NCBI RefSeq assembly: GCF_021026375.1
Contig: NZ_JAJNDB010000003.1
Coordinates: forward strand, 496,001 to 560,000
Length of the DNA: 64,000 nt
Origin: Actinomycetospora endophytica
GTDB lineage: Bacteria > Actinomycetota > Actinomycetes > Mycobacteriales > Pseudonocardiaceae
Direction of reading: 5' to 3'
The stretch's first letter is position 1. Each line of letters begins with the position of its first letter. The notes under the pieces are model-generated. The model did no database searches, was not told the origin of the DNA, and was given only the letters and a program-made list of their open reading frames with translations. A program made the translations under genes and the position numbers. This document shows positions 1-64,000 of this stretch, piece after piece.

Positions 1-8
1 GATTGTGC

Positions 9-749
9 TCATCCGAGGTACGTGGCGCGGAGCGCGGCCATGTCCGGGAGACGGTCCGGGTCGAGCGGGGGCAGCGGCGCGCCGAGCGCCCGCGCCAGGA
101 GGTGGTCGGCGAGGGCGGGGTTGCGGGCCAGCACCGGACCGTGCAGGTAGGTGGCGACGATGCCCGGCCCCGTCGCGGCGTCGGCGGTCGGTCGGCTCAC
201 CGCGCCCTCGACCCTCGTGCCGGGGTGGTTGCCCGGCCCGCGCTCGGTGTGGGCGAACGGGAGCGCGTCGGGGCCGAGCAGGGTCACGCCGCCGTGGTTG
301 TGGAACCCGGTCACGCGGCCCACGCCGGGCAACGTCGAGACACTCACCGACTCCCCCACCGTGCGACGGGCGCCGGGGGACGAGACGAGGTCCAGCAGCC
401 CGAGACCGGCGTGCTCGACACCGGCCCGGTCCGTCATGACGCGCCCGAAGATCTGCAGTCCGGCGCACACCGCGAGGCTCACCGCTCGCTCGGCGAGAGC
501 CGTCCGCAGCCCGTCGTGCCGCGCGAGCCAGTCGGCGGCGACGTACTCCGCGGTGTCCTCGCCGCCGCCGATGACGTACAGGTCGCACCCGGTCGGAGGG
601 ACGGTGCCCGCGGTGACGTCGACGATCTCGGCCGCGACACCGCGCCAGCGCAGCCGCTGCGCGAGGACGACGGCGTTGCCCGCGTCGGAGTAGGTGCCGA
701 GCACGTCGGGCAGCAGGACGGCGATCGCTACGGAACCGTGGGCGCGCAC
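9..749 (-). CDS. gatD: Lipid II isoglutaminyl synthase, glutaminase subunit GatD
   Basis: GatD releases ammonia from glutamine and passes it to MurT, which amidates the D-glutamate of lipid II. The 246-residue protein is a class I amidotransferase-like domain. It has a YSDAGN motif near residue 20, a GGGED stretch at 61-65, a nucleophile Cys95 in SLAVCAG, and His203 in TYLHGP, which fits the family Cys/His pair. The start is a GTG at 749 that lies inside the 3' end of murT (22 nt overlap), so the two are probably coupled. No conventional start closer to the YSDAGN region was obvious. It is the last gene of the cell-wall operon. The call rests on motifs and on the murT partner. Confidence 0.9.
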   Translation of the reverse strand: MRAHGSVAIAVLLPDVLGTYSDAGNAVVLAQRLRWRGVAAEIVDVTAGTVPPTGCDLYVIGGGEDTAEYVAADWLARHDGLRTALAERAVSLAVCAGLQIFGRVMTDRAGVEHAGLGLLDLVSSPGARRTVGESVSVSTLPGVGRVTGFHNHGGVTLLGPDALPFAHTERGPGNHPGTRVEGAVSRPTADAATGPGIVATYLHGPVLARNPALADHLLARALGAPLPPLDPDRLPDMAALRATYLG

Positions 750-2143
750 CGCCGCCTCCCGCTGTCCGGCCCGGCCGGCTCGGCCGGCCCCGGCGGCCCC
801 GGCGGCGGGACCTCGGGCGCGGGGCGGGGATGGCCGGTGCCGCCGCCCGGCCGCCGAGGACGCGCCGGGCCGGCGAGGGAGCGCCGGAGGTCGCGGAACG
901 CCGTGTAGTTCGCGACCGCGTCGACCTCCCCGGCCGGCAGCGCCGCGAGCGCGACCAGCGGGTCGGGGTGGCTGTGGTGGGGGATCCCGGCGTAGCTCAA
1001 CCGCACCCCCAGGTCCGCGGCGCGCTCCCCCGCGACCGCCACCACCCGGCCACGCAGCACGTCCACGGGGAGATCCCACAACCACGACACGTCCCGCCCG
1101 TCGGCCTCGCGGGCGTTGACGACCAGCAGCACCGGCCGGGCACCGGCCAGCACGTCCAGGGCCTCACCCCAGCCCGCGGGGTTCTTGACCAGCACGCTGC
1201 GCACCAGCCGGTCCTCCCAGGCGACGCGGTCGTAGCGGCCGGCCACCGACCGGACGCGGGCGACGTGCGGGGCCGCACTGGCCGGGTCGGTGCCGACCGC
1301 ATCGGCCGCGGCCAGGGCGATCGTGGTGTTGCTCCGGTTGACCCGCCCGGGCAGCCCGGAGACCACCGTGACCGCCGCGACGTCCCGGTGGTGCACGACG
1401 AACCCGCCGGGCTCGTCGGCCGGGGTCCACCACCAGGCCGGGCACGGGCGGTGCAGGCCGCAGTGGTCGCACCACCACGAGACCGCCCGGAGACCGTTCG
1501 TCCGCCGGGACACCTGGTGCCCGCACGTCGGACAGGTCCGGGTGTCGGCCTCCCAGCCGGCGCCCGCGGCGACCCACACCACGTGCGGGGACGACCCGGC
1601 CGCCGAGACCACCAGCGGGTCGTCGGCGTTCGCCACGACGACCGTGTCCGGGTGCCGGGCGAGCACCGACTCCACCGTGCGGGCGGTCTGGCGCACCTCG
1701 GAGACCCGGTCGAGCTGGTCCCGGCTGAGGTTGAGCAGCACCAGTACGGCGGGGCGCACCGCGTCGAGCACCGGACCCAGGTGCAGCTCGTCGACCTCGA
1801 GCACGCACAGCCGTGATCGCGGCGTCGCCATCAGCGCCCCGACCGCGCCGTCGAGCATGTTCGACCCGGACGCGTTGTGCGCCACCGGCCCGCGGTCGCG
1901 GAGCGCGGCCGCGACCAGGTGGCTCGTGGTGGTCTTGCCGTTGGTGCCGGTGACCAGCACCGAGGTCCGGCCCGCCGCGAGCCGGGTCAGCACGTCGGGG
2001 CACAGGCGGTGCGCCACCCGGCCCCCGATCACCGATCCCCCGCCGCAGCCGAGCCGCCGCGACACCTCCGCCGCGAGGCGACCGGCCGTCACCGCGACGC
2101 GGAACCGGATCGTGGGCCCGCGGCCCGTCCCGACGACGTTCAT
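728..2143 (-). CDS. murT: Lipid II isoglutaminyl synthase, MurT subunit
   Basis: MurT is a Mur-ligase-like ATPase that, with GatD, converts the D-Glu of lipid II to D-isoglutamine on the cytoplasmic face. The 471-residue protein has the ATP-binding GTNGKTTT at 66-73, and a Cys4 zinc ribbon inserted in the central domain (C204/C207 and C225/C228). The DUF1727-type C-terminal domain carries DVSWLWD at 351-357, whose first Asp fits the catalytic Asp region of MurT proteins. The ATG at 2143 overlaps the stop of the upstream SEDS-PBP gene as ATGA. The last ~30 residues are Pro/Gly-rich and overlap gatD. Confidence 0.93.
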   Translation of the reverse strand: MNVVGTGRGPTIRFRVAVTAGRLAAEVSRRLGCGGGSVIGGRVAHRLCPDVLTRLAAGRTSVLVTGTNGKTTTSHLVAAALRDRGPVAHNASGSNMLDGAVGALMATPRSRLCVLEVDELHLGPVLDAVRPAVLVLLNLSRDQLDRVSEVRQTARTVESVLARHPDTVVVANADDPLVVSAAGSSPHVVWVAAGAGWEADTRTCPTCGHQVSRRTNGLRAVSWWCDHCGLHRPCPAWWWTPADEPGGFVVHHRDVAAVTVVSGLPGRVNRSNTTIALAAADAVGTDPASAAPHVARVRSVAGRYDRVAWEDRLVRSVLVKNPAGWGEALDVLAGARPVLLVVNAREADGRDVSWLWDLPVDVLRGRVVAVAGERAADLGVRLSYAGIPHHSHPDPLVALAALPAGEVDAVANYTAFRDLRRSLAGPARPRRPGGGTGHPRPAPEVPPPGPPGPAEPAGPDSGRRRCAPTVP

Positions 2144-5100
2144 GACCGGTTCCCGTAGTTCCGCATCATGTCCGCGACCACGCCGGCCGCCGTGGAGGAG
2201 CTGTCGGCGTGCTGGGTCAGGGCGGTGACGACGAGGTCCGGGTTGCCCCAGGGCGCCGCGGCGGTCATCCAGTCGTCGATGCCGCCGCCGGGCACGGACG
2301 GATCCTCGGCGGTCCCGGACTTGGCGCCGACGGGCACCCCGACCCCGCCGAGCGCGGTGCCGGTCCCCGAGGTGACCACCGCGCGCATGCCGTCCCGCAC
2401 CGGGCCGAGCGCATCGGCGAACGGGAGCCGCTGGACCGGGATCTTCGGGAGCGGCGTCATCGCGCCGGGACCGCTGCCCACGGCCATCGCGAGCCGTGGC
2501 GTGACGAGGTTCCCGGTCGCGACCGCGGCCGTCCAGCGGGCGTCCTGCAGCGGGGTGACCGTGAGCGCGCCCTGCCCGATCCCGAGGATCACCGTCGAGC
2601 CGGGGTACCAGGTGCCGCCGTCGGCGGTGACGGACGCCGGGGTGCCGAGGTAGCCCGCACTCTCGCCGGGGAGGTCGATGCCGGTGGGGGCGCCGACCCC
2701 GAAGGCCCGCGCCGTGGTGGTGAGCCGGTCCGGGCCCAGCGCCCAGGCGAGCTTGTAGAAGTAGACGTCGTTGGACCACGCGATCGCCTGGACCATGTCC
2801 TGCGGCGGGAGCACCCGCCAGTTGTTGAACGTGTGGTCGCCGAGGCTGAAGCTGCCGCCGGTCGGGATGACCTCGTCGGGCGGGATCCAGCCGCCGAGCA
2901 GCGCCGCCGAGGCGTTGACCAGCTTGTACGTCGAGCCGGGCGGCACCGCGGACTGGGTGACGTGGTTGGTCATCGGCTGTCCCGGGACGGCCTCGGCCGC
3001 CGCGAGCGCCTGCGTGTCCAGCGGCGGGCCGTACACAGCGGGGTCGTACGAGGGGACGGAGGCCATCGCCAGGACGGCGCCGTCGATGGGGTCGAGAGCG
3101 ACGGCGGCGCCGATGGCGCCGGTCGGCCCGCCCTTCAGCGAGGCGGCGACGTCGTCGGTCAGGCGCTGCTGCATGGCCAGGTCGATCGAGAGCTGCAGCG
3201 TCGCGCCCGGCACGGGGGCGGTGCTCGGGGCAGGACCGACCGGACGGCCACTGGGGTCGACCCAGAAACAGCTGCTCCCGTCCACGCCGCGGAGCACGCC
3301 GTCGTACCAGGACTCGAGCCCCGAGCGGCCGACGTCGGCGCGCGGGTCGAGCGCCGGGTCGGCACGGACCTGCTGCGGGGTGGCGGCCCCGACGAAGCCG
3401 AGCACCGGGGCGAGGTCGGCGGCGGCCGGGTAGGTCCGCTGCGGCGCCGGGACCACCACGACGCCGGGGAGCGCGGCCCGCATGACCGCGTCACCGGTGG
3501 CGGCGGGCACGGTGCCGGCGTCGACCGACATCGTGGTGCCCGGGGCCCCGTCGACCAGCGCGTGCAGCTGCGCCGCCGGTCGACCGAGCAGGCCGGCGAG
3601 CCGGTCCACGGTCGCCGGCTCGCGGCCGGCCAACGCCGGCACCAGGAGCACGGTCCGGGCGCCGGCGTCCGCGGCGAGGACGGTGCCGTGGCGGTCGACG
3701 ATCGGCCCGCGGGGGGCCGGGACGGTGATGCACCGCGTCATCTGGGTCTGCCCGGCGAGCGCGAGACGGTCCCCCTCCTCGACGTGCAGGCGCGCGCCGA
3801 GGAGGCCGAAGACCGCCAGGACGGCGGTCAGCGCCACGAGCGCGGTGAGCACCAGGCGCGGCCGCGGGGCCTGGACGCGACTGGGTGCCCAGAGCCGCCG
3901 GCGGGCACCGTCGCGACGGCCGCCGAGCACCAGCCCGATCGCGACCAGGTGCACCACCGAGGCGGTGCCGCCGTTGCTCAGCACCGGGAACGGCACCCCG
4001 GCCACCGGGAGCAGCCCGAGGTTGCCGCCCACCGAGACGACCAGCTCGATGCCGAGCAGCACCGCGAAGCCGGCGCAGAGCAGCGAGCCGGTCGGGGTGC
4101 GCGGCTCCCGGGCCGCGACCGCGACGCGCCACACCACGACGAGCCCGGCGAGCACCGCCCCGATCCCGGCGACGAGCCCCCAGCCGCTGACCAGGCTGGC
4201 GAGCGCCAGGTCGGTCTCGCGCTCCGGGAGGTACTGCACCGCCAGGGCGTGCACCGGGTCGGCGCGGTCGCCGAACCAGCCGCCGCGCGCGATCGCGATC
4301 TGCGCCTGGCGCACCGCCCACCCGGGGCCCTCCGCCGACTGCGACCCGGACAGGAACGTCCCCAGGCGCTCGAGCTGGTACTGGCGCATGAGCCCCAGTC
4401 CCAGCGGGGCGGCGACGACGGCGGCGGCCACCACCGGCAGCAGGAACCGGGCGGGCACCCGCCCGATCACGAGCATCGCCGCGGAGACCAGGACGAGCAG
4501 GGTCGCGGTGGACAGGTCGGGCTCGACGACGACGAGGCCGACCGGCAGCGCGATGACGACGACGGCGAGCGCGCTGCGCCGCCAACCCGGGCGCCGCACG
4601 CCCAGGAGCGCGGCCAGCGCGAGCACCAGCGCCACCTTGGTGAGCTCCGAGGGCTGGAGCGAGGTCGGGCCCAGCACCAGCCACCGCACCGCCTGGTTGG
4701 TCTCGGCCCCGACGGCGAGCACGAGCACCAGCAGCACGATCGCCACCGCGTAGACCGCCCACGCCAGGCGCGGGGTCACCGTGATGCGGGCCCACCACAG
4801 CACCAGCAGGGCGACGACGCCGACCGCGGCGGTCGCGAGCTTGGTCACCGCCTGGTCGGGCTCGCCCATCGCCCACAGGTTCAGCGCGCCGAAGCCCACC
4901 AGCGCGATCGCGCAGCACGCGGCGGCGAGGTCGGCGAGGCCGGAGCGCCGGCCGGGCCGGGAGCGCTGCTCGGTCTCGCCGCGGGCCTCTCGACGCCCTG
5001 CCCGCCGTATCCGGCGCAGCGCCCGCCGGCCCCGGAACCCGGCGCGGGACCCGAGGTCGTCGGGCTCGTCGACGTCATCGTCGTCGTACGGGGTCAGCAC
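2140..5100 (-). CDS. SEDS glycosyltransferase - class B penicillin-binding protein fusion
   Basis: One 986-residue polypeptide joins a FtsW/RodA-type polymerase to a transpeptidase, two enzymes that are normally separate partners in peptidoglycan synthesis. Residues 1-54 form an acidic then basic cytoplasmic tail. Residues 55-395 are a SEDS domain with QPSEL (149-153), EPDLSTA (193-199), PERETD (292-297) and a late GVPFPVLSNGG motif. After a further TM (~416-434) comes a PBP dimerisation region, then a transpeptidase domain with STYK (Ser723), SND (776-778) and KSGT (927-930). All three active-site motifs are intact. The GTG start at 5100 overlaps the upstream stop as GTGCTGA; the 3' end overlaps murT as ATGA. 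The fusion needs no frameshift. Whether it serves elongation, division or sporulation cannot be read from the sequence. Confidence 0.93.
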   Translation of the reverse strand: MLTPYDDDDVDEPDDLGSRAGFRGRRALRRIRRAGRREARGETEQRSRPGRRSGLADLAAACCAIALVGFGALNLWAMGEPDQAVTKLATAAVGVVALLVLWWARITVTPRLAWAVYAVAIVLLVLVLAVGAETNQAVRWLVLGPTSLQPSELTKVALVLALAALLGVRRPGWRRSALAVVVIALPVGLVVVEPDLSTATLLVLVSAAMLVIGRVPARFLLPVVAAAVVAAPLGLGLMRQYQLERLGTFLSGSQSAEGPGWAVRQAQIAIARGGWFGDRADPVHALAVQYLPERETDLALASLVSGWGLVAGIGAVLAGLVVVWRVAVAAREPRTPTGSLLCAGFAVLLGIELVVSVGGNLGLLPVAGVPFPVLSNGGTASVVHLVAIGLVLGGRRDGARRRLWAPSRVQAPRPRLVLTALVALTAVLAVFGLLGARLHVEEGDRLALAGQTQMTRCITVPAPRGPIVDRHGTVLAADAGARTVLLVPALAGREPATVDRLAGLLGRPAAQLHALVDGAPGTTMSVDAGTVPAATGDAVMRAALPGVVVVPAPQRTYPAAADLAPVLGFVGAATPQQVRADPALDPRADVGRSGLESWYDGVLRGVDGSSCFWVDPSGRPVGPAPSTAPVPGATLQLSIDLAMQQRLTDDVAASLKGGPTGAIGAAVALDPIDGAVLAMASVPSYDPAVYGPPLDTQALAAAEAVPGQPMTNHVTQSAVPPGSTYKLVNASAALLGGWIPPDEVIPTGGSFSLGDHTFNNWRVLPPQDMVQAIAWSNDVYFYKLAWALGPDRLTTTARAFGVGAPTGIDLPGESAGYLGTPASVTADGGTWYPGSTVILGIGQGALTVTPLQDARWTAAVATGNLVTPRLAMAVGSGPGAMTPLPKIPVQRLPFADALGPVRDGMRAVVTSGTGTALGGVGVPVGAKSGTAEDPSVPGGGIDDWMTAAAPWGNPDLVVTALTQHADSSSTAAGVVADMMRNYGNRS

Positions 5101-6197
5101 GTCGTACTCCCGACGAGCAGCCCGGGGGCGGCCGCGCGGGCCGGGGTGTCGACGACGGCGAGGAGGGCGAGCGAGCGCCCGGGCGGCAGGACCGGGTCGG
5201 CCAGGCCGTAGACCTCGGTCGCGCCCACGGGGACGGGCACGCGGCCGGTGGGCAGGACGTTGTGGGTGCCGCTGCAGCGGTCGACGACCTCGAGGTGCCA
5301 GGCGACGACGTCCGGTCGCACGGCGCCCGTCGCGCCGAGGCTCACGAGCACCCGGACCGGGCACGACGCCCCCGGTGTGCACGGGGGCGGGACCGCGCGG
5401 AGGTCGACCCCGACGACGGGGCCGGCCGCCGGTGGGGCGACGACGGGCACCGGCGCCGCCGGGCGCCCGGCCGGTGCCGGGGCGACCGTGGTGGAGGCGG
5501 CCGGCGCGCCCGCGGTCCGCAGCGCCTGCAGATCCCCGGCGATGCGGCCCTTGAGCAGCGCGACCTCGCCGCCGACGACCAGGAGGAGCACGGCGAGCGC
5601 CAGCAGCCACGGCCACGTCCGCCGCCACAGCGTCCGGCCGCGCCACCCGACGGGGCGCCGGCGCACCGGTGCCGTGACCGGCGGGGCGAGTCGGGGTCGT
5701 GCCGTCGTCGGGGCGGCGGTCGCGCGGCCGACCAGGGCGCCGAGACCGCGACGGGCCACGGCGCCGGCCTCGCCGTCGACGTCGACCTCCGCGCCCAGCC
5801 GGCCGGGATCGACCCCCGGGTGGACGAGAGCCCGGGACGCTTCGAGCAGGCCCGCGAGCGGCGGGGCGTCCGACGGCCCGGCGACGGCGAGCCGGGCCAG
5901 CGCCGACCGCGCCACGGCGTGTCCGTCCGCGCCCGGGGCCCAGTGGATCCGTCCGTCCCGCCCGACCCGGACGGTGTCGTCCGACGTTCCTCCGGGGTCC
6001 GGCGCGCCCCGGTCGAGCACCCGCAGGAGGTCCGCCGCCAGCACCCGGGCCTGATCCGCGGACAGCGGGCACAGCGCCAGCAGCCGCTCGAGCGGCAGCA
6101 CCGTTCCGCCGTCGGACGCCGGGGACGGCGTCTCGTCCGGGATCGGACGGTAAGGAGCGGGACGGGGTCGCGTGCGCAGGTCGTCGGTGTCGGTCAT
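5094..6197 (-). CDS. Unknown single-pass membrane protein of the cell-wall operon
   Basis: I do not recognise this 367-residue protein. Residues 1-190 are hydrophilic and probably cytoplasmic, with a helical part around 35-160. One TM segment lies at about 195-215. A Pro/Ala-rich linker then leads to a C-terminal extracytoplasmic domain with four cysteines, the last being the final residue, so two disulfides are possible. It lies between the MreB-like gene and the SEDS-PBP fusion and overlaps the latter by 7 nt, so a role as an adaptor between cytoskeleton and synthase is an attractive but untested inference. The start chosen is the ATG at 6197 (MTDTDD); the frame is open further upstream but with low-complexity sequence. 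Confidence 0.8.
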   Translation of the reverse strand: MTDTDDLRTRPRPAPYRPIPDETPSPASDGGTVLPLERLLALCPLSADQARVLAADLLRVLDRGAPDPGGTSDDTVRVGRDGRIHWAPGADGHAVARSALARLAVAGPSDAPPLAGLLEASRALVHPGVDPGRLGAEVDVDGEAGAVARRGLGALVGRATAAPTTARPRLAPPVTAPVRRRPVGWRGRTLWRRTWPWLLALAVLLLVVGGEVALLKGRIAGDLQALRTAGAPAASTTVAPAPAGRPAAPVPVVAPPAAGPVVGVDLRAVPPPCTPGASCPVRVLVSLGATGAVRPDVVAWHLEVVDRCSGTHNVLPTGRVPVPVGATEVYGLADPVLPPGRSLALLAVVDTPARAAAPGLLVGSTTC

Positions 6198-6267
6198 CGG
6201 TCGTCCGGGAGGAGGGCCCGGAGCCCGGGCCGTGGCAGGTGGGTGGGTGGGGAGCGGGCGGGAGCCC

Positions 6268-7248
6268 TCAGGAGCCGTAGCTCCGGCGGACGGCGGGCGC
6301 GGCGACGGCGGCCGCGAGGCCCTCGGCGACACAGGTCAGGGGCCGGTCCACGTGCTTCACCGGGAATCCCAGTGCCTTCTCGAGGTCCCCGCGTAGCCCG
6401 GGGACGAGCGACCCCCCGCCGAGCAGGAGCACGCCGCCGGCGAGGACGTCCTGGGTGGCCTGCGGGGGCAGTTCCTCGAGGCAGGAGGTCAGCGCCGTGA
6501 CGACCCCGCGAACCACGGGACGGAGGGCTTCGTCGATCTCCTCGGCGGACACCGGGACCAGCCGGGGACGGCCGGTTCGCGCGTCGCTGCCCCCGGCGAC
6601 GACCTCGCCGCCGTCGACCGACGCCCGGATCTTGATGTCCTCGGCACCGCGCTCGTCGACGACGAGGTCGTGGGCCTCGCGCAGGTGCCACCGCACCGCG
6701 GTGGTCATCTCGTCGCCCGCCTGCCGCGTCGAGCGCGCGACGAGGACCTCGCCCCAGCAGAAGGCGGCGATCTCGGCGGTGCCGCCGCCGACGTCGACCA
6801 CGAGATGGACCCGTCGCTCCATCGGATCGAGCCCGCAGCCCAGCGCCCCGGCGATCGGTTCGGGGAGCAGGGTCACGTGGGACATCCCGGCTTCCTCGGC
6901 CGCCTCCGTCAGGGCGCGCCGCTCCAACGGGGTGGCCCCGAGCGGGACGCCCATCACCGCGCCGAGCCGGCGCCACCGCCACTGCCGCCCGGCGACCCGC
7001 TCGGCCACCGCCCGCACGTAGGTGCGTGCCGCCTCGAGGTCGGTGATCACACCCCCGCGCAGCGGACGCCGGGAGCGCGCCCGAGGGGAGGTCCGACCCT
7101 CGAGCGATGCGGCCTCGTGCCCGACGAGGACCTCGCGCCGGGCACCGCGACGCAGCAGCATGACCGACGGTTCGTCGAAGATGACGCCGTCACGCGGATG
7201 GCAGACGACCGTGTTCGCGGTCCCGAGATCGACCCCGACATCGACCAC
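6268..7248 (-). CDS. MreB/Mbl-like actin homologue
   Basis: A 326-residue actin-fold ATPase of the MreB type, a family that forms membrane-bound filaments organising wall synthesis. It shows the phosphate-binding loops DLGTANTVV near the N-terminus and DVGGGTAEIA in the middle, and the adenosine motif LLGGGSLVPGL near the C-terminus. The GTG at 7248 is preferred because GAGGGG lies about 6 nt upstream; an ATG at 7269 is also in frame. It is the first gene of the wall operon, 70 nt before the unknown membrane protein. MreB is uncommon in actinobacteria that grow at the poles, so a sporulation or special growth role is possible, but this is inference. Confidence 0.87.
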   Translation of the reverse strand: MVDVGVDLGTANTVVCHPRDGVIFDEPSVMLLRRGARREVLVGHEAASLEGRTSPRARSRRPLRGGVITDLEAARTYVRAVAERVAGRQWRWRRLGAVMGVPLGATPLERRALTEAAEEAGMSHVTLLPEPIAGALGCGLDPMERRVHLVVDVGGGTAEIAAFCWGEVLVARSTRQAGDEMTTAVRWHLREAHDLVVDERGAEDIKIRASVDGGEVVAGGSDARTGRPRLVPVSAEEIDEALRPVVRGVVTALTSCLEELPPQATQDVLAGGVLLLGGGSLVPGLRGDLEKALGFPVKHVDRPLTCVAEGLAAAVAAPAVRRSYGS

Positions 7249-7458
7249 ACTCGCCCCCTCGCCGCACACGGCCCGGGACGCGTCCGTCGACCGGTCAGCG
7301 GTGGGCAGAGCCCCGAACGCCAGGCACCGCAGGAGATCGCCGGAGGACCGTGCCCGAAGCCCGAAGTTCCTCAGGCGAGAATTGTCGTCCTCTGATCTTG
7401 GGAATGGAAGGCGCTGAGACGCGGGTGCGCGCCGACAAACCGTGTTCCGCAGTGCAAC

Positions 7459-7478
7459 ATCGAATTCGCAAATTCGAT
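7459..7478. promoter_or_regulatory. AT-rich perfect dyad, candidate operator
   Basis: ATCGAATT and AATTCGAT are perfect 8-bp inverted arms around a CGCA centre. In DNA of this GC content such an AT-rich dyad is unlikely by chance. It lies about 210 bp upstream of the MreB-like start, a position compatible with an operator or promoter-region site. The binding protein is unknown. Confidence 0.4.
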
Positions 7479-7564
7479 CACGGGAAAGTCAGGACAGATC
7501 CTGCGGATTCCGGACACGACGGCCGCGCGGACCGGACACGGCGCCCGGGGCCGGAAACGTTCTT

Positions 7565-7595
7565 GCGCAACCGAGTCACGGTGACTCGGTTGCGC
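7565..7595. repeat. 31-bp palindrome, copy 1 of a repeated element; possible terminator
   Basis: Perfect 15-bp arms (GCGCAACCGAGTCAC and its complement) flank a single G. The central 21 bp recur exactly at 22552-22572 on the other strand. It lies downstream of the minus-strand gene that ends at 7652, so it could act as a U-less terminator. A protein-binding site is the alternative. Confidence 0.7.
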
Positions 7596-7651
7596 CGCCG
7601 TCGATGACGCCGTCACCCGCCCGTGCACGTGCCCGTACGGGACGCGGCGAC

Positions 7652-8146
7652 TCAGAAGACCGTGCTCTGGTGCACCTCCAGGTTGTGGAAGGTCGGGTCG
7701 CTGTCGCACAGCTTCCGGAGCCGGTCGGCGAACGCACTCGTGGCGGGGTGATCGGAATTCGACATCGCCGCGGCGCGGTCGGGGAACTCGACGATCTGCA
7801 GATAGGAGTCGGCCTCGTCGAGATCGGCGCCGGTGATGTCCCACCGGGCCGTCCGCGCCGGTCCGATGGCGTCGGCCCACTGCCGGGTGACGTCGTCGAA
7901 CTCGTCGATGCGGCGGGTCCGGAACTCGATGACCTGGATGAACGCCCCGGCTGGGGTGAGGCCGTCGGACGCCTCGCGCAGCGCCTCCCGGAGTCCGTTG
8001 CGCAGCTCCTCGCCGTCGGCGTGTCCGTGCACGTCCACGGCGTGCGCGGCCGCCGCCCGGAGGACCTCGTCGGGCTCGCCGGCGATCGTCAGGGTGCAGC
8101 CGCTCTCACTGGGGACGTCGCGGCAGTCGATCATCATTCTGGTCAC
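7652..8146 (-). CDS. DUF1059 domain fused to a dimeric alpha-beta-barrel domain
   Basis: A 164-residue protein in two parts. Residues 1-60 match DUF1059, a short family of unknown function with DCRDVPSESGC near the start and HAVDVHGH in the middle. Residues ~65-164 look like an antibiotic-biosynthesis-monooxygenase/EthD-type ferredoxin-like domain (FIQVIEF and YLQIVEF strands). GTG at 8146 is supported by AGGAGG at 8152-8157. It is divergent from the LuxR-type regulator at 8274, which may control it. The biochemical role is unknown. Confidence 0.8.
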   Translation of the reverse strand: MTRMMIDCRDVPSESGCTLTIAGEPDEVLRAAAAHAVDVHGHADGEELRNGLREALREASDGLTPAGAFIQVIEFRTRRIDEFDDVTRQWADAIGPARTARWDITGADLDEADSYLQIVEFPDRAAAMSNSDHPATSAFADRLRKLCDSDPTFHNLEVHQSTVF

Positions 8147-8273
8147 GGATGCCTCCTGGGGGTTCGACCACGACGAGTGATCGCATTCCGGTCTCCTTGA
8201 CCCAACCAGGGAACGGCGGGACCGTCGTTACGCACCTTGCGCACCCGGAGAGTCACCGCGCGCGGGAGGGCTC

Positions 8274-9038
8274 ATGAGCACAGTCCTGGTCGCCGTACGC
8301 CGAGCGGTGACCCTGATCGACGAACTGGCGGATCTGGACGATCCCGCCGGATTCGCCGATCTCGCCCTGCCCGGGCTGGCCTCGCTGATCGGCGCCGACG
8401 TGTCGACCTACAACGAGATCGGGCCCGGCGGGGTCGACTACGCCGACCACCCGGCCGGTTCCCTCCCTCCCGGCACCCGCACGGTGTTCGCGGCGCACGT
8501 CGACGACCATCCGCTGGTCGCCCACTACCGGGCCACCGGCGACGGCCGGGCGTTGCGGATCGGCGACTTCCTCACGCGCCGCGAGTTCCACCGCCGCGCG
8601 CTGTACAACGAGTTCTTCCGCCACGTGCCCACCGAGCACCAGCTCGCGATCACGGTGGCCACTCCGGGCACGAGGCTGCTGGGGATCGCGCTGAGCCGCG
8701 GCCGGCACGAGTTCAGCGACACCGAGCGGGATCTGCTCACGCTGCTGCGTGCACCCCTGGCCGCCGGCCTCGCCCGCGCCCGGGCCCGCCACGACGCCCG
8801 GGGGCTGCTGGCCACCACCGCGGACGCGACCCTCGCCGAGCTCACCGACCGGGAGATCGAGGTCCTGCACCTCGTCGCGCTCGGGCGCACCAACGTGGCC
8901 ATCGCCCACGCGCTGGACCGCAGCCCCCGGACCGTCGCCAAGCACCTCGAGCGCATCTACCGCAAGCTCGGCGTCCACAACCGGGCCGCCGCCGTCGCGG
9001 GCCCGGCCGCCGGCGGCGTCCCGGAACCCGTCCCCTGA
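8274..9038 (+). CDS. LuxR-family transcriptional regulator with GAF-like sensor region
   Basis: A 254-residue regulator. The N-terminal ~170 residues look like a small-molecule-sensing GAF-like domain. The C-terminal part (about 185-240) is a LuxR-type helix-turn-helix beginning LTDREIEVLHLVALG and ending with a recognition helix around RTVAKHLERIYRKLG. No phosphoacceptor receiver domain is present. GGGAGGG just before the ATG is a good ribosome site. It is divergent from the DUF1059 gene (127 bp) and 81 bp upstream of the small monooxygenase-fold gene, so one or both are the likely targets. Confidence 0.85.
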   Translation: MSTVLVAVRRAVTLIDELADLDDPAGFADLALPGLASLIGADVSTYNEIGPGGVDYADHPAGSLPPGTRTVFAAHVDDHPLVAHYRATGDGRALRIGDFLTRREFHRRALYNEFFRHVPTEHQLAITVATPGTRLLGIALSRGRHEFSDTERDLLTLLRAPLAAGLARARARHDARGLLATTADATLAELTDREIEVLHLVALGRTNVAIAHALDRSPRTVAKHLERIYRKLGVHNRAAAVAGPAAGGVPEPVP

Positions 9039-9119
9039 TCAGCGGCCACGGGTAGGAATGACACCGGACCGGAGTTCACGACGACCGCTCCGGACACCTC
9101 ACCGACGAGGAGACCTCCC

Positions 9120-9446
9120 GTGATCTTCATCGTGATCAGCATCGATGTCCGCCCGGACCGGCGCGCCCAGTTCGTGGAGGGCATCACGCGGTACTGCGCG
9201 CAGGTCCGCGCCGAACCGGGCAGCCGGCACTTCACCTGCTACGAGAGCGTGGAGGGCGGCAACGAGTTCGTGGTCGTCGCGAACTACGTCGACGACGCGG
9301 CCGGTCAGGCCCACGTCTCCTCGGAGCACGCCCAGTGGTTCTTCGGCTGGCTCCCGTCGGTGGTCGCGCGCGTCCCGAAGATCGTCTATCAGGACATCGG
9401 CGACACCGAGTGGACGGAGATGGGCGAGGTCGCCGCGCACATGTGA
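9120..9446 (+). CDS. Antibiotic biosynthesis monooxygenase (ABM) domain protein
   Basis: A 108-residue dimeric alpha-beta-barrel protein of the ABM/putative quinol monooxygenase type. It has the VISIDVRPDRRAQF opening strand and helix, and the typical EPGSRHFTCYES segment. The start is GTG 9120, preceded by GAGGAGA. Such proteins oxidise quinols or other aromatics without cofactor, or simply bind them; the substrate is unknown. Its 3' end overlaps the convergent cydDC gene by 58 nt. Confidence 0.82.
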   Translation: MIFIVISIDVRPDRRAQFVEGITRYCAQVRAEPGSRHFTCYESVEGGNEFVVVANYVDDAAGQAHVSSEHAQWFFGWLPSVVARVPKIVYQDIGDTEWTEMGEVAAHM

Positions 9447-12400
9447 GCCATCCGGATCTCCCGGAACCCGGCCAGCTCCCCGGGCCGGTGCGTGGCCACG
9501 AGCATGGTCCGGCCCCGGGAGAGCTCGACCAGGTCGGCGCACAGCGCTTCGGCGCTCGCGGCGTCGAGGTGCGCGGTCGGCTCGTCGAGCACCAGCACGG
9601 GGTGGTCGGCGAGCAGGGCGCGGGCGATCCCGAGGCGCTGCTGCTCGCCGCCGGACACCCCCGGTCCGGTTCCGCCGAGCCGGGTGTCGAGACCGTCGGG
9701 CAGGCCCTGCGACCAGGAGCGCAGGCCGGCCCGCCGCAGCGCGTGCGCCAGCTGCGCCTCGGTGGCGTCCGGGCGGGCCACGAGCAGGTTCGCGCGCAGG
9801 GTCCCGTCGAACAGGTGCGCGCCGGGACCGCACCACGCGATCCGGCTCCGGACGTCGTCGGCGAGGAACTCCCGGGCGTCGGTCCCGTCGACGAGGAGCG
9901 CGCCGCCGCCGATGTCGAGGGTGCGCATGACGGCCGCGATCAGCGTGCTCTTCCCCGACCCGGAGGGGCCGCTGACGGCCAGGTGCCCGCCGGGGCGCAG
10001 GTCGAGGTCCAGGTGGGCGACCGCGTCCCGGTCGGTGCCCGGCCAGCGGACCGAGAGCGCGTGCGCGGCCAGCCGCTCCCCCGCCGGCGCGGGGCGCGGG
10101 GCGGCCGGCTCGGCCACGGTCGGCGGAGCGCTCTCCAGGGAGGCGAGCCGCCGCGCGGCCTGCCGGCCCGCGGCGAGCCGTTCCGCGGCGTCCGGCAGCC
10201 CGGCGACGACCTCGGCCAGCGCGAGCGGGGTCAGGACCAGTACCGCGAGCGCGGGCCCGGGCAGGTCACCGGCGCGCAGGGCGACGATCCCCACGACGCC
10301 GCAGCCCACCGTGCTCGCGCCGATCGCGAGGGTGCCGAGTGCACCGCCGAGCCCGGTGCCGGCGGCCGCGCGGCGGGTCAGCGCGGCGAGCCGGTCGTCG
10401 AGCGCGGTGATCCGGGCCCGGCGCCGCTGCGCGGCGCCGAAGGCCGTCAGGTCGGGACCGGCGACCAGCAGCTCGACGACGGCGGCGCTCACGGCCCCGC
10501 GGGCGGCCGCGGTGCGGCCCGCCGCCGCCCGGACCGCGCCCAGCGTCACGGCGGGCGCGACCACTCCGGCGACGACGAGGCCGAGCAGCAGCACCACGCC
10601 GGCGGCGGGGAGGACCAGCCCCAGCGCCAGGGACGCGGCGGCGCCCACGACGACCGCGCAGGCACCCGGGACGAGCGAGCGGACGAGGACGTCCTGCTGG
10701 GCGTCGACGTCGCCGACGAGCCGGGCCAGCAGGTCGCCCCGGCGCAGCCGGCCGGTGGCCGCCGGGCCCAGGCGGACCAGCGCGTCCCAGACCCGGACGC
10801 GCAGGTCGGCCAGTGTCCGTAGGGCCACGTCGTGGGAGGCGAGCCGCTCGAGGTACCGGAATCCGCCCTTGGCCAGCCCGAACGCCCGCACCGCGACGAT
10901 CGCCACCATGAGGGTCAGCACCGGCGGGTGCAGGGCCGCCGCGGAGATCAGCCAGGCGGCGGTGGCCGTGAGGGCGACCGCGCAGCCCAGGGCCAGGCTG
11001 CCGGCCAGGACCGCGCCGGCGAGCCGGGCGCGGTGGGGCCGCGCCGTCGCGAGCAGCCAGCGGAGGGGACCGTCGGCTCCGGCCGGGGCGGGTCCCGCGG
11101 TGACACCGCTCGAGGGTTCCGACGGCGGCTCGGCGCGGCTCTCCGGCTCCGGGCGGGACGGCGGGGTGGGCCGATCGTGGACGGGGCCGGGCAGCGCGAC
11201 GACCCGGTCGCAGCGACCGAGCACCGCGCTCCGGTGGCTGACCACCACGGCGCTGCGACCGGCCAGGGCGGCGGGGAGCGCGTCGAGGATCGCCGCCTCG
11301 GTGTCGGCGTCGACGCCCTCGGTGGGCTCGTCGAGCAGCAGGAGCGGTCGATCGGCGAGCAGCGCGCGGGCGAGCGCGACCCGGCGCTGCTGGCCGGTGG
11401 AGAGTGCCCGGCCGAGCTCGCCGACGTCGGTGCCCAGGTCCAGGTCGAGCCGGGCGGTGTGCGCCGCGACGGCGACGGCGGCGTTCGTCGCCCCCGGAGC
11501 CGCGAGCCGCACGTTGTCGGCGATCGTGCCGCCGACCAGGACCGGCCGTTGCGGGACCCAGGCGACCCGGGCCCACCAGGCCGCCCGGTCGATCCCGGTG
11601 AGGTCGACGTCGCCCACGAGCACCCGACCGCGGTCGGGCGGACGCCACCCGAGGAGGACGTCGACGAGCGTCGACTTCCCGGCCCCGCTCGGGCCCGCGA
11701 TGCCGAGGATCTCCCCCGGCGCGAGGTCGAGCGAGAGGTCGTCGAGGACCGGGCCCGCCCGCCCCTCCACCCCGACCCCGTCCAGGCGCAGCGTCGTCGT
11801 CGACGGATCCGGGGCCGGCCGCCCGCCGCTCGGCGCCGGCGCGACGGCGAGGACCCGAGCCACGTCGTCGGCGGCGGCGAGGCCCTCGGCACTGTCGTGG
11901 TGGCGGGCGCCGATCCGGCGCAGCGGCAGGTAGACCTCCGGCGCCAGGACGATCACGAGGATGCCGGTGGCGAGATCGAGCCGGCCCTCGACGAGGCGGA
12001 GGCCGACCGAGACGGCGACCAGGGCGACCGAGAGCGTGGCCAGCACCTCGAGGACCACCGACGAGAGGAACGCCGTCCGCAGGGTGCGCAGGGTCAGCCG
12101 GCGGTAGCGGTCCGCGACGCGCGCGATCTCGCCGCGCTGCCGCCGCGCCCGCCCGAAGGCGGTGAGCACGTCCAGCCCGGCGACGAGGTCGAGGAAGTGG
12201 TGCCCGAGCGCGGCGAGCGTGCGCCACTGCCGGCCCACGGCGTCCCGGGTGTGGAGGCCGATGAGGATCATGAAGACCGGGAGCAGGGGCACCGTCACCG
12301 CGATGAGCAGGGCGGACACCGGGTCGGCGGTCAGGATGCGGATCGCCACCGCGACGGGCACGACGACCGCGACGATCAGGTCGGGCAGGTAGCGCCGGAC

Positions 12401-12793
12401 GTAGGTGTCGAGACCGTCGACGCCCCGGCCGACCAGCGTGACGAGCTCACCGCCCGGTGGCAGTCCCGGGTGTCGCGGTCCCACGGCAAGGACGTGGCCG
12501 AGCAGCCGGGTCCGCAGGCTGCGGGTGACGGCGGCCGAGGCCCGGTGGGCGGAGACCTCGCCCAGCCACCCGAGCAGGGCGCGCGCGGCGACGACGACCC
12601 CGAGCGCCACCAGCAGCCCGGCGAGGTCGTGGAGCCCCTCGCCGCCGAGGAAGGCGCGGGTCACGAGGTCGGCGAGCAGCCCCGCCTGCACGATGATCAG
12701 CCCGGCGGTGAGCACGCCGGCCAGCGCGGTCAGCCCGATGTCGAGGCGGGCCGCGGTCACGTAGGGCAGGGCCCGCCGGTCGAGGACGGTCAC
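9389..12793 (-). CDS. cydDC: CydDC, fused thiol-reductant ABC exporter
   Basis: A 1134-residue heterodimer-in-one-chain ABC exporter needed for cytochrome bd assembly; in characterised bacteria CydDC exports glutathione or cysteine. The N-half is CydD: six TMs, Walker A GPSGAGKST, a signature reading LSTGQ, and Walker B LLLLDEPT. A Pro/Glu-rich linker leads to the CydC half: six TMs, Walker A GPSGSGKST, signature VSGGE, and Walker B VLVLDEPT. The fused form is known in other actinobacteria. GTG 12793 overlaps the ndh stop as GTGA. The last ~20 residues are encoded over the 3' end of the convergent ABM gene. Confidence 0.95.
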   Translation of the reverse strand: MTVLDRRALPYVTAARLDIGLTALAGVLTAGLIIVQAGLLADLVTRAFLGGEGLHDLAGLLVALGVVVAARALLGWLGEVSAHRASAAVTRSLRTRLLGHVLAVGPRHPGLPPGGELVTLVGRGVDGLDTYVRRYLPDLIVAVVVPVAVAIRILTADPVSALLIAVTVPLLPVFMILIGLHTRDAVGRQWRTLAALGHHFLDLVAGLDVLTAFGRARRQRGEIARVADRYRRLTLRTLRTAFLSSVVLEVLATLSVALVAVSVGLRLVEGRLDLATGILVIVLAPEVYLPLRRIGARHHDSAEGLAAADDVARVLAVAPAPSGGRPAPDPSTTTLRLDGVGVEGRAGPVLDDLSLDLAPGEILGIAGPSGAGKSTLVDVLLGWRPPDRGRVLVGDVDLTGIDRAAWWARVAWVPQRPVLVGGTIADNVRLAAPGATNAAVAVAAHTARLDLDLGTDVGELGRALSTGQQRRVALARALLADRPLLLLDEPTEGVDADTEAAILDALPAALAGRSAVVVSHRSAVLGRCDRVVALPGPVHDRPTPPSRPEPESRAEPPSEPSSGVTAGPAPAGADGPLRWLLATARPHRARLAGAVLAGSLALGCAVALTATAAWLISAAALHPPVLTLMVAIVAVRAFGLAKGGFRYLERLASHDVALRTLADLRVRVWDALVRLGPAATGRLRRGDLLARLVGDVDAQQDVLVRSLVPGACAVVVGAAASLALGLVLPAAGVVLLLGLVVAGVVAPAVTLGAVRAAAGRTAAARGAVSAAVVELLVAGPDLTAFGAAQRRRARITALDDRLAALTRRAAAGTGLGGALGTLAIGASTVGCGVVGIVALRAGDLPGPALAVLVLTPLALAEVVAGLPDAAERLAAGRQAARRLASLESAPPTVAEPAAPRPAPAGERLAAHALSVRWPGTDRDAVAHLDLDLRPGGHLAVSGPSGSGKSTLIAAVMRTLDIGGGALLVDGTDAREFLADDVRSRIAWCGPGAHLFDGTLRANLLVARPDATEAQLAHALRRAGLRSWSQGLPDGLDTRLGGTGPGVSGGEQQRLGIARALLADHPVLVLDEPTAHLDAASAEALCADLVELSRGRTMLVATHRPGELAGFREIRMAHMCAATSPISVHSVSPMS

Positions 12794-14154
12794 CGGGGGA
12801 CGGCGGGCCCTCGGGAGGGGACGTCGCCGGGCGGATCGACCAGGGCCGGGGTGGCGCCCTCGCGGCCGTGGTCGATCCCGCCGGGGGCGAACGCCCGCTC
12901 CCGCCGGATGTCGCGGGCGAACGTGGTCGCCCAGCTCAGGACGGCGCCGAGCCGGTTGCGGTAGCCGGTCAGGAACGCGATGTGCACGAACAGCCAGGCC
13001 AGCCACCCGGGCACGCCGGTGAGGTGGACCCGCCCGGCGGAGACGACCGCGCGGCCCCGCGAGATGTAGGCCGCCGAGCCGAGGTCGTGGTACCGGAACG
13101 GCCGGCCCCGGCCCGCGTGCCCGATCCGGCGCCCGGTGTAGAAGCCCGCCTGCATCGCGACCTCGGCCACCCCCGGGAGCCCGTCGACGCTCATGGCGTC
13201 CCCGATCACCGCGATCTCGGGGTGGCCGGGGACCGTCAGGTACGGACCGACCCGGATCCGCCCGGCCCGGTCCCGCTCGGCTCCGGTGGCCGCGGCGAGC
13301 GCGGTGATCACCGGGGGTGCCTCGACGCCGGCGGTCCAGAGGACGGTGCCGGCGGAGTGGCGGGTCGAGGTGCCGTCGGCGTCCCGGACGACGAGCCCGT
13401 CGGCGTCGACGAGGGTCACGACCGACCCCATCTCGACCTCCACGCCCAGCTCGTCGAGCGCCTGGCTCGCGTTGCGCGACAGGGTCGGCCCGAACGACGC
13501 CAGCGGCATCCGGCCACCGTCGAACAGCAGGACCCGCGCCTCCTCCGGGTCGATGCTGCGGAACTCGTGACGCAGGGTGCGGGTGGCGAGCTCGCGGATC
13601 TGGCCCGCGAGCTCGACCCCGGTGGGTCCTGCCCCCACCAGGGCGAACGTCAGCCAGCGGCGCCTCTCGGTGGGCTCCGTCGTCGTCTCCGCCATCTCGA
13701 ACGCGCCGAACACCCGCCGTCGGATGGCGAGCGCGTCGCCGATCGTCTTCATGCCGGGCGCCCACCGGGCGAACTCGTCGTGCCCGAAGTAGGACTGCCG
13801 CACCCCGACCGCCACCACGAGCTCGTCGTAGTCGATCTCGACGTGGGTCCCGCCGGGCCGGACCGCCACCACGCACCGGGCGGCGGGGTCGACGTCGACG
13901 ACCTCGGCGAGCTCGCACCGGACGTTCCGTTGGTGGGCGAACAGCCGGCGCAGCGGGATCGCGATCTGTCCCTCGGAGAGCATCCCGGTGGCCAGCTGGT
14001 AGAGCAGCGGCTGGAACAGGTGGTGCTGGGCCCGGTCGACGAGGGTGACGTCGACGGGGGCCCGGCGCAGCGCCCGCGCCGCGAAGAGCCCGGCGAATCC
14101 GCCGCCCACGACGACCACGTGGCGCCTCCCCGAGGGCGCCTCGGCGGTGGTCAC
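12790..14154 (-). CDS. ndh: Type II NADH:quinone oxidoreductase (NDH-2)
   Basis: A 454-residue single-subunit flavoprotein that passes electrons from NADH to quinone without proton pumping. It has an N-terminal FAD-binding VVVGGGFAGLFAA motif, an NAD-binding VGAGPTGVELAG motif near residue 180, the FQPLLYQLATG segment typical of NDH-2, and a C-terminal membrane-association helix region with WLAWLFVHIAFLTGYRNR. The GTG start overlaps the upstream G6PDH-like stop as GTGA, and its own stop overlaps cydDC the same way. This places NADH oxidation next to cytochrome bd biogenesis, a sensible low-oxygen chain. Confidence 0.94.
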   Translation of the reverse strand: MTTAEAPSGRRHVVVVGGGFAGLFAARALRRAPVDVTLVDRAQHHLFQPLLYQLATGMLSEGQIAIPLRRLFAHQRNVRCELAEVVDVDPAARCVVAVRPGGTHVEIDYDELVVAVGVRQSYFGHDEFARWAPGMKTIGDALAIRRRVFGAFEMAETTTEPTERRRWLTFALVGAGPTGVELAGQIRELATRTLRHEFRSIDPEEARVLLFDGGRMPLASFGPTLSRNASQALDELGVEVEMGSVVTLVDADGLVVRDADGTSTRHSAGTVLWTAGVEAPPVITALAAATGAERDRAGRIRVGPYLTVPGHPEIAVIGDAMSVDGLPGVAEVAMQAGFYTGRRIGHAGRGRPFRYHDLGSAAYISRGRAVVSAGRVHLTGVPGWLAWLFVHIAFLTGYRNRLGAVLSWATTFARDIRRERAFAPGGIDHGREGATPALVDPPGDVPSRGPAVPR

Positions 14155-15533
14155 CGGGGACCGGCCGGGTCGTGCCAGCCCTCGCCGTCGGGCAGCAGCC
14201 CCTCGGCCTCCTTCGGCCCCCACGTGCCGACCCCGTAGGGGTGGACCTCGACGGCGTCCCCGAGGACCGGCGCGACCACGCGCCACGCCTGTTCGACGGT
14301 GTCCTGGCGGGCGAAGAGCCACCGGTCGCCGTCGAGCGCGGCGCCGATGAGGCGGTCGTAGGGCCGCATGTCCGATCCCGGACGCGCGGCGAACGAGAGC
14401 TCCTCGTGCTCGGCCGCCCACCCGGCGCCGGGCTTCTTCCCGGCCAGCGTCAGGCCGACCTCGGTCTCCGGCCAGACGCGGAACCGCAGGGCGTTCGTCG
14501 CGGGGGTCGGCCGCAGGCCGAAGACGTCGTGCGGCGCGGGCCGGAACCGCACGAGCACCTCGGTCGCGGTCACGGGCATGCACTTGCCGGCCCGGATGAG
14601 CAGCGGTACCCCGGCCCACCGCCACGAGTCCGCGGCGAGTCGCAGCGCCACGTACGTCTCGGTGGTCGAGTGCGGCTCGACGCCCTCCACCTGGTGGTAG
14701 CCCTCGTACTGGCCGCGCACCGTCGTCGCGGGCGAGAGCGGGGCGAGCGACTCGACCACCCGCGCCTTGGCGGCCCGCCACGAGGCGAGGCCCGGGCCGT
14801 CGGGCGGGTCGGCGAGCACGGTCGCCAGCACCTGCAGCATGTGGTTCTGCACGACGTCGCGCATCGCTCCGGTCCGGTCGTAGAACCGGCCGCGGTCCGC
14901 GACGTCGAAGGCCTCGGCCATCGTGATCTGGATGCTCTGGACGTGGTCGCGGTTGAGCAGCGGCTCGAGGATCGAGTTCGCGAAGCGCGCGAAGAGCACG
15001 TTCTCGACCGGGTCGAGGCCCAGCCAGTGGTCGACCCGGTAGAGGGCCTCCTCGGGGAAGACCTCCCGCATGGTGCTGTTCAGCGACTGCGCGGTCGCCA
15101 GGTCGGTGCCGAACGGCTTCTCGACCATGATCCGCGCGCCCGTGGCCCGGCCCGCCGACGCGATCCCGCGCGCGATCCGACCGAACAGCGGCGGCGGGAC
15201 CTCGAGGTAGAACAGCGCCCGGCTCCCGTCGCCCATCTCGCGGGACATCGCCGCGTACGTCGCGTCGTCGTCGAGGTCGCCGTCGACGTAGCGCAGCAGC
15301 CCGAGCATCCGCACCGCCGCCGGACTGCGCTCGTCGATGCCGTTGAGCCGCAACGAGGCGGCCGCGTACGACCGGAACTGCTCCAGGCCCCAGCCGCTGT
15401 GCGCCACGCCCACCACCGGGACGTCGAGCACGCCGCGGTCGACCAGCCCGACCAGCGCCGGGAAGGTCTCCAGCTTCGCGAGGTCCCCGGTCGCTCCGAA
15501 GATCACCAGGGCGTCGACCCGTTCGGATGCCAT
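14151..15533 (-). CDS. Glucose-6-phosphate dehydrogenase-like protein with altered active site
   Basis: A 460-residue protein clearly of the G6PDH fold: NADP-binding GATGDLAK at the N-terminus, EKPFGTD, RVDHWLG, and the catalytic-His motif VVQNHMLQ. Two lysines that bind the substrate in the Leuconostoc enzyme appear changed. The GDLAKRK equivalent reads GDLAKLE (K21 position is Glu) and RIDHYLGK reads RVDHWLGL (K182 position is Leu). It may belong to a divergent actinobacterial subfamily whose substrate is not plain glucose 6-phosphate. The ATG at 15533 follows GGAGAGGAG. It is 26 nt downstream of the GMC gene and coupled to ndh. Confidence 0.85.
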   Translation of the reverse strand: MASERVDALVIFGATGDLAKLETFPALVGLVDRGVLDVPVVGVAHSGWGLEQFRSYAAASLRLNGIDERSPAAVRMLGLLRYVDGDLDDDATYAAMSREMGDGSRALFYLEVPPPLFGRIARGIASAGRATGARIMVEKPFGTDLATAQSLNSTMREVFPEEALYRVDHWLGLDPVENVLFARFANSILEPLLNRDHVQSIQITMAEAFDVADRGRFYDRTGAMRDVVQNHMLQVLATVLADPPDGPGLASWRAAKARVVESLAPLSPATTVRGQYEGYHQVEGVEPHSTTETYVALRLAADSWRWAGVPLLIRAGKCMPVTATEVLVRFRPAPHDVFGLRPTPATNALRFRVWPETEVGLTLAGKKPGAGWAAEHEELSFAARPGSDMRPYDRLIGAALDGDRWLFARQDTVEQAWRVVAPVLGDAVEVHPYGVGTWGPKEAEGLLPDGEGWHDPAGPR

Positions 15534-15559
15534 GTTCGTGCTCCTCTCCGCGGACCCGG

Positions 15560-17140
15560 TCAGCGAAGTCGATCGAGGATGTGGTCGCCGACGCGCATCG
15601 CGTTGGCCATCGCGGTGAGCGACGGGTTCACGGCACCGATGCTCGGGAAGAAGCTGGTGTCGACGACGTAGAGGTTGTCGAGCTCGTGCGCGCGGCAGTG
15701 CACGTCGAGCGCCGAGCTGGCGGGGTCGGTACCGAAGCGGACCGTGCCGGCCTGGTGGGCCGTGGCCCCGATCGGCATCCCCTTGTGCATGTAGATGCTG
15801 TGGTGCACCAGGTGGTCCTGGTGCATCCCGAGATCACCGAGCCTGCTCTGCAGCTGGTGGCGCAGCCGCTTCAGCGGCTCGACGTTGTTCTTCTCGTCGA
15901 GCGCGAGGTGGACCCGGCCGGCGCGGTCGAGGGTGACCCGGTTCTCCGGCTCGGGCAGGTCCTCGGCGCAGAGCCAGAAGTCGACCGCGTGGTGGGCGAG
16001 CTCCTCGAACGGCATCTCGGGGCTGATCACCCCGGCCCAGTGCGGTGCGTTCGCGCGGATCTGTTCGGCGTCGGACTTCCCCAGCATCTGGATCCCGCCG
16101 AGCGGGTGGTCCCAGTCCTCCGAGCCGAGGTACCAGTCGTGGAGCGCCAGCGTCTTCTGGAAGCGCGTGGGGTTGGGCTCCCGCGACACGGCCATCACGG
16201 CGACGTTGTTGTGGCGCATGTAGTGCCGCCCGACCGTGTCCGACCCGTTGGCCAGCCCGTTGGGGTGGCGGTCGTCGGCCGAGCGCAGCAGCAGCAGCGC
16301 CGAGTTCACCGCGCCGGCGGAGACGACGACGATGTCCGCGCCGAACTCGACGCGTCCGCCGTCGGCGAGTTCCGCGACGACCCCGGCGACGCTGTGCCCC
16401 GTCGGGTCGGTGACGAGCCGGTCCACCCGCGCGCCGGTGATCATCTCGACGGTGTCGTGGCGCAGCGCCGGATCCACGGCGATGACCTGGGCGTCGGACT
16501 TCGCGTTCACCAGGCAGGGGAAGCCGTCGACCCGGTCGCACCGGATGCACGCGCTGCCGTGCGCCGCCCCGCCGTGCGCGTCCGCGGTGAGGTTCACGCC
16601 GATCGGCAGGTGGAACGGGTGCAGTCCCTGCTTCTCCAGGTCGTCGGACAGCTGCTGGATGCGGGGTTCGTGGGCTACCGGCGGGCGGGCGTACTGCGCG
16701 CTCGCGTGCCCCTCCCCCGGGTCCTCGCCGTGGGCGCCGTGCACGAGGTAGAGGTGCTCGGCCTCGGTGTAGTACGGCTCGAGGTCGTCGTAGCCGATCG
16801 GCCAGGCCGGCGAGACCCCGCCGTAGTGCCGCAGGTCGGCGAAGTCCTGCGGGCGGAGCCGGAACAGCGCGGCCCCGTAGAACTTGGTGTTGCCGCCGAC
16901 GTAGTAGTTGACCTCGGGCGGGAACTCGTTGCCGTCCTTGTCGTACCAGAACTCGGGGGCGCGGTACTTGCCGCGCACGAACACCGCGGTGGAGTCCCAG
17001 TTGTCGCGTTCCCGCGGGAGGTAGTCCCCCCGCTCCAGGATGAGGACCCGTTTCCCGGACGGGGCGAGGCGGTGGGCGAGCGTCCCGCCGCCCGCTCCGC
17101 TCCCGATGACGATGACGTCGTAGTGCCTGCTCTCGACCAT
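15560..17140 (-). CDS. GMC-family FAD-dependent oxidoreductase
   Basis: A 526-residue flavoprotein of the glucose-methanol-choline family. The dinucleotide motif VIGSGAGGGTLA starts near residue 10, and the C-terminal FAD/substrate region contains a NPSLTAMANAMR segment. AGGGAGG lies at a good distance from the ATG at 17140. It is the first gene of the minus-strand operon with the G6PDH-like protein, NDH-2 and CydDC, and it is divergent from the GH15 gene. A sugar or sugar-alcohol substrate would fit the neighbours, but the sequence alone does not give it. Confidence 0.9.
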   Translation of the reverse strand: MVESRHYDVIVIGSGAGGGTLAHRLAPSGKRVLILERGDYLPRERDNWDSTAVFVRGKYRAPEFWYDKDGNEFPPEVNYYVGGNTKFYGAALFRLRPQDFADLRHYGGVSPAWPIGYDDLEPYYTEAEHLYLVHGAHGEDPGEGHASAQYARPPVAHEPRIQQLSDDLEKQGLHPFHLPIGVNLTADAHGGAAHGSACIRCDRVDGFPCLVNAKSDAQVIAVDPALRHDTVEMITGARVDRLVTDPTGHSVAGVVAELADGGRVEFGADIVVVSAGAVNSALLLLRSADDRHPNGLANGSDTVGRHYMRHNNVAVMAVSREPNPTRFQKTLALHDWYLGSEDWDHPLGGIQMLGKSDAEQIRANAPHWAGVISPEMPFEELAHHAVDFWLCAEDLPEPENRVTLDRAGRVHLALDEKNNVEPLKRLRHQLQSRLGDLGMHQDHLVHHSIYMHKGMPIGATAHQAGTVRFGTDPASSALDVHCRAHELDNLYVVDTSFFPSIGAVNPSLTAMANAMRVGDHILDRLR

Positions 17141-17372
17141 CGCGGCCTCCCTTCCGGGTCCCCGGTGGGACCGGTCCGGCTGCTCCTGGTCCGGCGACGG
17201 TCGCAGCGCGGCGGGCGGGCCGACATCACCTGCTCGGGATGACCGGGCTCCGCCGTCACCGGACGACGGCGAGGGCCCGGTCGTCTTCCGGGGGTGATGC
17301 GGCGACGCTCCGGACGCGGCCACCGTGATGCCCGAGGCGCCCGACACGTGGGCGCCACGGAGGCGACGAACC

Positions 17373-19349
17373 ATGACCGAGACGGCCATTGCCGACCACG
17401 GGCTGATCGGCGACCTGCAGACCGCGGCGCTCGTCACCACCGACGGGTCGGTCGACTGGTTCTGCTGCCCGCGCTTCGACTCACCGAGCGTCTTCGGGGC
17501 GCTGCTCGACGACGAGCGGGGCGGCCACTTCCGGGTGCGACCGGTCGGCGAGCCCTACACGTCCCAGCAGATGTACCACCCCGACACCGCGATCCTGATC
17601 ACGCGGTTCATGACCGCGTCCGGGGTCTGCGAGGTGCACGACTTCATGCCGGTCGCCGGTCGCGAGGCCACCGACAACCACCGCCTGGCGCGGATGCTGC
17701 GATGCGTCCGGGGCCGGATGTCGCTGGAGTTCGACATCTACCCGCGGTTCGACTACGGCCGCCGCGAGCACGACACCCACCTGTCCGACGCCGGGGTCGT
17801 GTTCACCACCGACCAGATGTCCCTGACGGTGCACGTCGTCCGCGAGCCGGGCGACGAGCGGCTGGCGACCGCGCAGATCAGCGACGGACACGCGCGCGCG
17901 ACGCTGCCCCTGGTGGCCGGGCAGGTCCGCGGCGTCGTCCTCGAGTCCGCCGCCACGGGCCCGCCGCGCGAGATCCGGGTGTCCGAGTTCCAGCAGCTCT
18001 TCGACGACACCGTGGCGTTCTGGCGGTCCTGGCTGGCGCGCTCGACCTACACCGGCCGGTGGCGGGAGGTCCTCCAGCGCTCGGCGATCACCCTCAAGCT
18101 GATGACCTACGCGCCGACCGGCGGGCTGGTCGCCGCCCCGACCGCGGGCCTGCCCGAGCAGGTCGGCGGCGAACGGAACTGGGACTACCGCTACACCTGG
18201 GTGCGCGACGCCTCGTTCTCGGTCTACGCGCTGCTCGGGCTCGGCTTCATCGAGGAGGCGGCCGAGTTCTGCCTGTGGCTGCGGGACCGGGTCATCGAGC
18301 GGAGCGGCACCCCCGGCAACCCGCTCAACATCATGTACTCGGTCGACGGGACGGCCGACCTGCCCGAGGCGAACCTCGAGGGCTGGTCGGGCTACCGCGG
18401 GTCGCTGCCGATCCGGATCGGGAACGCGGCGGCCGAGCAGCTGCAGCTCGACATCTACGGCGAGGCGCTGGACAGCATCTTCTTCGCCGACGAGCGCGGC
18501 ATCGGGATCGGCCACATCGGCTGGACCGCGCTGTCCGGGCTGCTCGACTGGCTCGCCGAGAACTGGGACCAGCCCGACGACGGCATCTGGGAGAGCCGAG
18601 GCGGCCGGCAGGACTTCACCTACGGCCGCCTGATGTGCTGGGTCGCGTTCGACCGGGCGATCCGCCTGGCCACCTCACGCGCCCGGCCCGCCCCGCTCGA
18701 GCGCTGGATCGCCGCCCGCGACGCCATCTACGAACAGATCATGTCGCGGGGGTGGAACACCGAGAAGCAGGCGTTCGTCCAGCACTACGCCACCGACGTG
18801 CTGGACTCCGCGCTGCTGCGGATGGGGACGGTGGGCTTCCTGAGCCCGCACGACCCCCTGTGGCAGTCGACCCTGCGCGCGATGGACCGAGAGCTGGTCA
18901 CCGACGGCCTGGTCTTCCGCTACGACCCCAGCGCGTCGCCCGACGGGCTGCGGGGATCCGAGGGGACCTTCTCGCTCTGCTCGTTCACCTACGTCGACGC
19001 GCTGGCCCGGGCCGGCCGCCTCGACGACGCCCGGCTCGCCTTCGAGAAGATCCTGACCTACGCCAACCACGTCGGGCTGTTCTCCGAGGAGATCGCCCTG
19101 ACCGGCGAGCAGATCGGGAACTTCCCGCAGGCGTTCACCCACCTCTCGCTCATCGACGCCGCCGTGACGCTCGACGCCGCGCTCGACCGGCGCGGGACCG
19201 GGCCCCGGTGGGACCCCACGTCCATCCCGACGCCGGCCGTGCCCGCGCCACGGGCGGGCCGTGAGGGCACCCCGTCCCCCGAGCTGGCGGGCGCCGCTGC
19301 CGCAGGCAGCCGCACGTCCGACGGTCGCCAGGACGGCAGCCCGGCGTGA
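17373..19349 (+). CDS. Glycoside hydrolase family 15 (glucoamylase/trehalase-type)
   Basis: A 658-residue cytoplasmic enzyme (no signal peptide). The N-terminal beta-domain opens HGLIGDLQTAALV, and an (alpha/alpha)6 barrel contains NWDYRYTWVRDASF around one catalytic region and GLFSEEI near the other. Actinobacterial members with this layout often act as trehalases, but glucan hydrolysis is equally possible. The ATG at 17373 follows GGAGG. The C-terminal ~50 residues are low-complexity. Its TGA overlaps the GTG of cydA (GTGA), so it is probably translated together with cytochrome bd. Confidence 0.9.
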   Translation: MTETAIADHGLIGDLQTAALVTTDGSVDWFCCPRFDSPSVFGALLDDERGGHFRVRPVGEPYTSQQMYHPDTAILITRFMTASGVCEVHDFMPVAGREATDNHRLARMLRCVRGRMSLEFDIYPRFDYGRREHDTHLSDAGVVFTTDQMSLTVHVVREPGDERLATAQISDGHARATLPLVAGQVRGVVLESAATGPPREIRVSEFQQLFDDTVAFWRSWLARSTYTGRWREVLQRSAITLKLMTYAPTGGLVAAPTAGLPEQVGGERNWDYRYTWVRDASFSVYALLGLGFIEEAAEFCLWLRDRVIERSGTPGNPLNIMYSVDGTADLPEANLEGWSGYRGSLPIRIGNAAAEQLQLDIYGEALDSIFFADERGIGIGHIGWTALSGLLDWLAENWDQPDDGIWESRGGRQDFTYGRLMCWVAFDRAIRLATSRARPAPLERWIAARDAIYEQIMSRGWNTEKQAFVQHYATDVLDSALLRMGTVGFLSPHDPLWQSTLRAMDRELVTDGLVFRYDPSASPDGLRGSEGTFSLCSFTYVDALARAGRLDDARLAFEKILTYANHVGLFSEEIALTGEQIGNFPQAFTHLSLIDAAVTLDAALDRRGTGPRWDPTSIPTPAVPAPRAGREGTPSPELAGAAAAGSRTSDGRQDGSPA

Positions 19350-20758
19350 CCGCCGTGGAGCTGGCCCGGATCCAGTTCGCCACCACGTCGATCTACCACT
19401 TCCTCTTCGTCCCGCTCACCATCGGGCTGGCCCTGCTCACGGCCATGCTGCAGACGGCCTGGCACCGTGGCGGGCGCTCCGAGCACCTCACGCTGACCCG
19501 CTTCTTCGGCACCCTGCTGGTGATCAACATTGCCGTCGGGGTGGTCACCGGGCTGGTCCAGGAGTTCCAGTTCGGGATGAACTGGTCGCAGTACTCCCGC
19601 TTCGTCGGCGACGTGTTCGGGGCGCCGCTGGCGATGGAGGGACTGGTCGCGTTCTTCCTCGAGTCGACGTTCCTGGGGCTCTGGGTCTTCGGCTGGGGAC
19701 GTCTGTCGAAGCGGGTCCACCTCGCGACGATCTGGGCGGTGGCGGTCGGGTCGGCGCTCTCGGCCGCGTTCATCATGGCCGCCAACTCCTGGATGCAGCA
19801 CCCGGTCGGCTACCAGTTGGACCCGGCGACCGGGCACGCCCAGCTCACCTCGATCTGGGCCCTGCTCACCAACGGGGTCTTCCTGCGCGGCTACCTGCAC
19901 GTGCTCCTGGCGTCCGCGGTGACGGCCGCCGTCGTGATGCTCGGGATCTCGGCGTGGCACCTGCGGCGGGGCTCCAGCCCGGAGGCCTTCACCCGCTCGG
20001 CCCGCCTGGCGATCGGGGTCCTCGTCCCGGCCGCGATGCTCGCGCTGCTGGTCGGGAGCGAGCTCGGGGTGACCGAGGGCGAGTACCAACCGATGAAGAT
20101 CGCCGCCGCCGAGGCGCAGTGGACCACCTGTCAGCCGTGCTCCTTCTCGCTGTTCCAGGTGGGCGGCGGCAACCGCGACGAGACGCCCACGAAGGTCATC
20201 CAGGTCCCGCACCTGCTGTCGCTGCTGGCCACCAACTCCTGGAACGGGCAGGTCGTCGGGCTCAACGACGTCCAGGCGCAGTACCAGGCGCAGTACGGCC
20301 CGGGCGACTACATCCCGAACGTCTTCGTCCAGTACTGGTCGATGCGCGTCATGGCCTACCTCGGCGGGCTGCTCCTGCTGCTCGGCGTGTGGGCGTTCTG
20401 GCGCCGCCGTCGGCTCGTCGAGTCGCCGTGGCTGCTGCGCATCGCGATCTGGGCGATCCCGGTGCCGTTCGTGGTCAACACGGCCGGCTGGATGCTCACC
20501 GAGAACGGCAGGCAGCCGTGGATCGTCCAGGGGCTGCTGCTCACCCGGGACGCGGCCTCGCCCACCGTCGGGATCGGGACCATCGCCGCCAGCCTCGGGG
20601 TCTTCGTGCTGCTCTACGGCGCGCTGGCGGTCGTCGACTGGCTCCTCATGGCCCGCTTCGCCCGCAAGGAACTGGATCCGGTGGCCGACCTGGGTCCCGA
20701 CGACGGGGTGCCGTCCGGACCGACCGACGACCCGGCGGCGTTCCAGCCGACCTACTGA
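19346..20758 (+). CDS. cydA: Cytochrome bd ubiquinol/menaquinol oxidase subunit I
   Basis: CydA carries haems b558, b595 and d and oxidises quinol while reducing oxygen. The 470-residue protein has nine or so TMs, a haem-ligand His in YHFLFVPLTIG near residue 18, the conserved Glu region MEGLVAFFLES, GYLHVLL with a second haem-ligand His, and the quinol-site motif GWMLTENGRQPW. GTG 19346 overlaps the GH15 stop. CydB follows 12 nt later. Bd oxidases give high-affinity respiration under low oxygen and resist poisons such as NO and sulfide. Confidence 0.97.
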   Translation: MTAVELARIQFATTSIYHFLFVPLTIGLALLTAMLQTAWHRGGRSEHLTLTRFFGTLLVINIAVGVVTGLVQEFQFGMNWSQYSRFVGDVFGAPLAMEGLVAFFLESTFLGLWVFGWGRLSKRVHLATIWAVAVGSALSAAFIMAANSWMQHPVGYQLDPATGHAQLTSIWALLTNGVFLRGYLHVLLASAVTAAVVMLGISAWHLRRGSSPEAFTRSARLAIGVLVPAAMLALLVGSELGVTEGEYQPMKIAAAEAQWTTCQPCSFSLFQVGGGNRDETPTKVIQVPHLLSLLATNSWNGQVVGLNDVQAQYQAQYGPGDYIPNVFVQYWSMRVMAYLGGLLLLLGVWAFWRRRRLVESPWLLRIAIWAIPVPFVVNTAGWMLTENGRQPWIVQGLLLTRDAASPTVGIGTIAASLGVFVLLYGALAVVDWLLMARFARKELDPVADLGPDDGVPSGPTDDPAAFQPTY

Positions 20759-20770
20759 CGAGGAGCACCG

Positions 20771-21814
20771 ATGTCGCTGGCCACGCTCTGGTTCGTCGCC
20801 GTCGCCGTCCTCTGGACCGGGTTCTTCCTGCTCGAGGGCTTCGACTTCGGCGTCGGGATGCTGCACGGCGTCCTCGGGCGCGACGAGGCGGGCCGCCGGG
20901 ACGCCGTCGGCGCGATCGGTCCGCTCTGGGACGGCAACGAGGTCTGGCTGATCGTGGCCGTCGCCGGGATGTTCGCCGCGTTCCCCGGGTGGTACGCGAC
21001 GGTGCTCTCGGGCTTCTACCCGCTCATGCTCGTCACGCTCGTCGGGCTGATCCTGCGCGGGGTCTCGTTCGAGTTCCGCAGCCACGTGGCCGGTCCGCGG
21101 GGCCGCCGGGTCTGGGACGCGACGCTCACCGTCGGCAGCGCGGTGATCCCGTTCGTCCTCGGCGTCTCGCTGGGCGGGCTGCTGCACGGGGTGCCGGTCG
21201 ACGCCGCCGGGGAGTTCACCGGCAACATCGGCTCGCTGCTCAGCCCGTACGCGCTGCTCGTCGGGATCACCATGACCGCGCTCTGTCTGCTCCACGGTGC
21301 GGTGTTCCTCGACCTGCGCGCCCACGGCGAGGTGCGCGAGCGGGCCGTGCTCGCCGCCCGGGTGCTGGCGCCGGTCACCGGGGTGATCGTCCTGGGCTTC
21401 GCCGTCGCGACGCAGATCGTCTCCGGGCGCGGCGTCCTGATCTCGGTCCCGGAGCTGCTCGCGGTGCTCGCGGTCATCACCGCGGCCGTGCTGGTCCGGG
21501 AGCGACGCCTCGGCCTCGCCTTCGGGGCGACCTCCCTGACGATCGCCGCGGTCGTCGCGTCGATCTTCGGGGAGCTCTACCCGCGGGTCCTGGTGTCCAC
21601 GACGTCGCCGGCGAACGACCTCACCGTCGCCGGCACGGCCTCGTCGCCCTACGCGCTCGGGGTGATGACCGTCGTCGCCGGGGTGATGCTGCCGGTCGTC
21701 CTGGCCTACCAGGGGTGGACCTACCACGTCTTCCGGCGCCGCCTCGGCGTCGGGAACGGCGCGGAGCGCGACGGCACGACCGTGGCGGGCGCCGCCGGCG
21801 CCCCCGGCACCTGA
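20771..21814 (+). CDS. cydB: Cytochrome bd oxidase subunit II
   Basis: CydB is the haem-free partner of CydA. The 347-residue protein is hydrophobic with about eight or nine TMs, and begins with the usual LWFVAVAVLWTGFFLLEGFD region followed by GPLWDGNEVWL. GAGGAG precedes the ATG at 20771. It sits between cydA and the GAP-family gene in the same operon. cydDC is not adjacent but lies on the other strand of the same cluster. Confidence 0.96.
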   Translation: MSLATLWFVAVAVLWTGFFLLEGFDFGVGMLHGVLGRDEAGRRDAVGAIGPLWDGNEVWLIVAVAGMFAAFPGWYATVLSGFYPLMLVTLVGLILRGVSFEFRSHVAGPRGRRVWDATLTVGSAVIPFVLGVSLGGLLHGVPVDAAGEFTGNIGSLLSPYALLVGITMTALCLLHGAVFLDLRAHGEVRERAVLAARVLAPVTGVIVLGFAVATQIVSGRGVLISVPELLAVLAVITAAVLVRERRLGLAFGATSLTIAAVVASIFGELYPRVLVSTTSPANDLTVAGTASSPYALGVMTVVAGVMLPVVLAYQGWTYHVFRRRLGVGNGAERDGTTVAGAAGAPGT

Positions 21815-21831
21815 GAGCGGCAGGAGATCCG

Positions 21832-22482
21832 ATGCTGGGCGAAGCGGTACCCGCGGCGTTCGGAGCCGCGCTCTACCCGCCGGGGCTGCTGTTCGTGGCC
21901 TTCCTGCTGGTCAGTCCGCAGCCGCGCCGACGGGCCCTGATCTTCATCGCGGGCGCGGTCATCGCCTCCCTCGGCGTCGGTTTCGCGCTGGTGTTCATCC
22001 TCCAGGGCACCGGCGTCGAGCGCGGCCCGCACCGCACGGTGCCCGCGTGGGTCGACCTCGCCCTGGGCATCGTGCTGCTGGGTTCCGCGCTCTACGTCTG
22101 GTTCCGGCCGCCCCGCGGGCCGAAGGCGGCGAAGGAGCGCCGCGAGCTCGGGCTGCTCGGGCTGCTGGCCATCGGCCTGCTGATGTACTCGCCGTCGCCG
22201 CTGTACCTGGCGTCGCTGCACGCGATCGCCAAGGCCCACGAGAGCGTGCTGCTCACGATCCTCAGCGTGCTGCTCGTGGCGGCGATCTACATGCTCGTCA
22301 TCGAGATCCCGGTCATCGCCCACGCGATCTGGCCGGAGCAGACGATCCGCGTGGTCACGGCGGTCAACACCTGGCTCGGCCGGTACGGGCGCACGATCGT
22401 CGTGATCGCCGCCGGGGCATTCGGCATCTACCTGATCATCTCGGCGTCGGTGCACCTCATCGAGGGCCCGCCGCCGACCTGA
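21832..22482 (+). CDS. GAP-family (LysE-like) integral membrane protein
   Basis: A 216-residue membrane protein with about six TMs. It resembles the GAP/Sap group of actinobacterial proteins, a LysE-fold family; mycobacterial relatives have been tied to glycolipid transport. The region LLMYSPSPLYLASL is typical. AGGAGA precedes the ATG at 21832. It is 17 nt after cydB and so probably co-transcribed with cytochrome bd, but a functional link is not obvious. Substrate unknown. Confidence 0.8.
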   Translation: MLGEAVPAAFGAALYPPGLLFVAFLLVSPQPRRRALIFIAGAVIASLGVGFALVFILQGTGVERGPHRTVPAWVDLALGIVLLGSALYVWFRPPRGPKAAKERRELGLLGLLAIGLLMYSPSPLYLASLHAIAKAHESVLLTILSVLLVAAIYMLVIEIPVIAHAIWPEQTIRVVTAVNTWLGRYGRTIVVIAAGAFGIYLIISASVHLIEGPPPT

Positions 22483-22551
22483 TCCCGGATCTCCTCTCCG
22501 GGTGGGCTCACCGTCGGTCAGGGTCTCCGGAGCACGAACCGTTCTCGTCCG

Positions 22552-22572
22552 ACCGAGTCACCGTGACTCGGT
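22552..22572. repeat. 21-bp palindrome, copy 2; between convergent genes
   Basis: Ten-base arms ACCGAGTCAC and its complement around a single C. On the minus strand it is identical to the centre of the palindrome at 7565-7595, and the identity extends by two more bases (CA) on one side. It lies between the plus-strand gene ending at 22482 and the minus-strand gene ending at 22637, where a shared terminator would be expected. Confidence 0.7.
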
Positions 22573-22636
22573 TGCCGCACCGGCAACCGCATCGCCCGCT
22601 CCGGGGGCACCGGACCTGGCACCGCCGCCGCTGCGG

Positions 22637-23026
22637 TCAGACCGAGGCGCGTCGCGACGCGACGGCGCGGAGGAGACGCTCGACGACCACCCCGATGACC
22701 AGCCACAGGATCGCCGGGACCCCGAAGCCGACGAGGTTCTGCAGCGACTCGGTCGAGAAGTTGACGAGCTTGTCGATCCCGAGTGCGAGATAGCCCGCGA
22801 CACCCGCGAGGAAGTCGAGGAAGCCGCCCTGCGCGTCCTCGGTGAAGACCGCGATCACCAGGTGGACGACGAGGGCCAGCGCGAAGAGGACCGTCACGAG
22901 CTTGACGACCAGTCCGACGGCCACGAGCGGGCCACCGACCTCCGGCTCACGCTCCGCGGCGGCCTCCGGCTCGGTCGCGGTCTCGTCGTTCTCGGTCTCG
23001 TCCGCGACGTCGGTGCCCTCGGCCAT
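22637..23026 (-). CDS. Small membrane protein, acidic N-terminus
   Basis: Not recognised. The 129 residues start with a very acidic stretch (MAEGTDVADETENDE), followed by a hydrophobic segment (~40-65), a middle amphipathic part and a second hydrophobic segment (~105-125) ending with several arginines. It is convergent with the cydAB operon and divergent from the nuclease gene. ATG 23026 was chosen because the acidic tail follows; an ATG or GTG slightly upstream adds only a few residues. Confidence 0.65.
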   Translation of the reverse strand: MAEGTDVADETENDETATEPEAAAEREPEVGGPLVAVGLVVKLVTVLFALALVVHLVIAVFTEDAQGGFLDFLAGVAGYLALGIDKLVNFSTESLQNLVGFGVPAILWLVIGVVVERLLRAVASRRASV

Positions 23027-23235
23027 GCGGCGATCCTGACACACGGCGATCGCGGTGTTTCAGCGCGCCCGCACCGGGGCCCGACTCCTCAGCATCCACG
23101 CGCCGACGGGTCACCCTGTGCCTTCCTACCGCCTCCGAAAGCGTCGTCCTTAGACCGTTCGAGCTACGCATTCCGGCGCCCATAGCGCCTTGTGACTACA
23201 GTCGGCAGCAATCGGGACTCCGCATCCTATCGGGC

Positions 23236-24128
23236 ATGGGAGTACTCGGGGAGCAGTTCACCGTCGCGATCGGCACGGTGAGGATTCTGGGGAAGTCGCC
23301 GGACGGCGACTCCATCCGGTTCGTACCGGACGACATCGACACGCTGCGCGGACTGCCGAACGGCGACCGCATCGAACCGTCGGCGACGGACGGCAGCGTG
23401 CAGTTGCGCCTCGACGCCATCGACGCGCCGGAGACGCACTACGCCGGGCAGCACCAGCCGTTCGCGGCCGCCGCCCGCGACGAGCTGGTCGCCTTCGCCG
23501 GGTTCACCGGCGTCACCTACGGGCCCTCCGGCACGGTCACCGCCGCGGAACCGCTCGACCGCACGGCGCTCATCGCGGCCAAGCTCGTCGAGACCCACGG
23601 CCGCCCGGTCTGCTACCTGTTCACGAACCTGCGCGCGCTCGACCCGCCGCTGCCCTGGTCCGAGGGTCAGGTCGTCGACCTCGAGGACGCCCACGTCGCA
23701 CAGACCGTCAACGCCCACATGGTCCCCACCGGCCGCGCCTACACGACGGTCTACACCTCGACCCAGCCCGCGCTGCGTGACTGGTTCACCGACCTGGCCC
23801 GGACGTCGAACACCACCGCCCGGAACGTCTGGCCGACGACCACTCGCGCGGCTTCGACCTCGTCGACCGCGCCTCGATCGGCGAGCAGGGCGTGCTGATC
23901 CTGCCCAAGCTCTTCCGCCGCGCCACCGACCACCTCACCGCCCGCGGCCACGGCTTTGCCGGCAGCTTCCGGGAATGGCTCGAGACCGCCACCTCCGGCG
24001 AATTCAGCGAGAACGACGAGGTCGAGGTGAAGGGCCGGCGGGTCACGCTCGCCGACCTGATCCACGTGCAGGGCCCCCGGGTCGCCCTCGACGCGGATCT
24101 GCTCGACCTGGTCTTCGTCGAGAAGTGA
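23236..24128 (+). pseudogene. Thermonuclease-like (SNase) gene interrupted by a one-base frameshift
   Basis: The first ~199 codons read as a nuclease-like protein with a staphylococcal-nuclease style strand (RLDAIDAPETH near residue 60). At TGGCC around 23830-23834 the frame breaks. Past that point the coding potential moves to another frame (ADDHSRGFDLVDRAS, then LPKLFRRATDHL) and runs to the TGA at 24126-24128. Restoring one G (TGGGCC) would give one continuous protein of about 297 residues. This may be a real recent mutation or a sequencing error in a G run. The shorter frame as it stands ends at 23898 with an unrelated Ser/Arg-rich tail. Confidence 0.75.
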
Positions 24129-24198
24129 GAACACCGCCATTCCCGCCGCCCCGTTCCCGGGGCTCGGCATCCATCGCACCGAATCCGGAGGAACGACC

Positions 24199-24912
24199 AT
24201 GGCGAACAAGCGACTCAACGGCGTGTGGCGATCGGGCAGCGGGGAGGAGACCTGGTACACCGGGCTCTCGCTGGCCGACTTCGAGGTCAAGGGCAAGGAC
24301 CTGTTCGAGCGCGACATGCGCATGGTCAGCCTCGACACCAACGGCGGCATCTCCGCGGTCTGGCATCCCGGCAACGACGGCCAGGTCTGCTACATCGGCC
24401 TGAGCCGCGACGACTTCGTCCGCCACGACACCGAGTGCCTGAACGAGGGCATGCGACTGGTCAGTCTGCGCGTGGCCGGCGGGCGGCACGACGCGGTCTG
24501 GCGCACCGGCACCGGCCGTCAGGAGATCCGCTGGACGCCGAGCATCGACGACCTCTTCGTCACCGACAAGCAGCACTTCAACGAGGGGATGCGGCTGCAG
24601 ACTCTCCAGCAGGACTTCGACAAGGGCCTCTACTACGGGGTCTGGCGCTCCGACCTGGGAACCGGGGCCCAGTGGGTGCGGCGCGGCATCCCCAGCAACG
24701 CCGAGTTCAAGAACGAGGACAGCCGCCAGAGCGCTGCCGGGCTGCGACTGTGCGAGATCACCTCGCTCAAGGGCCTGACCGGGATCTGGCGCAGCGGTAC
24801 CGACGCCGCCGCCTGGGCCCTCGAGGAGACCTTCGCCGACTTCTCCACCCTCGAGGGGCAGCACGTCGACGCCGGCCTGCGGATGGTCAACCTGTCCGTC
24901 GGGTTCGTCTAG
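24199..24912 (+). CDS. Five-fold tandem repeat protein (bacterial tandem repeat domain type)
   Basis: The 237-residue protein consists almost wholly of five repeats of about 45 residues. Each begins with a GVWRSG-like strand (GVWRSG, AVWHPG, AVWRTG, GVWRSD, GIWRSG), and each ends with a GMRLVSL-like strand (DMRMVSL, GMRLVSL, GMRLQTL, GLRLCEI, GLRMVNL). The pattern resembles the Pfam bacterial tandem repeat domain 1 family and suggests a beta-rich, possibly propeller-like fold. There is no signal peptide and no catalytic motif. It follows the nuclease gene by 70 nt on the same strand. Function unknown. Confidence 0.8.
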   Translation: MANKRLNGVWRSGSGEETWYTGLSLADFEVKGKDLFERDMRMVSLDTNGGISAVWHPGNDGQVCYIGLSRDDFVRHDTECLNEGMRLVSLRVAGGRHDAVWRTGTGRQEIRWTPSIDDLFVTDKQHFNEGMRLQTLQQDFDKGLYYGVWRSDLGTGAQWVRRGIPSNAEFKNEDSRQSAAGLRLCEITSLKGLTGIWRSGTDAAAWALEETFADFSTLEGQHVDAGLRMVNLSVGFV

Positions 24913-24985
24913 GGCCCGCCGCGGTGATGACGGCGCGGGTCGCCGGGCCGTCATCGCCGCGCCGTCACCTCCGGGCCGCCGGCGA

Positions 24986-25162
24986 CTACCGACGGCTCTG
25001 GAAGACGACCTCGCCGACGACGACCGCGATGGCCACGGTCGCCTCGAGCAGGAGCGCGACCACGTCCGGGACGACGATGCGGCCCAGCGCGACACCGGCC
25101 ACGAGCGCGGCGAGCAACGCCGCGGCGACGGCCGGCGCGAGGTATCCGCTGAACCGGGACAC
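24986..25162 (-). CDS. Possible small membrane protein (58 residues)
   Basis: An unrecognised short reading frame beginning at a GTG (25162) and encoding two hydrophobic stretches separated by a short turn (GYLAPAVAAALLAALV and VVALLLEATVAIAVVV). No strong ribosome site is visible, and longer upstream starts are possible. It is divergent from ctaD, with 217 bp between them. Confidence 0.45.
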   Translation of the reverse strand: MSRFSGYLAPAVAAALLAALVAGVALGRIVVPDVVALLLEATVAIAVVVGEVVFQSRR

Positions 25163-25379
25163 CCTGCGAGCGTGGCCCCCGGGACCGGAGATCACGAGAA
25201 TCGTGACCTCTCCGTGACCTGGCCGGGATCCTCCACCGCGGCAGTGGGGCGCGGCCGCCCCGACGCTTGTCACGGCTACCGGACCCGGTGCACTGTGGCT
25301 CACGCCACTCCCGCTGACGCCGGGCTCGATTCCGACGAGCGGCAGCGCGGAAGACATCGGTGACGAAGAAGGTGACACG

Positions 25380-27125
25380 GTGGCGACCATCGCGCCCGAG
25401 CCGATCGTGACCCGGCCCTATCCGGCCCGCGTCTCGAAGCGTGGCACGCGATTCGCGCACATGCTGCGCACGACCGACCCGAAGGACATCGCGATCCTCT
25501 ACCTGGTCACGTCGTTCGCGTTCTTCCTCATCGGCGGGCTGATGGCGCTGCTCATGCGCGCCGAGCTCGCCCAGCCGGGCCTGCAGATCCTCTCGGTCGA
25601 GCAGTACAACCAGCTCTTCACCATGCACGGCACGATCATGCTGCTGCTGTACGCGACGCCGATCCTGTTCGGCTTCGCGAACTACATCGTGCCGCTGCAG
25701 ATCGGCGCCCCCGACGTCGCGTTCCCGCGGCTCAACGCCTTCTCCTACTGGCTGTTCCTGTTCGGCGGGATCATCGTGATCTCCGGGTTCTTCACCCCGG
25801 GCGGCGCCGCCTCGGCGGGATGGTTCGCCTACACCCCGCTCTCGGACATCACCTTCTCCCCCGGCATCGGACTCGATCTCTGGGACGTCGGACTCGTCGT
25901 CTCGGGGCTCGGGACCATCCTGGGTGGCGTCAACTTCACCACCACGATCATCTGCATGCGCGCCCCGGGCATGACGATGTTCCGGATGCCGATCTTCACC
26001 TGGAACATCCTCGTGACCGCCATCCTGATCCTGCTCGCGTTCCCGATCCTGACCTCGGCGCTGCTCGCCCTGGAGGCCGACCGCCACCTCGGGGCGCACA
26101 TCTTCGACCCGGCCAACGGCGGGACGATCCTCTGGCAGCACCTGTTCTGGTTCTTCGGACACCCCGAGGTCTACATCGTCGCGCTGCCCTTCTTCGGCAT
26201 CGTCACCGAGATCTTCCCGGTCTTCAGCCGGAAACCGCTGTTCGGCTACCGGACCCTGATCTACGCGACGCTGTCGATCGGCGCGCTGTCGGTCGCGGTG
26301 TGGGCGCACCACATGTACGCCACCGGCGCCGTACTGCTGCCGTTCTTCTCCTTCACCACCTTCCTGATCGCCGTCCCGACCGGCATCAAGTTCTTCAACT
26401 GGATCGGCACCATGTGGAAGGGGCAGCTGACCTTCGAGACGCCGATGCTGTTCTCGGTCGGCTTCCTGGTGACGTTCCTGTTCGGTGGCCTGACCGGTGT
26501 CCTGCTGGCCGCGCCGCCGCTGGACTTCCAGGTGTCCGACTCGTACTTCGTGGTCGCCCACTTCCACTACGTCCTGTTCGGGACGATCGTGTTCGCGACC
26601 TACGCCGGCATCTACTTCTGGTTCCCGAAGATGACCGGCCGGATGATGAACGAGCGCCTAGGCAAGTACCACTTCTGGACGACGTTCATCGGGTTCCACA
26701 CGACCTTCCTGGTGCAGCACTGGCTGGGCAACGAGGGCATGCCGCGCCGCTATGCGGACTACCTGCCCACCGACGGGTTCACGCTGCTCAACACGATCTC
26801 CTCGATCGGCGCGTTCATCCTCGGTGCCTCGACGCTGCCGTTCATCTGGAACGTCTTCGCCAGCTACCGCTACGGGCGCCCGGTGACCGTCGACGACCCC
26901 TGGGGGCACGGCAATTCGCTGGAATGGGCCACGTCCTGCCCACCGCCGCGGCACAACTTCACCGAGCTGCCGCGAATCCGCTCCGAGCGCCCCGCCTTCG
27001 AGCTGCACTACCCCCACATGGTCCAGCGCATCCGGCTGGAGGGGCACATCGGCGCGGGCGCCCACCCCGCCGTCGAGGCCTCGGGCGGGACGGCGACGAC
27101 CGGTACCGACCTCCAGGAGCGCTGA
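25380..27125 (+). CDS. ctaD: Cytochrome c oxidase subunit I (aa3-type)
   Basis: The catalytic subunit of the proton-pumping aa3 oxidase, 581 residues and 12 TMs. Haem a ligand in FTMHGTIM, CuB/Tyr motif GHPEVY, CuB pair in AHHMYATG, and the haem pair in AHFHYVLFG are all present. GTG 25380 follows a GAAGAAGGTGA stretch. No other oxidase subunit (ctaC, ctaE) lies next to it, which is normal for actinobacteria where ctaD stands alone. Together with cydAB the window therefore encodes parts of both terminal branches. Confidence 0.97.
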
Positions 27126-27135
27126 TCGCGGCGCC

Positions 27136-28758
27136 TCAATGACCCTTGAACGCCTCGGCCAGCCACCACGAGGGGCCGTCGCTGATCACCTTCGCGTCGA
27201 GCAGCAGCGGCGCCGACCGCGGCCCGGCCAGCCACTCCCCCACGATCGCGAGGTCCGCCGTCGACCGGACCACCGCCGCGTCGCACCCGCAGCCGCGCGC
27301 GATCGCCGCGAGGTCGGTGTCGGGGAAGCGGACGGTCGCGTGGTCGTCGCCGGCGAAGTGGTGGAACTCCGCGCCGTACCCGGCGTCGTCGTACACCACG
27401 ATCACCAGGCCGAGCCCCAGCCGGACGGCCGTCTCCAGCTCGGAGATGCCCATGAGGAACCCGCCGTCCCCGCAGGCCGCGACCGGCACCCGGTCCGGCC
27501 GGGCGAGGGCGGCACCGATCCCGGTCGCCAGCCCGAGCCCGATCGACTGGAACCCCTGGGTGAAGCAGAACCCGGCCTCGTCGGGAACGCGGAGATAGCC
27601 CGCCGGGTAGCCCATGAAGTTGCCGGAGTCGGTCACCACGGTGCGTTCGGCGGGCAGCAGCTCGTCGAGGGCGGCGGAGAGCACGCGCGGGTCGATCCGC
27701 TCGCCGGGCACCTCCGTCGGAGCCGGGTGCCGGGCGTCGGTACGGATCCGCTCGCCGACCACCTCGGTGCGGTACCCCGTCGCCTTGCCCGCCACCTCGA
27801 GCACGTCCCGGGCCGTCGACGCCACGTCCCCGAGCACCCCGAGCGAGACCGGGCGGTTCGCGCCGAGCGCCTCCGGGGTGTCGTCGACCTGGACGAGGAC
27901 CGCGTGCGCGACGAGATCGCCGTGGCGGGTCGTCCACGTCGTGAGCGACGCGCCCCACGCGACGACCAGGTCGGCGTCGGTGATCAGCTCCGCGGCCAGC
28001 GGGGTCGAGAACCCGCCGGAGATGCCCAGCGACCACGGCGACCCGGTGAAGAGCCCGTGCGCCACGGCACTCGTGGCGAGCAGGGCCCCGCACCGGTCGG
28101 CCAGCGCCTCGAGCTCGGTCCGGGCCCCGCGCGCGCCCCGCCCCGCGACGAACACCGGCCGTTCGGCGTCGTCGAGGAGCCTTGCCAGCTGGCCGACCGC
28201 GCCCGCGTCCGGCCGTGGCGCCGCCCAGGTGACGCGCCGCGGCGCGACGCCGGCGACGGCGGGCGCGGCCTGCACGTCGAGCGGGAGGTTGAGCACCACC
28301 GTCCGCCGCTGGTCCCGGCAGGTGCCGTAGGCCCGCACGACGTCGGCGGCGGCCGAGGCCGGCGAGTGCACCCGCTCGGCGACGGCGCCGACGGAGCGGG
28401 CCAGCGCGTCCTGGTCGACCCGGAAGTTCGAGCGGACCTGGGCACCGGGGGTGTCGGCCGCGAGCACGAGCAGCGGGGTCCGCGACTTCGCCGCCTCGCC
28501 GATCCCGGTCAGCGCGTTCGTCAGCCCGCAGCCCTGGTGGACGGTCACCACCGCGACCTCGCCGGACGTGCGCGCATACGCGTCGGCCATGGTCGCCGCG
28601 CCGGTCTCGTGGCGGGCCGCGACGTAGTCGACGCCGGCCGCCCGCAGCGCGTTCGTGACGTGGAAGTTGCCGCTCCCGACGACGCCGAACGCGCGTCCCA
28701 CCCCGAGCTCCGCCAGCAGCGTGCCGACCTGCCCGACGACGGTCACGTCGCCGGTCAC
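27136..28758 (-). CDS. Thiamine-diphosphate-dependent enzyme (acetolactate-synthase-like)
   Basis: A 540-residue ThDP enzyme with the three usual domains. The N-terminal PYR domain has the catalytic Glu in ARHETGAATMADAYAR, and the central Rossmann-like domain follows. The C-terminal PP domain shows GDGGFLMGISELETA, then YDDAGYG in place of the usual double Asn. It is not a clear biosynthetic acetolactate synthase: no regulatory subunit is near. Its partner is the cyclase-family gene, which overlaps it as GTGA (GTG 28758). A decarboxylase or carboligase acting in a degradation route is the likeliest role. Confidence 0.87.
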   Translation of the reverse strand: MTGDVTVVGQVGTLLAELGVGRAFGVVGSGNFHVTNALRAAGVDYVAARHETGAATMADAYARTSGEVAVVTVHQGCGLTNALTGIGEAAKSRTPLLVLAADTPGAQVRSNFRVDQDALARSVGAVAERVHSPASAAADVVRAYGTCRDQRRTVVLNLPLDVQAAPAVAGVAPRRVTWAAPRPDAGAVGQLARLLDDAERPVFVAGRGARGARTELEALADRCGALLATSAVAHGLFTGSPWSLGISGGFSTPLAAELITDADLVVAWGASLTTWTTRHGDLVAHAVLVQVDDTPEALGANRPVSLGVLGDVASTARDVLEVAGKATGYRTEVVGERIRTDARHPAPTEVPGERIDPRVLSAALDELLPAERTVVTDSGNFMGYPAGYLRVPDEAGFCFTQGFQSIGLGLATGIGAALARPDRVPVAACGDGGFLMGISELETAVRLGLGLVIVVYDDAGYGAEFHHFAGDDHATVRFPDTDLAAIARGCGCDAAVVRSTADLAIVGEWLAGPRSAPLLLDAKVISDGPSWWLAEAFKGH

Positions 28759-29528
28759 CGCTCCACCAACGCCAGCACGCGGGCGGGCGAGCCGGACCCC
28801 CCGACGATGGGGAGCGGGCACACCACCAGCACCGCACCCGTCGTCGGGACCCGCCCGAGGTTGCGGAGGCTGGTGAGGCCCCAGCGGTTCGCGCCCATGA
28901 GGAAGTGGTGGCAGGAGAACGGCGGGTCGAACCCGCCCGCCGCGCCCGCGTCGGTGCCGACGGTCTCCACCCCGAACCCGGTCAGCGGGGACTCCTGCGC
29001 GATCCAGCGGGCGCACTCCGTCGACACCCCCGGCGTGTGGGGGCCCGCGTCGTCGGCGTTCATGAACTCCTCCTGCGTCCCGCCGCGGGCCTCCCACCCG
29101 GTGCGGTAGAGGAGCCACCCGCCGTCGGGCAGCGGGCCGTGCTCGGACTGCCAGGACTCGAGGTCGGCCACCTCGAGCAGGAAGTCCGGGTCCTTCTCGA
29201 CCTCGGCGGTCCGGTCGATCACGACGGCGGGCGCGACGAGCGTCCGCATCGGGACCTGGGACACGTCGGGACCGTTGCGGCCGGTGACCCAGTGGTTCGG
29301 GGCGTCGAGGTGGGTGCCGGTGTGCTCGCCGGTGTGGATGTCGTTCCAGTACCAGGCGGGGCCGCGGTCGTCGTAGCGCGAGAGCTCCTCGAGCCGGAAG
29401 CGGCTGGTATTCGCGAACGGTGCGGGGAGCTCGAGGATCGGGGTGGACTCCTGCAGCGGGGTCGTGAGGTCGACGACCTCGACGGCCCCGGAGCTCATCG
29501 CGTCGGTGAGCGCGGACAGCACGGACAT
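28755..29528 (-). CDS. Cyclase-family (kynurenine-formamidase-like) metal hydrolase
   Basis: A 257-residue member of the cyclase family (PF04199 type) with the metal-binding HTGTHLDAPNH motif around residue 70. Relatives hydrolyse N-formylkynurenine, cyclic amides or isatin. GAGGAG lies 6 nt before the ATG at 29528; an ATG two codons upstream abuts the ribosome site and is less likely. Translation is coupled to the ThDP enzyme. The pair suggests a small catabolic unit, substrate unknown. Confidence 0.87.
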   Translation of the reverse strand: MSVLSALTDAMSSGAVEVVDLTTPLQESTPILELPAPFANTSRFRLEELSRYDDRGPAWYWNDIHTGEHTGTHLDAPNHWVTGRNGPDVSQVPMRTLVAPAVVIDRTAEVEKDPDFLLEVADLESWQSEHGPLPDGGWLLYRTGWEARGGTQEEFMNADDAGPHTPGVSTECARWIAQESPLTGFGVETVGTDAGAAGGFDPPFSCHHFLMGANRWGLTSLRNLGRVPTTGAVLVVCPLPIVGGSGSPARVLALVER

Positions 29529-29595
29529 GGTCATCTCCTCGGGCCGGTTCGCCAGCGAGCATGACCCGCGGCACGGCCCGCGCACCACCGGAGCG

Positions 29596-30969
29596 TCACG
29601 CGCGGGCCCGGCCGACGAGCACTCCCCACAGCGCCGGGACCGCTGTCCCGAGGCGCCCGGGAGCGCTGGCGGCGGGGGAGACACCGGGCGCGCCCAGCGG
29701 GGTGCGCACGCGCAGCGCGCCGGGCAGCGTCTGGAACCGCAGCGGCGGCGCGAGCCGCAGCGCCTCGCCGTCCACCCCGACGTCGAGCAGCGGCTCGGAG
29801 GAGTCCACGACGAACTCCGTCGTCGTCCAGGCGGCGTAGCCGTGGAAGCGCCGGATCCGCCCCGTGGCTTCGGCGGCCATCAGGGCCGACAGGTCCCGGG
29901 CCCGATCGACGGCCACGGTGACCACGCCGAGCCGGCCGGTGTCGAGCCGCGGCCGGCTGCCGAAGCCCCCGATGGTCTCGAGGGTGTACTCGCCGTTGGA
30001 CACCAGGATCATGTCCGCCGACGATCGCGTCCGACCGTCCGGCCGCTCGAAGCGCAGGTCGGAGCGTGTCGCGTCGGGGCCGAGCAGATCCGGGAGCATC
30101 TGCGTGGTGGTGGCGAGCTTCCCGTCGCGATAGGCGTCCGACTGGACGATGGTCGCGTACACCCCGAGCGACGCGTTGTTGACGAAGACGCGGTCCCCGA
30201 TCCGGGCGAGGTCGATGCGGCCCTCGAGCGCCTCGCCGTAGGCGTCCAGTGCGGCGACGACGTCGTTGCGGTCGAGACCCAGGTCGAGGGCGAGATGGTT
30301 CCGGGTGCCGGCCGGTACGCAGACGTGGGCCAGGCCGTGACGCCGCGCGACGTCGGCGACGAGTGCCTGCGAGCCGTCGCCGCCCGCCATGCCGAGGACG
30401 TCCGCCCCGGCCGCGACCGCCGCCTCGGCCAGCTCGCGCAGGTCGTCGCCGGGCCCCAGCACGACGGCGCGGATGCCGCGGCGGCCGGCCTCCGCCTCCA
30501 GGTCGAAGCGGCCGACCTTCCCGCCCCCGGACCGCGGGTTCATCAGGAGCACGCCGCGGCGGGCCGGACCCACCCGGCCGCCCGTCGACGGCCGGACGGC
30601 GTCGGGCCGCAGCGCCACCCGTGCGGCCGCCACCGAGATCGCCGCGAACAGCACGACGAGCACGATCCGCAGGGTCGTCGCGGCATCGAGGGAGACCACG
30701 AGCAGGATCACCGCGGCCGCGAGGGCGGCGACCGCGAGCGCCGCGGCGACGACCCGGCGAGCACCCCGGCTGACCAGCGCGATCCACCCGGCCTGGACCG
30801 CGAGCACGACGAGCACGACGTCGAGGACCAGGACCCCGACGTTGCGGAGCGTGCCGAGCACGACGCCCCCGACGGCCGCGAGCAGCGCGATCAGCGCGAC
30901 CGCCGCCGCGATCCGCCGGGCCGCGGACGGACGCCGCGGATCACCCGACGACGGGCCGGCCGTCGTCAT
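29596..30969 (-). CDS. Membrane protein with diacylglycerol-kinase catalytic domain
   Basis: The N-terminal ~120 residues hold three or four hydrophobic segments. The remaining ~330 form a DAGK/YegS-type lipid or sphingosine kinase domain with NPRSGGGK (nucleotide loop) and GGDGSQALV (signature). The family phosphorylates diacylglycerol or related lipids at the membrane. ATG 30969 gives 457 residues; the open frame extends 11 codons further. It is followed on the same strand by the cyclase operon's neighbours but not coupled to them. The gene upstream is the HdeD-like protein, 55 nt away. Confidence 0.87.
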   Translation of the reverse strand: MTTAGPSSGDPRRPSAARRIAAAVALIALLAAVGGVVLGTLRNVGVLVLDVVLVVLAVQAGWIALVSRGARRVVAAALAVAALAAAVILLVVSLDAATTLRIVLVVLFAAISVAAARVALRPDAVRPSTGGRVGPARRGVLLMNPRSGGGKVGRFDLEAEAGRRGIRAVVLGPGDDLRELAEAAVAAGADVLGMAGGDGSQALVADVARRHGLAHVCVPAGTRNHLALDLGLDRNDVVAALDAYGEALEGRIDLARIGDRVFVNNASLGVYATIVQSDAYRDGKLATTTQMLPDLLGPDATRSDLRFERPDGRTRSSADMILVSNGEYTLETIGGFGSRPRLDTGRLGVVTVAVDRARDLSALMAAEATGRIRRFHGYAAWTTTEFVVDSSEPLLDVGVDGEALRLAPPLRFQTLPGALRVRTPLGAPGVSPAASAPGRLGTAVPALWGVLVGRARA

Positions 30970-31024
30970 CGCCCCGGACCGACGCCGGGTCGTGCAGCGC
31001 ATCGGCGGGGCGGAGCGCCGATGC

Positions 31025-31582
31025 TCAGGCGGGCGCGCCGGTCGTGCGTGGCGTCGACACGGCTCCGGCGGGCCCGCGCCGGGCGACGAGCACCGTCACG
31101 CCCTCGAGCAGCGTCTGGACGCCCAGCAGGATCCCGAGCAGCAGCACGCTGGCGGTCGTGAGGTTCAGCAGCACCAGCAGACCGAGCAGCACCGAGATGA
31201 CACCGCTGGTCACCACGATCCAGCGTCCCTCGGGGACCGCACCCGACATCGCGATCCGGGTGACGCCGACGACGAGGAACAGCGCGCCCGCGACCAGCGT
31301 GAGGGTCACCAGGCCGGCTGCCGGATTGCGGAGCACGAAGATCCCCAGCACGAGCAGCACGGCACCGCCCACGATCATCGACCAGACACTGCCCTCCTTG
31401 CGTCGGACGACGGCCTGCACCAGCAGCACGATGCCGCCGATCACGGCCGCCCAGCCGATGAAGAAGATCGAGACGACCGTCGCCAGCGCCGCGTTGGCCA
31501 GCACGAGCAGACCCACGACCACCAGCACGATCCCCAGCACGATGTCCCAGCCCGACCTGCGGCCGGCGCCATTCATGGTCAT
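31025..31582 (-). CDS. HdeD/DUF308-family membrane protein
   Basis: 185 residues with six hydrophobic segments in three pairs, the layout of HdeD (DUF308) proteins. E. coli HdeD is linked to acid resistance; the molecular function is unknown. ATG 31582 follows a GGGGGCA stretch; a second ATG lies two codons later. It probably shares a transcript with the DAGK-like gene downstream. Confidence 0.8.
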   Translation of the reverse strand: MTMNGAGRRSGWDIVLGIVLVVVGLLVLANAALATVVSIFFIGWAAVIGGIVLLVQAVVRRKEGSVWSMIVGGAVLLVLGIFVLRNPAAGLVTLTLVAGALFLVVGVTRIAMSGAVPEGRWIVVTSGVISVLLGLLVLLNLTTASVLLLGILLGVQTLLEGVTVLVARRGPAGAVSTPRTTGAPA

Positions 31583-31744
31583 CTGTTGCCCCCTTCGTCC
31601 CATCCCCGCGCCGGCGGCGCGGAACACTCCGTGAGGTGTAGGCGCTCCGGCGGGCGACGCCCAGTGCCGGAGGACTCCCGCTGTCCGGGCCCTGTGTCAC
31701 CGGGAGCACGGCGCCCGGCGGTCCGGCCCGATCGGTGACGGCCA

Positions 31745-32272
31745 TCAGTGGAGCCGGGCCTTGAGCGCGATGATCCCGACGCCGACGAGGACCGACACCA
31801 CGACCCAGCCGGCCCGGACCGGGAGCGAGCGGTGCGAGTCGCGGGCCTCGATCGCGCTGCAGAGGACCAGGGTCAGCACTCCCAGCCACAGGGCGACGTC
31901 GATCGCGGCCTGCACGCCGAGCCCGAACAGGTCGGCGACGAGCAGGAACAGGCCGGCGGCGACGCCGGGGGCGGCGGCCGTCGAGCACGCGCTCAGTTCC
32001 TCGCGGATCTCCTCCGCGGGCAGGGAGCGGACGGTGGCCAGGGCCATCGAGAACAGACCGGCGTAGGCCTCGCCGAAGAAGATGACCACTCCGGTGCCCA
32101 CGACGGTCAGCACCGCCGGACCCAGGCTCGTCTCGTGGTCGCCGAGGTAGGCCAGGACCGACATCGCGAAGATCGACCCGGTCAGGGCGGCGCGGAGCCG
32201 GGCCCGGGTGTGGGGGCTGAGGTCGCCGCGACTCGACCCGGCGATCTTCGGCTCCTCCGAAGCGGCTGCCAT
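31745..32272 (-). CDS. Unknown integral membrane protein
   Basis: 175 residues, not recognised. A polar N-terminus of about 25 residues is followed by four or five hydrophobic segments. AGGGAGGG precedes the ATG at 32272. It is divergent from the Nudix gene, with 247 bp between them that contain two spaced dyads. Confidence 0.7.
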   Translation of the reverse strand: MAAASEEPKIAGSSRGDLSPHTRARLRAALTGSIFAMSVLAYLGDHETSLGPAVLTVVGTGVVIFFGEAYAGLFSMALATVRSLPAEEIREELSACSTAAAPGVAAGLFLLVADLFGLGVQAAIDVALWLGVLTLVLCSAIEARDSHRSLPVRAGWVVVSVLVGVGIIALKARLH

Positions 32273-32379
32273 GCGCCCTCCCTCCCGGCCTCAGGTGACG
32301 ACGTGCCGGCCGCCGGAGACCCGGGCGGACGCGGGGCGGGCAGCGGCGCTCAGATTCCTCCGGCGCGGGCCGCCGCGCT

Positions 32380-32446
32380 TCACCCGTCGCGGGTGAGGGG
32401 CGTGCCTCCGGCCGTCGGCGGGACCCGAATCATCCGCCGGGGGTGA
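32380..32446. promoter_or_regulatory. Two related dyads 50 bp apart in a divergent promoter region
   Basis: TCACCCG-TCG-CGGGTGA at 32380-32396 is a perfect 7-bp dyad. TCATCCGCCGGGGGTGA at 32430-32446 matches it at 14 of 17 positions. The 50-bp spacing is close to five helical turns, as expected for cooperative binding of one regulator. Both lie between the minus-strand membrane gene and the plus-strand Nudix gene. Confidence 0.4.
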
Positions 32447-32519
32447 GGGAACGGCCGCCGCGGCGGGTCACCGTCAGGGACCGGCCCACGCGCCACCGAG
32501 GAGGGTTCGGACAGCTGCC

Positions 32520-32996
32520 ATGACCCGCTTCGAGTACCACCACGATCCCCACGCGCCGCAGGCGACGATCGTCGCTCCCAGCGTGTTCGCCGTCGTCCGC
32601 GACGACGCCGGCCGGGTCCTCCTCGTCCGGCGCACCGACAACGGCCTGTGGGAACTGCCGGGCGGCCGCGTCGAGGTCGGCGAGTCGGCGACCGATGCGG
32701 TCGAACGCGAGGTGGCCGAGGAGAGCGGCGTCGTCATCAAGGTGCTCCGGCTGGCCGGGATCTCCACGGACCCGAGCCACCTCATCGCGTCCCCGACCGG
32801 CACCGAGACCCGGCAGCAGTTCGCCGTGTGCGTCCACGCCTGGCCCGTGAGCGGCGACCCGCATCCCGACGGTTCAGAGACCTCCGACGCCGCCTGGGTC
32901 CCGGTCGGCGACCTCGCGGACAGGGAGATGCACCCGACGATGCGGCTGCGGCTCGCGCACGCCCTCACCCATCCCCGGGACGCCTATCTCGAGTGA
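32520..32996 (+). CDS. Nudix hydrolase
   Basis: 158 residues with a complete Nudix box, GGRVEVGESATDAVEREVAEESGVV split as Gly, then GE, then REVAEESG, which binds metal and hydrolyses nucleoside-diphosphate-linked compounds. The substrate is not predictable. The ATG at 32520 lies some 15 nt after GAGGAGG, rather far, so GTG starts downstream are not excluded. It is the only member of its transcription unit; the next gene is on the opposite strand. Confidence 0.9.
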   Translation: MTRFEYHHDPHAPQATIVAPSVFAVVRDDAGRVLLVRRTDNGLWELPGGRVEVGESATDAVEREVAEESGVVIKVLRLAGISTDPSHLIASPTGTETRQQFAVCVHAWPVSGDPHPDGSETSDAAWVPVGDLADREMHPTMRLRLAHALTHPRDAYLE

Positions 32997-33009
32997 CGGA
33001 CCGGGGTCG

Positions 33010-33195
33010 TCAGCTCTCCGCGGGGACGAGCAGGTCGCCGCCGGGGACGTCGGCCTCCCGGTAGGTGACTCCGTCGATGTCCACGGTGGTGGGCGACGGG
33101 GGCCGCGCCTCGCGCAGGCGGTAGCCCATGTCGATCCGCTTGTTGTGGTTCGGGTGGTCGGGGTGCAGGACCCGGTACCGGTAGGTGGTGCCCAT
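33010..33195 (-). CDS. Hypothetical 61-residue protein
   Basis: Not recognised. A short hydrophilic protein starting MGTTYRYRVLHPDHP, ending with a VDIDGVTYREADVPGGD stretch. The acidic and aromatic composition and the GGCGGTCC upstream region support real coding. It is convergent with the Nudix gene (13 nt apart) and divergent from the F420-type oxidoreductase. Confidence 0.6.
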   Translation of the reverse strand: MGTTYRYRVLHPDHPNHNKRIDMGYRLREARPPSPTTVDIDGVTYREADVPGGDLLVPAES

Positions 33196-33434
33196 CACCG
33201 GACCGCCCTCGGGAGATGCGCCGTCCCGATCCCGCCGGGCACGTCGACAGTGATCGCATGGCGCCGTCCGCGCGCCGCCCCCGTGTCGTTCATCGAGAGC
33301 AAGATACATCCGGCCCGCGCGCCTGCAAGTGCATCCGCATCACCCCATTCCGTGGTGATCGACGGCGGGCCGTCGTGACGCGGGCCGTACACGTCGGTGG
33401 TTGGATCGCAGGCGACGGCAGACGAGGGGATCCG

Positions 33435-34253
33435 ATGACGGCGTTCCGGTTCGGCGTGGTGGCCGCGGCCCAGCAGGGCGGCGCGAGGTGGCGCGACACG
33501 GCCCGCCGCGCGGAGGAGCTCGGATACTCGACGCTGCTCTCCCCGGACAACCTCCACATCCCGACGCCGACCGCGGCGCTCGCGACGGCCGCCGCGGTCA
33601 CCGACCGGCTGCGCGTCGGCTCGTTCGTGCTGGCCAGCCCGTTGCGCACCGCCCGCGCGGCGGCGTGGGAGGCCCACAGCCTGACCACGCTCACCGAGGG
33701 CCGCTTCGAGCTCGGCCTCGGCACCGGCCTGCCGTCGATGCGCGAGCAGGCCGAGGAGCTGGGCTTGCCCTACGGCAGCGCCGGTGAACGGCTCGACGCG
33801 ATCTCCGCGACGATCGACCACGTCCGCCGGCTCGACGGCGAGGCGCACACCCACACCCCGGTGATGGTCGCCGCGGGCGGGCCCCGGGCGCGACGGCTCG
33901 CCGCGGCGAAGGCCGACATCGTGACCCTCGCCGGCGGTGTGCTGACCCCCCGCGACGAGTTCGCCGCCCACGTCGAGGAGCTCCGGTCGGCGGCGGACGG
34001 CCGCGAGCTCGAGCTCGCGATGAACATCTTCGTGGTCGGCGACGAGGTCCCGGCGTGGATGCGCGGCTTCATCCAGGCCGACGCGCAGGCCCTCATCGAG
34101 AACGACTCGCTGACGATGCTCCGGGGCGGCGTCGACGACATGGCCGCCGAGCTCGAACGCCGGCGCGCGGAGCTGGGCGTCTCCTACGTCAGCGTGAACA
34201 GCGCGTTCATCGAGGAGTTCGCTCCGCTGGTGGCGCGGCTGTCGGGGACGTGA
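33435..34253 (+). CDS. LLM-class (F420-dependent type) oxidoreductase
   Basis: 272 residues of a luciferase-like TIM barrel. FRFGVVAAAQQ opens the barrel, and the late GVLTPRDEF segment belongs to the family's C-terminal part. Actinobacterial members normally use coenzyme F420 rather than FMN. GAGGGG precedes the ATG at 33435. Its 3' end overlaps the convergent DUF5996 gene by 47 nt. Substrate unknown. The barrel is complete despite the short length. Confidence 0.85.
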   Translation: MTAFRFGVVAAAQQGGARWRDTARRAEELGYSTLLSPDNLHIPTPTAALATAAAVTDRLRVGSFVLASPLRTARAAAWEAHSLTTLTEGRFELGLGTGLPSMREQAEELGLPYGSAGERLDAISATIDHVRRLDGEAHTHTPVMVAAGGPRARRLAAAKADIVTLAGGVLTPRDEFAAHVEELRSAADGRELELAMNIFVVGDEVPAWMRGFIQADAQALIENDSLTMLRGGVDDMAAELERRRAELGVSYVSVNSAFIEEFAPLVARLSGT

Positions 34254-35208
34254 GCGCCGGGGCGCCGGCCCGCTCGCCCTGCCGGAGGGGGTCGGTGATC
34301 CCGGCCGGGCAGGCCAGCTCGCCGACCGACCAGCCGGCGCGGACCGCTCCGGCGAGGTACGCGCTCTCGTAGAAGTCGAGCACCGTGGCGCGGGGATCGG
34401 CGCTCCCGCGGACCGCGCCGTAGCCGAGCACCGCCAGGTGCGCCCCGCCCTGCCCGACCCAGCGCGCCGCCGGTGGGCTCAGGGGTGAGTCGGCCAGCCC
34501 CGCCGGCTCGGGCGCGGTGTAGGAGTAGAACGCCGGCTCGGGCGTCGACGGATCGCCGAACCAGAACCCGGAGCTGATCACCTCGCGGGAGTAGGCCTCG
34601 CGGGTGACCGGATCGGTGCCGGGGGCGGGGGCGATGATCCGCTCGGAGAAGCGGGTGACCGCGATGTCGAAGGTGTGCCAGAAGTGGTGCACCGGGCTGG
34701 TCTTGCCGCTGTAGCCGCCGGCGAACTGCTCGAGCAGCAGGTTGACCTGGCCGAGGATGTGCCAGTAGCGGGTGACCGCGGCGGGGTCGTAGGTCGCGTG
34801 CTCGGTGTCCAGGGCGAACGGGCGCTCGTGGTCGGGCAGGTCGAACGGGCGCGGATCGGCGATCGCCACCGGCAGGTCGAGAGCCGCCAGACCGGCGGTC
34901 AGATCGGCGTAGAAGGCCGCGACGGAGCGGTCCCGCAGCGGGAACGACCACCGTCGCCCGTCGTCGGAACCCAGGTCCAGGCGGTGATCGATCAGGTCGA
35001 GCTCGATGCTGAAGATCCGGGTGCCGTCGAGGCTCATGGGCCGGGTGGTCAGGCCGCGGCCGGAGAGGTGCAGCGGCACGTTCCACCAGTGGTTGCGCCG
35101 GGGACTGGCCGCCAGCCGGATCTTGCCGACGATCTGGGCGAAGCGGTGCAACGTCTCGCGGGTGGGGGCCCAGTCCGCGTAGGGCAGGTCGGGGAACAGC
35201 TCGGTCAC
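34207..35208 (-). CDS. DUF5996 family protein
   Basis: 333 residues matching an actinobacterial family of unknown function that begins with FPDLPYADWAPTRETLHRFAQI and includes NHWWNVPLHLSGRGL and a GTRIFSIELDLIDH segment. No catalytic motif is clear. GTG 35208 follows GGAGG. The C-terminal ~50 residues are Pro/Ala-rich and lie over the 3' end of the convergent oxidoreductase. A short coding frame with a good ribosome site lies 266 nt upstream on the same strand. Confidence 0.85.
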   Translation of the reverse strand: MTELFPDLPYADWAPTRETLHRFAQIVGKIRLAASPRRNHWWNVPLHLSGRGLTTRPMSLDGTRIFSIELDLIDHRLDLGSDDGRRWSFPLRDRSVAAFYADLTAGLAALDLPVAIADPRPFDLPDHERPFALDTEHATYDPAAVTRYWHILGQVNLLLEQFAGGYSGKTSPVHHFWHTFDIAVTRFSERIIAPAPGTDPVTREAYSREVISSGFWFGDPSTPEPAFYSYTAPEPAGLADSPLSPPAARWVGQGGAHLAVLGYGAVRGSADPRATVLDFYESAYLAGAVRAGWSVGELACPAGITDPLRQGERAGAPALTSPTAAPPAERTPR

Positions 35209-35694
35209 CGGGTCCTCCAGCGGTGCGACGGTCGGGCGCGAGAGGCCCGTCGGGGGTCCCGACGAGGATGGGCGCGGGTCGCGGTCCGGGGCATCGGTCA
35301 GCCGACCGAACCTTCCCCACCTACGCAGCGGTACCGGAGCGCAGAACGGTCGACCGACCGATACCGGCCGCCGGGAGCCGGGCGCACGCTCGATGCGCTC
35401 CGTCACCGCATCCCCTCCCGAGAGGCCTCCCGATGACCGATCAGCCGACACAACCCGCGTCCGAGCAGTGGATTCACCGCCGCGGCACGCCGAGCAGCTC
35501 ATCGGAACGACGACTCATCGCGGGCCTCCTCTCGGCGAGATCCGACAGTAGGCCCGCGCTGCGGTCGCTGCATCCACCGAATGACCGCAGTCGCGGATGA
35601 CGCGCGCCATTCCATTGCACGCGCCGCAACCCTTTTCGGTATCGACGGCCACCGACCGTCGTCAATTCCCGAAAATATGATGCGCGGCTATTCG
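35209..35694. other. 486-bp intergenic region
   Basis: Between the DUF5996 gene and the phosphofructokinase, both on the minus strand. The part next to the phosphofructokinase stop (about 35590-35700) has lower GC than the surroundings. Apart from the 14-codon frame at 35474-35518 I see no convincing gene or hairpin here. Confidence 0.5.
35474..35518 (-). CDS. Possible 14-residue leader peptide
   Basis: ATG at 35518, 6 nt after an excellent AGAGGAGG site, opens a frame of 14 codons (MSRRSDELLGVPRR) ending in TGA. The Shine-Dalgarno match is better than that of most genes here. It may be a leader peptide for the DUF5996 gene or a spurious start. No attenuator hairpin is evident after it. Confidence 0.35.
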   Translation of the reverse strand: MSRRSDELLGVPRR

Positions 35695-36720
35695 TCAGCC
35701 GAAGAAGACCGCGGCCTCCGCGTAGAGCGCCGGGTCGACGAGCTTGAGCTCCCGGGTGGCCTCCTGCAGCGGCACCGTGACGATGTCGGTCCCGCGCAGC
35801 GCGGTCATCTGCCCCCACTGGCCCGCGGCGACGGCGTCGATGGCGTGCAGCCCGAACCGGGTCGCGAGCCAGCGGTCGCGCGCCGAGGGGGTGCCCCCGC
35901 GCTGCACGTGCCCGAGCACGGTGGTGCGGGCCTCCTTGCCGGTGCGCGCCTCGATCTCGCGGCCCAGCCAGTCGCCGACCCCACCGAGCCGGGCGTGGCC
36001 GAACGCGTCCTTGGCCCCGGTCAGCAACGACTCCTCGCCGTCCTTGGGCATCGCGCCCTCGGAGACGACGATGATCGGCGCGTACTCCAGCCGGAACCGA
36101 CTCTCCACCCAGTCGCAGACCTGCTCGATCTCGAAGCGCACCTCCGGGATGAGGATGGCGTTCGCCCCGCCCGCCATGCCGGAGTGCAGCGCGATCCACC
36201 CGGCGTGCCGCCCCATCACCTCCACGATGAGCGTGCGGTGGTGGGACTCGGCGGTGGTGTGCAGCCGGTCGATCGCCTCGGTGGCGATCGTGACCGCGGT
36301 GTCGAAGCCGAAGGTGTAGTCGGTGCCCGAGAGGTCGTTGTCGATCGTCTTGGGCACCCCGACGACGTTGACCCCCAGCTCCTGCAGCTTGCTCGCGACC
36401 CCGAGGGTGTCCTCCCCGCCGATCGCCACGAGGGCGTCCACGCCGAGGTCGGCCAGGTTCCGCCGGATGCGTTCCACCCCGTCGTCGATCGCGAAGGGGT
36501 TGGTCCGCGACGAGCCGAGGATCGTCCCGCCCCGCGGGAGCAGCCCGCGCACGGCCGAGATGTCGAGCGGCTTCGTCAGCCCCTCCAGCGGGCCGCGCCA
36601 GCCGTCGAGGAACCCGACGAACTCGTAGCCGTACTCCGGGATACCGCGCCGCACGATCGCGCGGATGACCGCGTTCAGACCGGGGCAGTCGCCGCCGCCG
36701 GTCAAGATTCCCACCCGCAT
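35695..36720 (-). CDS. pfp: 6-phosphofructokinase, predicted PPi-dependent type
   Basis: 341 residues of the PFK fold, catalysing fructose 6-phosphate to fructose 1,6-bisphosphate. The phosphoryl-donor site reads GGEDT at 101-105 and PKTIDND at 123-129, that is Asp104 and Lys124. That combination is the one described for the PPi-dependent enzyme of Amycolatopsis methanolica, which is almost the same length. ATP-dependent enzymes have Gly at 104. The ATG at 36720 is directly before MRVGILTGGGDCPGLN; an extension of 24 codons upstream is open but unlikely. It is divergent from the acyl-CoA synthetase. Donor specificity is inferred. Confidence 0.92.
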   Translation of the reverse strand: MRVGILTGGGDCPGLNAVIRAIVRRGIPEYGYEFVGFLDGWRGPLEGLTKPLDISAVRGLLPRGGTILGSSRTNPFAIDDGVERIRRNLADLGVDALVAIGGEDTLGVASKLQELGVNVVGVPKTIDNDLSGTDYTFGFDTAVTIATEAIDRLHTTAESHHRTLIVEVMGRHAGWIALHSGMAGGANAILIPEVRFEIEQVCDWVESRFRLEYAPIIVVSEGAMPKDGEESLLTGAKDAFGHARLGGVGDWLGREIEARTGKEARTTVLGHVQRGGTPSARDRWLATRFGLHAIDAVAAGQWGQMTALRGTDIVTVPLQEATRELKLVDPALYAEAAVFFG

Positions 36721-36874
36721 GCCGGGTACCCCCTCGCTGTCGATGCGCGGCGCCGACCACCTCGTCGTCGGGCACATCGTCGCGGAGTCCACGCCGGGCG
36801 CCGCAACCGGCCACGTCGACGACCACGCCCACTAGAGTGGCCCGGGTCACACCCGACGACGGCGGAGGTGGACG

Positions 36875-38416
36875 GTGGCGACCCTCGGCACGGTTCTCGA
36901 GCCCCTCCCCCGCGGCGCGGCCCCGTTCGACACCGCGGGCATCACCCGCGGCGCCGACGGCGTCGCCCGCTACGACCGCCTGGCACCCTCGATCGTGGCC
37001 ATGGTGCGGGCCTCGGTGGAGCGTCGTCCCGACGTCGAGGCGGTGGTCGAGGTCGGCGGCGACCGGGTGACCTACGGCGAGCTGTGGGACCGCGCCGCGG
37101 CGGTGGCCGGCGGGCTGGTGCTCGACGGCGTCCGGCGCGGCGACCGCGTCGCCTCGCTGCTGCCGGCCGGGCTGGACTGGGTGGTCGGCTTCCTCGGGAC
37201 GTTGCTCGCCGGGGCCGTGGCCGTCCCGGTCAACACGCGCTTCGCCCCGCCCGAGATCGAGCACGTCCTCGCCGACAGCGGCGCCACGGCAGTGCTGCGG
37301 GCCGGATCGCCGCTGCCGTCGGGTCATCCGGAGGCACTCGACGATCTCGTCCCCTCCGACCTCGCGGCGATCTTCTACACCAGCGGGACAACCGGGCGAC
37401 CGAAGGGCGCGCGCACCACGCACGGGAACTTCCTGGCGAACGTCGAGACCGCGATCCGCGTGATCGGCTTCGACCGCGCGGAGGGGCCGTCGGTCCGGAA
37501 CCTGGTGTCGGTGCCCTTGTTCCACGTCACCGGTTGCAACTCGCAGCTGCTCGTCCAGCTCGGGCTCGGCGGCACCACGGTGGTGCTGCCGACCTTCGAG
37601 CGCGGGACCTTCGTCCGCACGATCGTCGAGGAGCGCATCGACACGATCGTCAGCGTCCCCGCGATCTACGGGCTGACGCTGGTCCGCGCCGACATCGACG
37701 CCGACCTCTCGCACGTCCGGCGGGTCACCTACGGCGGCGCGCCGATCGCGCCCGCCCTGGTCCGGCGGCTGGCCGAACGGCTCCCGCGGGCGAGGCTGGG
37801 GAACGGCTTCGGCCTCACCGAGACCTCCTCGATCGCCACGTTCCTGCCCCACGAGTACGCGGCGGACCACGCCGACGCGGTCGGGTTCGCCGCGCCGGTG
37901 GTCGACCTGGCGCTCGCCGGGGCCGACGACGCCGGGGTCGGCGAGCTGCTCGTGCGCGGCCCGAACGTCGTCGACGGCTACTGGGCGGCGCCCGAGGCGA
38001 CCGCGTCGACCTTCCTCGACGGCTGGCTGCACACCGGCGACCTCGCCCGCGTCGACGACGGCATCGTGCGGATCGTCGACCGCGCCAAGGACGTGATCAA
38101 CCGGGGCGGGGAGAACGTGTACTCGGTGGAGGTCGAGAACGCCCTCGCCGGTGCCCCGGGGGTCGCGGACGCGGCCGTGGTCGGCGTGCCCGACGACGTC
38201 ATGGGCGAGAAGGTCGGCGCCGTCCTGGTGCCCGCGGCCGGGTCGCTCGACGTGCCCGCCGTCCTGGCCCACCTCGACACGCAGCTGGCCGACTACAAGG
38301 TGCCCCAGTACGTGGTCGTCTCCGCCGAGCCGCTGCCCCGCAACCCGGGCGGGAAGCTGCTCAAGCGGACCCTGCGGGATGCGACGGCGTGGGGGCCTCC
38401 GATCCGTGGGCGCTGA
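36875..38416 (+). CDS. ANL-superfamily acyl-CoA synthetase
   Basis: 513 residues of an AMP-forming acyl-CoA ligase. ATP loop FYTSGTTGRPKG, then FGLTETS, WLHTGDLARVDDG, and the C-terminal catalytic Lys region RNPGGKLLKR. GTG 36875 follows GGAGGTG. A broad chain-length or aromatic-acid range is possible; nothing nearby fixes the substrate. Its 3' end overlaps the convergent permease gene by 56 nt. Confidence 0.92.
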   Translation: MATLGTVLEPLPRGAAPFDTAGITRGADGVARYDRLAPSIVAMVRASVERRPDVEAVVEVGGDRVTYGELWDRAAAVAGGLVLDGVRRGDRVASLLPAGLDWVVGFLGTLLAGAVAVPVNTRFAPPEIEHVLADSGATAVLRAGSPLPSGHPEALDDLVPSDLAAIFYTSGTTGRPKGARTTHGNFLANVETAIRVIGFDRAEGPSVRNLVSVPLFHVTGCNSQLLVQLGLGGTTVVLPTFERGTFVRTIVEERIDTIVSVPAIYGLTLVRADIDADLSHVRRVTYGGAPIAPALVRRLAERLPRARLGNGFGLTETSSIATFLPHEYAADHADAVGFAAPVVDLALAGADDAGVGELLVRGPNVVDGYWAAPEATASTFLDGWLHTGDLARVDDGIVRIVDRAKDVINRGGENVYSVEVENALAGAPGVADAAVVGVPDDVMGEKVGAVLVPAAGSLDVPAVLAHLDTQLADYKVPQYVVVSAEPLPRNPGGKLLKRTLRDATAWGPPIRGR

Positions 38417-40352
38417 CCACATCTCCGGCGCCGACGGCCACGGGAGCGACGGCGGCCGAGCGCAGGTGCCAGGGCACGTCGATGACGACGACGGCGGGCT
38501 GGAAGAGCAGCCGGGCCTTGAGGCGCAGCGCGCTCTGGTTGTGCAGCAGCTGCTCCCACCAGTGCCCGACGACGTACTCCGGGATGACCACGGTGACGAC
38601 GTCGCGCGGTCCCCGCCGCGGGAAGTCGCGCACGTACTTCAGGATCGGGCGGGTGATCTCCCGGTACGGCGAGTCGATGACGGTGAGCGCGACGCCGGTG
38701 TCGGCGGCGTCCCAGTCGCGCCGGAGCTGCTCGGGCTCGTCGTCGACGGGCACGGTGATCGCGGTGAGGGTGTCGGGGCGCAGGAAGCGGGCGTAGGCGA
38801 GGGCCCGCAGCGTGGGGCCGTTGATCGACGACACGAGGACGAGCACGTGGTTGCGGCTCGGGCCGAGCGGTCGGTCGGCCCCGATCGCGGTCTCGTCGGC
38901 GACGGTCGCGTAGTGCCGGGACACCCCGCGCATCATCACGAAGAGGACCGGCACGGCCAGCACCACGATCCAGGCGCCGTCCAGGAACTTGGTGACCAGG
39001 ACGACGAGCAGGACCGTGCCGGTGGCGACCGCCCCCACGGCGTTGATCGTCTGGGCCCGGCGCATCCCGGCGCGGCCCTCGACGTCCGGGGCGGCCAGCC
39101 GGCGCTGCCAGTGCCGCACCATCCCGAGCTGCGAGAGCGTGAAGGCGATGAACACGCCCACCACGTAGAGCTGGATGAGGGCGTTGACGTTGGCGTCGAA
39201 GGACCAGATGAGCACGATCGCGAACAGCGCGAGCAGCACGATGCCGTTGGAGAACACCAGCCGGTCGCCGCGCGTGTAGAACTGCCGCGGCAGGTAGCGG
39301 TCGCGCGCGAGGATCGAGGCCAGGACCGGGAAGCCGTTGAACGAGGTGTTCGCGGCGAGGATCAGGATGCCCGCGGTGAGGGTCTGGACGGCGTAGAAGC
39401 CCACGGTCCCGTCCCCGAACACCGCGGCGGCGACCTGGGCGAGCACGGTGCGCGGTGCGGTGCCGGGCGGGAGGCCGAGCTGGGCGGGATCGGCCGCGGT
39501 GTGCACCCCGGAGATGACGGCCAGCGCGGTGATGCCCACGCCCATGGTCACCGCCAGCGCCGCGAGCAGGCCGAGGGTCGACGCCGCGTTCTTCGCCTTG
39601 GGCGTGCGGAACACCGGCACCCCGTTGCTGATCGCCTCGACCCCGGTGAGCGCGGTGCAGCCCTGGGCGAAGGCGCGCAGGACCAGTAGCACGGCGAGCA
39701 GCCCGGCGGCGTGCTCGGTGGGCAGCACCGGCAGGTGCGCGCTCTCGGCCACGAGGTGATGCCCGAGCAGGCCGCGGACGGCGGCCCAGCCGAACATCAC
39801 GAACACCACGAGGACGAAGCCGTAGGTCGGGGCGGCGAACGCGGTGCCGGTCTCCCGCAGGCCGCGCAGGTTCACCACGGTGAGCACGACGACGAGCCCG
39901 ACGGCGATGGCGACGGCGTGCGGCGCCGCCTCGGGGATCGCCGAGGTGATCGCGGCCGTCCCGGCGACCACCGAGACCGCGACCGTCATCACGTAGTCGA
40001 CCAGCAGCGCGGCCGCGGCGACGAGCCCGGCCGAGGATCCGAGGTTCTCGTGGCTGACGATGTACGACCCGCCGCCCCGCGGGTACGCGCGGCAGGTCTG
40101 GCGGTAGGAGGCCACCACGATCACCAGGACGGCGGCGACCAGGACGGTGATCCACGGAGCGTCGGCGAAGAACGCCAGACCGCCGGCGGAGAGCGCCACC
40201 AGGATCGACTCGGTGGCGTAGGCGACCGACGAGAGCGCGTCACTGCAGAAGATCGGCAGGGCCAGCCAGCGGGGCAGCAGGGTCTCGCCGAGGCGCGTCG
40301 AGGCCATCGGACGGCCCACCAGCAGTCGCTTCGACAGCGTCGCACCCCACAC
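38361..40352 (-). CDS. APC-family permease, KimA-like potassium importer candidate
   Basis: 663 residues with about 12 TMs and a ~150-residue cytoplasmic C-terminal tail. The N-terminal SKRLLVGRPMASTRLGETLL and YPRGGGSYIV motifs match the group that includes Bacillus KimA and many actinobacterial permeases annotated as amino-acid transporters. A potassium role is inferred from that relationship and from the kdp operon 5 kb away. GTG 40352 matches where homologues begin; an ATG at 40307 would drop the cytoplasmic start. It overlaps the acyl-CoA synthetase 3' end. Confidence 0.85.
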   Translation of the reverse strand: MWGATLSKRLLVGRPMASTRLGETLLPRWLALPIFCSDALSSVAYATESILVALSAGGLAFFADAPWITVLVAAVLVIVVASYRQTCRAYPRGGGSYIVSHENLGSSAGLVAAAALLVDYVMTVAVSVVAGTAAITSAIPEAAPHAVAIAVGLVVVLTVVNLRGLRETGTAFAAPTYGFVLVVFVMFGWAAVRGLLGHHLVAESAHLPVLPTEHAAGLLAVLLVLRAFAQGCTALTGVEAISNGVPVFRTPKAKNAASTLGLLAALAVTMGVGITALAVISGVHTAADPAQLGLPPGTAPRTVLAQVAAAVFGDGTVGFYAVQTLTAGILILAANTSFNGFPVLASILARDRYLPRQFYTRGDRLVFSNGIVLLALFAIVLIWSFDANVNALIQLYVVGVFIAFTLSQLGMVRHWQRRLAAPDVEGRAGMRRAQTINAVGAVATGTVLLVVLVTKFLDGAWIVVLAVPVLFVMMRGVSRHYATVADETAIGADRPLGPSRNHVLVLVSSINGPTLRALAYARFLRPDTLTAITVPVDDEPEQLRRDWDAADTGVALTVIDSPYREITRPILKYVRDFPRRGPRDVVTVVIPEYVVGHWWEQLLHNQSALRLKARLLFQPAVVVIDVPWHLRSAAVAPVAVGAGDVVSAHGSEAPTPSHPAGSA

Positions 40353-40576
40353 GCTGCGTGAGCGTAGGAACGCGCTCCCGGACCCGGCGGGCCGAGCGCG
40401 ATAAGAACGCGTCAAAACTTCCCGGAGGCCCTCGGAATGTGACGGGCACCCCGACCCGTGAATGCCGGGAATTCTGCCGCATTTCGGTGGATCGCACGAT
40501 TCCGGCGACGTGAAGGTTGCGTAGACACCGCCGTCCCCAGGCCGCTGACCAGCGAGGATCGCCCCGGCCGAAGGAG

Positions 40577-40987
40577 GTGGACGAGACGTCGGAGTCGATC
40601 GCCGAGGCACCGGCCGGCCTGCTCGTACCGCCGGCCGCCGCCGTCGGATTCGTCGCGGCGGTCGCGATCGGCGCGGTCGCCCCGCCGGATTCGTGGTGGG
40701 CGCTCGTGGCGCTCGTCGCCGGGTGCGCAGTGACCTCCACCGTCGGCTCGGGCCGGGCCGCGCTGGTGATCGCCGTGCTGTGGGCGCTGTGCGCCGACGG
40801 CTTCGTGGCGCACCGCTACGGGCGGCTGGTCCCGGTCGGCCCCGGGGACCTCGCCTGGCTCGCCGCGTTCGCCGGCGCCGGGCTCCTCGGGGCATGGTGC
40901 CGGCTCCCGCCCGCGCTCGTCCGACGGCGGGTCGACCTGCTGCTGCGCATCGGCCGCGAGGCGCCCTCCCGGGCGCCGGCGACCTGA
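40577..40987 (+). CDS. Small membrane protein with four hydrophobic segments
   Basis: About 136 residues with four TMs and short loops, the layout of a DUF4118-like sensor membrane part without a kinase domain. AAGGAGG lies right on the GTG at 40577, so the real start could be different; a TTG at 40517 is in the same frame. It is convergent with the response regulator gene (12 nt between stops). Role unknown; a link to the neighbouring sensor pair is only positional. Confidence 0.6.
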   Translation: MDETSESIAEAPAGLLVPPAAAVGFVAAVAIGAVAPPDSWWALVALVAGCAVTSTVGSGRAALVIAVLWALCADGFVAHRYGRLVPVGPGDLAWLAAFAGAGLLGAWCRLPPALVRRRVDLLLRIGREAPSRAPAT

Positions 40988-40999
40988 GCGGGGTCGGAC

Positions 41000-41626
41000 T
41001 CAGCGGCCGCGCAGCCGCTCCGCGAGCACCGCGGCCTGGGTCCGGCGCCGCATCCCGAGCTTGTCGAGCAGCGAGGTGACGTGGTTCTTCACGGTCTTCT
41101 CGGCGAGGAAGAGCTCGGCGCCGATCTCGGCGTTGGTGAGCCCTTCCCCGATGAGGTCGAACACCGACCGTTCCCGGGCCGTGAGCGTCGAGCGGGGGTC
41201 GTCGGGCCTGCCCCGCAGGCGAGCCATCACGATCTCGGTGACCCGGGTGTCGAGCAGCGAGCGACCCGCGCCCACCTCGCGCACCGCCGCGGCGAGGTCG
41301 CTGCCCCCGACATCCTTGAGGACGTACCCGGCCGCTCCGGCGAGCACGGCGTCCACCACCGCGTCCTCGTCGGCATACGAGGTGAGCATCAGGCACACCA
41401 GGGACGGGCACCGGGACCGGAGCTCGCGGCACAGCTCCACCCCCGACCCGTCCGGCAACCGGACGTCGAGCACCGCCACGTCCACCGTCGTCGCCGGCAC
41501 CCGGGCGAGGGCCTCGGCGACCCCGGCGGCCTCGCCGACCACCTCGATGTCGCCGCCCGCCGTCAGGAGCTCGGTGACCCCGCGGCGGACGACCTCGTGG
41601 TCGTCGACCAGGAAGACCCGCAGCAC
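41000..41626 (-). CDS. NarL/FixJ-type response regulator, DosR-like
   Basis: 208 residues: a receiver domain with acidic pair near residue 8, phosphoacceptor Asp54 and Lys104, then a LuxR-type helix-turn-helix ([21 protein letters not shown], with recognition helix [14 protein letters not shown]). Asp54 and Lys104 fall at the same residue numbers as in DosR of Mycobacterium. GTG 41626. It is downstream of the sensor kinase on the same strand, 167 nt away. It probably answers hypoxia or redox signals. Confidence 0.9.
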
Positions 41627-41793
41627 ACCGTCAGCCTAGGAGGACGCGCCCGTCCGCACCCCTCCCGAGCAGGACCAAGGTCCCGCCGCGGGCACGACCT
41701 CGGCCCCTGGGTGCGCGGGCACCCGCAGGGCACGCTGGGAGACGTCGGGTCGCCGGACCCGACCACGGAACCGGTTCGGTGACCTCCCCCCGG

Positions 41794-43551
41794 TCACCGA
41801 GCCGGTTCGTCACGGTCCGGGGAGGGTGCCGCCGGGATCCGCCAGGCGAGACGCGTCCCGGGGCCCTCCTCGCGCCCGGCGATGGTGAGCTCGCCGCCGT
41901 AGGTGCGGGCGCGCCGGTCGAGGTTGAGCAGGCCGGACAGGACCGCCGCCTCCGGCATCCCGCGCCCGTCGTCGCTGACGTCGACCTCGACCGTCTCGCC
42001 GACCGAGATGCTCACGCGGACCGTCGAGGCCCCCGAATGACGGACCGCGTTGCTGACCGCTTCGCGCACCACCGCCTCGAGGTGGTTGCCGACCGGCTCC
42101 GGCAGTTCGTCGACCCCACCGGTCATCACGACGACGGGGCGGACGGCGGTCTCGGCGGTCAGCTCGGCGACGCTCGCCCGCAGCCGTCCGGACAGCCCAG
42201 GCCGCCCGGCGCGGTGGAGGTCGAAGATCGTCGCGCGGATCTCCCGGGCCACGTCGTCGAGCTGGGCGACGGCGTCGCCGACGCGCTCGGACACGGCGCC
42301 GTCGGTGATCCTCGGCAGCACCCCCTGCAGCCGCAGACCCACGGCGTAGAGCCGTTGCATCACGTGGTCGTGCAGGTCGGCGGCGATCCGCTCCCGGTCG
42401 ACGAGCAGGTCGACGTCGCGCCGGAGTCCCTGCATGCGGGCCTGGTGCAGGACGACGGAGGCCTGTTCGGCGAACGACGCGATCGCGGGGAGCTGCCCCG
42501 GGTCGAAGGGGGCGCCGCCGCGTCGTCGGGCCGCGACGAGGACGCCGCCACCGTCGCCGGGCGCACCGCCCCGCAACGGCACGATCATCACCGGGCCGAG
42601 GTCGGCGTCCGGGCCGGTCCCGGGGTCGTCGGGTGGGCCGGTCAGCAGCAGCCGCACGGCGACCCGGGGCGTCCCGGTGCGTGCCACCTCGGCGAGCGGG
42701 CCGTCGTTCCCCCGCAGGACCCGGCCCACGGGGAGCACGTCGAGGCCGACGGACGCGACGACCTCGAGGCGCTCTTCCTCCCCGTCGAGGGCCCCGCGCG
42801 CGACGAACGCGCCGTCGGCGTCGCTGATCCCGGCCGCGTGCCGCGCGACGAGGGCGAGCGCGTCGCCGGGCGCCGAGCCCGCGAGCAGCGTGGCCGTGAC
42901 CTCCCCGGTCGCGCGCAGCAGGCGCTCGGTCCGCCGCAGCTCCCCGACCAGTGAGGAGGACTCGCCGTAGAGGCGGGCGTTGTCGACCGCGACGCCGGCC
43001 GCCGTCGCGAGGGCGGTCACGACGCCCTCGTCGTCCTCGGTGAACCCGCCGGACGCGTTCTTCTCGGTGAGGTAGAGCGTCCCGAACACCTCGCCGTGGA
43101 CCCAGACGGGGACGCCGAGGAAGGAGTGCATCGACGGGTGGCCATGGGGGAAGCCGACCGCGGCCGGATGGGCGACGAGATCGGTCAGCCGGAGCGGGCG
43201 GGGATCGTCGATGAGGAGCCCGAGGATGCCCTGACCGCGCGGCGGGCCACCGAGCCGGCGCCGCAGCTCGTCCTCGTCGACCCCCACGGTCACGAACTCC
43301 GCGAGGGTGGTGCGGTCGGTGGAGAGGACCCCGAGGGCGCAGTAGCGGGCGTCGACCAGCTCGGCGGCCGCCGCGACCACGCGGCGCAGCGTGCTCGGGA
43401 GGTCGAGCCCGGACGCGACGGCGACGACGGCCTCGACGAGGGCCTCAGCGCGATCACGGGTGCGGCCGATCTCGTCGGCGCGCCGGGCCACCTCGGCGAT
43501 GAGCTCCGGCAGCCGGGCCGCCGCGAGCTCGGTCCGATCCGGCTCACTCAT
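41794..43551 (-). CDS. DosS/DosT-like GAF sensor histidine kinase
   Basis: 585 residues: two GAF domains (about 45-195 and 215-370), a HisKA_3 dimerisation region with the phosphoacceptor His394 in ADLHDHVMQ, and a HATPase domain with NAVRHSG and DDGRGMPE. In the first GAF domain His138 sits in HGHPSMHSFLG, the place where DosS and DosT keep their haem-ligand His. So a gas- or redox-sensing haem is plausible but not proven. It is divergent from the kdp operon (217 bp) and followed by the DosR-like gene. Confidence 0.9.
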   Translation of the reverse strand: MSEPDRTELAAARLPELIAEVARRADEIGRTRDRAEALVEAVVAVASGLDLPSTLRRVVAAAAELVDARYCALGVLSTDRTTLAEFVTVGVDEDELRRRLGGPPRGQGILGLLIDDPRPLRLTDLVAHPAAVGFPHGHPSMHSFLGVPVWVHGEVFGTLYLTEKNASGGFTEDDEGVVTALATAAGVAVDNARLYGESSSLVGELRRTERLLRATGEVTATLLAGSAPGDALALVARHAAGISDADGAFVARGALDGEEERLEVVASVGLDVLPVGRVLRGNDGPLAEVARTGTPRVAVRLLLTGPPDDPGTGPDADLGPVMIVPLRGGAPGDGGGVLVAARRRGGAPFDPGQLPAIASFAEQASVVLHQARMQGLRRDVDLLVDRERIAADLHDHVMQRLYAVGLRLQGVLPRITDGAVSERVGDAVAQLDDVAREIRATIFDLHRAGRPGLSGRLRASVAELTAETAVRPVVVMTGGVDELPEPVGNHLEAVVREAVSNAVRHSGASTVRVSISVGETVEVDVSDDGRGMPEAAVLSGLLNLDRRARTYGGELTIAGREEGPGTRLAWRIPAAPSPDRDEPAR

Positions 43552-43660
43552 TCCTCGCCCCCCGGTCGACGCCGTCCCCCTACGGCACTCCTACCACCTG
43601 GCACGGCCGACGACGCCGTCCCGAGGGGCGCCCGGGGCGCGTGAAAGAACGCCCGCCCGA

Positions 43661-43678
43661 CGTCAACGACCCGTCAAC
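43661..43678. promoter_or_regulatory. Direct repeat CGTCAAC upstream of kdp, candidate operator
   Basis: CGTCAAC occurs at 43661-43667 and 43672-43678, an 11-bp period. OmpR-type regulators such as KdpE often bind direct repeats with this spacing. It lies about 90 bp before the first small kdp gene. No kdpD or kdpE is present in the window, so the binder is unknown. Confidence 0.4.
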
Positions 43679-43768
43679 ACGACGGTCCGCGCCCGACGGC
43701 GGGCGCACAGTCACGCCGAGCTGCCCCGGACCGGCCGGGGCGCGGCGACAGACGAAGGGACGGCGGTC

Positions 43769-43852
43769 GTGGCCGACCTCCTCTATGGCCTGGTGGTGAT
43801 CGCGGTGTTCACGATCCTGCTGCTGGCGGTCCGCGGACTGGACCGGTTGTGA
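43769..43852 (+). CDS. 27-residue membrane peptide preceding kdpF
   Basis: GTG 43769 opens a 27-codon frame coding a short N-terminus, one hydrophobic helix (YGLVVIAVFTILLLAV) and a polar RGLDRL end. It overlaps kdpF as GTGA, exactly the coupling seen between the other kdp genes, and GAAGGGACGG lies upstream. It resembles KdpF in size and topology but lacks the RPERF ending. It may be a further small subunit of the Kdp complex. Confidence 0.65.
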   Translation: MADLLYGLVVIAVFTILLLAVRGLDRL

Positions 43853-43938
43853 TCGCGGCGAACGTGATCGGCGGGCTGGTCGCCCTGGCCCTGCTGATCT
43901 ACCTCGTCGTCGCCCTCGTCCGTCCCGAGAGGTTCTGA
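43849..43938 (+). CDS. kdpF: K+-transporting ATPase small subunit KdpF
   Basis: A 29-residue single-helix subunit that stabilises the KdpABC complex in the membrane. It has one hydrophobic helix (LVALALLIYLVVALV) followed by the typical RPERF end. GTG 43849 overlaps the preceding small frame as GTGA, and its TGA overlaps the kdpA ATG as TGATG. Confidence 0.88.
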   Translation: MIAANVIGGLVALALLIYLVVALVRPERF

Positions 43939-45602
43939 TGGGCGACACGGCCGCAGGGCTGTTGCAGCTCGTCGCGCTCCTGCTCGCGCTGGCCGCGGTC
44001 TGGCGGCCCCTGGGCGACTGGATGGCCCGCGTCTACACCTCGCCGACCCACGGGCGCGGCGAGCGCGTGATCTACCGGCTCACCGGGATCGACCCGGACT
44101 CCGACCAGCGGGCCGGTACCTACGCGGTGTCGATCCTGGCGTTCTCGCTGCTCGGGATCGTCGTGCTCTACCTGGTCCAGCGCCTGCAGGGGGTGCTCGG
44201 GTTCGACCAGGGCCACGGCGCGGTCGACCCCGGGGTCGCGTTCAACACCGCGATCTCGTTCGTCACCAACACGAACTGGCAGTCCTACGTCCCTGAGACG
44301 ACCATGGGCGCGGTCACCCAGATGATCGGGCTGACCGTCCAGAACTTCGTCTCGGCCGCGGTCGGCATGGCCGTGGCGGTGGCACTGATCCGCGGGTTCG
44401 TCCGGTCGCGCTCGGGTGGTCGCATCGGCAACGCCTGGGTCGACGTGGTCCGCGGCTGCACGCGGATCCTGCTGCCGCTCGCCGCCGTCGTCGCGATCGT
44501 CCTGCTCGCGCTCGGCGTCGTGATGAGCCTGCACGCCGGCGCCGACGTCGTCGGGGTCGACGGCCGGGCGAGCACGATCGCCCTCGCGCCGGCCGCGTCC
44601 CAGGAGGCGATCAAGGAGCTGGGCACCAACGGCGGCGGCGTCTTCAACGCCAACTCGGCCCACCCCTTCGAGAACCCGGACGCCGTCACGAACTGGATCG
44701 AGATCTTCGCGCTGCTGGTGATCCCGGTGTCCCTGACCCGCACGTTCGGCCGCATGGTCGGCAACCAGCGCCAGGGCGTGGCGCTGCTGGGCGTCATGGC
44801 CACGCTGTGGGGCGCCATGCTCGCGATCATCTGGACGGCGGAGGCGCACGCCACCGGCCCGGCCGCGGTGGCCGCCGGCGCGAACCTCGAGGGCAAGGAG
44901 GTCCGCTTCGGGATCCCCTCGTCGGCGCTGTTCGCGAACTCCACGACCAGCACCTCGACCGGCGCGGTGAACTCGCTGCACGACAGCTACTCGGCGTTCG
45001 GCGGCGGCGGGACGTTGCTGAACATGCTGTTCAGCGAGATGACGCCGGGCGGCGTCGGGACGGGCCTCTACAGCATCCTCGTGGTCGCCGTCGTCGCGGT
45101 GTTCCTCGCCGGTCTGATGGTCGGGCGCACCCCCGAGTACCTCGGCAAGAAGCTCGGCCGCCGCGAGGTGACGTGCGCCGTCGTCGTCGTGCTGGCCATG
45201 CCCGCCGTCGTGCTGCTCGGCACCGGCCTGGCGATCGCGCTGCCCTCGACCGGTGGCGCCCTCGGCAACTCCGGGCCCCACGGGCTCTCCGAGGTCCTCT
45301 ACGCGTTCGCCTCCGCGGCGAACAACAACGGCTCGGCGTTCGCCGGGCTGACCGTGACCGGCCCGTTCTTCCAGACCGCCCTGGGCGTGGCGATGCTGAT
45401 CGGCCGCTTCCTGCCGATCGTGGCCGTCCTCGCCCTCGCCGGACTCCTCGCCCGGCAGCCCCGGGTCGAGCCCGGCGCCGGGACGCTGGCCACGGACAAG
45501 CCGCTGTTCTCGGTGCTCGTGGTCGGGACGATCGTCCTGGTCGCCGCGATCACCTTCCTCCCCGCACTCGCGCTCAGCCCCATCGCGGAGGGCCTGTCAT
45601 GA
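43938..45602 (+). CDS. kdpA: K+-transporting ATPase subunit A
   Basis: KdpA is the channel-like subunit that binds and conducts potassium. The 554-residue protein has about 10 TMs and the four pore-loop motifs: [27 protein letters not shown], the [13 protein letters not shown] loop region and [10 protein letters not shown]. The ATG overlaps kdpF; the stop overlaps kdpB as ATGA. Length is normal for the family. Confidence 0.97.
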
Positions 45603-47755
45603 CCGTCCGGCACCCCGAGACCATGCGCCCCGTCGACCGGCCGCCACGGGAGGCGCAGGAGGTCCACGCCGAACGTTCCGGCCGGGTGGGCGCCGGCGCG
45701 TTCCGGCCCGCGCAGCTGCTCGAGTCCCTGCCCGAGGCGCTGCGCAAGCTCGATCCGCGCGTCCAGATCCGCAACCCGGTGATGTTCGTGGTGTGGGTCG
45801 GGTCGGTCGTGGTCACGGTGTCGGCGGTGGTGTCGCCGAGCGTGTTCGCCTGGCTGATCGCGGTGTGGCTGTGGTTCACCGTGGTGTTCGCGAACCTCGC
45901 CGAGGCCGTCGCCGAGGGCCGCGGCCGCGCACAGGCCGACGCCCTGCGGCGCACCCGGACCGACACCGTGGCGCGGCGGCTGCGTCCCGGCGGCACGGTC
46001 GAGGAGGTCCCCGCGACGGCGCTGCGCCTCGACGACCGGGTGGTCGTCGAGGCCGGGCAGACGATCCCCGGCGACGGCGAGATCGTCGACGGCATCGCGA
46101 CCGTGGACGAGTCGGCGATCACCGGCGAGTCCGCCCCGGTGGTCCGCGAGTCCGGCGGCGACTTCTCGTCGGTCACCGGGGGCACGACGGTGCTCTCCGA
46201 TCGCATCGTCGTGCGGATCACCACGCGGCCCGGCGAGTCCTTCGTCGACCGGATGATCGCCCTCGTCGAGGGTGCGCAGCGGCAGAAGACCCCCAACGAG
46301 ATCGCGCTGACGATCCTGCTGGCGGCGCTGACGATCGTGTTCCTGCTCGCCGTGGTCACGCTCCAGCCCATGGCCGGCTACTCCGGGGCCCAGCAGTCGC
46401 TCGTGGTCCTCGTGGCCCTGCTGGTGTGCCTGATCCCGACCACCATCGGTGCGCTGCTCTCCGCGATCGGGATCGCCGGGATGGACCGGTTGGTGCAGCG
46501 CAACGTCCTGGCGACGTCGGGGCGGGCGGTCGAGGCGGCCGGCGACGTCTCGACGCTGCTGCTCGACAAGACCGGCACCATCACCTACGGCAACCGGCGG
46601 GCGACGGCGCTGCACGCGCTGCCCGGCGTCGGGGAGGCAGAGCTCGCGCGGCTGGCCCGGTTGTCCAGCCTCGCCGACAGCACGCCCGAGGGCCGCTCGA
46701 TCGTCGAGCTGTGCGCGAGCGGATTCGGGCTGGCGCCGGAGGCGTCGGCGGAGGAGGCGCGGGCGGAGTTCGTGCCGTTCTCGGCGACCACCCGCATGTC
46801 CGGGGTGGACGTGACCGGTCCCGACGGCAGCGTCGAGTCGATTCGCAAGGGCGCGGTCGCGTCGGTGCTCGACTGGCTCGACGCCTGCGGTTCCGGCGAC
46901 GACCGGGCCCGGGCCCACATCGAGGCGGTCGCCCAGGAGATCAGCTCCCGGGGCGGGACTCCTTTGGCCTGCGGCCATGTGAACGGATTTGGTCGCCAGG
47001 ACGACCAATTCCATTCACATGGCGGAGCCATCGAGCTCTCCGACGTCGTCAAACCCGGCATCGCCGCGCGCTTCGCGGAGCTGCGCACGATGGGGATCCG
47101 CACCGTGATGATCACGGGCGACAACCCGGTGACCGCCCGGGCCATCGCCGCCGAGTCCGGCGTCGACGACGTCCTGGCCGAGGCGACCCCCGAGGACAAG
47201 CTCGCCCTGATCCGCCAGGAGCAGTCGGGCGGGCGGCTGGTGGCCATGACCGGGGACGGCACCAACGACGCGCCCGCGCTGGCCCAGGCCGACGTGGGCG
47301 TGGCCATGAACTCCGGCACCACCGCCGCCAAGGAGGCCGGCAACATGGTCGACCTCGACTCCGACCCCACCAAGCTCATCGGGGTGGTCGAGATCGGCAA
47401 GCAGATGCTGGTGACCCGCGGGGCGCTGACCACGTTCTCGGTGGCCAACGACCTGGCGAAGTACTTCGCGATCCTGCCCGCCATGTTCCTGGTGATCTTC
47501 CCGCAGCTCGCCGCGCTCAACGTCATGCACCTGGCGACGCCGGAGTCGGCGATCCTGTCCGCGGTCATCTTCAACGCGCTGATCATCGTCGCGCTCATCC
47601 CGCTGGCCCTGCGCGGAGTCCGGTTCCGGCCGATGGGCTCCGACGCCATGCTGCGACGCAACCTGCTGGTCTACGGGCTCGGCGGCGTCGTCGTCCCCTT
47701 CGTCGGCATCTATCTCATCGACCTCGTCGTCCGGTTCATCCCGGGGATCGGCTGA
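45599..47755 (+). CDS. kdpB: K+-transporting P-type ATPase subunit B, with in-frame palindromic insert
   Basis: KdpB is the ATP-hydrolysing subunit: phosphorylation motif DKTGT (Asp323), DESAITGES in the actuator domain, and [10 protein letters not shown] near the hinge. 718 residues. Between GGTPL and SDVVKPG the family normally has about 14 residues forming strands of the VV.EG..VLGVI type. Here there are 24, of which residues 459-475 are read from a 50-bp inverted repeat (46974-47023). The frame is kept, but a conserved strand is replaced, so activity may be affected. The ATG overlaps kdpA (ATGA), and kdpC follows 2 nt later. Confidence 0.96.
46974..47023. repeat. 50-bp inverted repeat inside kdpB, possible palindromic mobile element
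   Basis: Two 22-bp arms, 46974-46995 and 47002-47023, are complementary at 20 of 22 positions around the loop CCAGGA. The outer ten bases (GCCATGTGAA / TTCACATGGC) and inner seven (TTGGTCG / CGACCAA) are perfect. GC is about 54% against roughly 70% or more around it. It lies where KdpB homologues have a conserved strand and does not interrupt the frame. No second copy was seen in this window. Confidence 0.8.
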
Positions 47756-47757
47756 TC

Positions 47758-48432
47758 ATGTCCACGCTCACCGAACACACCACCGACGAGGCCACCCCCG
47801 CCCACCCGGTGACGACGTCCGCGCTGCGGCGCCAGGCCGTCGCGGCCCTGCGGCTGGTCGTCGTCCTCACCGTCCTGCTGGGCGTGATCTACCCGCTCGG
47901 GGTCTGGGGCGTCAGCCGCGTCCCGGGGCTGCACCACCAGGCCGAGGGCTCGCTCACCCCGACCGGGTCGTCGCTCATCGGGATCGACCCGGTGCCGGCG
48001 AACGCCGCGGCCGATCCGTGGTTCCACACCCGCCCCTCGGCCTCCGCGCCGCAGGACGCCACCGCGGGGCTGGGACCGGCCGACCCGGGCACCTCCGGCG
48101 GGTCGAACAAGGCGGCCGACTCCCACGACCTGGTCACGGCCGTCGGCGAGCGCCGCACCGCGATCGCCGCCCGCGAGGGTGTCGACCCGGCCGCGGTCCC
48201 GACGGACGCCGTGACGGCCTCGGGCTCGGGCCTCGACCCCGACATCAGCCCGGCCTACGCCGCCCTGCAGGTCTCCCGGGTCGCCCGGGTGACCGGCCTC
48301 GGGCCGGACCGGGTCCGGGTCCTCGTCGCCGAGGCCACCCGGGGCCGCTCGCTCGGGTTCCTCGGCGAGCCGACGGTGAACGTGTCCGAGCTCGACGCCC
48401 TCGTCCACGCCACCGCGCCGGGCGCCCGGTGA
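47758..48432 (+). CDS. kdpC: K+-transporting ATPase subunit C
   Basis: KdpC is a single-TM chaperone-like subunit needed for high nucleotide affinity. 224 residues: a cytoplasmic start, one TM (about 28-50, LVVVLTVLLGVIYPLGVWG), then a periplasmic domain with GSLIG-like SSLIGI, FHTRPSA, GSGLDPDISP and a late LGFLGEPTVNVSELD ending. ATG 47758 is 2 nt after the kdpB stop. The next gene is on the opposite strand, so kdpDE are absent here. Confidence 0.95.
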   Translation: MSTLTEHTTDEATPAHPVTTSALRRQAVAALRLVVVLTVLLGVIYPLGVWGVSRVPGLHHQAEGSLTPTGSSLIGIDPVPANAAADPWFHTRPSASAPQDATAGLGPADPGTSGGSNKAADSHDLVTAVGERRTAIAAREGVDPAAVPTDAVTASGSGLDPDISPAYAALQVSRVARVTGLGPDRVRVLVAEATRGRSLGFLGEPTVNVSELDALVHATAPGAR

Positions 48433-48447
48433 GGGGTCGCCGGGGTG

Positions 48448-49032
48448 TCAGGCCTCGGTCGCGGACTTGCGCGGGATGTCCGGCGCGGCGGCCCCGGCCC
48501 CGGCCGGCATCCCGCGGGCGAATCCGACGACGGCGTCGGCGAGGTCGCGCAGCCGGGCGCGCACCCCGTCGTCCACGAGCTCGCCCTCCGAGAAGTGCGT
48601 GTTGTTGGCGTACACCGCGCCGGGCACCGCCCACGCCCGGAAGAAGCCGATGAGTGGCTTCAGCTCGTGTTCCAGCGCGAGGTAGTGGTGATCGGTGCCG
48701 CCCGTCGCGACGAGCCCGACCGGCTTGCCGGCCAGCGCGTCGTTCGGCAGCACGTCGAACAGGTTCTTCAACCGGCCCGTGTACCCGCCGCGGTACATCG
48801 GCGTCCCGACCAGCAGGGCGTCCGCGGCGACCACCCGGTCGATGGCATCCCGGGTCGTGCCGGTGTAGTCGGCCGGATCGCGGCCGTCGCTGAACACGAG
48901 CTCCTGCTCGCGCAGATCGAGCAGGTCGACGTGCACGTCGTCGTGCTCGGCCGCCCGCCGCGATGCGACGTCGAGCGCGAGCACCGTCTTCGAGGGCGAC
49001 GACGGGCTCCCCGAGACAGCCAGCAGATCCAC
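48448..49032 (-). CDS. NADPH-dependent FMN reductase family protein
   Basis: A 194-residue flavodoxin-like protein. AVSGSPSSPSKT near the N-terminus is the FMN-phosphate loop, and GTPMYRGGYTGRLKNLFD is the family motif. It resembles MsuE/SsuE-type reductases that supply reduced flavin. GTG 49032 follows GGAAGGGG. It is convergent with kdpC and 85 nt downstream of the decarboxylase-family gene on the same strand. Confidence 0.88.
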   Translation of the reverse strand: MDLLAVSGSPSSPSKTVLALDVASRRAAEHDDVHVDLLDLREQELVFSDGRDPADYTGTTRDAIDRVVAADALLVGTPMYRGGYTGRLKNLFDVLPNDALAGKPVGLVATGGTDHHYLALEHELKPLIGFFRAWAVPGAVYANNTHFSEGELVDDGVRARLRDLADAVVGFARGMPAGAGAAAPDIPRKSATEA

Positions 49033-49117
49033 ACGAACCCCTTCCGGACCGTCGACACGGCCGTGCGGGGGTGATCGTCCCCCGGGACCCGACGGCACGC
49101 AGCCGGAGCTGGGCCGT

Positions 49118-50113
49118 TTACCCGGTCGTCCCGGGCACGAAGATGTCCTCCGACGTCAGCAGCCGTCGCGACAGGCCCTGCTCGTGGTGGTAGCGCAGGA
49201 ACGTGTCCACCGCCGTGCGATTGGCGTCGACGCCGTAGGGCCACCAGTCCTCGCCCAGCAGCGCACGGTTCTCGGCGAACAGCTCACTGAACCACGGGGT
49301 GATCACGGCCATGTGCTGTTTCGCCGCATTCGCCCGGTAGTGCTCCTGGACGATGTCCTTGGCCTCGCAGAACGCCTGGTAGACCGACTCCACGAGGCCC
49401 GGCACCTCGACCAGTTCCCGGCGGATCGCGACGACATGCATCATCGGGAAGATTCCGGTGCGGCGGTAGTAGTCCCGTTCGACCGCCTCGTAGTCGACGA
49501 ACAGCCGCCGGATCCTCGTGGTCGACCCGTCGAGCAGGCGCTGCGGCACGTCGACCGACAGGAGGGCGTCGATCTCACCGTTCTCGAGCAGCGCGGCCAG
49601 CGTCTGGTCGTCGTCGGCATGGCGCACGTGGACGCCGTCCGGGACGGGCTGGGGAATCCAGTCGAACGAGGGGATCGGGTGGTCGGTGCCGCCGATCACC
49701 CAGTCGATCTCCTCGGGCGCCACGCCGTACTCGTCCGCCAGCACGCCCTTCATCCAGACCCCCGGGTCGGACCCGTACAGCGCGAACTCCCCGATGGTCC
49801 GGCCGGCGAGATCCTCCGGCCGCTCGATCCCGCTGTCGACGTTCACGAACAGGGACGAATGACGGAAGTTGCGGTTCGGGAAGATCGGCAGGGCGAGGAA
49901 GGGCGAGTCGTCCCGGTCGAAGGTGCGCAGGAAGTACGTCAGCCCGAACTCGGCGATGTCCAACTCGCCCTGCGCCATCGACCGGAAGACGTCGGAGATC
50001 AGCGGCGAGGTGTGCAGGTTCGCGTCGACGCCGCCGATCGTCACCCGTCCGTCGAACAGCGGCTCGGTGTGCTCGTACCGGTAGACGCCCACCTCGAGGC
50101 TCAGATCAGCCAT
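49118..50113 (-). CDS. 4,5-dihydroxyphthalate decarboxylase-family protein
   Basis: 331 residues with the two-lobed solute-binding fold but no signal peptide. FDGRVTIGGVD, FRSMAQGELDIAEFGLTYFL and FPNRNFRHSSLFVN match the family that includes 4,5-dihydroxyphthalate decarboxylase of phthalate catabolism. No other phthalate genes are near, so the true substrate is open; a cytoplasmic binding protein is the alternative. GGAAGGAG precedes the ATG at 50113, and the stop is TAA. The FMN reductase gene follows. Confidence 0.85.
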   Translation of the reverse strand: MADLSLEVGVYRYEHTEPLFDGRVTIGGVDANLHTSPLISDVFRSMAQGELDIAEFGLTYFLRTFDRDDSPFLALPIFPNRNFRHSSLFVNVDSGIERPEDLAGRTIGEFALYGSDPGVWMKGVLADEYGVAPEEIDWVIGGTDHPIPSFDWIPQPVPDGVHVRHADDDQTLAALLENGEIDALLSVDVPQRLLDGSTTRIRRLFVDYEAVERDYYRRTGIFPMMHVVAIRRELVEVPGLVESVYQAFCEAKDIVQEHYRANAAKQHMAVITPWFSELFAENRALLGEDWWPYGVDANRTAVDTFLRYHHEQGLSRRLLTSEDIFVPGTTG

Positions 50114-50282
50114 CACGGGACTCCTTCCCTCGCTGACGATTCCGCGAACGACCTCCCGATGATGTGCCGACGAGCATCGAGACGTCCAAGACCATGTTGC
50201 TCTCGGACCCATCGCGATCGGCGCTGGATCCGGGAGGATCGGACTCATGAGCGACACATGATCCGCTCGCGACGATGCGGCC

Positions 50283-51104
50283 ATGAGTCTCCCCTCGCCG
50301 GGCGACCCGGCGACCGGCCACGATCGTTCCGGCAGGTCAATCCCGGGCCCGGGAATGCGGTACGCCGCGGCCAAGGTCCCCGAGGTCACCGTGTGGTTCT
50401 GGGTGGCGAAGCTGCTCACGACGGGGATGGGTGAGACCACCTGGGACTGGGCGGCGCTCGCGCTCGGTCCCGTCCCGGCGATCGGGCTGAGCGGACTCGG
50501 GTTCGTGGTGGCGATCGGGCTGCAGCTGCGGGCGCCCGCCTACCGCGCGTGGACCTACTGGTTCGCGGTCCTGATGGTCAGCGTCTTCGGGACGACCTGT
50601 GCCGACGCCGTCCACGTCGTGCTCGGGGTGCCCTACGCGGTCTCGACGGTCGTGTTCCTGATCGCGGTGCTCGCGGCGTTCGGGCTCTGGTACCGGGTGG
50701 AGGGGACGCTCTCGATGCACAGCATCGACACCCGTCGTCGGGAGCTCTTCTACTGGAGCGCGGTCATCCTGACCTTCGCGCTGGGAACCGCACTCGGCGA
50801 TCTCACCGCGACCACCCTCGGGATCGGCTACGCGGGGTCGATCCTGTTGTTCGGGGTGCTGTTCGTGCTGCCGTTCGTGGCGCGGTGGGCGACCGCCGCG
50901 AATGCGGTCGCCCTGTTCTGGACCGCCTACGTGATGACCCGGCCGTTCGGTGCCTCGGTGGCCGACTGGGTCGGGGTGCCGGCAGCGCGGGGCGGGGTCG
51001 GGATCGGCACCGGCCTGGTCTCGCTGGTGGCGCTGCTGGCGATCGTCGCCGTCGTGGTCGGGCTCGAGGTCGGAGACCGACGGCGCGCCGTCGCCGTCTC
51101 ATGA
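50283..51104 (+). CDS. DUF347-repeat membrane protein (COG4705 type)
   Basis: 273 residues with seven or eight TMs in repeated pairs. The repeat motif is visible twice: KVPEVTVWFWVAKLLTTGMGETTWD early and a second GTALGDLTATTLG copy later. Function unknown; relatives have been implicated in metal or cation transport. ATG 50283 is used; ATG 50355 (MRYAAAKVPEV) is the alternative start. Its last 6 nt overlap the convergent small membrane gene. Confidence 0.8.
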   Translation: MSLPSPGDPATGHDRSGRSIPGPGMRYAAAKVPEVTVWFWVAKLLTTGMGETTWDWAALALGPVPAIGLSGLGFVVAIGLQLRAPAYRAWTYWFAVLMVSVFGTTCADAVHVVLGVPYAVSTVVFLIAVLAAFGLWYRVEGTLSMHSIDTRRRELFYWSAVILTFALGTALGDLTATTLGIGYAGSILLFGVLFVLPFVARWATAANAVALFWTAYVMTRPFGASVADWVGVPAARGGVGIGTGLVSLVALLAIVAVVVGLEVGDRRRAVAVS

Positions 51105-51389
51105 GAGCTGCGGGTGGCGGTGGTGCAGCACGAACAGCAGTCCCACGGCGAGCACCAGGGCCACCGACCCGACCGACCACACGATGACGCGCTCGGGTTC
51201 GCCGACGACGCTCAGGGCGCCGTCGGCGACGGCCGCCGCGCCGACCAGCAGATCGATCACCAGACCGGTGGTGCGTCTCCCCCGCGGCGTGTCGTCGTGT
51301 CGCCGACGCGACCATTCCCGAATCGCGCCGGCGAGGAACCCGACCCCCACGAGGACCAGGATCAGCGAGCCCGCGGCCGAGGCGCTCAC
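51099..51389 (-). CDS. Small three-TM membrane protein, paralogue 1
   Basis: 96 residues with three hydrophobic segments. The centre reads VIDLLVGAAA, and the same string with a similar order of segments is found in the protein at 52987-53346, so the two are likely paralogues. Function unknown. GTG 51389. Convergent with the DUF347 gene. Confidence 0.7.
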   Translation of the reverse strand: MSASAAGSLILVLVGVGFLAGAIREWSRRRHDDTPRGRRTTGLVIDLLVGAAAVADGALSVVGEPERVIVWSVGSVALVLAVGLLFVLHHRHPQLS

Positions 51390-51595
51390 GGTCGCCGCCG
51401 GAGGGTTCTTCGCATGCGGTGATGATGTGCCGGATTCGATGTGTCATTCGTGAACGTCCCGTCGCCGGGAGGTCGACGACCTGCTCACGTCCCTCGGCTG
51501 ACGGACCCGCCGACTCTCATCGTCGGTACACGAACCATCACGACGATCCCACCCGTCAGGCGTGCGCGTCATCGGACCCGTCGGAGGTGAGCCCG

Positions 51596-52201
51596 GTGCC
51601 GACGACGATCCTCTGGCACCGTCCGGCGGGCGCGCCCCGCGACGACCTGGACGTCCGATCGTCCGGATGTGCGGTCCAGGCACCCGGTCATGCGGCCGAG
51701 GCACTCGTCGAGGTGCACGACCCCGGCCGGTCCTACGTCGTTCTCCTGCGGTTGGCCGCCACGGCGACCCACGCGTGGCGGCTCACTGCCGTGGAGGTCA
51801 GGAGCGCGGCACCCGGGGGGACCCTCGACGCCGACGTGCTCCGGACCGTCCCGCTCGAGGAGTGTCTGGCCCTCGCCTCGGAGGAGTTGGCGGCCGTCGG
51901 GCAGCGGAGCCCGGCGGTGCCCAGTCCGGTGAGCGCTCCCGCCCGGGAACGGCGCCCGGCGCGGACCATCGACGAGGAGACGTTGCGGACCGCGGCTCGC
52001 GTCTACCGCGAGGCGCTCGCGAGCTCCGTCCCCCGCGAGCGGCTGGCCCCGACCGCGGCCGTGGCCCGGGCACTCGGGCTCAACCGTCACGACGCCGGGC
52101 GACTGGTCTCCCGCGCCCGCCAGGCCGGGATGCTCAACCCGGCGATCCCCCGTCGGCCCGGCGAGGTGCCCTCGGAGCGTCCACCTGCCGACCAGACGTG
52201 A
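51596..52201 (+). CDS. Hypothetical protein with C-terminal helix-turn-helix-like region
   Basis: 201 residues. The N-terminal ~110 are a mixed domain I do not recognise. The C-terminal part contains TAAVARALGLNRHDAGRLVSRARQAG, which looks like a helix-turn-helix for DNA binding. GTG 51596 lies 8 nt after GGAGG; another GTG at 51587 overlaps the ribosome site. Its 3' end overlaps the convergent PAP2 gene by 68 nt, the longest such overlap in the window. Confidence 0.7.
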   Translation: MPTTILWHRPAGAPRDDLDVRSSGCAVQAPGHAAEALVEVHDPGRSYVVLLRLAATATHAWRLTAVEVRSAAPGGTLDADVLRTVPLEECLALASEELAAVGQRSPAVPSPVSAPARERRPARTIDEETLRTAARVYREALASSVPRERLAPTAAVARALGLNRHDAGRLVSRARQAGMLNPAIPRRPGEVPSERPPADQT

Positions 52202-52913
52202 GCGGCTCTCCATCGGTCGTGCCGGTGTGCCCCGGACCGGACGCAACGGCTTCCAGCAGCTCCCCGACCCCGACCACGAAGACCGCCAACGCCCAGCCGG
52301 CGAGCACGTCCGACGGATAGTGCACCCCGAGCACGAGCCGGGACGCGCCCACCGCGATCACCACACAGGCGACGAGAACGCCGAGCGCGTACCCGCGGAC
52401 CCCGGAGAGCACGAGGCCGTGACGACGAGCCGTCCAGACCAGCAGCAGGACCACTCCGAGCGACAACAGCGCATGGCCCGAGGGGAACGACCAGCCCGGC
52501 ACCAGCACCGCGTGCCAGCCCAGCGGCGGCCGGGGCCGGGCGACGAGGGACTTCATCGTCACGTCCACGGCGATCAGCGACCCGAGGCCGGCCGCGGTCA
52601 GCGCGCATGACCGCCAGAGCCGCTTCCACCCCGACCAGACCAGCACCATCACCGCGGCGGTGACGGTGACGGCGGGCGCGCCGACGTCGCTGATCACCCG
52701 CGCCGCGGTCACCAGGCCGGCACTGCGATGAGCGACGAGCCAGCCGGTGACCGTCGGGTCGACCGCAGCCAGGCCGGTGTCGGTGACGACCCCGAACCAC
52801 AGCGCCTCGAACCCGCCGACGGCGATGATCACGCCGATCAGCGACGTCAATCGGGCTGGGCCGAACCAGGCCGGTCGCGGATCGCCCGGCGAATCGAGCG
52901 TCGAGGAGGACAT
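52134..52913 (-). CDS. PAP2-family membrane phosphatase
   Basis: 259 residues with five or six TMs and the full acid-phosphatase signature: K-V-A-R-P-R-P region (KSLVARPRP), PSGHA, and SRLVLGVHYPSDVLAG. Members dephosphorylate lipid phosphates such as phosphatidic acid or undecaprenyl diphosphate at the outer face of the membrane. GGAGGACATG-like context is on the other strand, so the ribosome site at ATG 52913 is weak. The C-terminal ~35 residues are polar. Confidence 0.9.
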   Translation of the reverse strand: MSSSTLDSPGDPRPAWFGPARLTSLIGVIIAVGGFEALWFGVVTDTGLAAVDPTVTGWLVAHRSAGLVTAARVISDVGAPAVTVTAAVMVLVWSGWKRLWRSCALTAAGLGSLIAVDVTMKSLVARPRPPLGWHAVLVPGWSFPSGHALLSLGVVLLLVWTARRHGLVLSGVRGYALGVLVACVVIAVGASRLVLGVHYPSDVLAGWALAVFVVGVGELLEAVASGPGHTGTTDGEPLTSGRQVDAPRAPRRADGGSPG

Positions 52914-52986
52914 GTCCGGGCCCCGGCTCAGCGACCGGGCGCCGGCGGCGCGACCGGCCGGCCGTCGGGCGCGCGGGAGTCCCCGG

Positions 52987-53346
52987 TCATCGCGTCGCGC
53001 CGATGATGGATCGGGCCGGGAGCGGAGCGGGCCCACCCGCGGCGACGGCCCGGACCGATGGTTCGGGCTGCTTCCGCCGGAGTCGGAAGCCGAGCACCAC
53101 GGCAGCGACGACGAGCACCACCCCGGCCACGTACCAGAGCGCTGCCTGGGCGGACAGCTCGGCGAATCCGACGGTGGCCTCGCCGGTCGCCGCCGCACCG
53201 ACGAGCAGGTCGATGACGATCGCCGGTCGGCCGGGGCGCCGGTGGCCGCCGCCCGCGCTCCGGGACACCGCTCCCAGAACTCCGATCACCAGGAACGTGG
53301 CCCCGACCCCGACCAGCGCCAGGGCTCCTCCGAGTGAGCCGGTCAC
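52987..53346 (-). CDS. Small three-TM membrane protein, paralogue 2
   Basis: 119 residues, three hydrophobic segments, with VIDLLVGAAA in the second as in the protein at 51099-51389, plus an additional polar C-terminal tail of about 25 residues. GTG 53346 is the start used. It lies 73 nt upstream of the PAP2 gene on the same strand and is probably co-transcribed. Function unknown. Confidence 0.65.
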   Translation of the reverse strand: MTGSLGGALALVGVGATFLVIGVLGAVSRSAGGGHRRPGRPAIVIDLLVGAAATGEATVGFAELSAQAALWYVAGVVLVVAAVVLGFRLRRKQPEPSVRAVAAGGPAPLPARSIIGATR

Positions 53347-53531
53347 CGCGTCCGTCCCGCCGATTCGTGGTGGTTCGAGGCGGCGCGGGAGGTCGGGGTC
53401 GTCGTCATGGGGCCACGGTCGGCCTTCTCCGATGTGGCGACGATGAGAGGTGCTCCGTCGGTCGACTTTCATCAGCGATACATCGCCGGTCCCCGATTCT
53501 CGGACTCGCCGATGCGAGCAGAGGAGACGTC

Positions 53532-53627
53532 ATGACATGCAAGGCCGCGCCGCGCCTGCACCGCCCCCGTCACCCCGGGGTGACCGAGCGGCCGACCGTC
53601 GGGCTGCGCCAGAAGGGGCTCTCGTGA
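53532..53627 (+). CDS. Possible 31-residue upstream peptide
   Basis: ATG 53532 after GAGGAG opens a short basic frame (starting MTCKAAPRLHRPRH) whose TGA overlaps the GTG of the next gene as GTGA. The ribosome site and coupling suggest a translated leader, but the composition gives no hint of function. Confidence 0.4.
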   Translation: MTCKAAPRLHRPRHPGVTERPTVGLRQKGLS

Positions 53628-54058
53628 CCCAGCCCGAGGCCGGGGTGAGGAGCGCCGGCCTCACCTCACGGTTGCGCGCCTCCGACGCCGAGCGTGAGCG
53701 GACGGTGCGGCAGGTGCATCGGGCCGTGGGCGAGGGCCGTCTCGATCTGCCGGAGATGGAGACGCGGGTCGCGGCGGCCTACGGCGCGGTGTACCGCGAC
53801 GAGTTGCCCGGCCTGCTCAACGACCTCCCGCAGCGCGACAGCACACCGGACGCCCTGTGGGGCGGGGCCGAGGCGCCCACCTGGCGGGCGTTGTGGATCG
53901 CGCTGGTCTGGCGGGTCCGCGCGAGCCTGTCGGACACCCCGGACGCATCACGACGCGGCGTCCCACCGGGTCATCGCCGGCAGATCCTGGCCGCGACGGT
54001 CGCGGCGCTCGCCGCGCTGTGGTTCCTGATTTGCGCCGTGGTCGGAGCGACGACCTGA
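53624..54058 (+). CDS. DUF1707 domain protein with one C-terminal TM
   Basis: 144 residues. DUF1707 covers about residues 15-70 (LRASDAERERTVRQV, then EGRLDLPEMETRVAAAYGAV and ELPGLLNDLP), an actinobacterial domain often found in membrane-associated proteins. A TM is at the C-terminus (ILAATVAALAALWFLI). GTG 53624 has AGAAGGGG upstream. The next gene starts within its 3' end. Confidence 0.85.
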   Translation: MTQPEAGVRSAGLTSRLRASDAERERTVRQVHRAVGEGRLDLPEMETRVAAAYGAVYRDELPGLLNDLPQRDSTPDALWGGAEAPTWRALWIALVWRVRASLSDTPDASRRGVPPGHRRQILAATVAALAALWFLICAVVGATT

Positions 54059-54660
54059 GCCGGACCACGCCGGCTGCCTCGGAACGGCTGCCGGCGCTCG
54101 CCCTCGGCGCACACCGCCACCCCGGACAGGGCGCCTGTCTCATGGAGTACACCGCGCTGTTGACCGGGACACGGTTCAGTAACCACCCGGCCTGCACCCA
54201 TCGCGCGATGGCGGAGCTCGCCCGCCAGGTCAACGACCGCGTCACCGCCGACACCCGACCTCAGCTGATCACCCGCGCGCCGGCGCTCGCCGCGATCGGA
54301 CCCGACCGGGCCGGCGTCTCGGCCGCGGTGGCGGCGGCGGTCGTGCTGGCCCAGTGGCAGTACTCCCCCGAGTCGCTGCTCCTCCCGTGGAGAACCCGGC
54401 AGCAGGTCAGGCTGCGCAGCAGCGACGTGCCGGGCCAGGGGTGGTGGGGGCGCACGCGGGACCTGCTCATCACCTACGACCTGATCAACGGCGGCCTGGA
54501 CCGTCTCGAACGCAGCACCCCCGATGCCTCGGTCCGAGACCGGATCCTGGTGGGGGCACTCGACCGCGCGCTGTTCCACTGCAGCGCCATGCCCCCCGGG
54601 GAGGGAACGTCGCCGTCGTCGGGACCGGGGACCGCGCCTCGGAGCCGGATTCGGGTCTAG
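54019..54660 (+). CDS. Conserved actinobacterial hypothetical protein
   Basis: About 200 residues of a family common in actinobacteria, recognised by RLPALALGAHRHPGQGACLMEY and by HPACTHRAMAELARQVND. Function unknown. The start is uncertain. No ATG lies before the conserved block; GTG 54019 and TTG 54031 are in frame, and a CTG at 54055 has GGAG at good spacing and overlaps the previous stop as CTGA. Homologues suggest the start is close to the last of these. Confidence 0.75.
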   Translation: MVPDLRRGRSDDLSRTTPAASERLPALALGAHRHPGQGACLMEYTALLTGTRFSNHPACTHRAMAELARQVNDRVTADTRPQLITRAPALAAIGPDRAGVSAAVAAAVVLAQWQYSPESLLLPWRTRQQVRLRSSDVPGQGWWGRTRDLLITYDLINGGLDRLERSTPDASVRDRILVGALDRALFHCSAMPPGEGTSPSSGPGTAPRSRIRV

Positions 54661-54866
54661 GCGCCCGAGCTCGCCTCCCGGGCCTGCACGGTCCTGACGA
54701 CGGAGAGCAGGACGGCGGCTCCGACCTCCTCCGACCAGCGCGGACGCGGACGATCGGTCTCGGCGGGCACCGCCCGCGGCGCGGGCACGGAGGCGAGCTC
54801 GCGGCGCCAGTCCTGGCGACGGACCGCAACGCCCTGCGTCCCGAGTCGTCCGCCCATCGCGACCAC
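54657..54866 (-). CDS. Possible small protein (69 residues)
   Basis: A short frame with GTG 54866 and ATG 54857 as candidate starts, encoding a basic N-terminus and an amphipathic helix near the end (SEEVGAAVLLSVVRTVQAR). It overlaps the convergent hypothetical gene by 4 nt. Not recognised; it fills what would otherwise be a 500-bp gap. Confidence 0.4.
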   Translation of the reverse strand: MVAMGGRLGTQGVAVRRQDWRRELASVPAPRAVPAETDRPRPRWSEEVGAAVLLSVVRTVQAREASSGA

Positions 54867-55179
54867 CCCATCCCGTTCGTCGCCAGACCTGAACCGCTCG
54901 ACGCGGGTGTATCCGTCGAGCGGTCGGCAATCGTTACCGGGACTCGGCCGCGTCCTCCTGTCGAGTGGAGGTCTCGCGCAGGAACGGGCCGATCTCCTCG
55001 CCAGTGTCTCAGCAACGGCAGGTCACCAGCTCCCCATGTGGACTAGGCCAACCAGGCGATCGGGTGATGATTCAGCGTGGCATGTGTCACTATCGGTGCC
55101 TGAGTCGGGGGACTCGAGACCCGCACGGTGCGTGGTTCCGAGCGAAGCCTTGTCGGTTGGCACGGGACCGGGGGTCGCC
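54867..55179. other. Intergenic region with an 11-bp stem-loop
   Basis: About 310 bases with lower GC than neighbours. A perfect 11-bp inverted repeat (ACCGCTCGACG and its complement) with a 10-nt loop lies at 54893-54924. It could be a terminator or an operator. The remaining sequence probably holds the promoter of the DUF6777 gene; no clear promoter motif is seen. Confidence 0.5.
54893..54924. terminator. Stem-loop, candidate terminator
   Basis: Perfect 11-bp arms at 54893-54903 and 54914-54924 around a 10-nt loop. There is no T tract, as is common in actinobacterial terminators. It lies after the plus-strand genes ending at 54660 and before the DUF6777 gene; an operator is the alternative. 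Confidence 0.4.
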
Positions 55180-56274
55180 ATGACGAAGCCAGGCCCGTAC
55201 GTGTGGGCTCCTCCCCCGCCGCCGAGGCGACCGCAGCGCCGCACGACGGTCACGGTGATCTCGGTGCTGGCCGCCCTCGTCGTCATCCTCGGTGGGGTCG
55301 CAGGGTTCCTGCTCTGGCAGGCGCGGACGGCCGCCGCCAGCGACACGACGCTCGAGCCCACCAACTCGGCGACCGCCGACGCGTTCATGCCGGCCCACGG
55401 CCCGGACGCGTCCGTCACCCCGCCGCCCGCCCAGTCCGGCGGTGCGGTCACGGGGAGCACGCCAGGGCTCTTCGGCGGCACGCTGGACAACTCGAGCTGT
55501 GACCAGGATCAGCTGTCCCAGTTCCTCGGCACCCATCAGGACAAGGCCGCCGCCTGGGCCGGTGCGGAAGGCATCGACGTCGGCGACATCTCCACCTACG
55601 TGCACCACCTGACCCCGGTGACGCTCCGCGCCGACACGTACATCACCAACCACGGCTTCCGCGACGGCGAGCTGACCTCCTTCCCGGCGGTGCTGGAAGC
55701 AGGGACCGCGGTACTCGTCGACGGCTACGGCACGCCCCGCGTGAAGTGCTACTGCGGCAATCCCGTCAGCGCGCCGCCGCACCATCAGCCGAGTCACTTC
55801 GAGGGCCGACCGTGGGCGCGTTTCGCTGCGGTCACGGTGATCGTCATCCAGCCCGCGCCCGTCGTCGTTCAGAACCTGACGGTCGTGAACATCCAGAACA
55901 ACGTCGTCTACAACGTCGTCGTCCCGCCCTGGAGGTGGGGGCCGCCGCCGGGGTGGGACCCGTCGTCGTCGACGGGCCCCTCGTCGTCGGAGACGTCCTC
56001 GTCGTCCGACACGTCCTCGGTGCCGCCGAGCTCGAACCAGGACGGCCGGCAGCTCGTCGCGCCGGGAACCGCGTGCGGGCCGACGACCGTCAGCAGCCCG
56101 GACGTCGCGGGCGTGACGGTGACGACCTCACCCACGTGCGAGTCGGCGACGGGAACGACGACGACGGGTCCGACGACCACCACGACGACCAGTCCGACCA
56201 CCACCAGCCCCACGACGACGAGCCCGACGACCACCACCACGACGACCACGACCACCACCGGCAGGTCGTCGTAG
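55180..56274 (+). CDS. DUF6777-type membrane-anchored protein with Thr-rich tail
   Basis: 364 residues: a Pro-rich cytoplasmic start (WAPPPPPRRP), one TM at about 27-47, then an extracytoplasmic domain matching DUF6777 (STPGLFGGTLDNSSCD, YVHHLTPVTLRADTYITNHG and a CYCGNP cysteine motif). The C-terminal ~120 residues are Ser/Pro then Thr-rich, ending in runs of Thr. Such a tail may span the cell wall or be glycosylated. ATG 55180. Function unknown. Confidence 0.82.
   Translation: MTKPGPYVWAPPPPPRRPQRRTTVTVISVLAALVVILGGVAGFLLWQARTAAASDTTLEPTNSATADAFMPAHGPDASVTPPPAQSGGAVTGSTPGLFGGTLDNSSCDQDQLSQFLGTHQDKAAAWAGAEGIDVGDISTYVHHLTPVTLRADTYITNHGFRDGELTSFPAVLEAGTAVLVDGYGTPRVKCYCGNPVSAPPHHQPSHFEGRPWARFAAVTVIVIQPAPVVVQNLTVVNIQNNVVYNVVVPPWRWGPPPGWDPSSSTGPSSSETSSSSDTSSVPPSSNQDGRQLVAPGTACGPTTVSSPDVAGVTVTTSPTCESATGTTTTGPTTTTTTSPTTTSPTTTSPTTTTTTTTTTTGRSS
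56157..56266 (+). repeat. ACC/ACG triplet-rich low-complexity tract
   Basis: Imperfect threonine-codon repeats with interspersed AGC-CCG units, encoding TTTSP-like motifs in the tail of the DUF6777 protein. The tract is likely length-variable between strains. Boundaries are approximate. Confidence 0.7.
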
Positions 56275-56295
56275 AGCCGACCCGACCCGGTCGGA

Positions 56296-57585
56296 TCAGG
56301 TGGTGTGCCCGACGGTCGTCGCGGGCCGGAGCCCGCACTCGACCAGTGTGCGATCCAGCTGGCGGCGAAGATCGGAGTCCGGCTGGATGCCGCGCCACGA
56401 GAACGCGTCCCGGATGATCGACTGGAACTCGCCGCCGTTCAGCGACCGGTCGGCACGCAGGAGGCCCGCGAACACCTCGAAGTAGGTCAGGCGTTCGGGA
56501 GACAGGTGGCTCCAGGTCTCCGCGAGCAGACGCCCCATCTGGTCCCGCGCCTTGAGCAGGGCCTGCTTGAACTCGGCCTCGTGGCCCTGATAGGCGGCGG
56601 TGAAGTCTGCCTCGATCTCGGCGAGATCACCCGCGCCGTTCGGGGTGTTGGTCGAGCGGTCGCGCAGGTCCTCGCTGATGAGCTTGGTGTCGACCAGGTC
56701 CTGCTGAAAGATCTCGGTCATGGTGTCGAAGATCGCCCCGGTCAGCGGCAGCGACCGGTCGTGGGGCTCGTCCCCGACATCCGTCATCCGTTTGGCATTG
56801 AGCGCGACCCGGACCTGGCGACTGTTCGAGAGCTCGCCGACCCGGTCGAGCCCGTTGACGGTGAGCAGGTTGCCCTTGGTCTGAGCGAGCAGTTCGTTGA
56901 CGAAGGTGTCGAAATGCAGCAGGGCCACGATGGCGGTCACATCGGCGCTCGACTCCTGGAACCCGCCGCAGTCGATCGCCGGATCGGACTGATCGCGCGG
57001 GATCCCGACCTGCGAGAAGATGATGCTGTGGCCGAGCTCGTGCGCGAGGACATCGAAGTTCTCGCAGTAGGGTCGGCTGTGATCGATCGTGCCGCTCTCG
57101 GTGCTCCCGAAGCCGAACTCCAGGAAGCCCCACCCGGAGTGGGCGTTGTTCCATTCGATCAGCGGGATCATCTCGAGACGTGAGAACTGGGCGTCGAAGG
57201 CCCAGTCGACGCGGTGGGAGAAGTAGTCCTCCCAGATGTCGAGCACCCGCCGCACCGTGGCGAACATGGTGGCCGCCGAGAACGCCCGACTGTCCTCGTC
57301 GATCTGATCGAAGTGACCGTCCGAACCGGGGCGGACCGGCGGACCGGCCTCGCCCCGGTACGGGGGCAACTCCCCTGCGGCGTAGGGGCGCTTGTTGACC
57401 GCGTCGACGACGTACATCCGGTGATCCGCCGGACCCGGGCTCATGTCGGCGGGTGGGGTGGAGACCACGACCTCCTCGGCCTTGAACACCGGCCGGCCGT
57501 TGTCCCGCGTCAGAAATCTCGGCTGGGCGAAGAGCTTGAATCGCGTACCGGTCTCCGCGAGTCGCGCGTCCAGTTCCAAGGACAT
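56296..57585 (-). CDS. Gluzincin-like metallopeptidase (HELGH)
   Basis: 429 residues with a zinc-site motif HELGH at 182-186 and a downstream ESSAD at 211-215 whose Glu could be the third ligand, as in gluzincins. No signal peptide, so it is cytoplasmic or exported by another route. The rest has no clear similarity I can name. ATG 57585. It is 78 nt downstream of the haem-binding-family gene on the same strand, and the two probably form an operon. Confidence 0.75.
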   Translation of the reverse strand: MSLELDARLAETGTRFKLFAQPRFLTRDNGRPVFKAEEVVVSTPPADMSPGPADHRMYVVDAVNKRPYAAGELPPYRGEAGPPVRPGSDGHFDQIDEDSRAFSAATMFATVRRVLDIWEDYFSHRVDWAFDAQFSRLEMIPLIEWNNAHSGWGFLEFGFGSTESGTIDHSRPYCENFDVLAHELGHSIIFSQVGIPRDQSDPAIDCGGFQESSADVTAIVALLHFDTFVNELLAQTKGNLLTVNGLDRVGELSNSRQVRVALNAKRMTDVGDEPHDRSLPLTGAIFDTMTEIFQQDLVDTKLISEDLRDRSTNTPNGAGDLAEIEADFTAAYQGHEAEFKQALLKARDQMGRLLAETWSHLSPERLTYFEVFAGLLRADRSLNGGEFQSIIRDAFSWRGIQPDSDLRRQLDRTLVECGLRPATTVGHTT

Positions 57586-57663
57586 GACGGTCCCCCTGAC
57601 ATCTCGTTCGATCCCCCGGCGGTTCCGCGCCCCCAGGGGTGAGGTCCACCGACGGACCGGCGA

Positions 57664-58887
57664 CTACGGCGTGGAGATCGCGACCGGGTCGGCCGGGATC
57701 AGCGTCGCCACCGAGACGTGCGGCCAGGTCAGCCCGTTGAAGTTGAGGTGCACGAGCTGCGTGTACTGGACCTGGGTGTAGGTGACGTCGAGGACGGTGC
57801 CCTCAGCGACGGCCGCGGTGGCGGTCACGGTGAAACCAGGGACCAGGCCGTCGCCGGCGCTGTCGGCGCCCGCCACGGTGACGGACTCGCCGGGCAGCAG
57901 GGCGGGCACCTTGATCTGCTCGGCCACCGTCTCGATCCAGAAGATCGAGCTCATCTCCGCCGCGTCGGCGTTCGGCCCGTTCCCGGTGCCCTCCAGGAAG
58001 GCGATGTTGTCGGTGCCGCCGCCGACCAGGCCCGCGACGGCCGGAGTGCCGAGCAGCGGGTTGGCCGCGTCCGAGTCGAGGAAGATCACGAACGTGCTGG
58101 TGATGGTCTGCGGCGCGATCCGGTCCCGGAGAACGGTGGTCGGGTCGGCCAGGATCTCCTTGGTGATCGTTCCGTTCGCCTTGAACGGCGCCAGATCCTG
58201 CGGGATCCGGAACGTCGCGTTGTTGTCGGCGTCCTGACTCGAGAACACGCCCACCAGACGCCCGGTCGGGTTGCCGACCGGGAAGGGCGTGATGTCGACC
58301 GGGTCGATCTTCGGCTGCGGCGCGTTGATCGAGGTGCCCTGCGCCTCGATGGTGGTGCCGTGCGGGATCGACGCCATCCGCACGACGGTCGAGGGTTCGG
58401 TGGGGTCGTCGGTCTGCGGGACGTTCAGCAGCACGCCCGGCTCGAAGTGGATGCCGACGGTCCGGCCGGGAACGGTGACGTCGTTGATCCGCTGGACGTA
58501 GGGGACGCCGTTGAGAGCGATGTCGCCCTGGACCATCCCGCGGTTGGGGACCGAGCCGAGTGGAGAGGAGAACTCGAGGATCTCCTCGGTCAGATTGAGC
58601 TCGAGGATGTTGTCATCAGGGTTCTTGCCGCTGGTCCGGTCGGGCGCCACGGGCAACGGGGTCGGGCTCTTGGCGAAGTTCTGGGGCCGGAAGATCGTGT
58701 TGAACCCCTTGCCGCGGAACGTCGTGCCCGCAATGGGGGCGAGCGGACCGAGCGGCGGCAGGGGCTGCGCCACGGCGAAGGCCTCGACCGTGGGCTTCTC
58801 GGGTTGCGCCGGCACCTGACCCCACGTGAAGTCCCGCGTGAGGTCGGCGGTGCGTGTGGTGGTGGGAACCGGGTTCGTCACGGTCAC
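57664..58887 (-). CDS. Haem-binding-family protein (peroxidase-related, actinobacterial)
   Basis: 407 residues resembling an actinobacterial group annotated as haem-binding or peroxidase-like. IAGTTFRGKGFNTIFRPQN, LGSVPNRG, GIHFEPG and RMASIPHGTTI are the shared segments. No signal peptide and no obvious haem motif, so the annotation of the group is taken with caution. GTG 58887 with GAGGAGTG upstream. It is upstream of the metallopeptidase gene. Confidence 0.75.
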   Translation of the reverse strand: MTVTNPVPTTTRTADLTRDFTWGQVPAQPEKPTVEAFAVAQPLPPLGPLAPIAGTTFRGKGFNTIFRPQNFAKSPTPLPVAPDRTSGKNPDDNILELNLTEEILEFSSPLGSVPNRGMVQGDIALNGVPYVQRINDVTVPGRTVGIHFEPGVLLNVPQTDDPTEPSTVVRMASIPHGTTIEAQGTSINAPQPKIDPVDITPFPVGNPTGRLVGVFSSQDADNNATFRIPQDLAPFKANGTITKEILADPTTVLRDRIAPQTITSTFVIFLDSDAANPLLGTPAVAGLVGGGTDNIAFLEGTGNGPNADAAEMSSIFWIETVAEQIKVPALLPGESVTVAGADSAGDGLVPGFTVTATAAVAEGTVLDVTYTQVQYTQLVHLNFNGLTWPHVSVATLIPADPVAISTP

Positions 58888-59298
58888 TCCTCGGTGGTGG
58901 GCGAGAATCGGGCAGCCGTCCGACGGACGACCGCGCCCGCCTTCCGCCTCTCGTGACGAGAAACTCGGCGCGGTATGCCGTTGGCCGGATTACGTCGGAT
59001 CTATCCACGAGGTGCGCGCACGTCACGACGATTCCCCCGTGACGAACAACTGAACCGCGCCGACGCATCGTTGTGAATACGCCCGCAACCGAACACCACT
59101 GACGGACCAGCGTCGGTACTCGATACGACTAATGCATCTCATCCCCGGCCTGATCTTCTCGATAGGAGGATGTTCTCCACTACGCAGTTCTGCGTATGGA
59201 CTTTCGATCCGCGCTTTTTCCCGGAGCCCGCCGGCGGAATGCCGGTCGGCGTGGCCGGGTTGACCCCGTGACAGGCCGACGACGGATGGAGGGCCCTC
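58888..59298. other. 411-bp divergent promoter region
   Basis: Between the haem-binding-family gene (minus) and the F420-type oxidoreductase (plus). The stretch from about 59040 to 59220 has lower GC. A perfect dyad lies at 59181-59196. No gene is supported here. Confidence 0.5.
59181..59196. promoter_or_regulatory. Perfect dyad TACGCAG-TT-CTGCGTA, candidate operator
   Basis: Seven-base arms around TT, about 100 bp before the oxidoreductase start at 59299. Size and position fit a TetR- or MarR-type operator. No regulator gene lies beside it. Confidence 0.4.
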
Positions 59299-60132
59299 AT
59301 GACGGTGGCACCGGGTCGCTACGGGGTGTTCGCGCGGGGCACGGACCTCACGCCTGATCTCGCGGCGACGATCGAGAGTCTGGGATACGGCGCCGTCTGG
59401 ATCGGGGGCAGCCCGCCGGCGGATCTGGAGCACGCCGAGTCCCTCCTCGCCGCGACCGGGAACCTCGTCGTGGCCACCGGCATCGTCAACATGTGGGCCT
59501 CGCCGGCCTCCGAGGTGGCGGCGTCCTACGCGCGGATCGCCGGGCGCTACCCGGACCGGTTCCTGCTGGGGGTCGGGATCGGCCATCCGGAAGCGGTCGG
59601 GCAGTACAAGAAGCCCTACGCCACGATCATCGAGTATCTGGACGGGCTCGACGCCGGTGGCGTGCCCGTGGACGGCCGGGCCCTGGCCGCGCTGGGGCCC
59701 AAGGTCCTCGCCGTGTCGCGGGACCGCACCGCGGGCGCGCACCCGTACCTGACCACCCCGCGACACACCCGGGAGGCGCGCGAGATCCTCGGCGAGGGTC
59801 CGCTGCTGGCCCCGGAGCAGAAGGTCGTGCTGGACACCGACGTGGAGAGGGCCCGCGCGATCGGCCGGGAGAAGGTCAGCAACCCGTACCTGAAGCTCAC
59901 CAACTACCGGAACAACCTGCTCCGGACCGGCTTCACCGACCAGGACCTCGACACCGCCTCCGACGCACTCGTCGACGCGCTGGTGATCCACGGGAACCCG
60001 ACCACCGTCGCCGCTGGTCTCATCGCCCACCTCGACGCCGGCGCGGACCACGTCTGTGCCCAGGTCCTCGTCGAGGACAGGGCCGACTACGTCCCGGCGC
60101 TGACCTCCCTCGCCGGGGCACTCGATCTGTGA
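59299..60132 (+). CDS. LLM-class F420-dependent oxidoreductase (TIGR03620-like)
   Basis: 277 residues of a luciferase-like barrel. Opening GRYGVFARGTDLTPD, then GYGAVWIGGSPP, GNLVVATGIVNMWA and RFLLGVGIGHPE are typical of the TIGR03620 subgroup found in F420-using actinobacteria. GGAGGGC precedes the ATG at 59299. It is convergent with the dha operon. Substrate unknown. Confidence 0.88.
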   Translation: MTVAPGRYGVFARGTDLTPDLAATIESLGYGAVWIGGSPPADLEHAESLLAATGNLVVATGIVNMWASPASEVAASYARIAGRYPDRFLLGVGIGHPEAVGQYKKPYATIIEYLDGLDAGGVPVDGRALAALGPKVLAVSRDRTAGAHPYLTTPRHTREAREILGEGPLLAPEQKVVLDTDVERARAIGREKVSNPYLKLTNYRNNLLRTGFTDQDLDTASDALVDALVIHGNPTTVAAGLIAHLDAGADHVCAQVLVEDRADYVPALTSLAGALDL

Positions 60133-60161
60133 GTGCCGGCCGCGACGGCGCGGCCTCCTGA

Positions 60162-62615
60162 TCAGCGAAGGAGCTCACGCACGGCGTGCGCGTCCGGGCA
60201 CTCCCGGGCCGCGGCGGCGAGCGCGCGGGCCTGCGTCAGGTCGACGGCCCGGACCGCTTCCTTCACGGTGGCGACAGCGGTGGGGGCGACGCTGAGCTCG
60301 CGGACTCCCAGGCCGATCAGCAGGGCCGCCGCGTCCTCGTCGCCGGCCAGTTCACCGCAGACCGCGACCAGCACGTCGTGGTCGGCCCGGCCGGCCCCGC
60401 CCGCGGTCGCGGCGATGAGCGCGAGCACCGCGGGATCGAGGCCGTCGGAGAGCGGGGCGACCGCGTCGTTGCCGCGCTCGGCGGCCAGCGCGTACTGGGT
60501 GAGGTCGTTGGTGCCGATCGAGAAGAAGTCGACCATCGGGGCGAAGGCCGGCGCCTTGAGCGCGGCCGCCGGGACCTCGACCATGATCCCGACCCGGAGA
60601 CCGGCGGGCCGGCCCCGACCCACGGTCACGACGGCGTCGTCGAGCGCGCGCCGGGCGGCGACGAGCTCGTCGACGGTGGTGACCATCGGGAACATGACGT
60701 CGACCGGGTGGTCGTGGGCGACCCGTACGAACGCGTGGAGCTGGTCCGCGAGCAGGTCCGGGCGCGCGAGCGCGAGCCGGAGTCCGCGGACCCCCAGGAA
60801 GGGGTTCGCCTCCCGCGGCATCGGCAGGTAGTCGAGGGGCTTGTCCCCGCCGACGTCGAGCGTGCGCAGGGTGACGCGTCGGCCACCCATCGCCTCGGCG
60901 ATCGCGCGGTAGGCCGCCTCCTGCTCGTCGACATCAGGGGCACGGTGCCGGTCGAGGAAGCAGAACTCCGTGCGGACCAGGCCCGCCAGGTCCGCCCCGA
61001 CCGCGGCCTCGGCGTCGCCGGCCCCGCCGACGTTGGTGCCGACGAGCACGGTGGTCCCGTCCCGGGTGACCGCGGGCTCGTGGGCGCGTCGCAGCGCGTT
61101 CTCGCGCCGTCGGGTCAGCGCCTCGGCGCGGGCGCGGAAGTCGGACAGGGTCGGCGGGTCGGGATCGGTGACGACCTCCCCGGTCGTCCCGTCCACCGCG
61201 AGGACGGCCGCCTCCCGGGCCCGCGCCACCAGCGCGGGGCCGGCGGCGACGACCGCGGGGACCCCGCGCGCCCGCAGCAGGATCGCGGCGTGGGCGGTGG
61301 GGCTGCTGCCGGCCAGGACCACCGCCGGGGTGCGGGCCGGGTCGAGCGCGGCCGCGTCCGCGGGGGTGAGGTCGTCGGCGACGAGGATCCCGTCCCCGGC
61401 CGCGTCGTGCTGCTCGAGACCGCCGAGGTCGCGCAGGACCCGGTCGCGCACGTCGCGCACGTCGCGGACGCGAGCACGCATGTACTCGTCCGCGGCGGCC
61501 GCGAGCCTGCTCCCGACCTCGTCGAGCGCGTCCGCCCAGGCCCGCGCGGCGTCGACGGCGGCATCGATGCGGGCGCCGACGTCCGCGAGCACGTCGGGGT
61601 CCTCGAGCAGCAGCAGCTGGGCGTCGAAGATGGCGGCCTCGGCCTCACCGATCTCGCGGGCCGCCCGGTCGCGGACGGTCTGCAGGTCGTCGCGGACCCT
61701 CGCCCGGGCCTCGTCGAGGCGAGCGCGCTGCTCGGCGGGCGTCCCGGGCCTGGCCGGCGGCACGTCCACGGCCACGGCGCGCTCGACGCGGACCGGGCCG
61801 ACACCGACACCGGGTGAGGCCGGGATCGGCTCGCCGGTCGTGGCCGGCGTGGCGGGCGGCCGGGGTGGGGACACAGCGGCGGCTTCGCCGAAGTCGTCGT
61901 CGGCGAGATCGAGGACGCGACGAATCGCTTCGCCCGCCTCCGGGCCGCGCGCCCGGACGGCGACGTCGTGGCCCTGGAGGGCGCCCAGGGTCGCGACCTT
62001 CGAGAGGCTGGCGCCGGACACGTCGGGACCGTCGAGGGTCAGGTTCCGCAGCCGGACCTCGGCGTCGAGGCCGCGCAGCGCCTGGACGAGCTGCGCGGCC
62101 GGCCGCGCGTGCAGTCCGTGCGCCATCCGGACCGTGAACACCCCGCGCTGCTCGGGCCCGTCCCCGTCGTCGACGGTCTGGTCGGGCTGATCCCGATCCG
62201 GTTCGCCCGGGACGAGATGGATCGCCTTGGCCTGCAGCGCATCGGCCGCCTCCGCCGCCACCTCGGCCGACGGGGCGCCGCCGGCGGCGCTGACCGCCGC
62301 GACGATCAGGCCCTCGACGAGCGGCGCGGGGCAGAGCACGACGCCGTCGCGGACGTCGTCGTCGAGCAGCTCGAGAGCGAGCTCGGCCGAGAGCACGGCG
62401 CTGCCCAGATCCATCAGCACGACGACGCCGTCGCCCTGGTCGGCGCGGGTGACCGCGTCGCCGATGGCGACGGCGTCGGTGCCGAAGCTCCCGTCGTCGA
62501 GCCCGGCCGCGACCTCGACCGGACCGCCGCCGTCGCGGAGCATCTCCCCCGCCAGGGCCACCGCCGCGTCGGCCAGGGCCCGGCTGTGGGAGACGACGAC
62601 GATGCCGACGGTCAC
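60162..62615 (-). CDS. dhaM: DhaM-HPr-enzyme I fusion, phosphoryl donor for dihydroxyacetone kinase
   Basis: 817 residues in three parts: an EIIA-Man-like DhaM domain with active His10 (VVVSHSRA), an HPr domain with His169 (GLHARPAA), and a full enzyme I with N-terminal active His442 (PTAHAAIL) and a C-terminal PEP-binding barrel (GTNDLTQYALAAERG, CGELAGD). It can take phosphate from PEP and pass it down to the ADP of DhaL. E. coli DhaM has only a truncated enzyme I part. GTG 62615 overlaps dhaL as GTGA. Confidence 0.95.
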   Translation of the reverse strand: MTVGIVVVSHSRALADAAVALAGEMLRDGGGPVEVAAGLDDGSFGTDAVAIGDAVTRADQGDGVVVLMDLGSAVLSAELALELLDDDVRDGVVLCPAPLVEGLIVAAVSAAGGAPSAEVAAEAADALQAKAIHLVPGEPDRDQPDQTVDDGDGPEQRGVFTVRMAHGLHARPAAQLVQALRGLDAEVRLRNLTLDGPDVSGASLSKVATLGALQGHDVAVRARGPEAGEAIRRVLDLADDDFGEAAAVSPPRPPATPATTGEPIPASPGVGVGPVRVERAVAVDVPPARPGTPAEQRARLDEARARVRDDLQTVRDRAAREIGEAEAAIFDAQLLLLEDPDVLADVGARIDAAVDAARAWADALDEVGSRLAAAADEYMRARVRDVRDVRDRVLRDLGGLEQHDAAGDGILVADDLTPADAAALDPARTPAVVLAGSSPTAHAAILLRARGVPAVVAAGPALVARAREAAVLAVDGTTGEVVTDPDPPTLSDFRARAEALTRRRENALRRAHEPAVTRDGTTVLVGTNVGGAGDAEAAVGADLAGLVRTEFCFLDRHRAPDVDEQEAAYRAIAEAMGGRRVTLRTLDVGGDKPLDYLPMPREANPFLGVRGLRLALARPDLLADQLHAFVRVAHDHPVDVMFPMVTTVDELVAARRALDDAVVTVGRGRPAGLRVGIMVEVPAAALKAPAFAPMVDFFSIGTNDLTQYALAAERGNDAVAPLSDGLDPAVLALIAATAGGAGRADHDVLVAVCGELAGDEDAAALLIGLGVRELSVAPTAVATVKEAVRAVDLTQARALAAAARECPDAHAVRELLR

Positions 62616-63259
62616 GGCGGCCCCTGCTCCGCGACGGCGGCGGCCGCGGCGGCGATGAGGAGGGCGGCCGAGGTGGCGCCCGGGTCCTGATGATCGGCGC
62701 TCCGGTCGCCGAGATAGCTCGCGCGGCCCTTGCGGGCGACCAGGGGGATCGTGGCGTCCCGGCCCTGGTCGGCGGCGGCCGACGCCGCGCGCAGCGCGTC
62801 CGCCAACGGATCGCCGGCGCCCAGCGCGGCGTCGAGCGCATCCACGGCCGGGGCGAGGGCGTCGTACATGGTCTTGTCGCCGAGCTCGGCCTTGCCGCGG
62901 GAGACCACTCCCTCGACCCCCGCCCGCAGCGCCTTGGCGAACACCTCCGGCTCGAGCGCGCTCGCACCGCCGGTCGCCGGGGCCATCCGCAGGAAGAACG
63001 TGCCGTACAGCGGTCCGCTCGCTCCGCCCACCGAGCGGACCAGGACCATGCCGGTCTGCTTCAACAGCGCCGCCGGATCGTCGGCCGGGGTGGCGGCCAG
63101 CGCGTCGACGACGGCGGTCATGCCCCGGTTCATGTTCGCGCCGTGGTCGGCGTCCCCGATCGCGGCGTCCAGCGCGGTGAGGGTGTCCTGCTGTTCGGCC
63201 ACCGACGACGCGAACAGCCGCAGCCAGCGCTCCAGGCCGTCGACGTCGACTGCTGCCAT
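62612..63259 (-). CDS. dhaL: Dihydroxyacetone kinase subunit L
   Basis: 215-residue ADP-binding subunit that transfers phosphate from DhaM to dihydroxyacetone held by DhaK. Family motifs: AAIGDADHGANMNRGM (metal and nucleotide Asp residues), VGGASGPLYGTFF, and late DPGATSAALLIA. ATG 63259 overlaps the dhaK stop as TGATG. Confidence 0.95.
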   Translation of the reverse strand: MAAVDVDGLERWLRLFASSVAEQQDTLTALDAAIGDADHGANMNRGMTAVVDALAATPADDPAALLKQTGMVLVRSVGGASGPLYGTFFLRMAPATGGASALEPEVFAKALRAGVEGVVSRGKAELGDKTMYDALAPAVDALDAALGAGDPLADALRAASAAADQGRDATIPLVARKGRASYLGDRSADHQDPGATSAALLIAAAAAAVAEQGPP

Positions 63260-64000
63260 CACATCCCCCACCGCAGGGCGAGGGTGGCCACCGGCGCGTC
63301 CCAGAGCCGCAGCAGGTCGTCGTCGAGGCGCGCGAGGGTCACCGAGCAGCCGGCCATGTCCAGGCTCGTGACGTACGGGCCGACGAGTGAGCGCACCGGG
63401 ACGACTCCGGCCTTGTCGAGCAGGGCGGCGACCTCCGCGTACATCAGGTGCAGCTCGAGCATCGGGGTGGCCCCCATGCCGTTGACGAACAGGAGCACAC
63501 CGTCGCCGCCGGTGAAGTCGCGGTCCGCCAACAAGGGCTCGACCAGCATCTCGGCGATCTCCCGGGCCGTGGCGATCGGCACCCGGCGACGCCCGGGCTC
63601 GCCGTGGATCCCGATCCCGATCTCCATCTCGTTCTCGGGCAGGTCGAAGGTCGGGCTGCCCTTCGCGGGGACGGTGCAGGAGGTCAGGGCCATCCCCATG
63701 CTCCGGGAGTTGTCGTTGACCCGACGGGCCAGGTCGGCGAGCTCGGTCAGGGACCGCCCCTGCTCGGCGGCGGCCCCGACGATCTTCTCGACGGGCACCG
63801 CGGCCCCGGTCCCGCGGCGGCCGGCGGTGAAGAGGCTGTCCTCGACGGCGACGTCGTCGTTGATGACGACCGCCTCGACCGCGGTGTCGGTCTCCGCGGC
63901 GGCGAGCTCGGCGGCCATGTCGAAGTTCATGACGTCGCCGGTGTAGTTCCAGACGAGGTGCAGGACCCCCGCGCCCCCGTCGACCTTCTTCGTCGCCTCC
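63259..64000 (-). CDS. dhaK: Dihydroxyacetone kinase subunit K (N-terminus beyond window)
   Basis: The visible C-terminal ~246 residues bind dihydroxyacetone: NYTGDVMNFD, GMALTSCTVPAKGSPTF, the catalytic-His motif GIGIHGEPG, and late VNGMGATPMLELH. The N-terminal part is outside the window, so the start is unknown. It is the first visible gene of a dhaKLM operon. Confidence 0.95.
   Translation of the reverse strand, partial: EATKKVDGGAGVLHLVWNYTGDVMNFDMAAELAAAETDTAVEAVVINDDVAVEDSLFTAGRRGTGAAVPVEKIVGAAAEQGRSLTELADLARRVNDNSRSMGMALTSCTVPAKGSPTFDLPENEMEIGIGIHGEPGRRRVPIATAREIAEMLVEPLLADRDFTGGDGVLLFVNGMGATPMLELHLMYAEVAALLDKAGVVPVRSLVGPYVTSLDMAGCSVTLARLDDDLLRLWDAPVATLALRWGM

Follow-up and report, generated by a model that had tools for sequence, protein, structure and literature searches.

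What is a nearly perfect palindrome of 50 bp doing within the reading frame of an ion-pump ATPase, and how could it have come to lie there? The question is raised by kdpB of Actinomycetospora endophytica, in the 64,000-nucleotide window analysed here (contig NZ_JAJNDB010000003.1, positions 496,001 to 560,000; coordinates below are those of the window). A preliminary description had likened the segment at 46974-47023 to the exonic palindromic repeats of Rickettsia.

A palindrome within the kdpB frame

The host gene (45599-47755, plus strand, gene call) encodes a protein with Pfam E1-E2_ATPase and Hydrolase matches that aligns with E. coli KdpB (6hra_B, E = 5.4e-242), the match spanning residues 33-711. 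Upstream on the same strand lies a gene (43938-45602, ORF and gene call) that we take to be kdpA from its translation and the operon order, and downstream one (47758-48432, plus strand, gene call) that is presumably kdpC from the operon order. The palindrome in kdpB is real and beyond chance. The segment 46974-47023 reads GC, CATGTGAACGGATTTGGTCG, the loop CCAGGA, CGACCAATTCCATTCACATG and GC, and its two 22-bp arms (46974-46995 and 47002-47023, plus strand) are complementary at 20 of 22 positions, so that the arms and loop originally described are reproduced from the letters of the window. Its GC content is low as had been noted, at 54% against 71.8% across kdpB, and the frame is kept: the core (46976-47021, dialect T1 as defined below) equals kdpB codons 460-475, exactly in frame, and the frame is open throughout. 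The core is matched on both strands by our model R1 (alignment A1; E = 8.4e-16 and 1.1e-13, for a copy that is itself part of the model) and encloses a 40-bp unit running from GTG to CAC (46979-47018). Outer mini-hairpins can be drawn by eye on the plus strand to the left (GGCC-TGC-GGCC, 46966-46976, its last base common to the core) and to the right (GGC-GGA-GCC, 47021-47029, with a stem of only 3); in the minimum-energy folds of the strand the two flanks pair mutually instead. The strong hairpin anticipated for the mRNA is borne out by computation, with fold z-scores of -6.1 as DNA and -6.3 as RNA and none of 200 shuffles folding as well. Two more palindromes, each with 17 of 20 pairs and outside the GTG...CAC family, lie at 24919 and 35516 of the window.

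On E. coli KdpB the position of the insert corresponds to the turn of VVVEGSRVLG, which we take to be part of the nucleotide-binding domain. Modelling had been suggested as a way of asking whether the insert sits in a tolerant loop. In the AlphaFold2 model (mean pLDDT 73, pTM 0.60, 28 sequences) strands 454-462 and 476-484 are connected by the insert, with pLDDT below 50 at residues 465-471, and the insert is predicted to occupy a disordered loop between the two strands. The model thus departs from the original proposal that a conserved strand had been replaced; it is the turn between two strands that is predicted to be lengthened.

A dispersed repeat and its dialects

The kdpB palindrome is one copy of a dispersed repeat, whose form here we call dialect T1. 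A 121-base piece around it gave 65 BLAST matches in its own genome (G000, both orientations counted), and the arm pattern ATGTGARYGRATNTGGTCG, with at most 2 mismatches, occurs 64 times forward and 61 times reverse; read backwards, the pattern occurs 0 and 1 times. Most of the 100 arm places listed, of these 125, have a partner 25 bases away, from which we estimate about 62 complete T1 palindromes in the genome. Copies inside one genome have a long sequence in common and not shape alone. The search for further copies recommended in the preliminary description thus found many.

Among 41 genomes, T1 is abundant in three of the 18 of the genus (38 matches in G000, 40 in its nearest relative G010 and 12 in G014), gives one to four matches each in G011, G002, G017 and G021, and gives none in the remaining 34. 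The forms found in the kdpB genes of G011 (T2) and G004 (T3) are dispersed likewise, with 74, 45 and 43 matches for T2 in G011, G002 and G017 and 65, 53 and 51 for T3 in G004, G012 and G002 (both strands counted). Forty-three hand-chosen copies of six dialects, trimmed so that GTG begins at column 4, align without gaps over 46 columns with invariant GTG at 4-6 and CAC at 41-43. Of the 21 stem pairs 18 have changed on both sides, with 177 double-changed cells against 62.6 when shuffled, and 92.0% of cells pair, against 73.6% when shuffled and 26-44% when slid. Judged by these alignments the dialects belong to a wider superfamily with a common 40-bp GTG...CAC palindrome and many interior forms. 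The superfamily model matches all 18 genomes of the genus (110-150 matches each on both strands, at most the best 150 candidates being scored per genome). Under stricter filters it matches 18 of 150 genomes of the order, comprising our own, six of a second genus (9-40 each) and eleven others (1-3 each). The second genus, which is of the same taxonomic family as the host, carries many copies: of its loci L275-L280, five of six read CTCGTGAGTG...CTCACGAG, again 40 bp from GTG to CAC (by eye).

A search for GTG...CAC palindromes of 40 bp in which 15 or more of the 18 positions pair returned 6 copies from a 200-kb sample of G000 and 11 from one of equal size from G003, all intergenic, and none in the reversed sequence or in any of three shuffles; extrapolated from these two samples, a genome would hold some 200-340 copies. 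Strong palindromes lacking GTG...CAC ends, sorted by eye, make up 4 of 9 in the G000 sample (among them L294, L295 and L297) and 7 of 17 in that of G003 (among them L299-L301, L303 and L306), with 1 strong palindrome in a shuffled 200 kb. No element was matched by Rfam at gathering score among 13 loci, and matches in the 64-kb window fell far below gathering scores. A 5_ureB_sRNA match just above cut-off lies at L262:1-227, about 1.3 kb from a G003 copy. The T1 consensus had no match in phage, plasmid and viral collections and two second-genus dialects none in the plasmid collection, searches in which 46-base queries detect close copies only; the T1 and T2 arm patterns, with the same reach, had none in viral contigs. 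Among the titles and abstract openings listed, whose coverage mostly excludes subscription papers, we found none describing a GTG...CAC family.

Copies at gene 3' ends

The placement of the repeats was examined with an in-house codon-usage gene caller. For 43 of the roughly 62 T1 copies of G000, in 40 stretches, 23 lie in convergent intergenic gaps, 15 in tandem ones and 1 in a divergent one, and the other 4 are intragenic. High-scoring copies of the other genomes are distributed similarly (14 convergent, 6 tandem and 1 inside a gene among 21 in G010; 14, 6 and 0 among 20 in G011; 10, 9 and 2 among 21 in G012 and G002). A gene 3' end falls within 40 bases of 38 of 43 copies in G000, 20 of 21 in G010, 20 of 20 in G011 and 18 of 21 in G012/G002. 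Random positions drawn from these stretches come that close in 10-13% of cases (11% for the T1 copies of G000), and 84-88% of them fall inside genes. The element itself often ends the gene, its TGA at core position 7 being the stop codon of 34 of the 61 gene ends facing T1 in G000 and of 17 of 34, 8 of 34 and 8 of 27 in G010, G011 and G012/G002. No T run is seen by eye in the flanks shown, though the hairpin is present.

T1 and T2 copies usually carry one or two outer mini-hairpins of variable stem. Hairpins with a stem of at least 4 flank 39 of 43 copies in G000, 20 of 21 in G010 and 17 of 20 in G011 on one side or both, and 1 of 21 T3 copies, where chance gives 8-10% per side. That outer hairpins were pre-existing targets seems unlikely, because the elements at L011/L236 differ in their outer hairpins between species and only the one T3 copy has any. 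L032/L250 points the other way, G010 having the right hairpin GGCGTTCGCC at a site that lacks the element, so that such a role may still apply.

Copies within protein-coding genes

Besides kdpB, T1 lies inside genes whose products, identified by Pfam and given presumptive finer names, are an HrpB-like helicase, a CydDC-like ABC transporter and a biotin carboxylase, in each case, as in kdpB, in the frame CAT GTG..., giving the peptides HVSGCGRLDDHIHSP, HVNGFGRSDDHIRSH and HVNGSGRLDDEIRSH, respectively. T3 copies lie inside a glycosyltransferase 9 (HVSELRGYSPEVRSR) and a GntR/aminotransferase protein (HVSELRGHSPEVRSH), and a further copy lies inside a G005 protein that we take from its sequence to be adenylation-domain-like (HVSGIRGHDREFRSH). 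At L273 of G002 a copy forms a C-terminal tail in the same frame. Every internal copy whose frame was checked has offset 0; the other stop-free frame of T1 was seen only as a C-terminal tail in L027. Most internal copies checked encode an HV(N/S)...S(H/R/P) peptide, from which the kdpB copies of G004, G006 and G013 deviate.

A survey of these sites matched 17 of 18 genomes of the genus (17 rows for HrpB, 17 for CydDC and 10 for the carboxylase), the weaker matches being possible paralogs. All three T1 sites are common to G000, G010 and G014, with 17, 15 and 13 of 17 pairs at HrpB, 14, 13 and 15 at CydDC and 14, 15 and 11 at the carboxylase, in that order. Rows without the element themselves score 10-14 of 17, and the weaker copies are therefore recognised by their peptide, such as VNQSGRRGDHIRSHGG in G014. 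We infer that exonic copies may decay in such a way that the peptide remains after pairing is lost. At the CydDC site G015 has an unlike palindrome (16 of 17 pairs). CydDC loops of similar length and weak pairing (L330, L331, L333 and L334 of G007, G003, G001 and G016) could be remnants of an old insertion.

The kdpB loop across the genus

kdpB was found in 15 genomes of the genus, 3 of the 18 yielding none. The closest matches to kdpB and the kdpB tree point to the Pseudonocardiaceae as the family of the host. A stretch around GGTPL...SDVVKPG comprises 53 residues in G000. It is shorter by 10 (43 residues) in G005, G002, G009 and G012, by 6 (47) in each of the five group-C genomes and by 5 (48) in G010. 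The addition of about ten residues given in the preliminary description therefore stands against the first four and falls to five or six against the others. Comparison of KdpB with relatives had also been proposed there: 10 of the 15 genes, that of the nearest relative G010 included, have no GTG...CAC palindrome. The other five do (G000, G004, G006, G011 and G013, with 15, 15, 13, 18 and 17 of 18 paired positions), all in frame and no two alike, those of G004 and G006 being related in sequence. The edges of the insertions, judged by eye, are unequal between carriers, and short loops occur in 4 of 8 group-B genomes. On the kdpB tree the five carriers need 4 changes, of which well-supported branches force 2, and shuffled labels average 4.4; these counts are compatible both with several gains and with one gain followed by losses and rewriting. 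The G010 loop (L139), though it holds no family palindrome, has by eye a short GC-rich inverted repeat, CCGCGGCGC...GCGCCGCGG.

Orthologous sites in the nearest relative

When 43 T1 sites of G000 were followed into G010, 22 were found to hold T1, 18 were without it and 3 orthologs were not found (the pairing of L041 is ambiguous between L230 and L181). At three of the 18 T1-free sites G010 has a different palindrome (L011/L236, L042/L241 and L047/L234). As to alignment, four of the 18 are covered on one flank only (L014, L021, L025 and L045), and long unlike stretches separate the flanks at L018, L028_1991 and L037 (about 220 bases in the last); all the others, kdpB among them, have both flanks close by. 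The one-flank alignments and long unlike stretches mean that clean empty sites number fewer than 18. Length differences at T1-free sites vary and flanks are about 80-94% identical, with edges too diverged for a target-site duplication to be read. The empty and type-switched sites nonetheless lead us to infer that the palindromes may be mobile.

Where T1 is retained, orthologous copies are 84.0% identical, as compared with 84.0% within G010, 81.5% within G000 and 80.4% for non-orthologous pairs. Orthologous copies are thus no more alike than copies within G010, suggesting that simple copying followed by neutral decay does not fully explain them. Among their paired positions 343 are unchanged, 66 have changed on one side and 31 on both; the expectation for double changes is 9.3, and 25 of the 31 are compensatory. 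Judged from these pairs, sites persist while both arms change in step above chance.

Discussion

We consider it probable that the kdpB insert belongs to a dispersed family of short palindromic repeats whose behaviour resembles that of REPs and Rickettsia palindromic elements. The original likening to an exonic repeat of the Rickettsia type gains support from the copies elsewhere in the genome, the relatives without the palindrome, the in-frame copies in other genes and the predicted loop. Beyond that description go the majority at gene 3' ends, the species-specific dialects and the different palindromes at the kdpB loop of four other species. Under the reading we prefer, some enzyme would insert a symmetric hairpin and copies would spread, and occupied sites would later shift towards the dialect of the genome that holds them. 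At gene ends, copies may be tolerated or even useful because they supply stop codons and a strong two-way hairpin, and inside genes only those that fall in exposed loops and use the stop-free frame would persist. The kdpB copy would lengthen a beta-hairpin turn by 5-10 residues compared with relatives; translating ribosomes would be expected to open the mRNA hairpin, so that the potassium pump should still work.

A search for the Y1/RAYT domain (PF01797) found none in the 18 genomes of the genus, our own included, and was positive in 5 of 14 control genomes. No long autonomous element with the same ends was seen among the 100 of 125 arm places listed. A 990-bp gene at L027:948-2037 lies between two diverged T1 copies, an arrangement repeated in G010 (L183); we considered this gene as a mobiliser, but its sole Pfam match is AbiEi_4, just below cut-off (24.2 against 25 bits). 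Tentatively, and as the less probable case, a single enzyme might recognise 40-bp GTG...CAC palindromes and both insert and rewrite them, each species converging on its own dialect at the same sites, whether within genes or at their ends. If true, this would be a site-keeping palindrome system distinct from both RAYT-REPIN and the classical MITE, whose decaying exonic copies would leave new protein loops behind.

Other readings account for parts of these data. The palindromes could be two-way terminators or protectors of mRNA 3' ends that evolve in place and do not move, the kdpB copy being an accident. Their strong enrichment near gene 3' ends and in convergent gaps, and the compensatory upkeep of stems (25 of 31 double changes against 9.3 double expected), fit such a role, yet copies in one genome share long sequence and not merely shape, orthologous sites exist without a copy, six genes besides kdpB have exonic copies and no T run was seen by eye beside the copies shown; we judge this reading improbable. 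Still less probable, to the point of being very doubtful, is a REPIN-type element moved by a RAYT or other IS200/IS605 Y1 transposase. A symmetric palindrome, location at gene 3' ends and exonic copies are features of REPs as well (accessible parts of PMC3733652), but PF01797 is absent from the 18 genomes and present in 5 of 14 controls, GTAG has no fixed place, CGTC occurs only inside the T1/T2 core, and the stem of about 20 bp exceeds the 5-13 and 8-9 bp of the two REP groups treated there; the missing domain in particular leaves the REPIN mechanism without support.

For kdpB alone, one ancestral insertion may have been inherited, lost often and overwritten by each genome's dialect, a history compatible with the reading we prefer. 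Use of the same loop in five genomes, concerted change at other shared sites and the mere 2 changes forced by the starred branches of the tree all agree with it; the 4 changes required for five carriers, the short loops in half of the eight group-B genomes together with the palindrome-free loop of G010, and the variation by eye of insertion edges among carriers do not. On balance we hold a single insertion to be unlikely, though with an appreciable chance. That the segment is ordinary kdpB sequence, palindromic by accident, agrees with the intact frame and is refuted by the many further copies in the genome and by the 10 of 15 kdpB genes of the genus without such a palindrome; we give it practically no credence.

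Several known systems invite comparison. MITEs are short, symmetric, non-coding and dispersed; the family is likewise short, symmetric and dispersed, but among the arm places listed no parent IS is seen and most arms are paired 25 bp apart. The DNA uptake sequence of Neisseriaceae, a unit of 10-12 bp, has species dialects and forms inverted pairs at gene ends. The family resembles it in both dialects and gene-end inverted pairs and differs in having fewer copies and a 40-bp unit. REPs and REPINs share with the family high copy number, a hairpin, convergent and tandem intergenic sites and some intragenic ones (accessible parts of PMC3733652, whose main text does not contain the word actinobacteria), and our copies do lie downstream of genes in convergent or tandem arrangement. 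The family differs by its longer and nearly perfect stem, by having no fixed GTAG or terminal CGTC tag (CGTC stands at core position 18 of many T1 and T2 copies and not of T3) and by the lack of any Y1/RAYT gene found, and we do not class it as REP because neither the tag nor the transposase was found. The CGTC group of REPs is similar in having no dedicated transposase; this group and the shorter, CGTC-type RPE-4 and RPE-6 are described in the accessible parts of the same paper. With Rickettsia palindromic elements the family shares many palindromic copies, in-frame insertions in unrelated protein genes and a similar peptide from one frame (accessible parts of PMC10969869 and PMC3733652). Here seven kinds of gene, kdpB included, carry in-frame copies, and across hosts the copies checked keep the frame and most of them a similar peptide. 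The family differs in its 46-bp core (about 72-86 bp with outer hairpins, against the roughly 150 bp given in the accessible part of PMC10969869), its GC-rich actinobacterial host, the gene 3'-end position of most copies examined, which supply stops, and its different dialects at the same sites in different species. We do not class it as RPE because the quoted length of about 150 bp does not fit, a separation drawn from published descriptions. By analogy, the comparison supports the view that the palindromes would work much as Rickettsia palindromic elements and REPs do.

The family, for which we found no mobiliser, has built-in stop codons that at gene ends serve both directions. Rickettsia is the best-known source of exonic palindromic repeats, and a large family in GC-rich actinobacteria appears to do something very similar. 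It offers in-frame copies in seven kinds of protein gene and five unlike palindromes at one loop of an ion-pump ATPase, and the old sites, where the peptide may have remained after pairing was lost, form part of the case for repeats becoming protein loops. With exonic copies, unlike kdpB palindromes and decayed sites in hand, how repeats may become new protein loops can now be tested.
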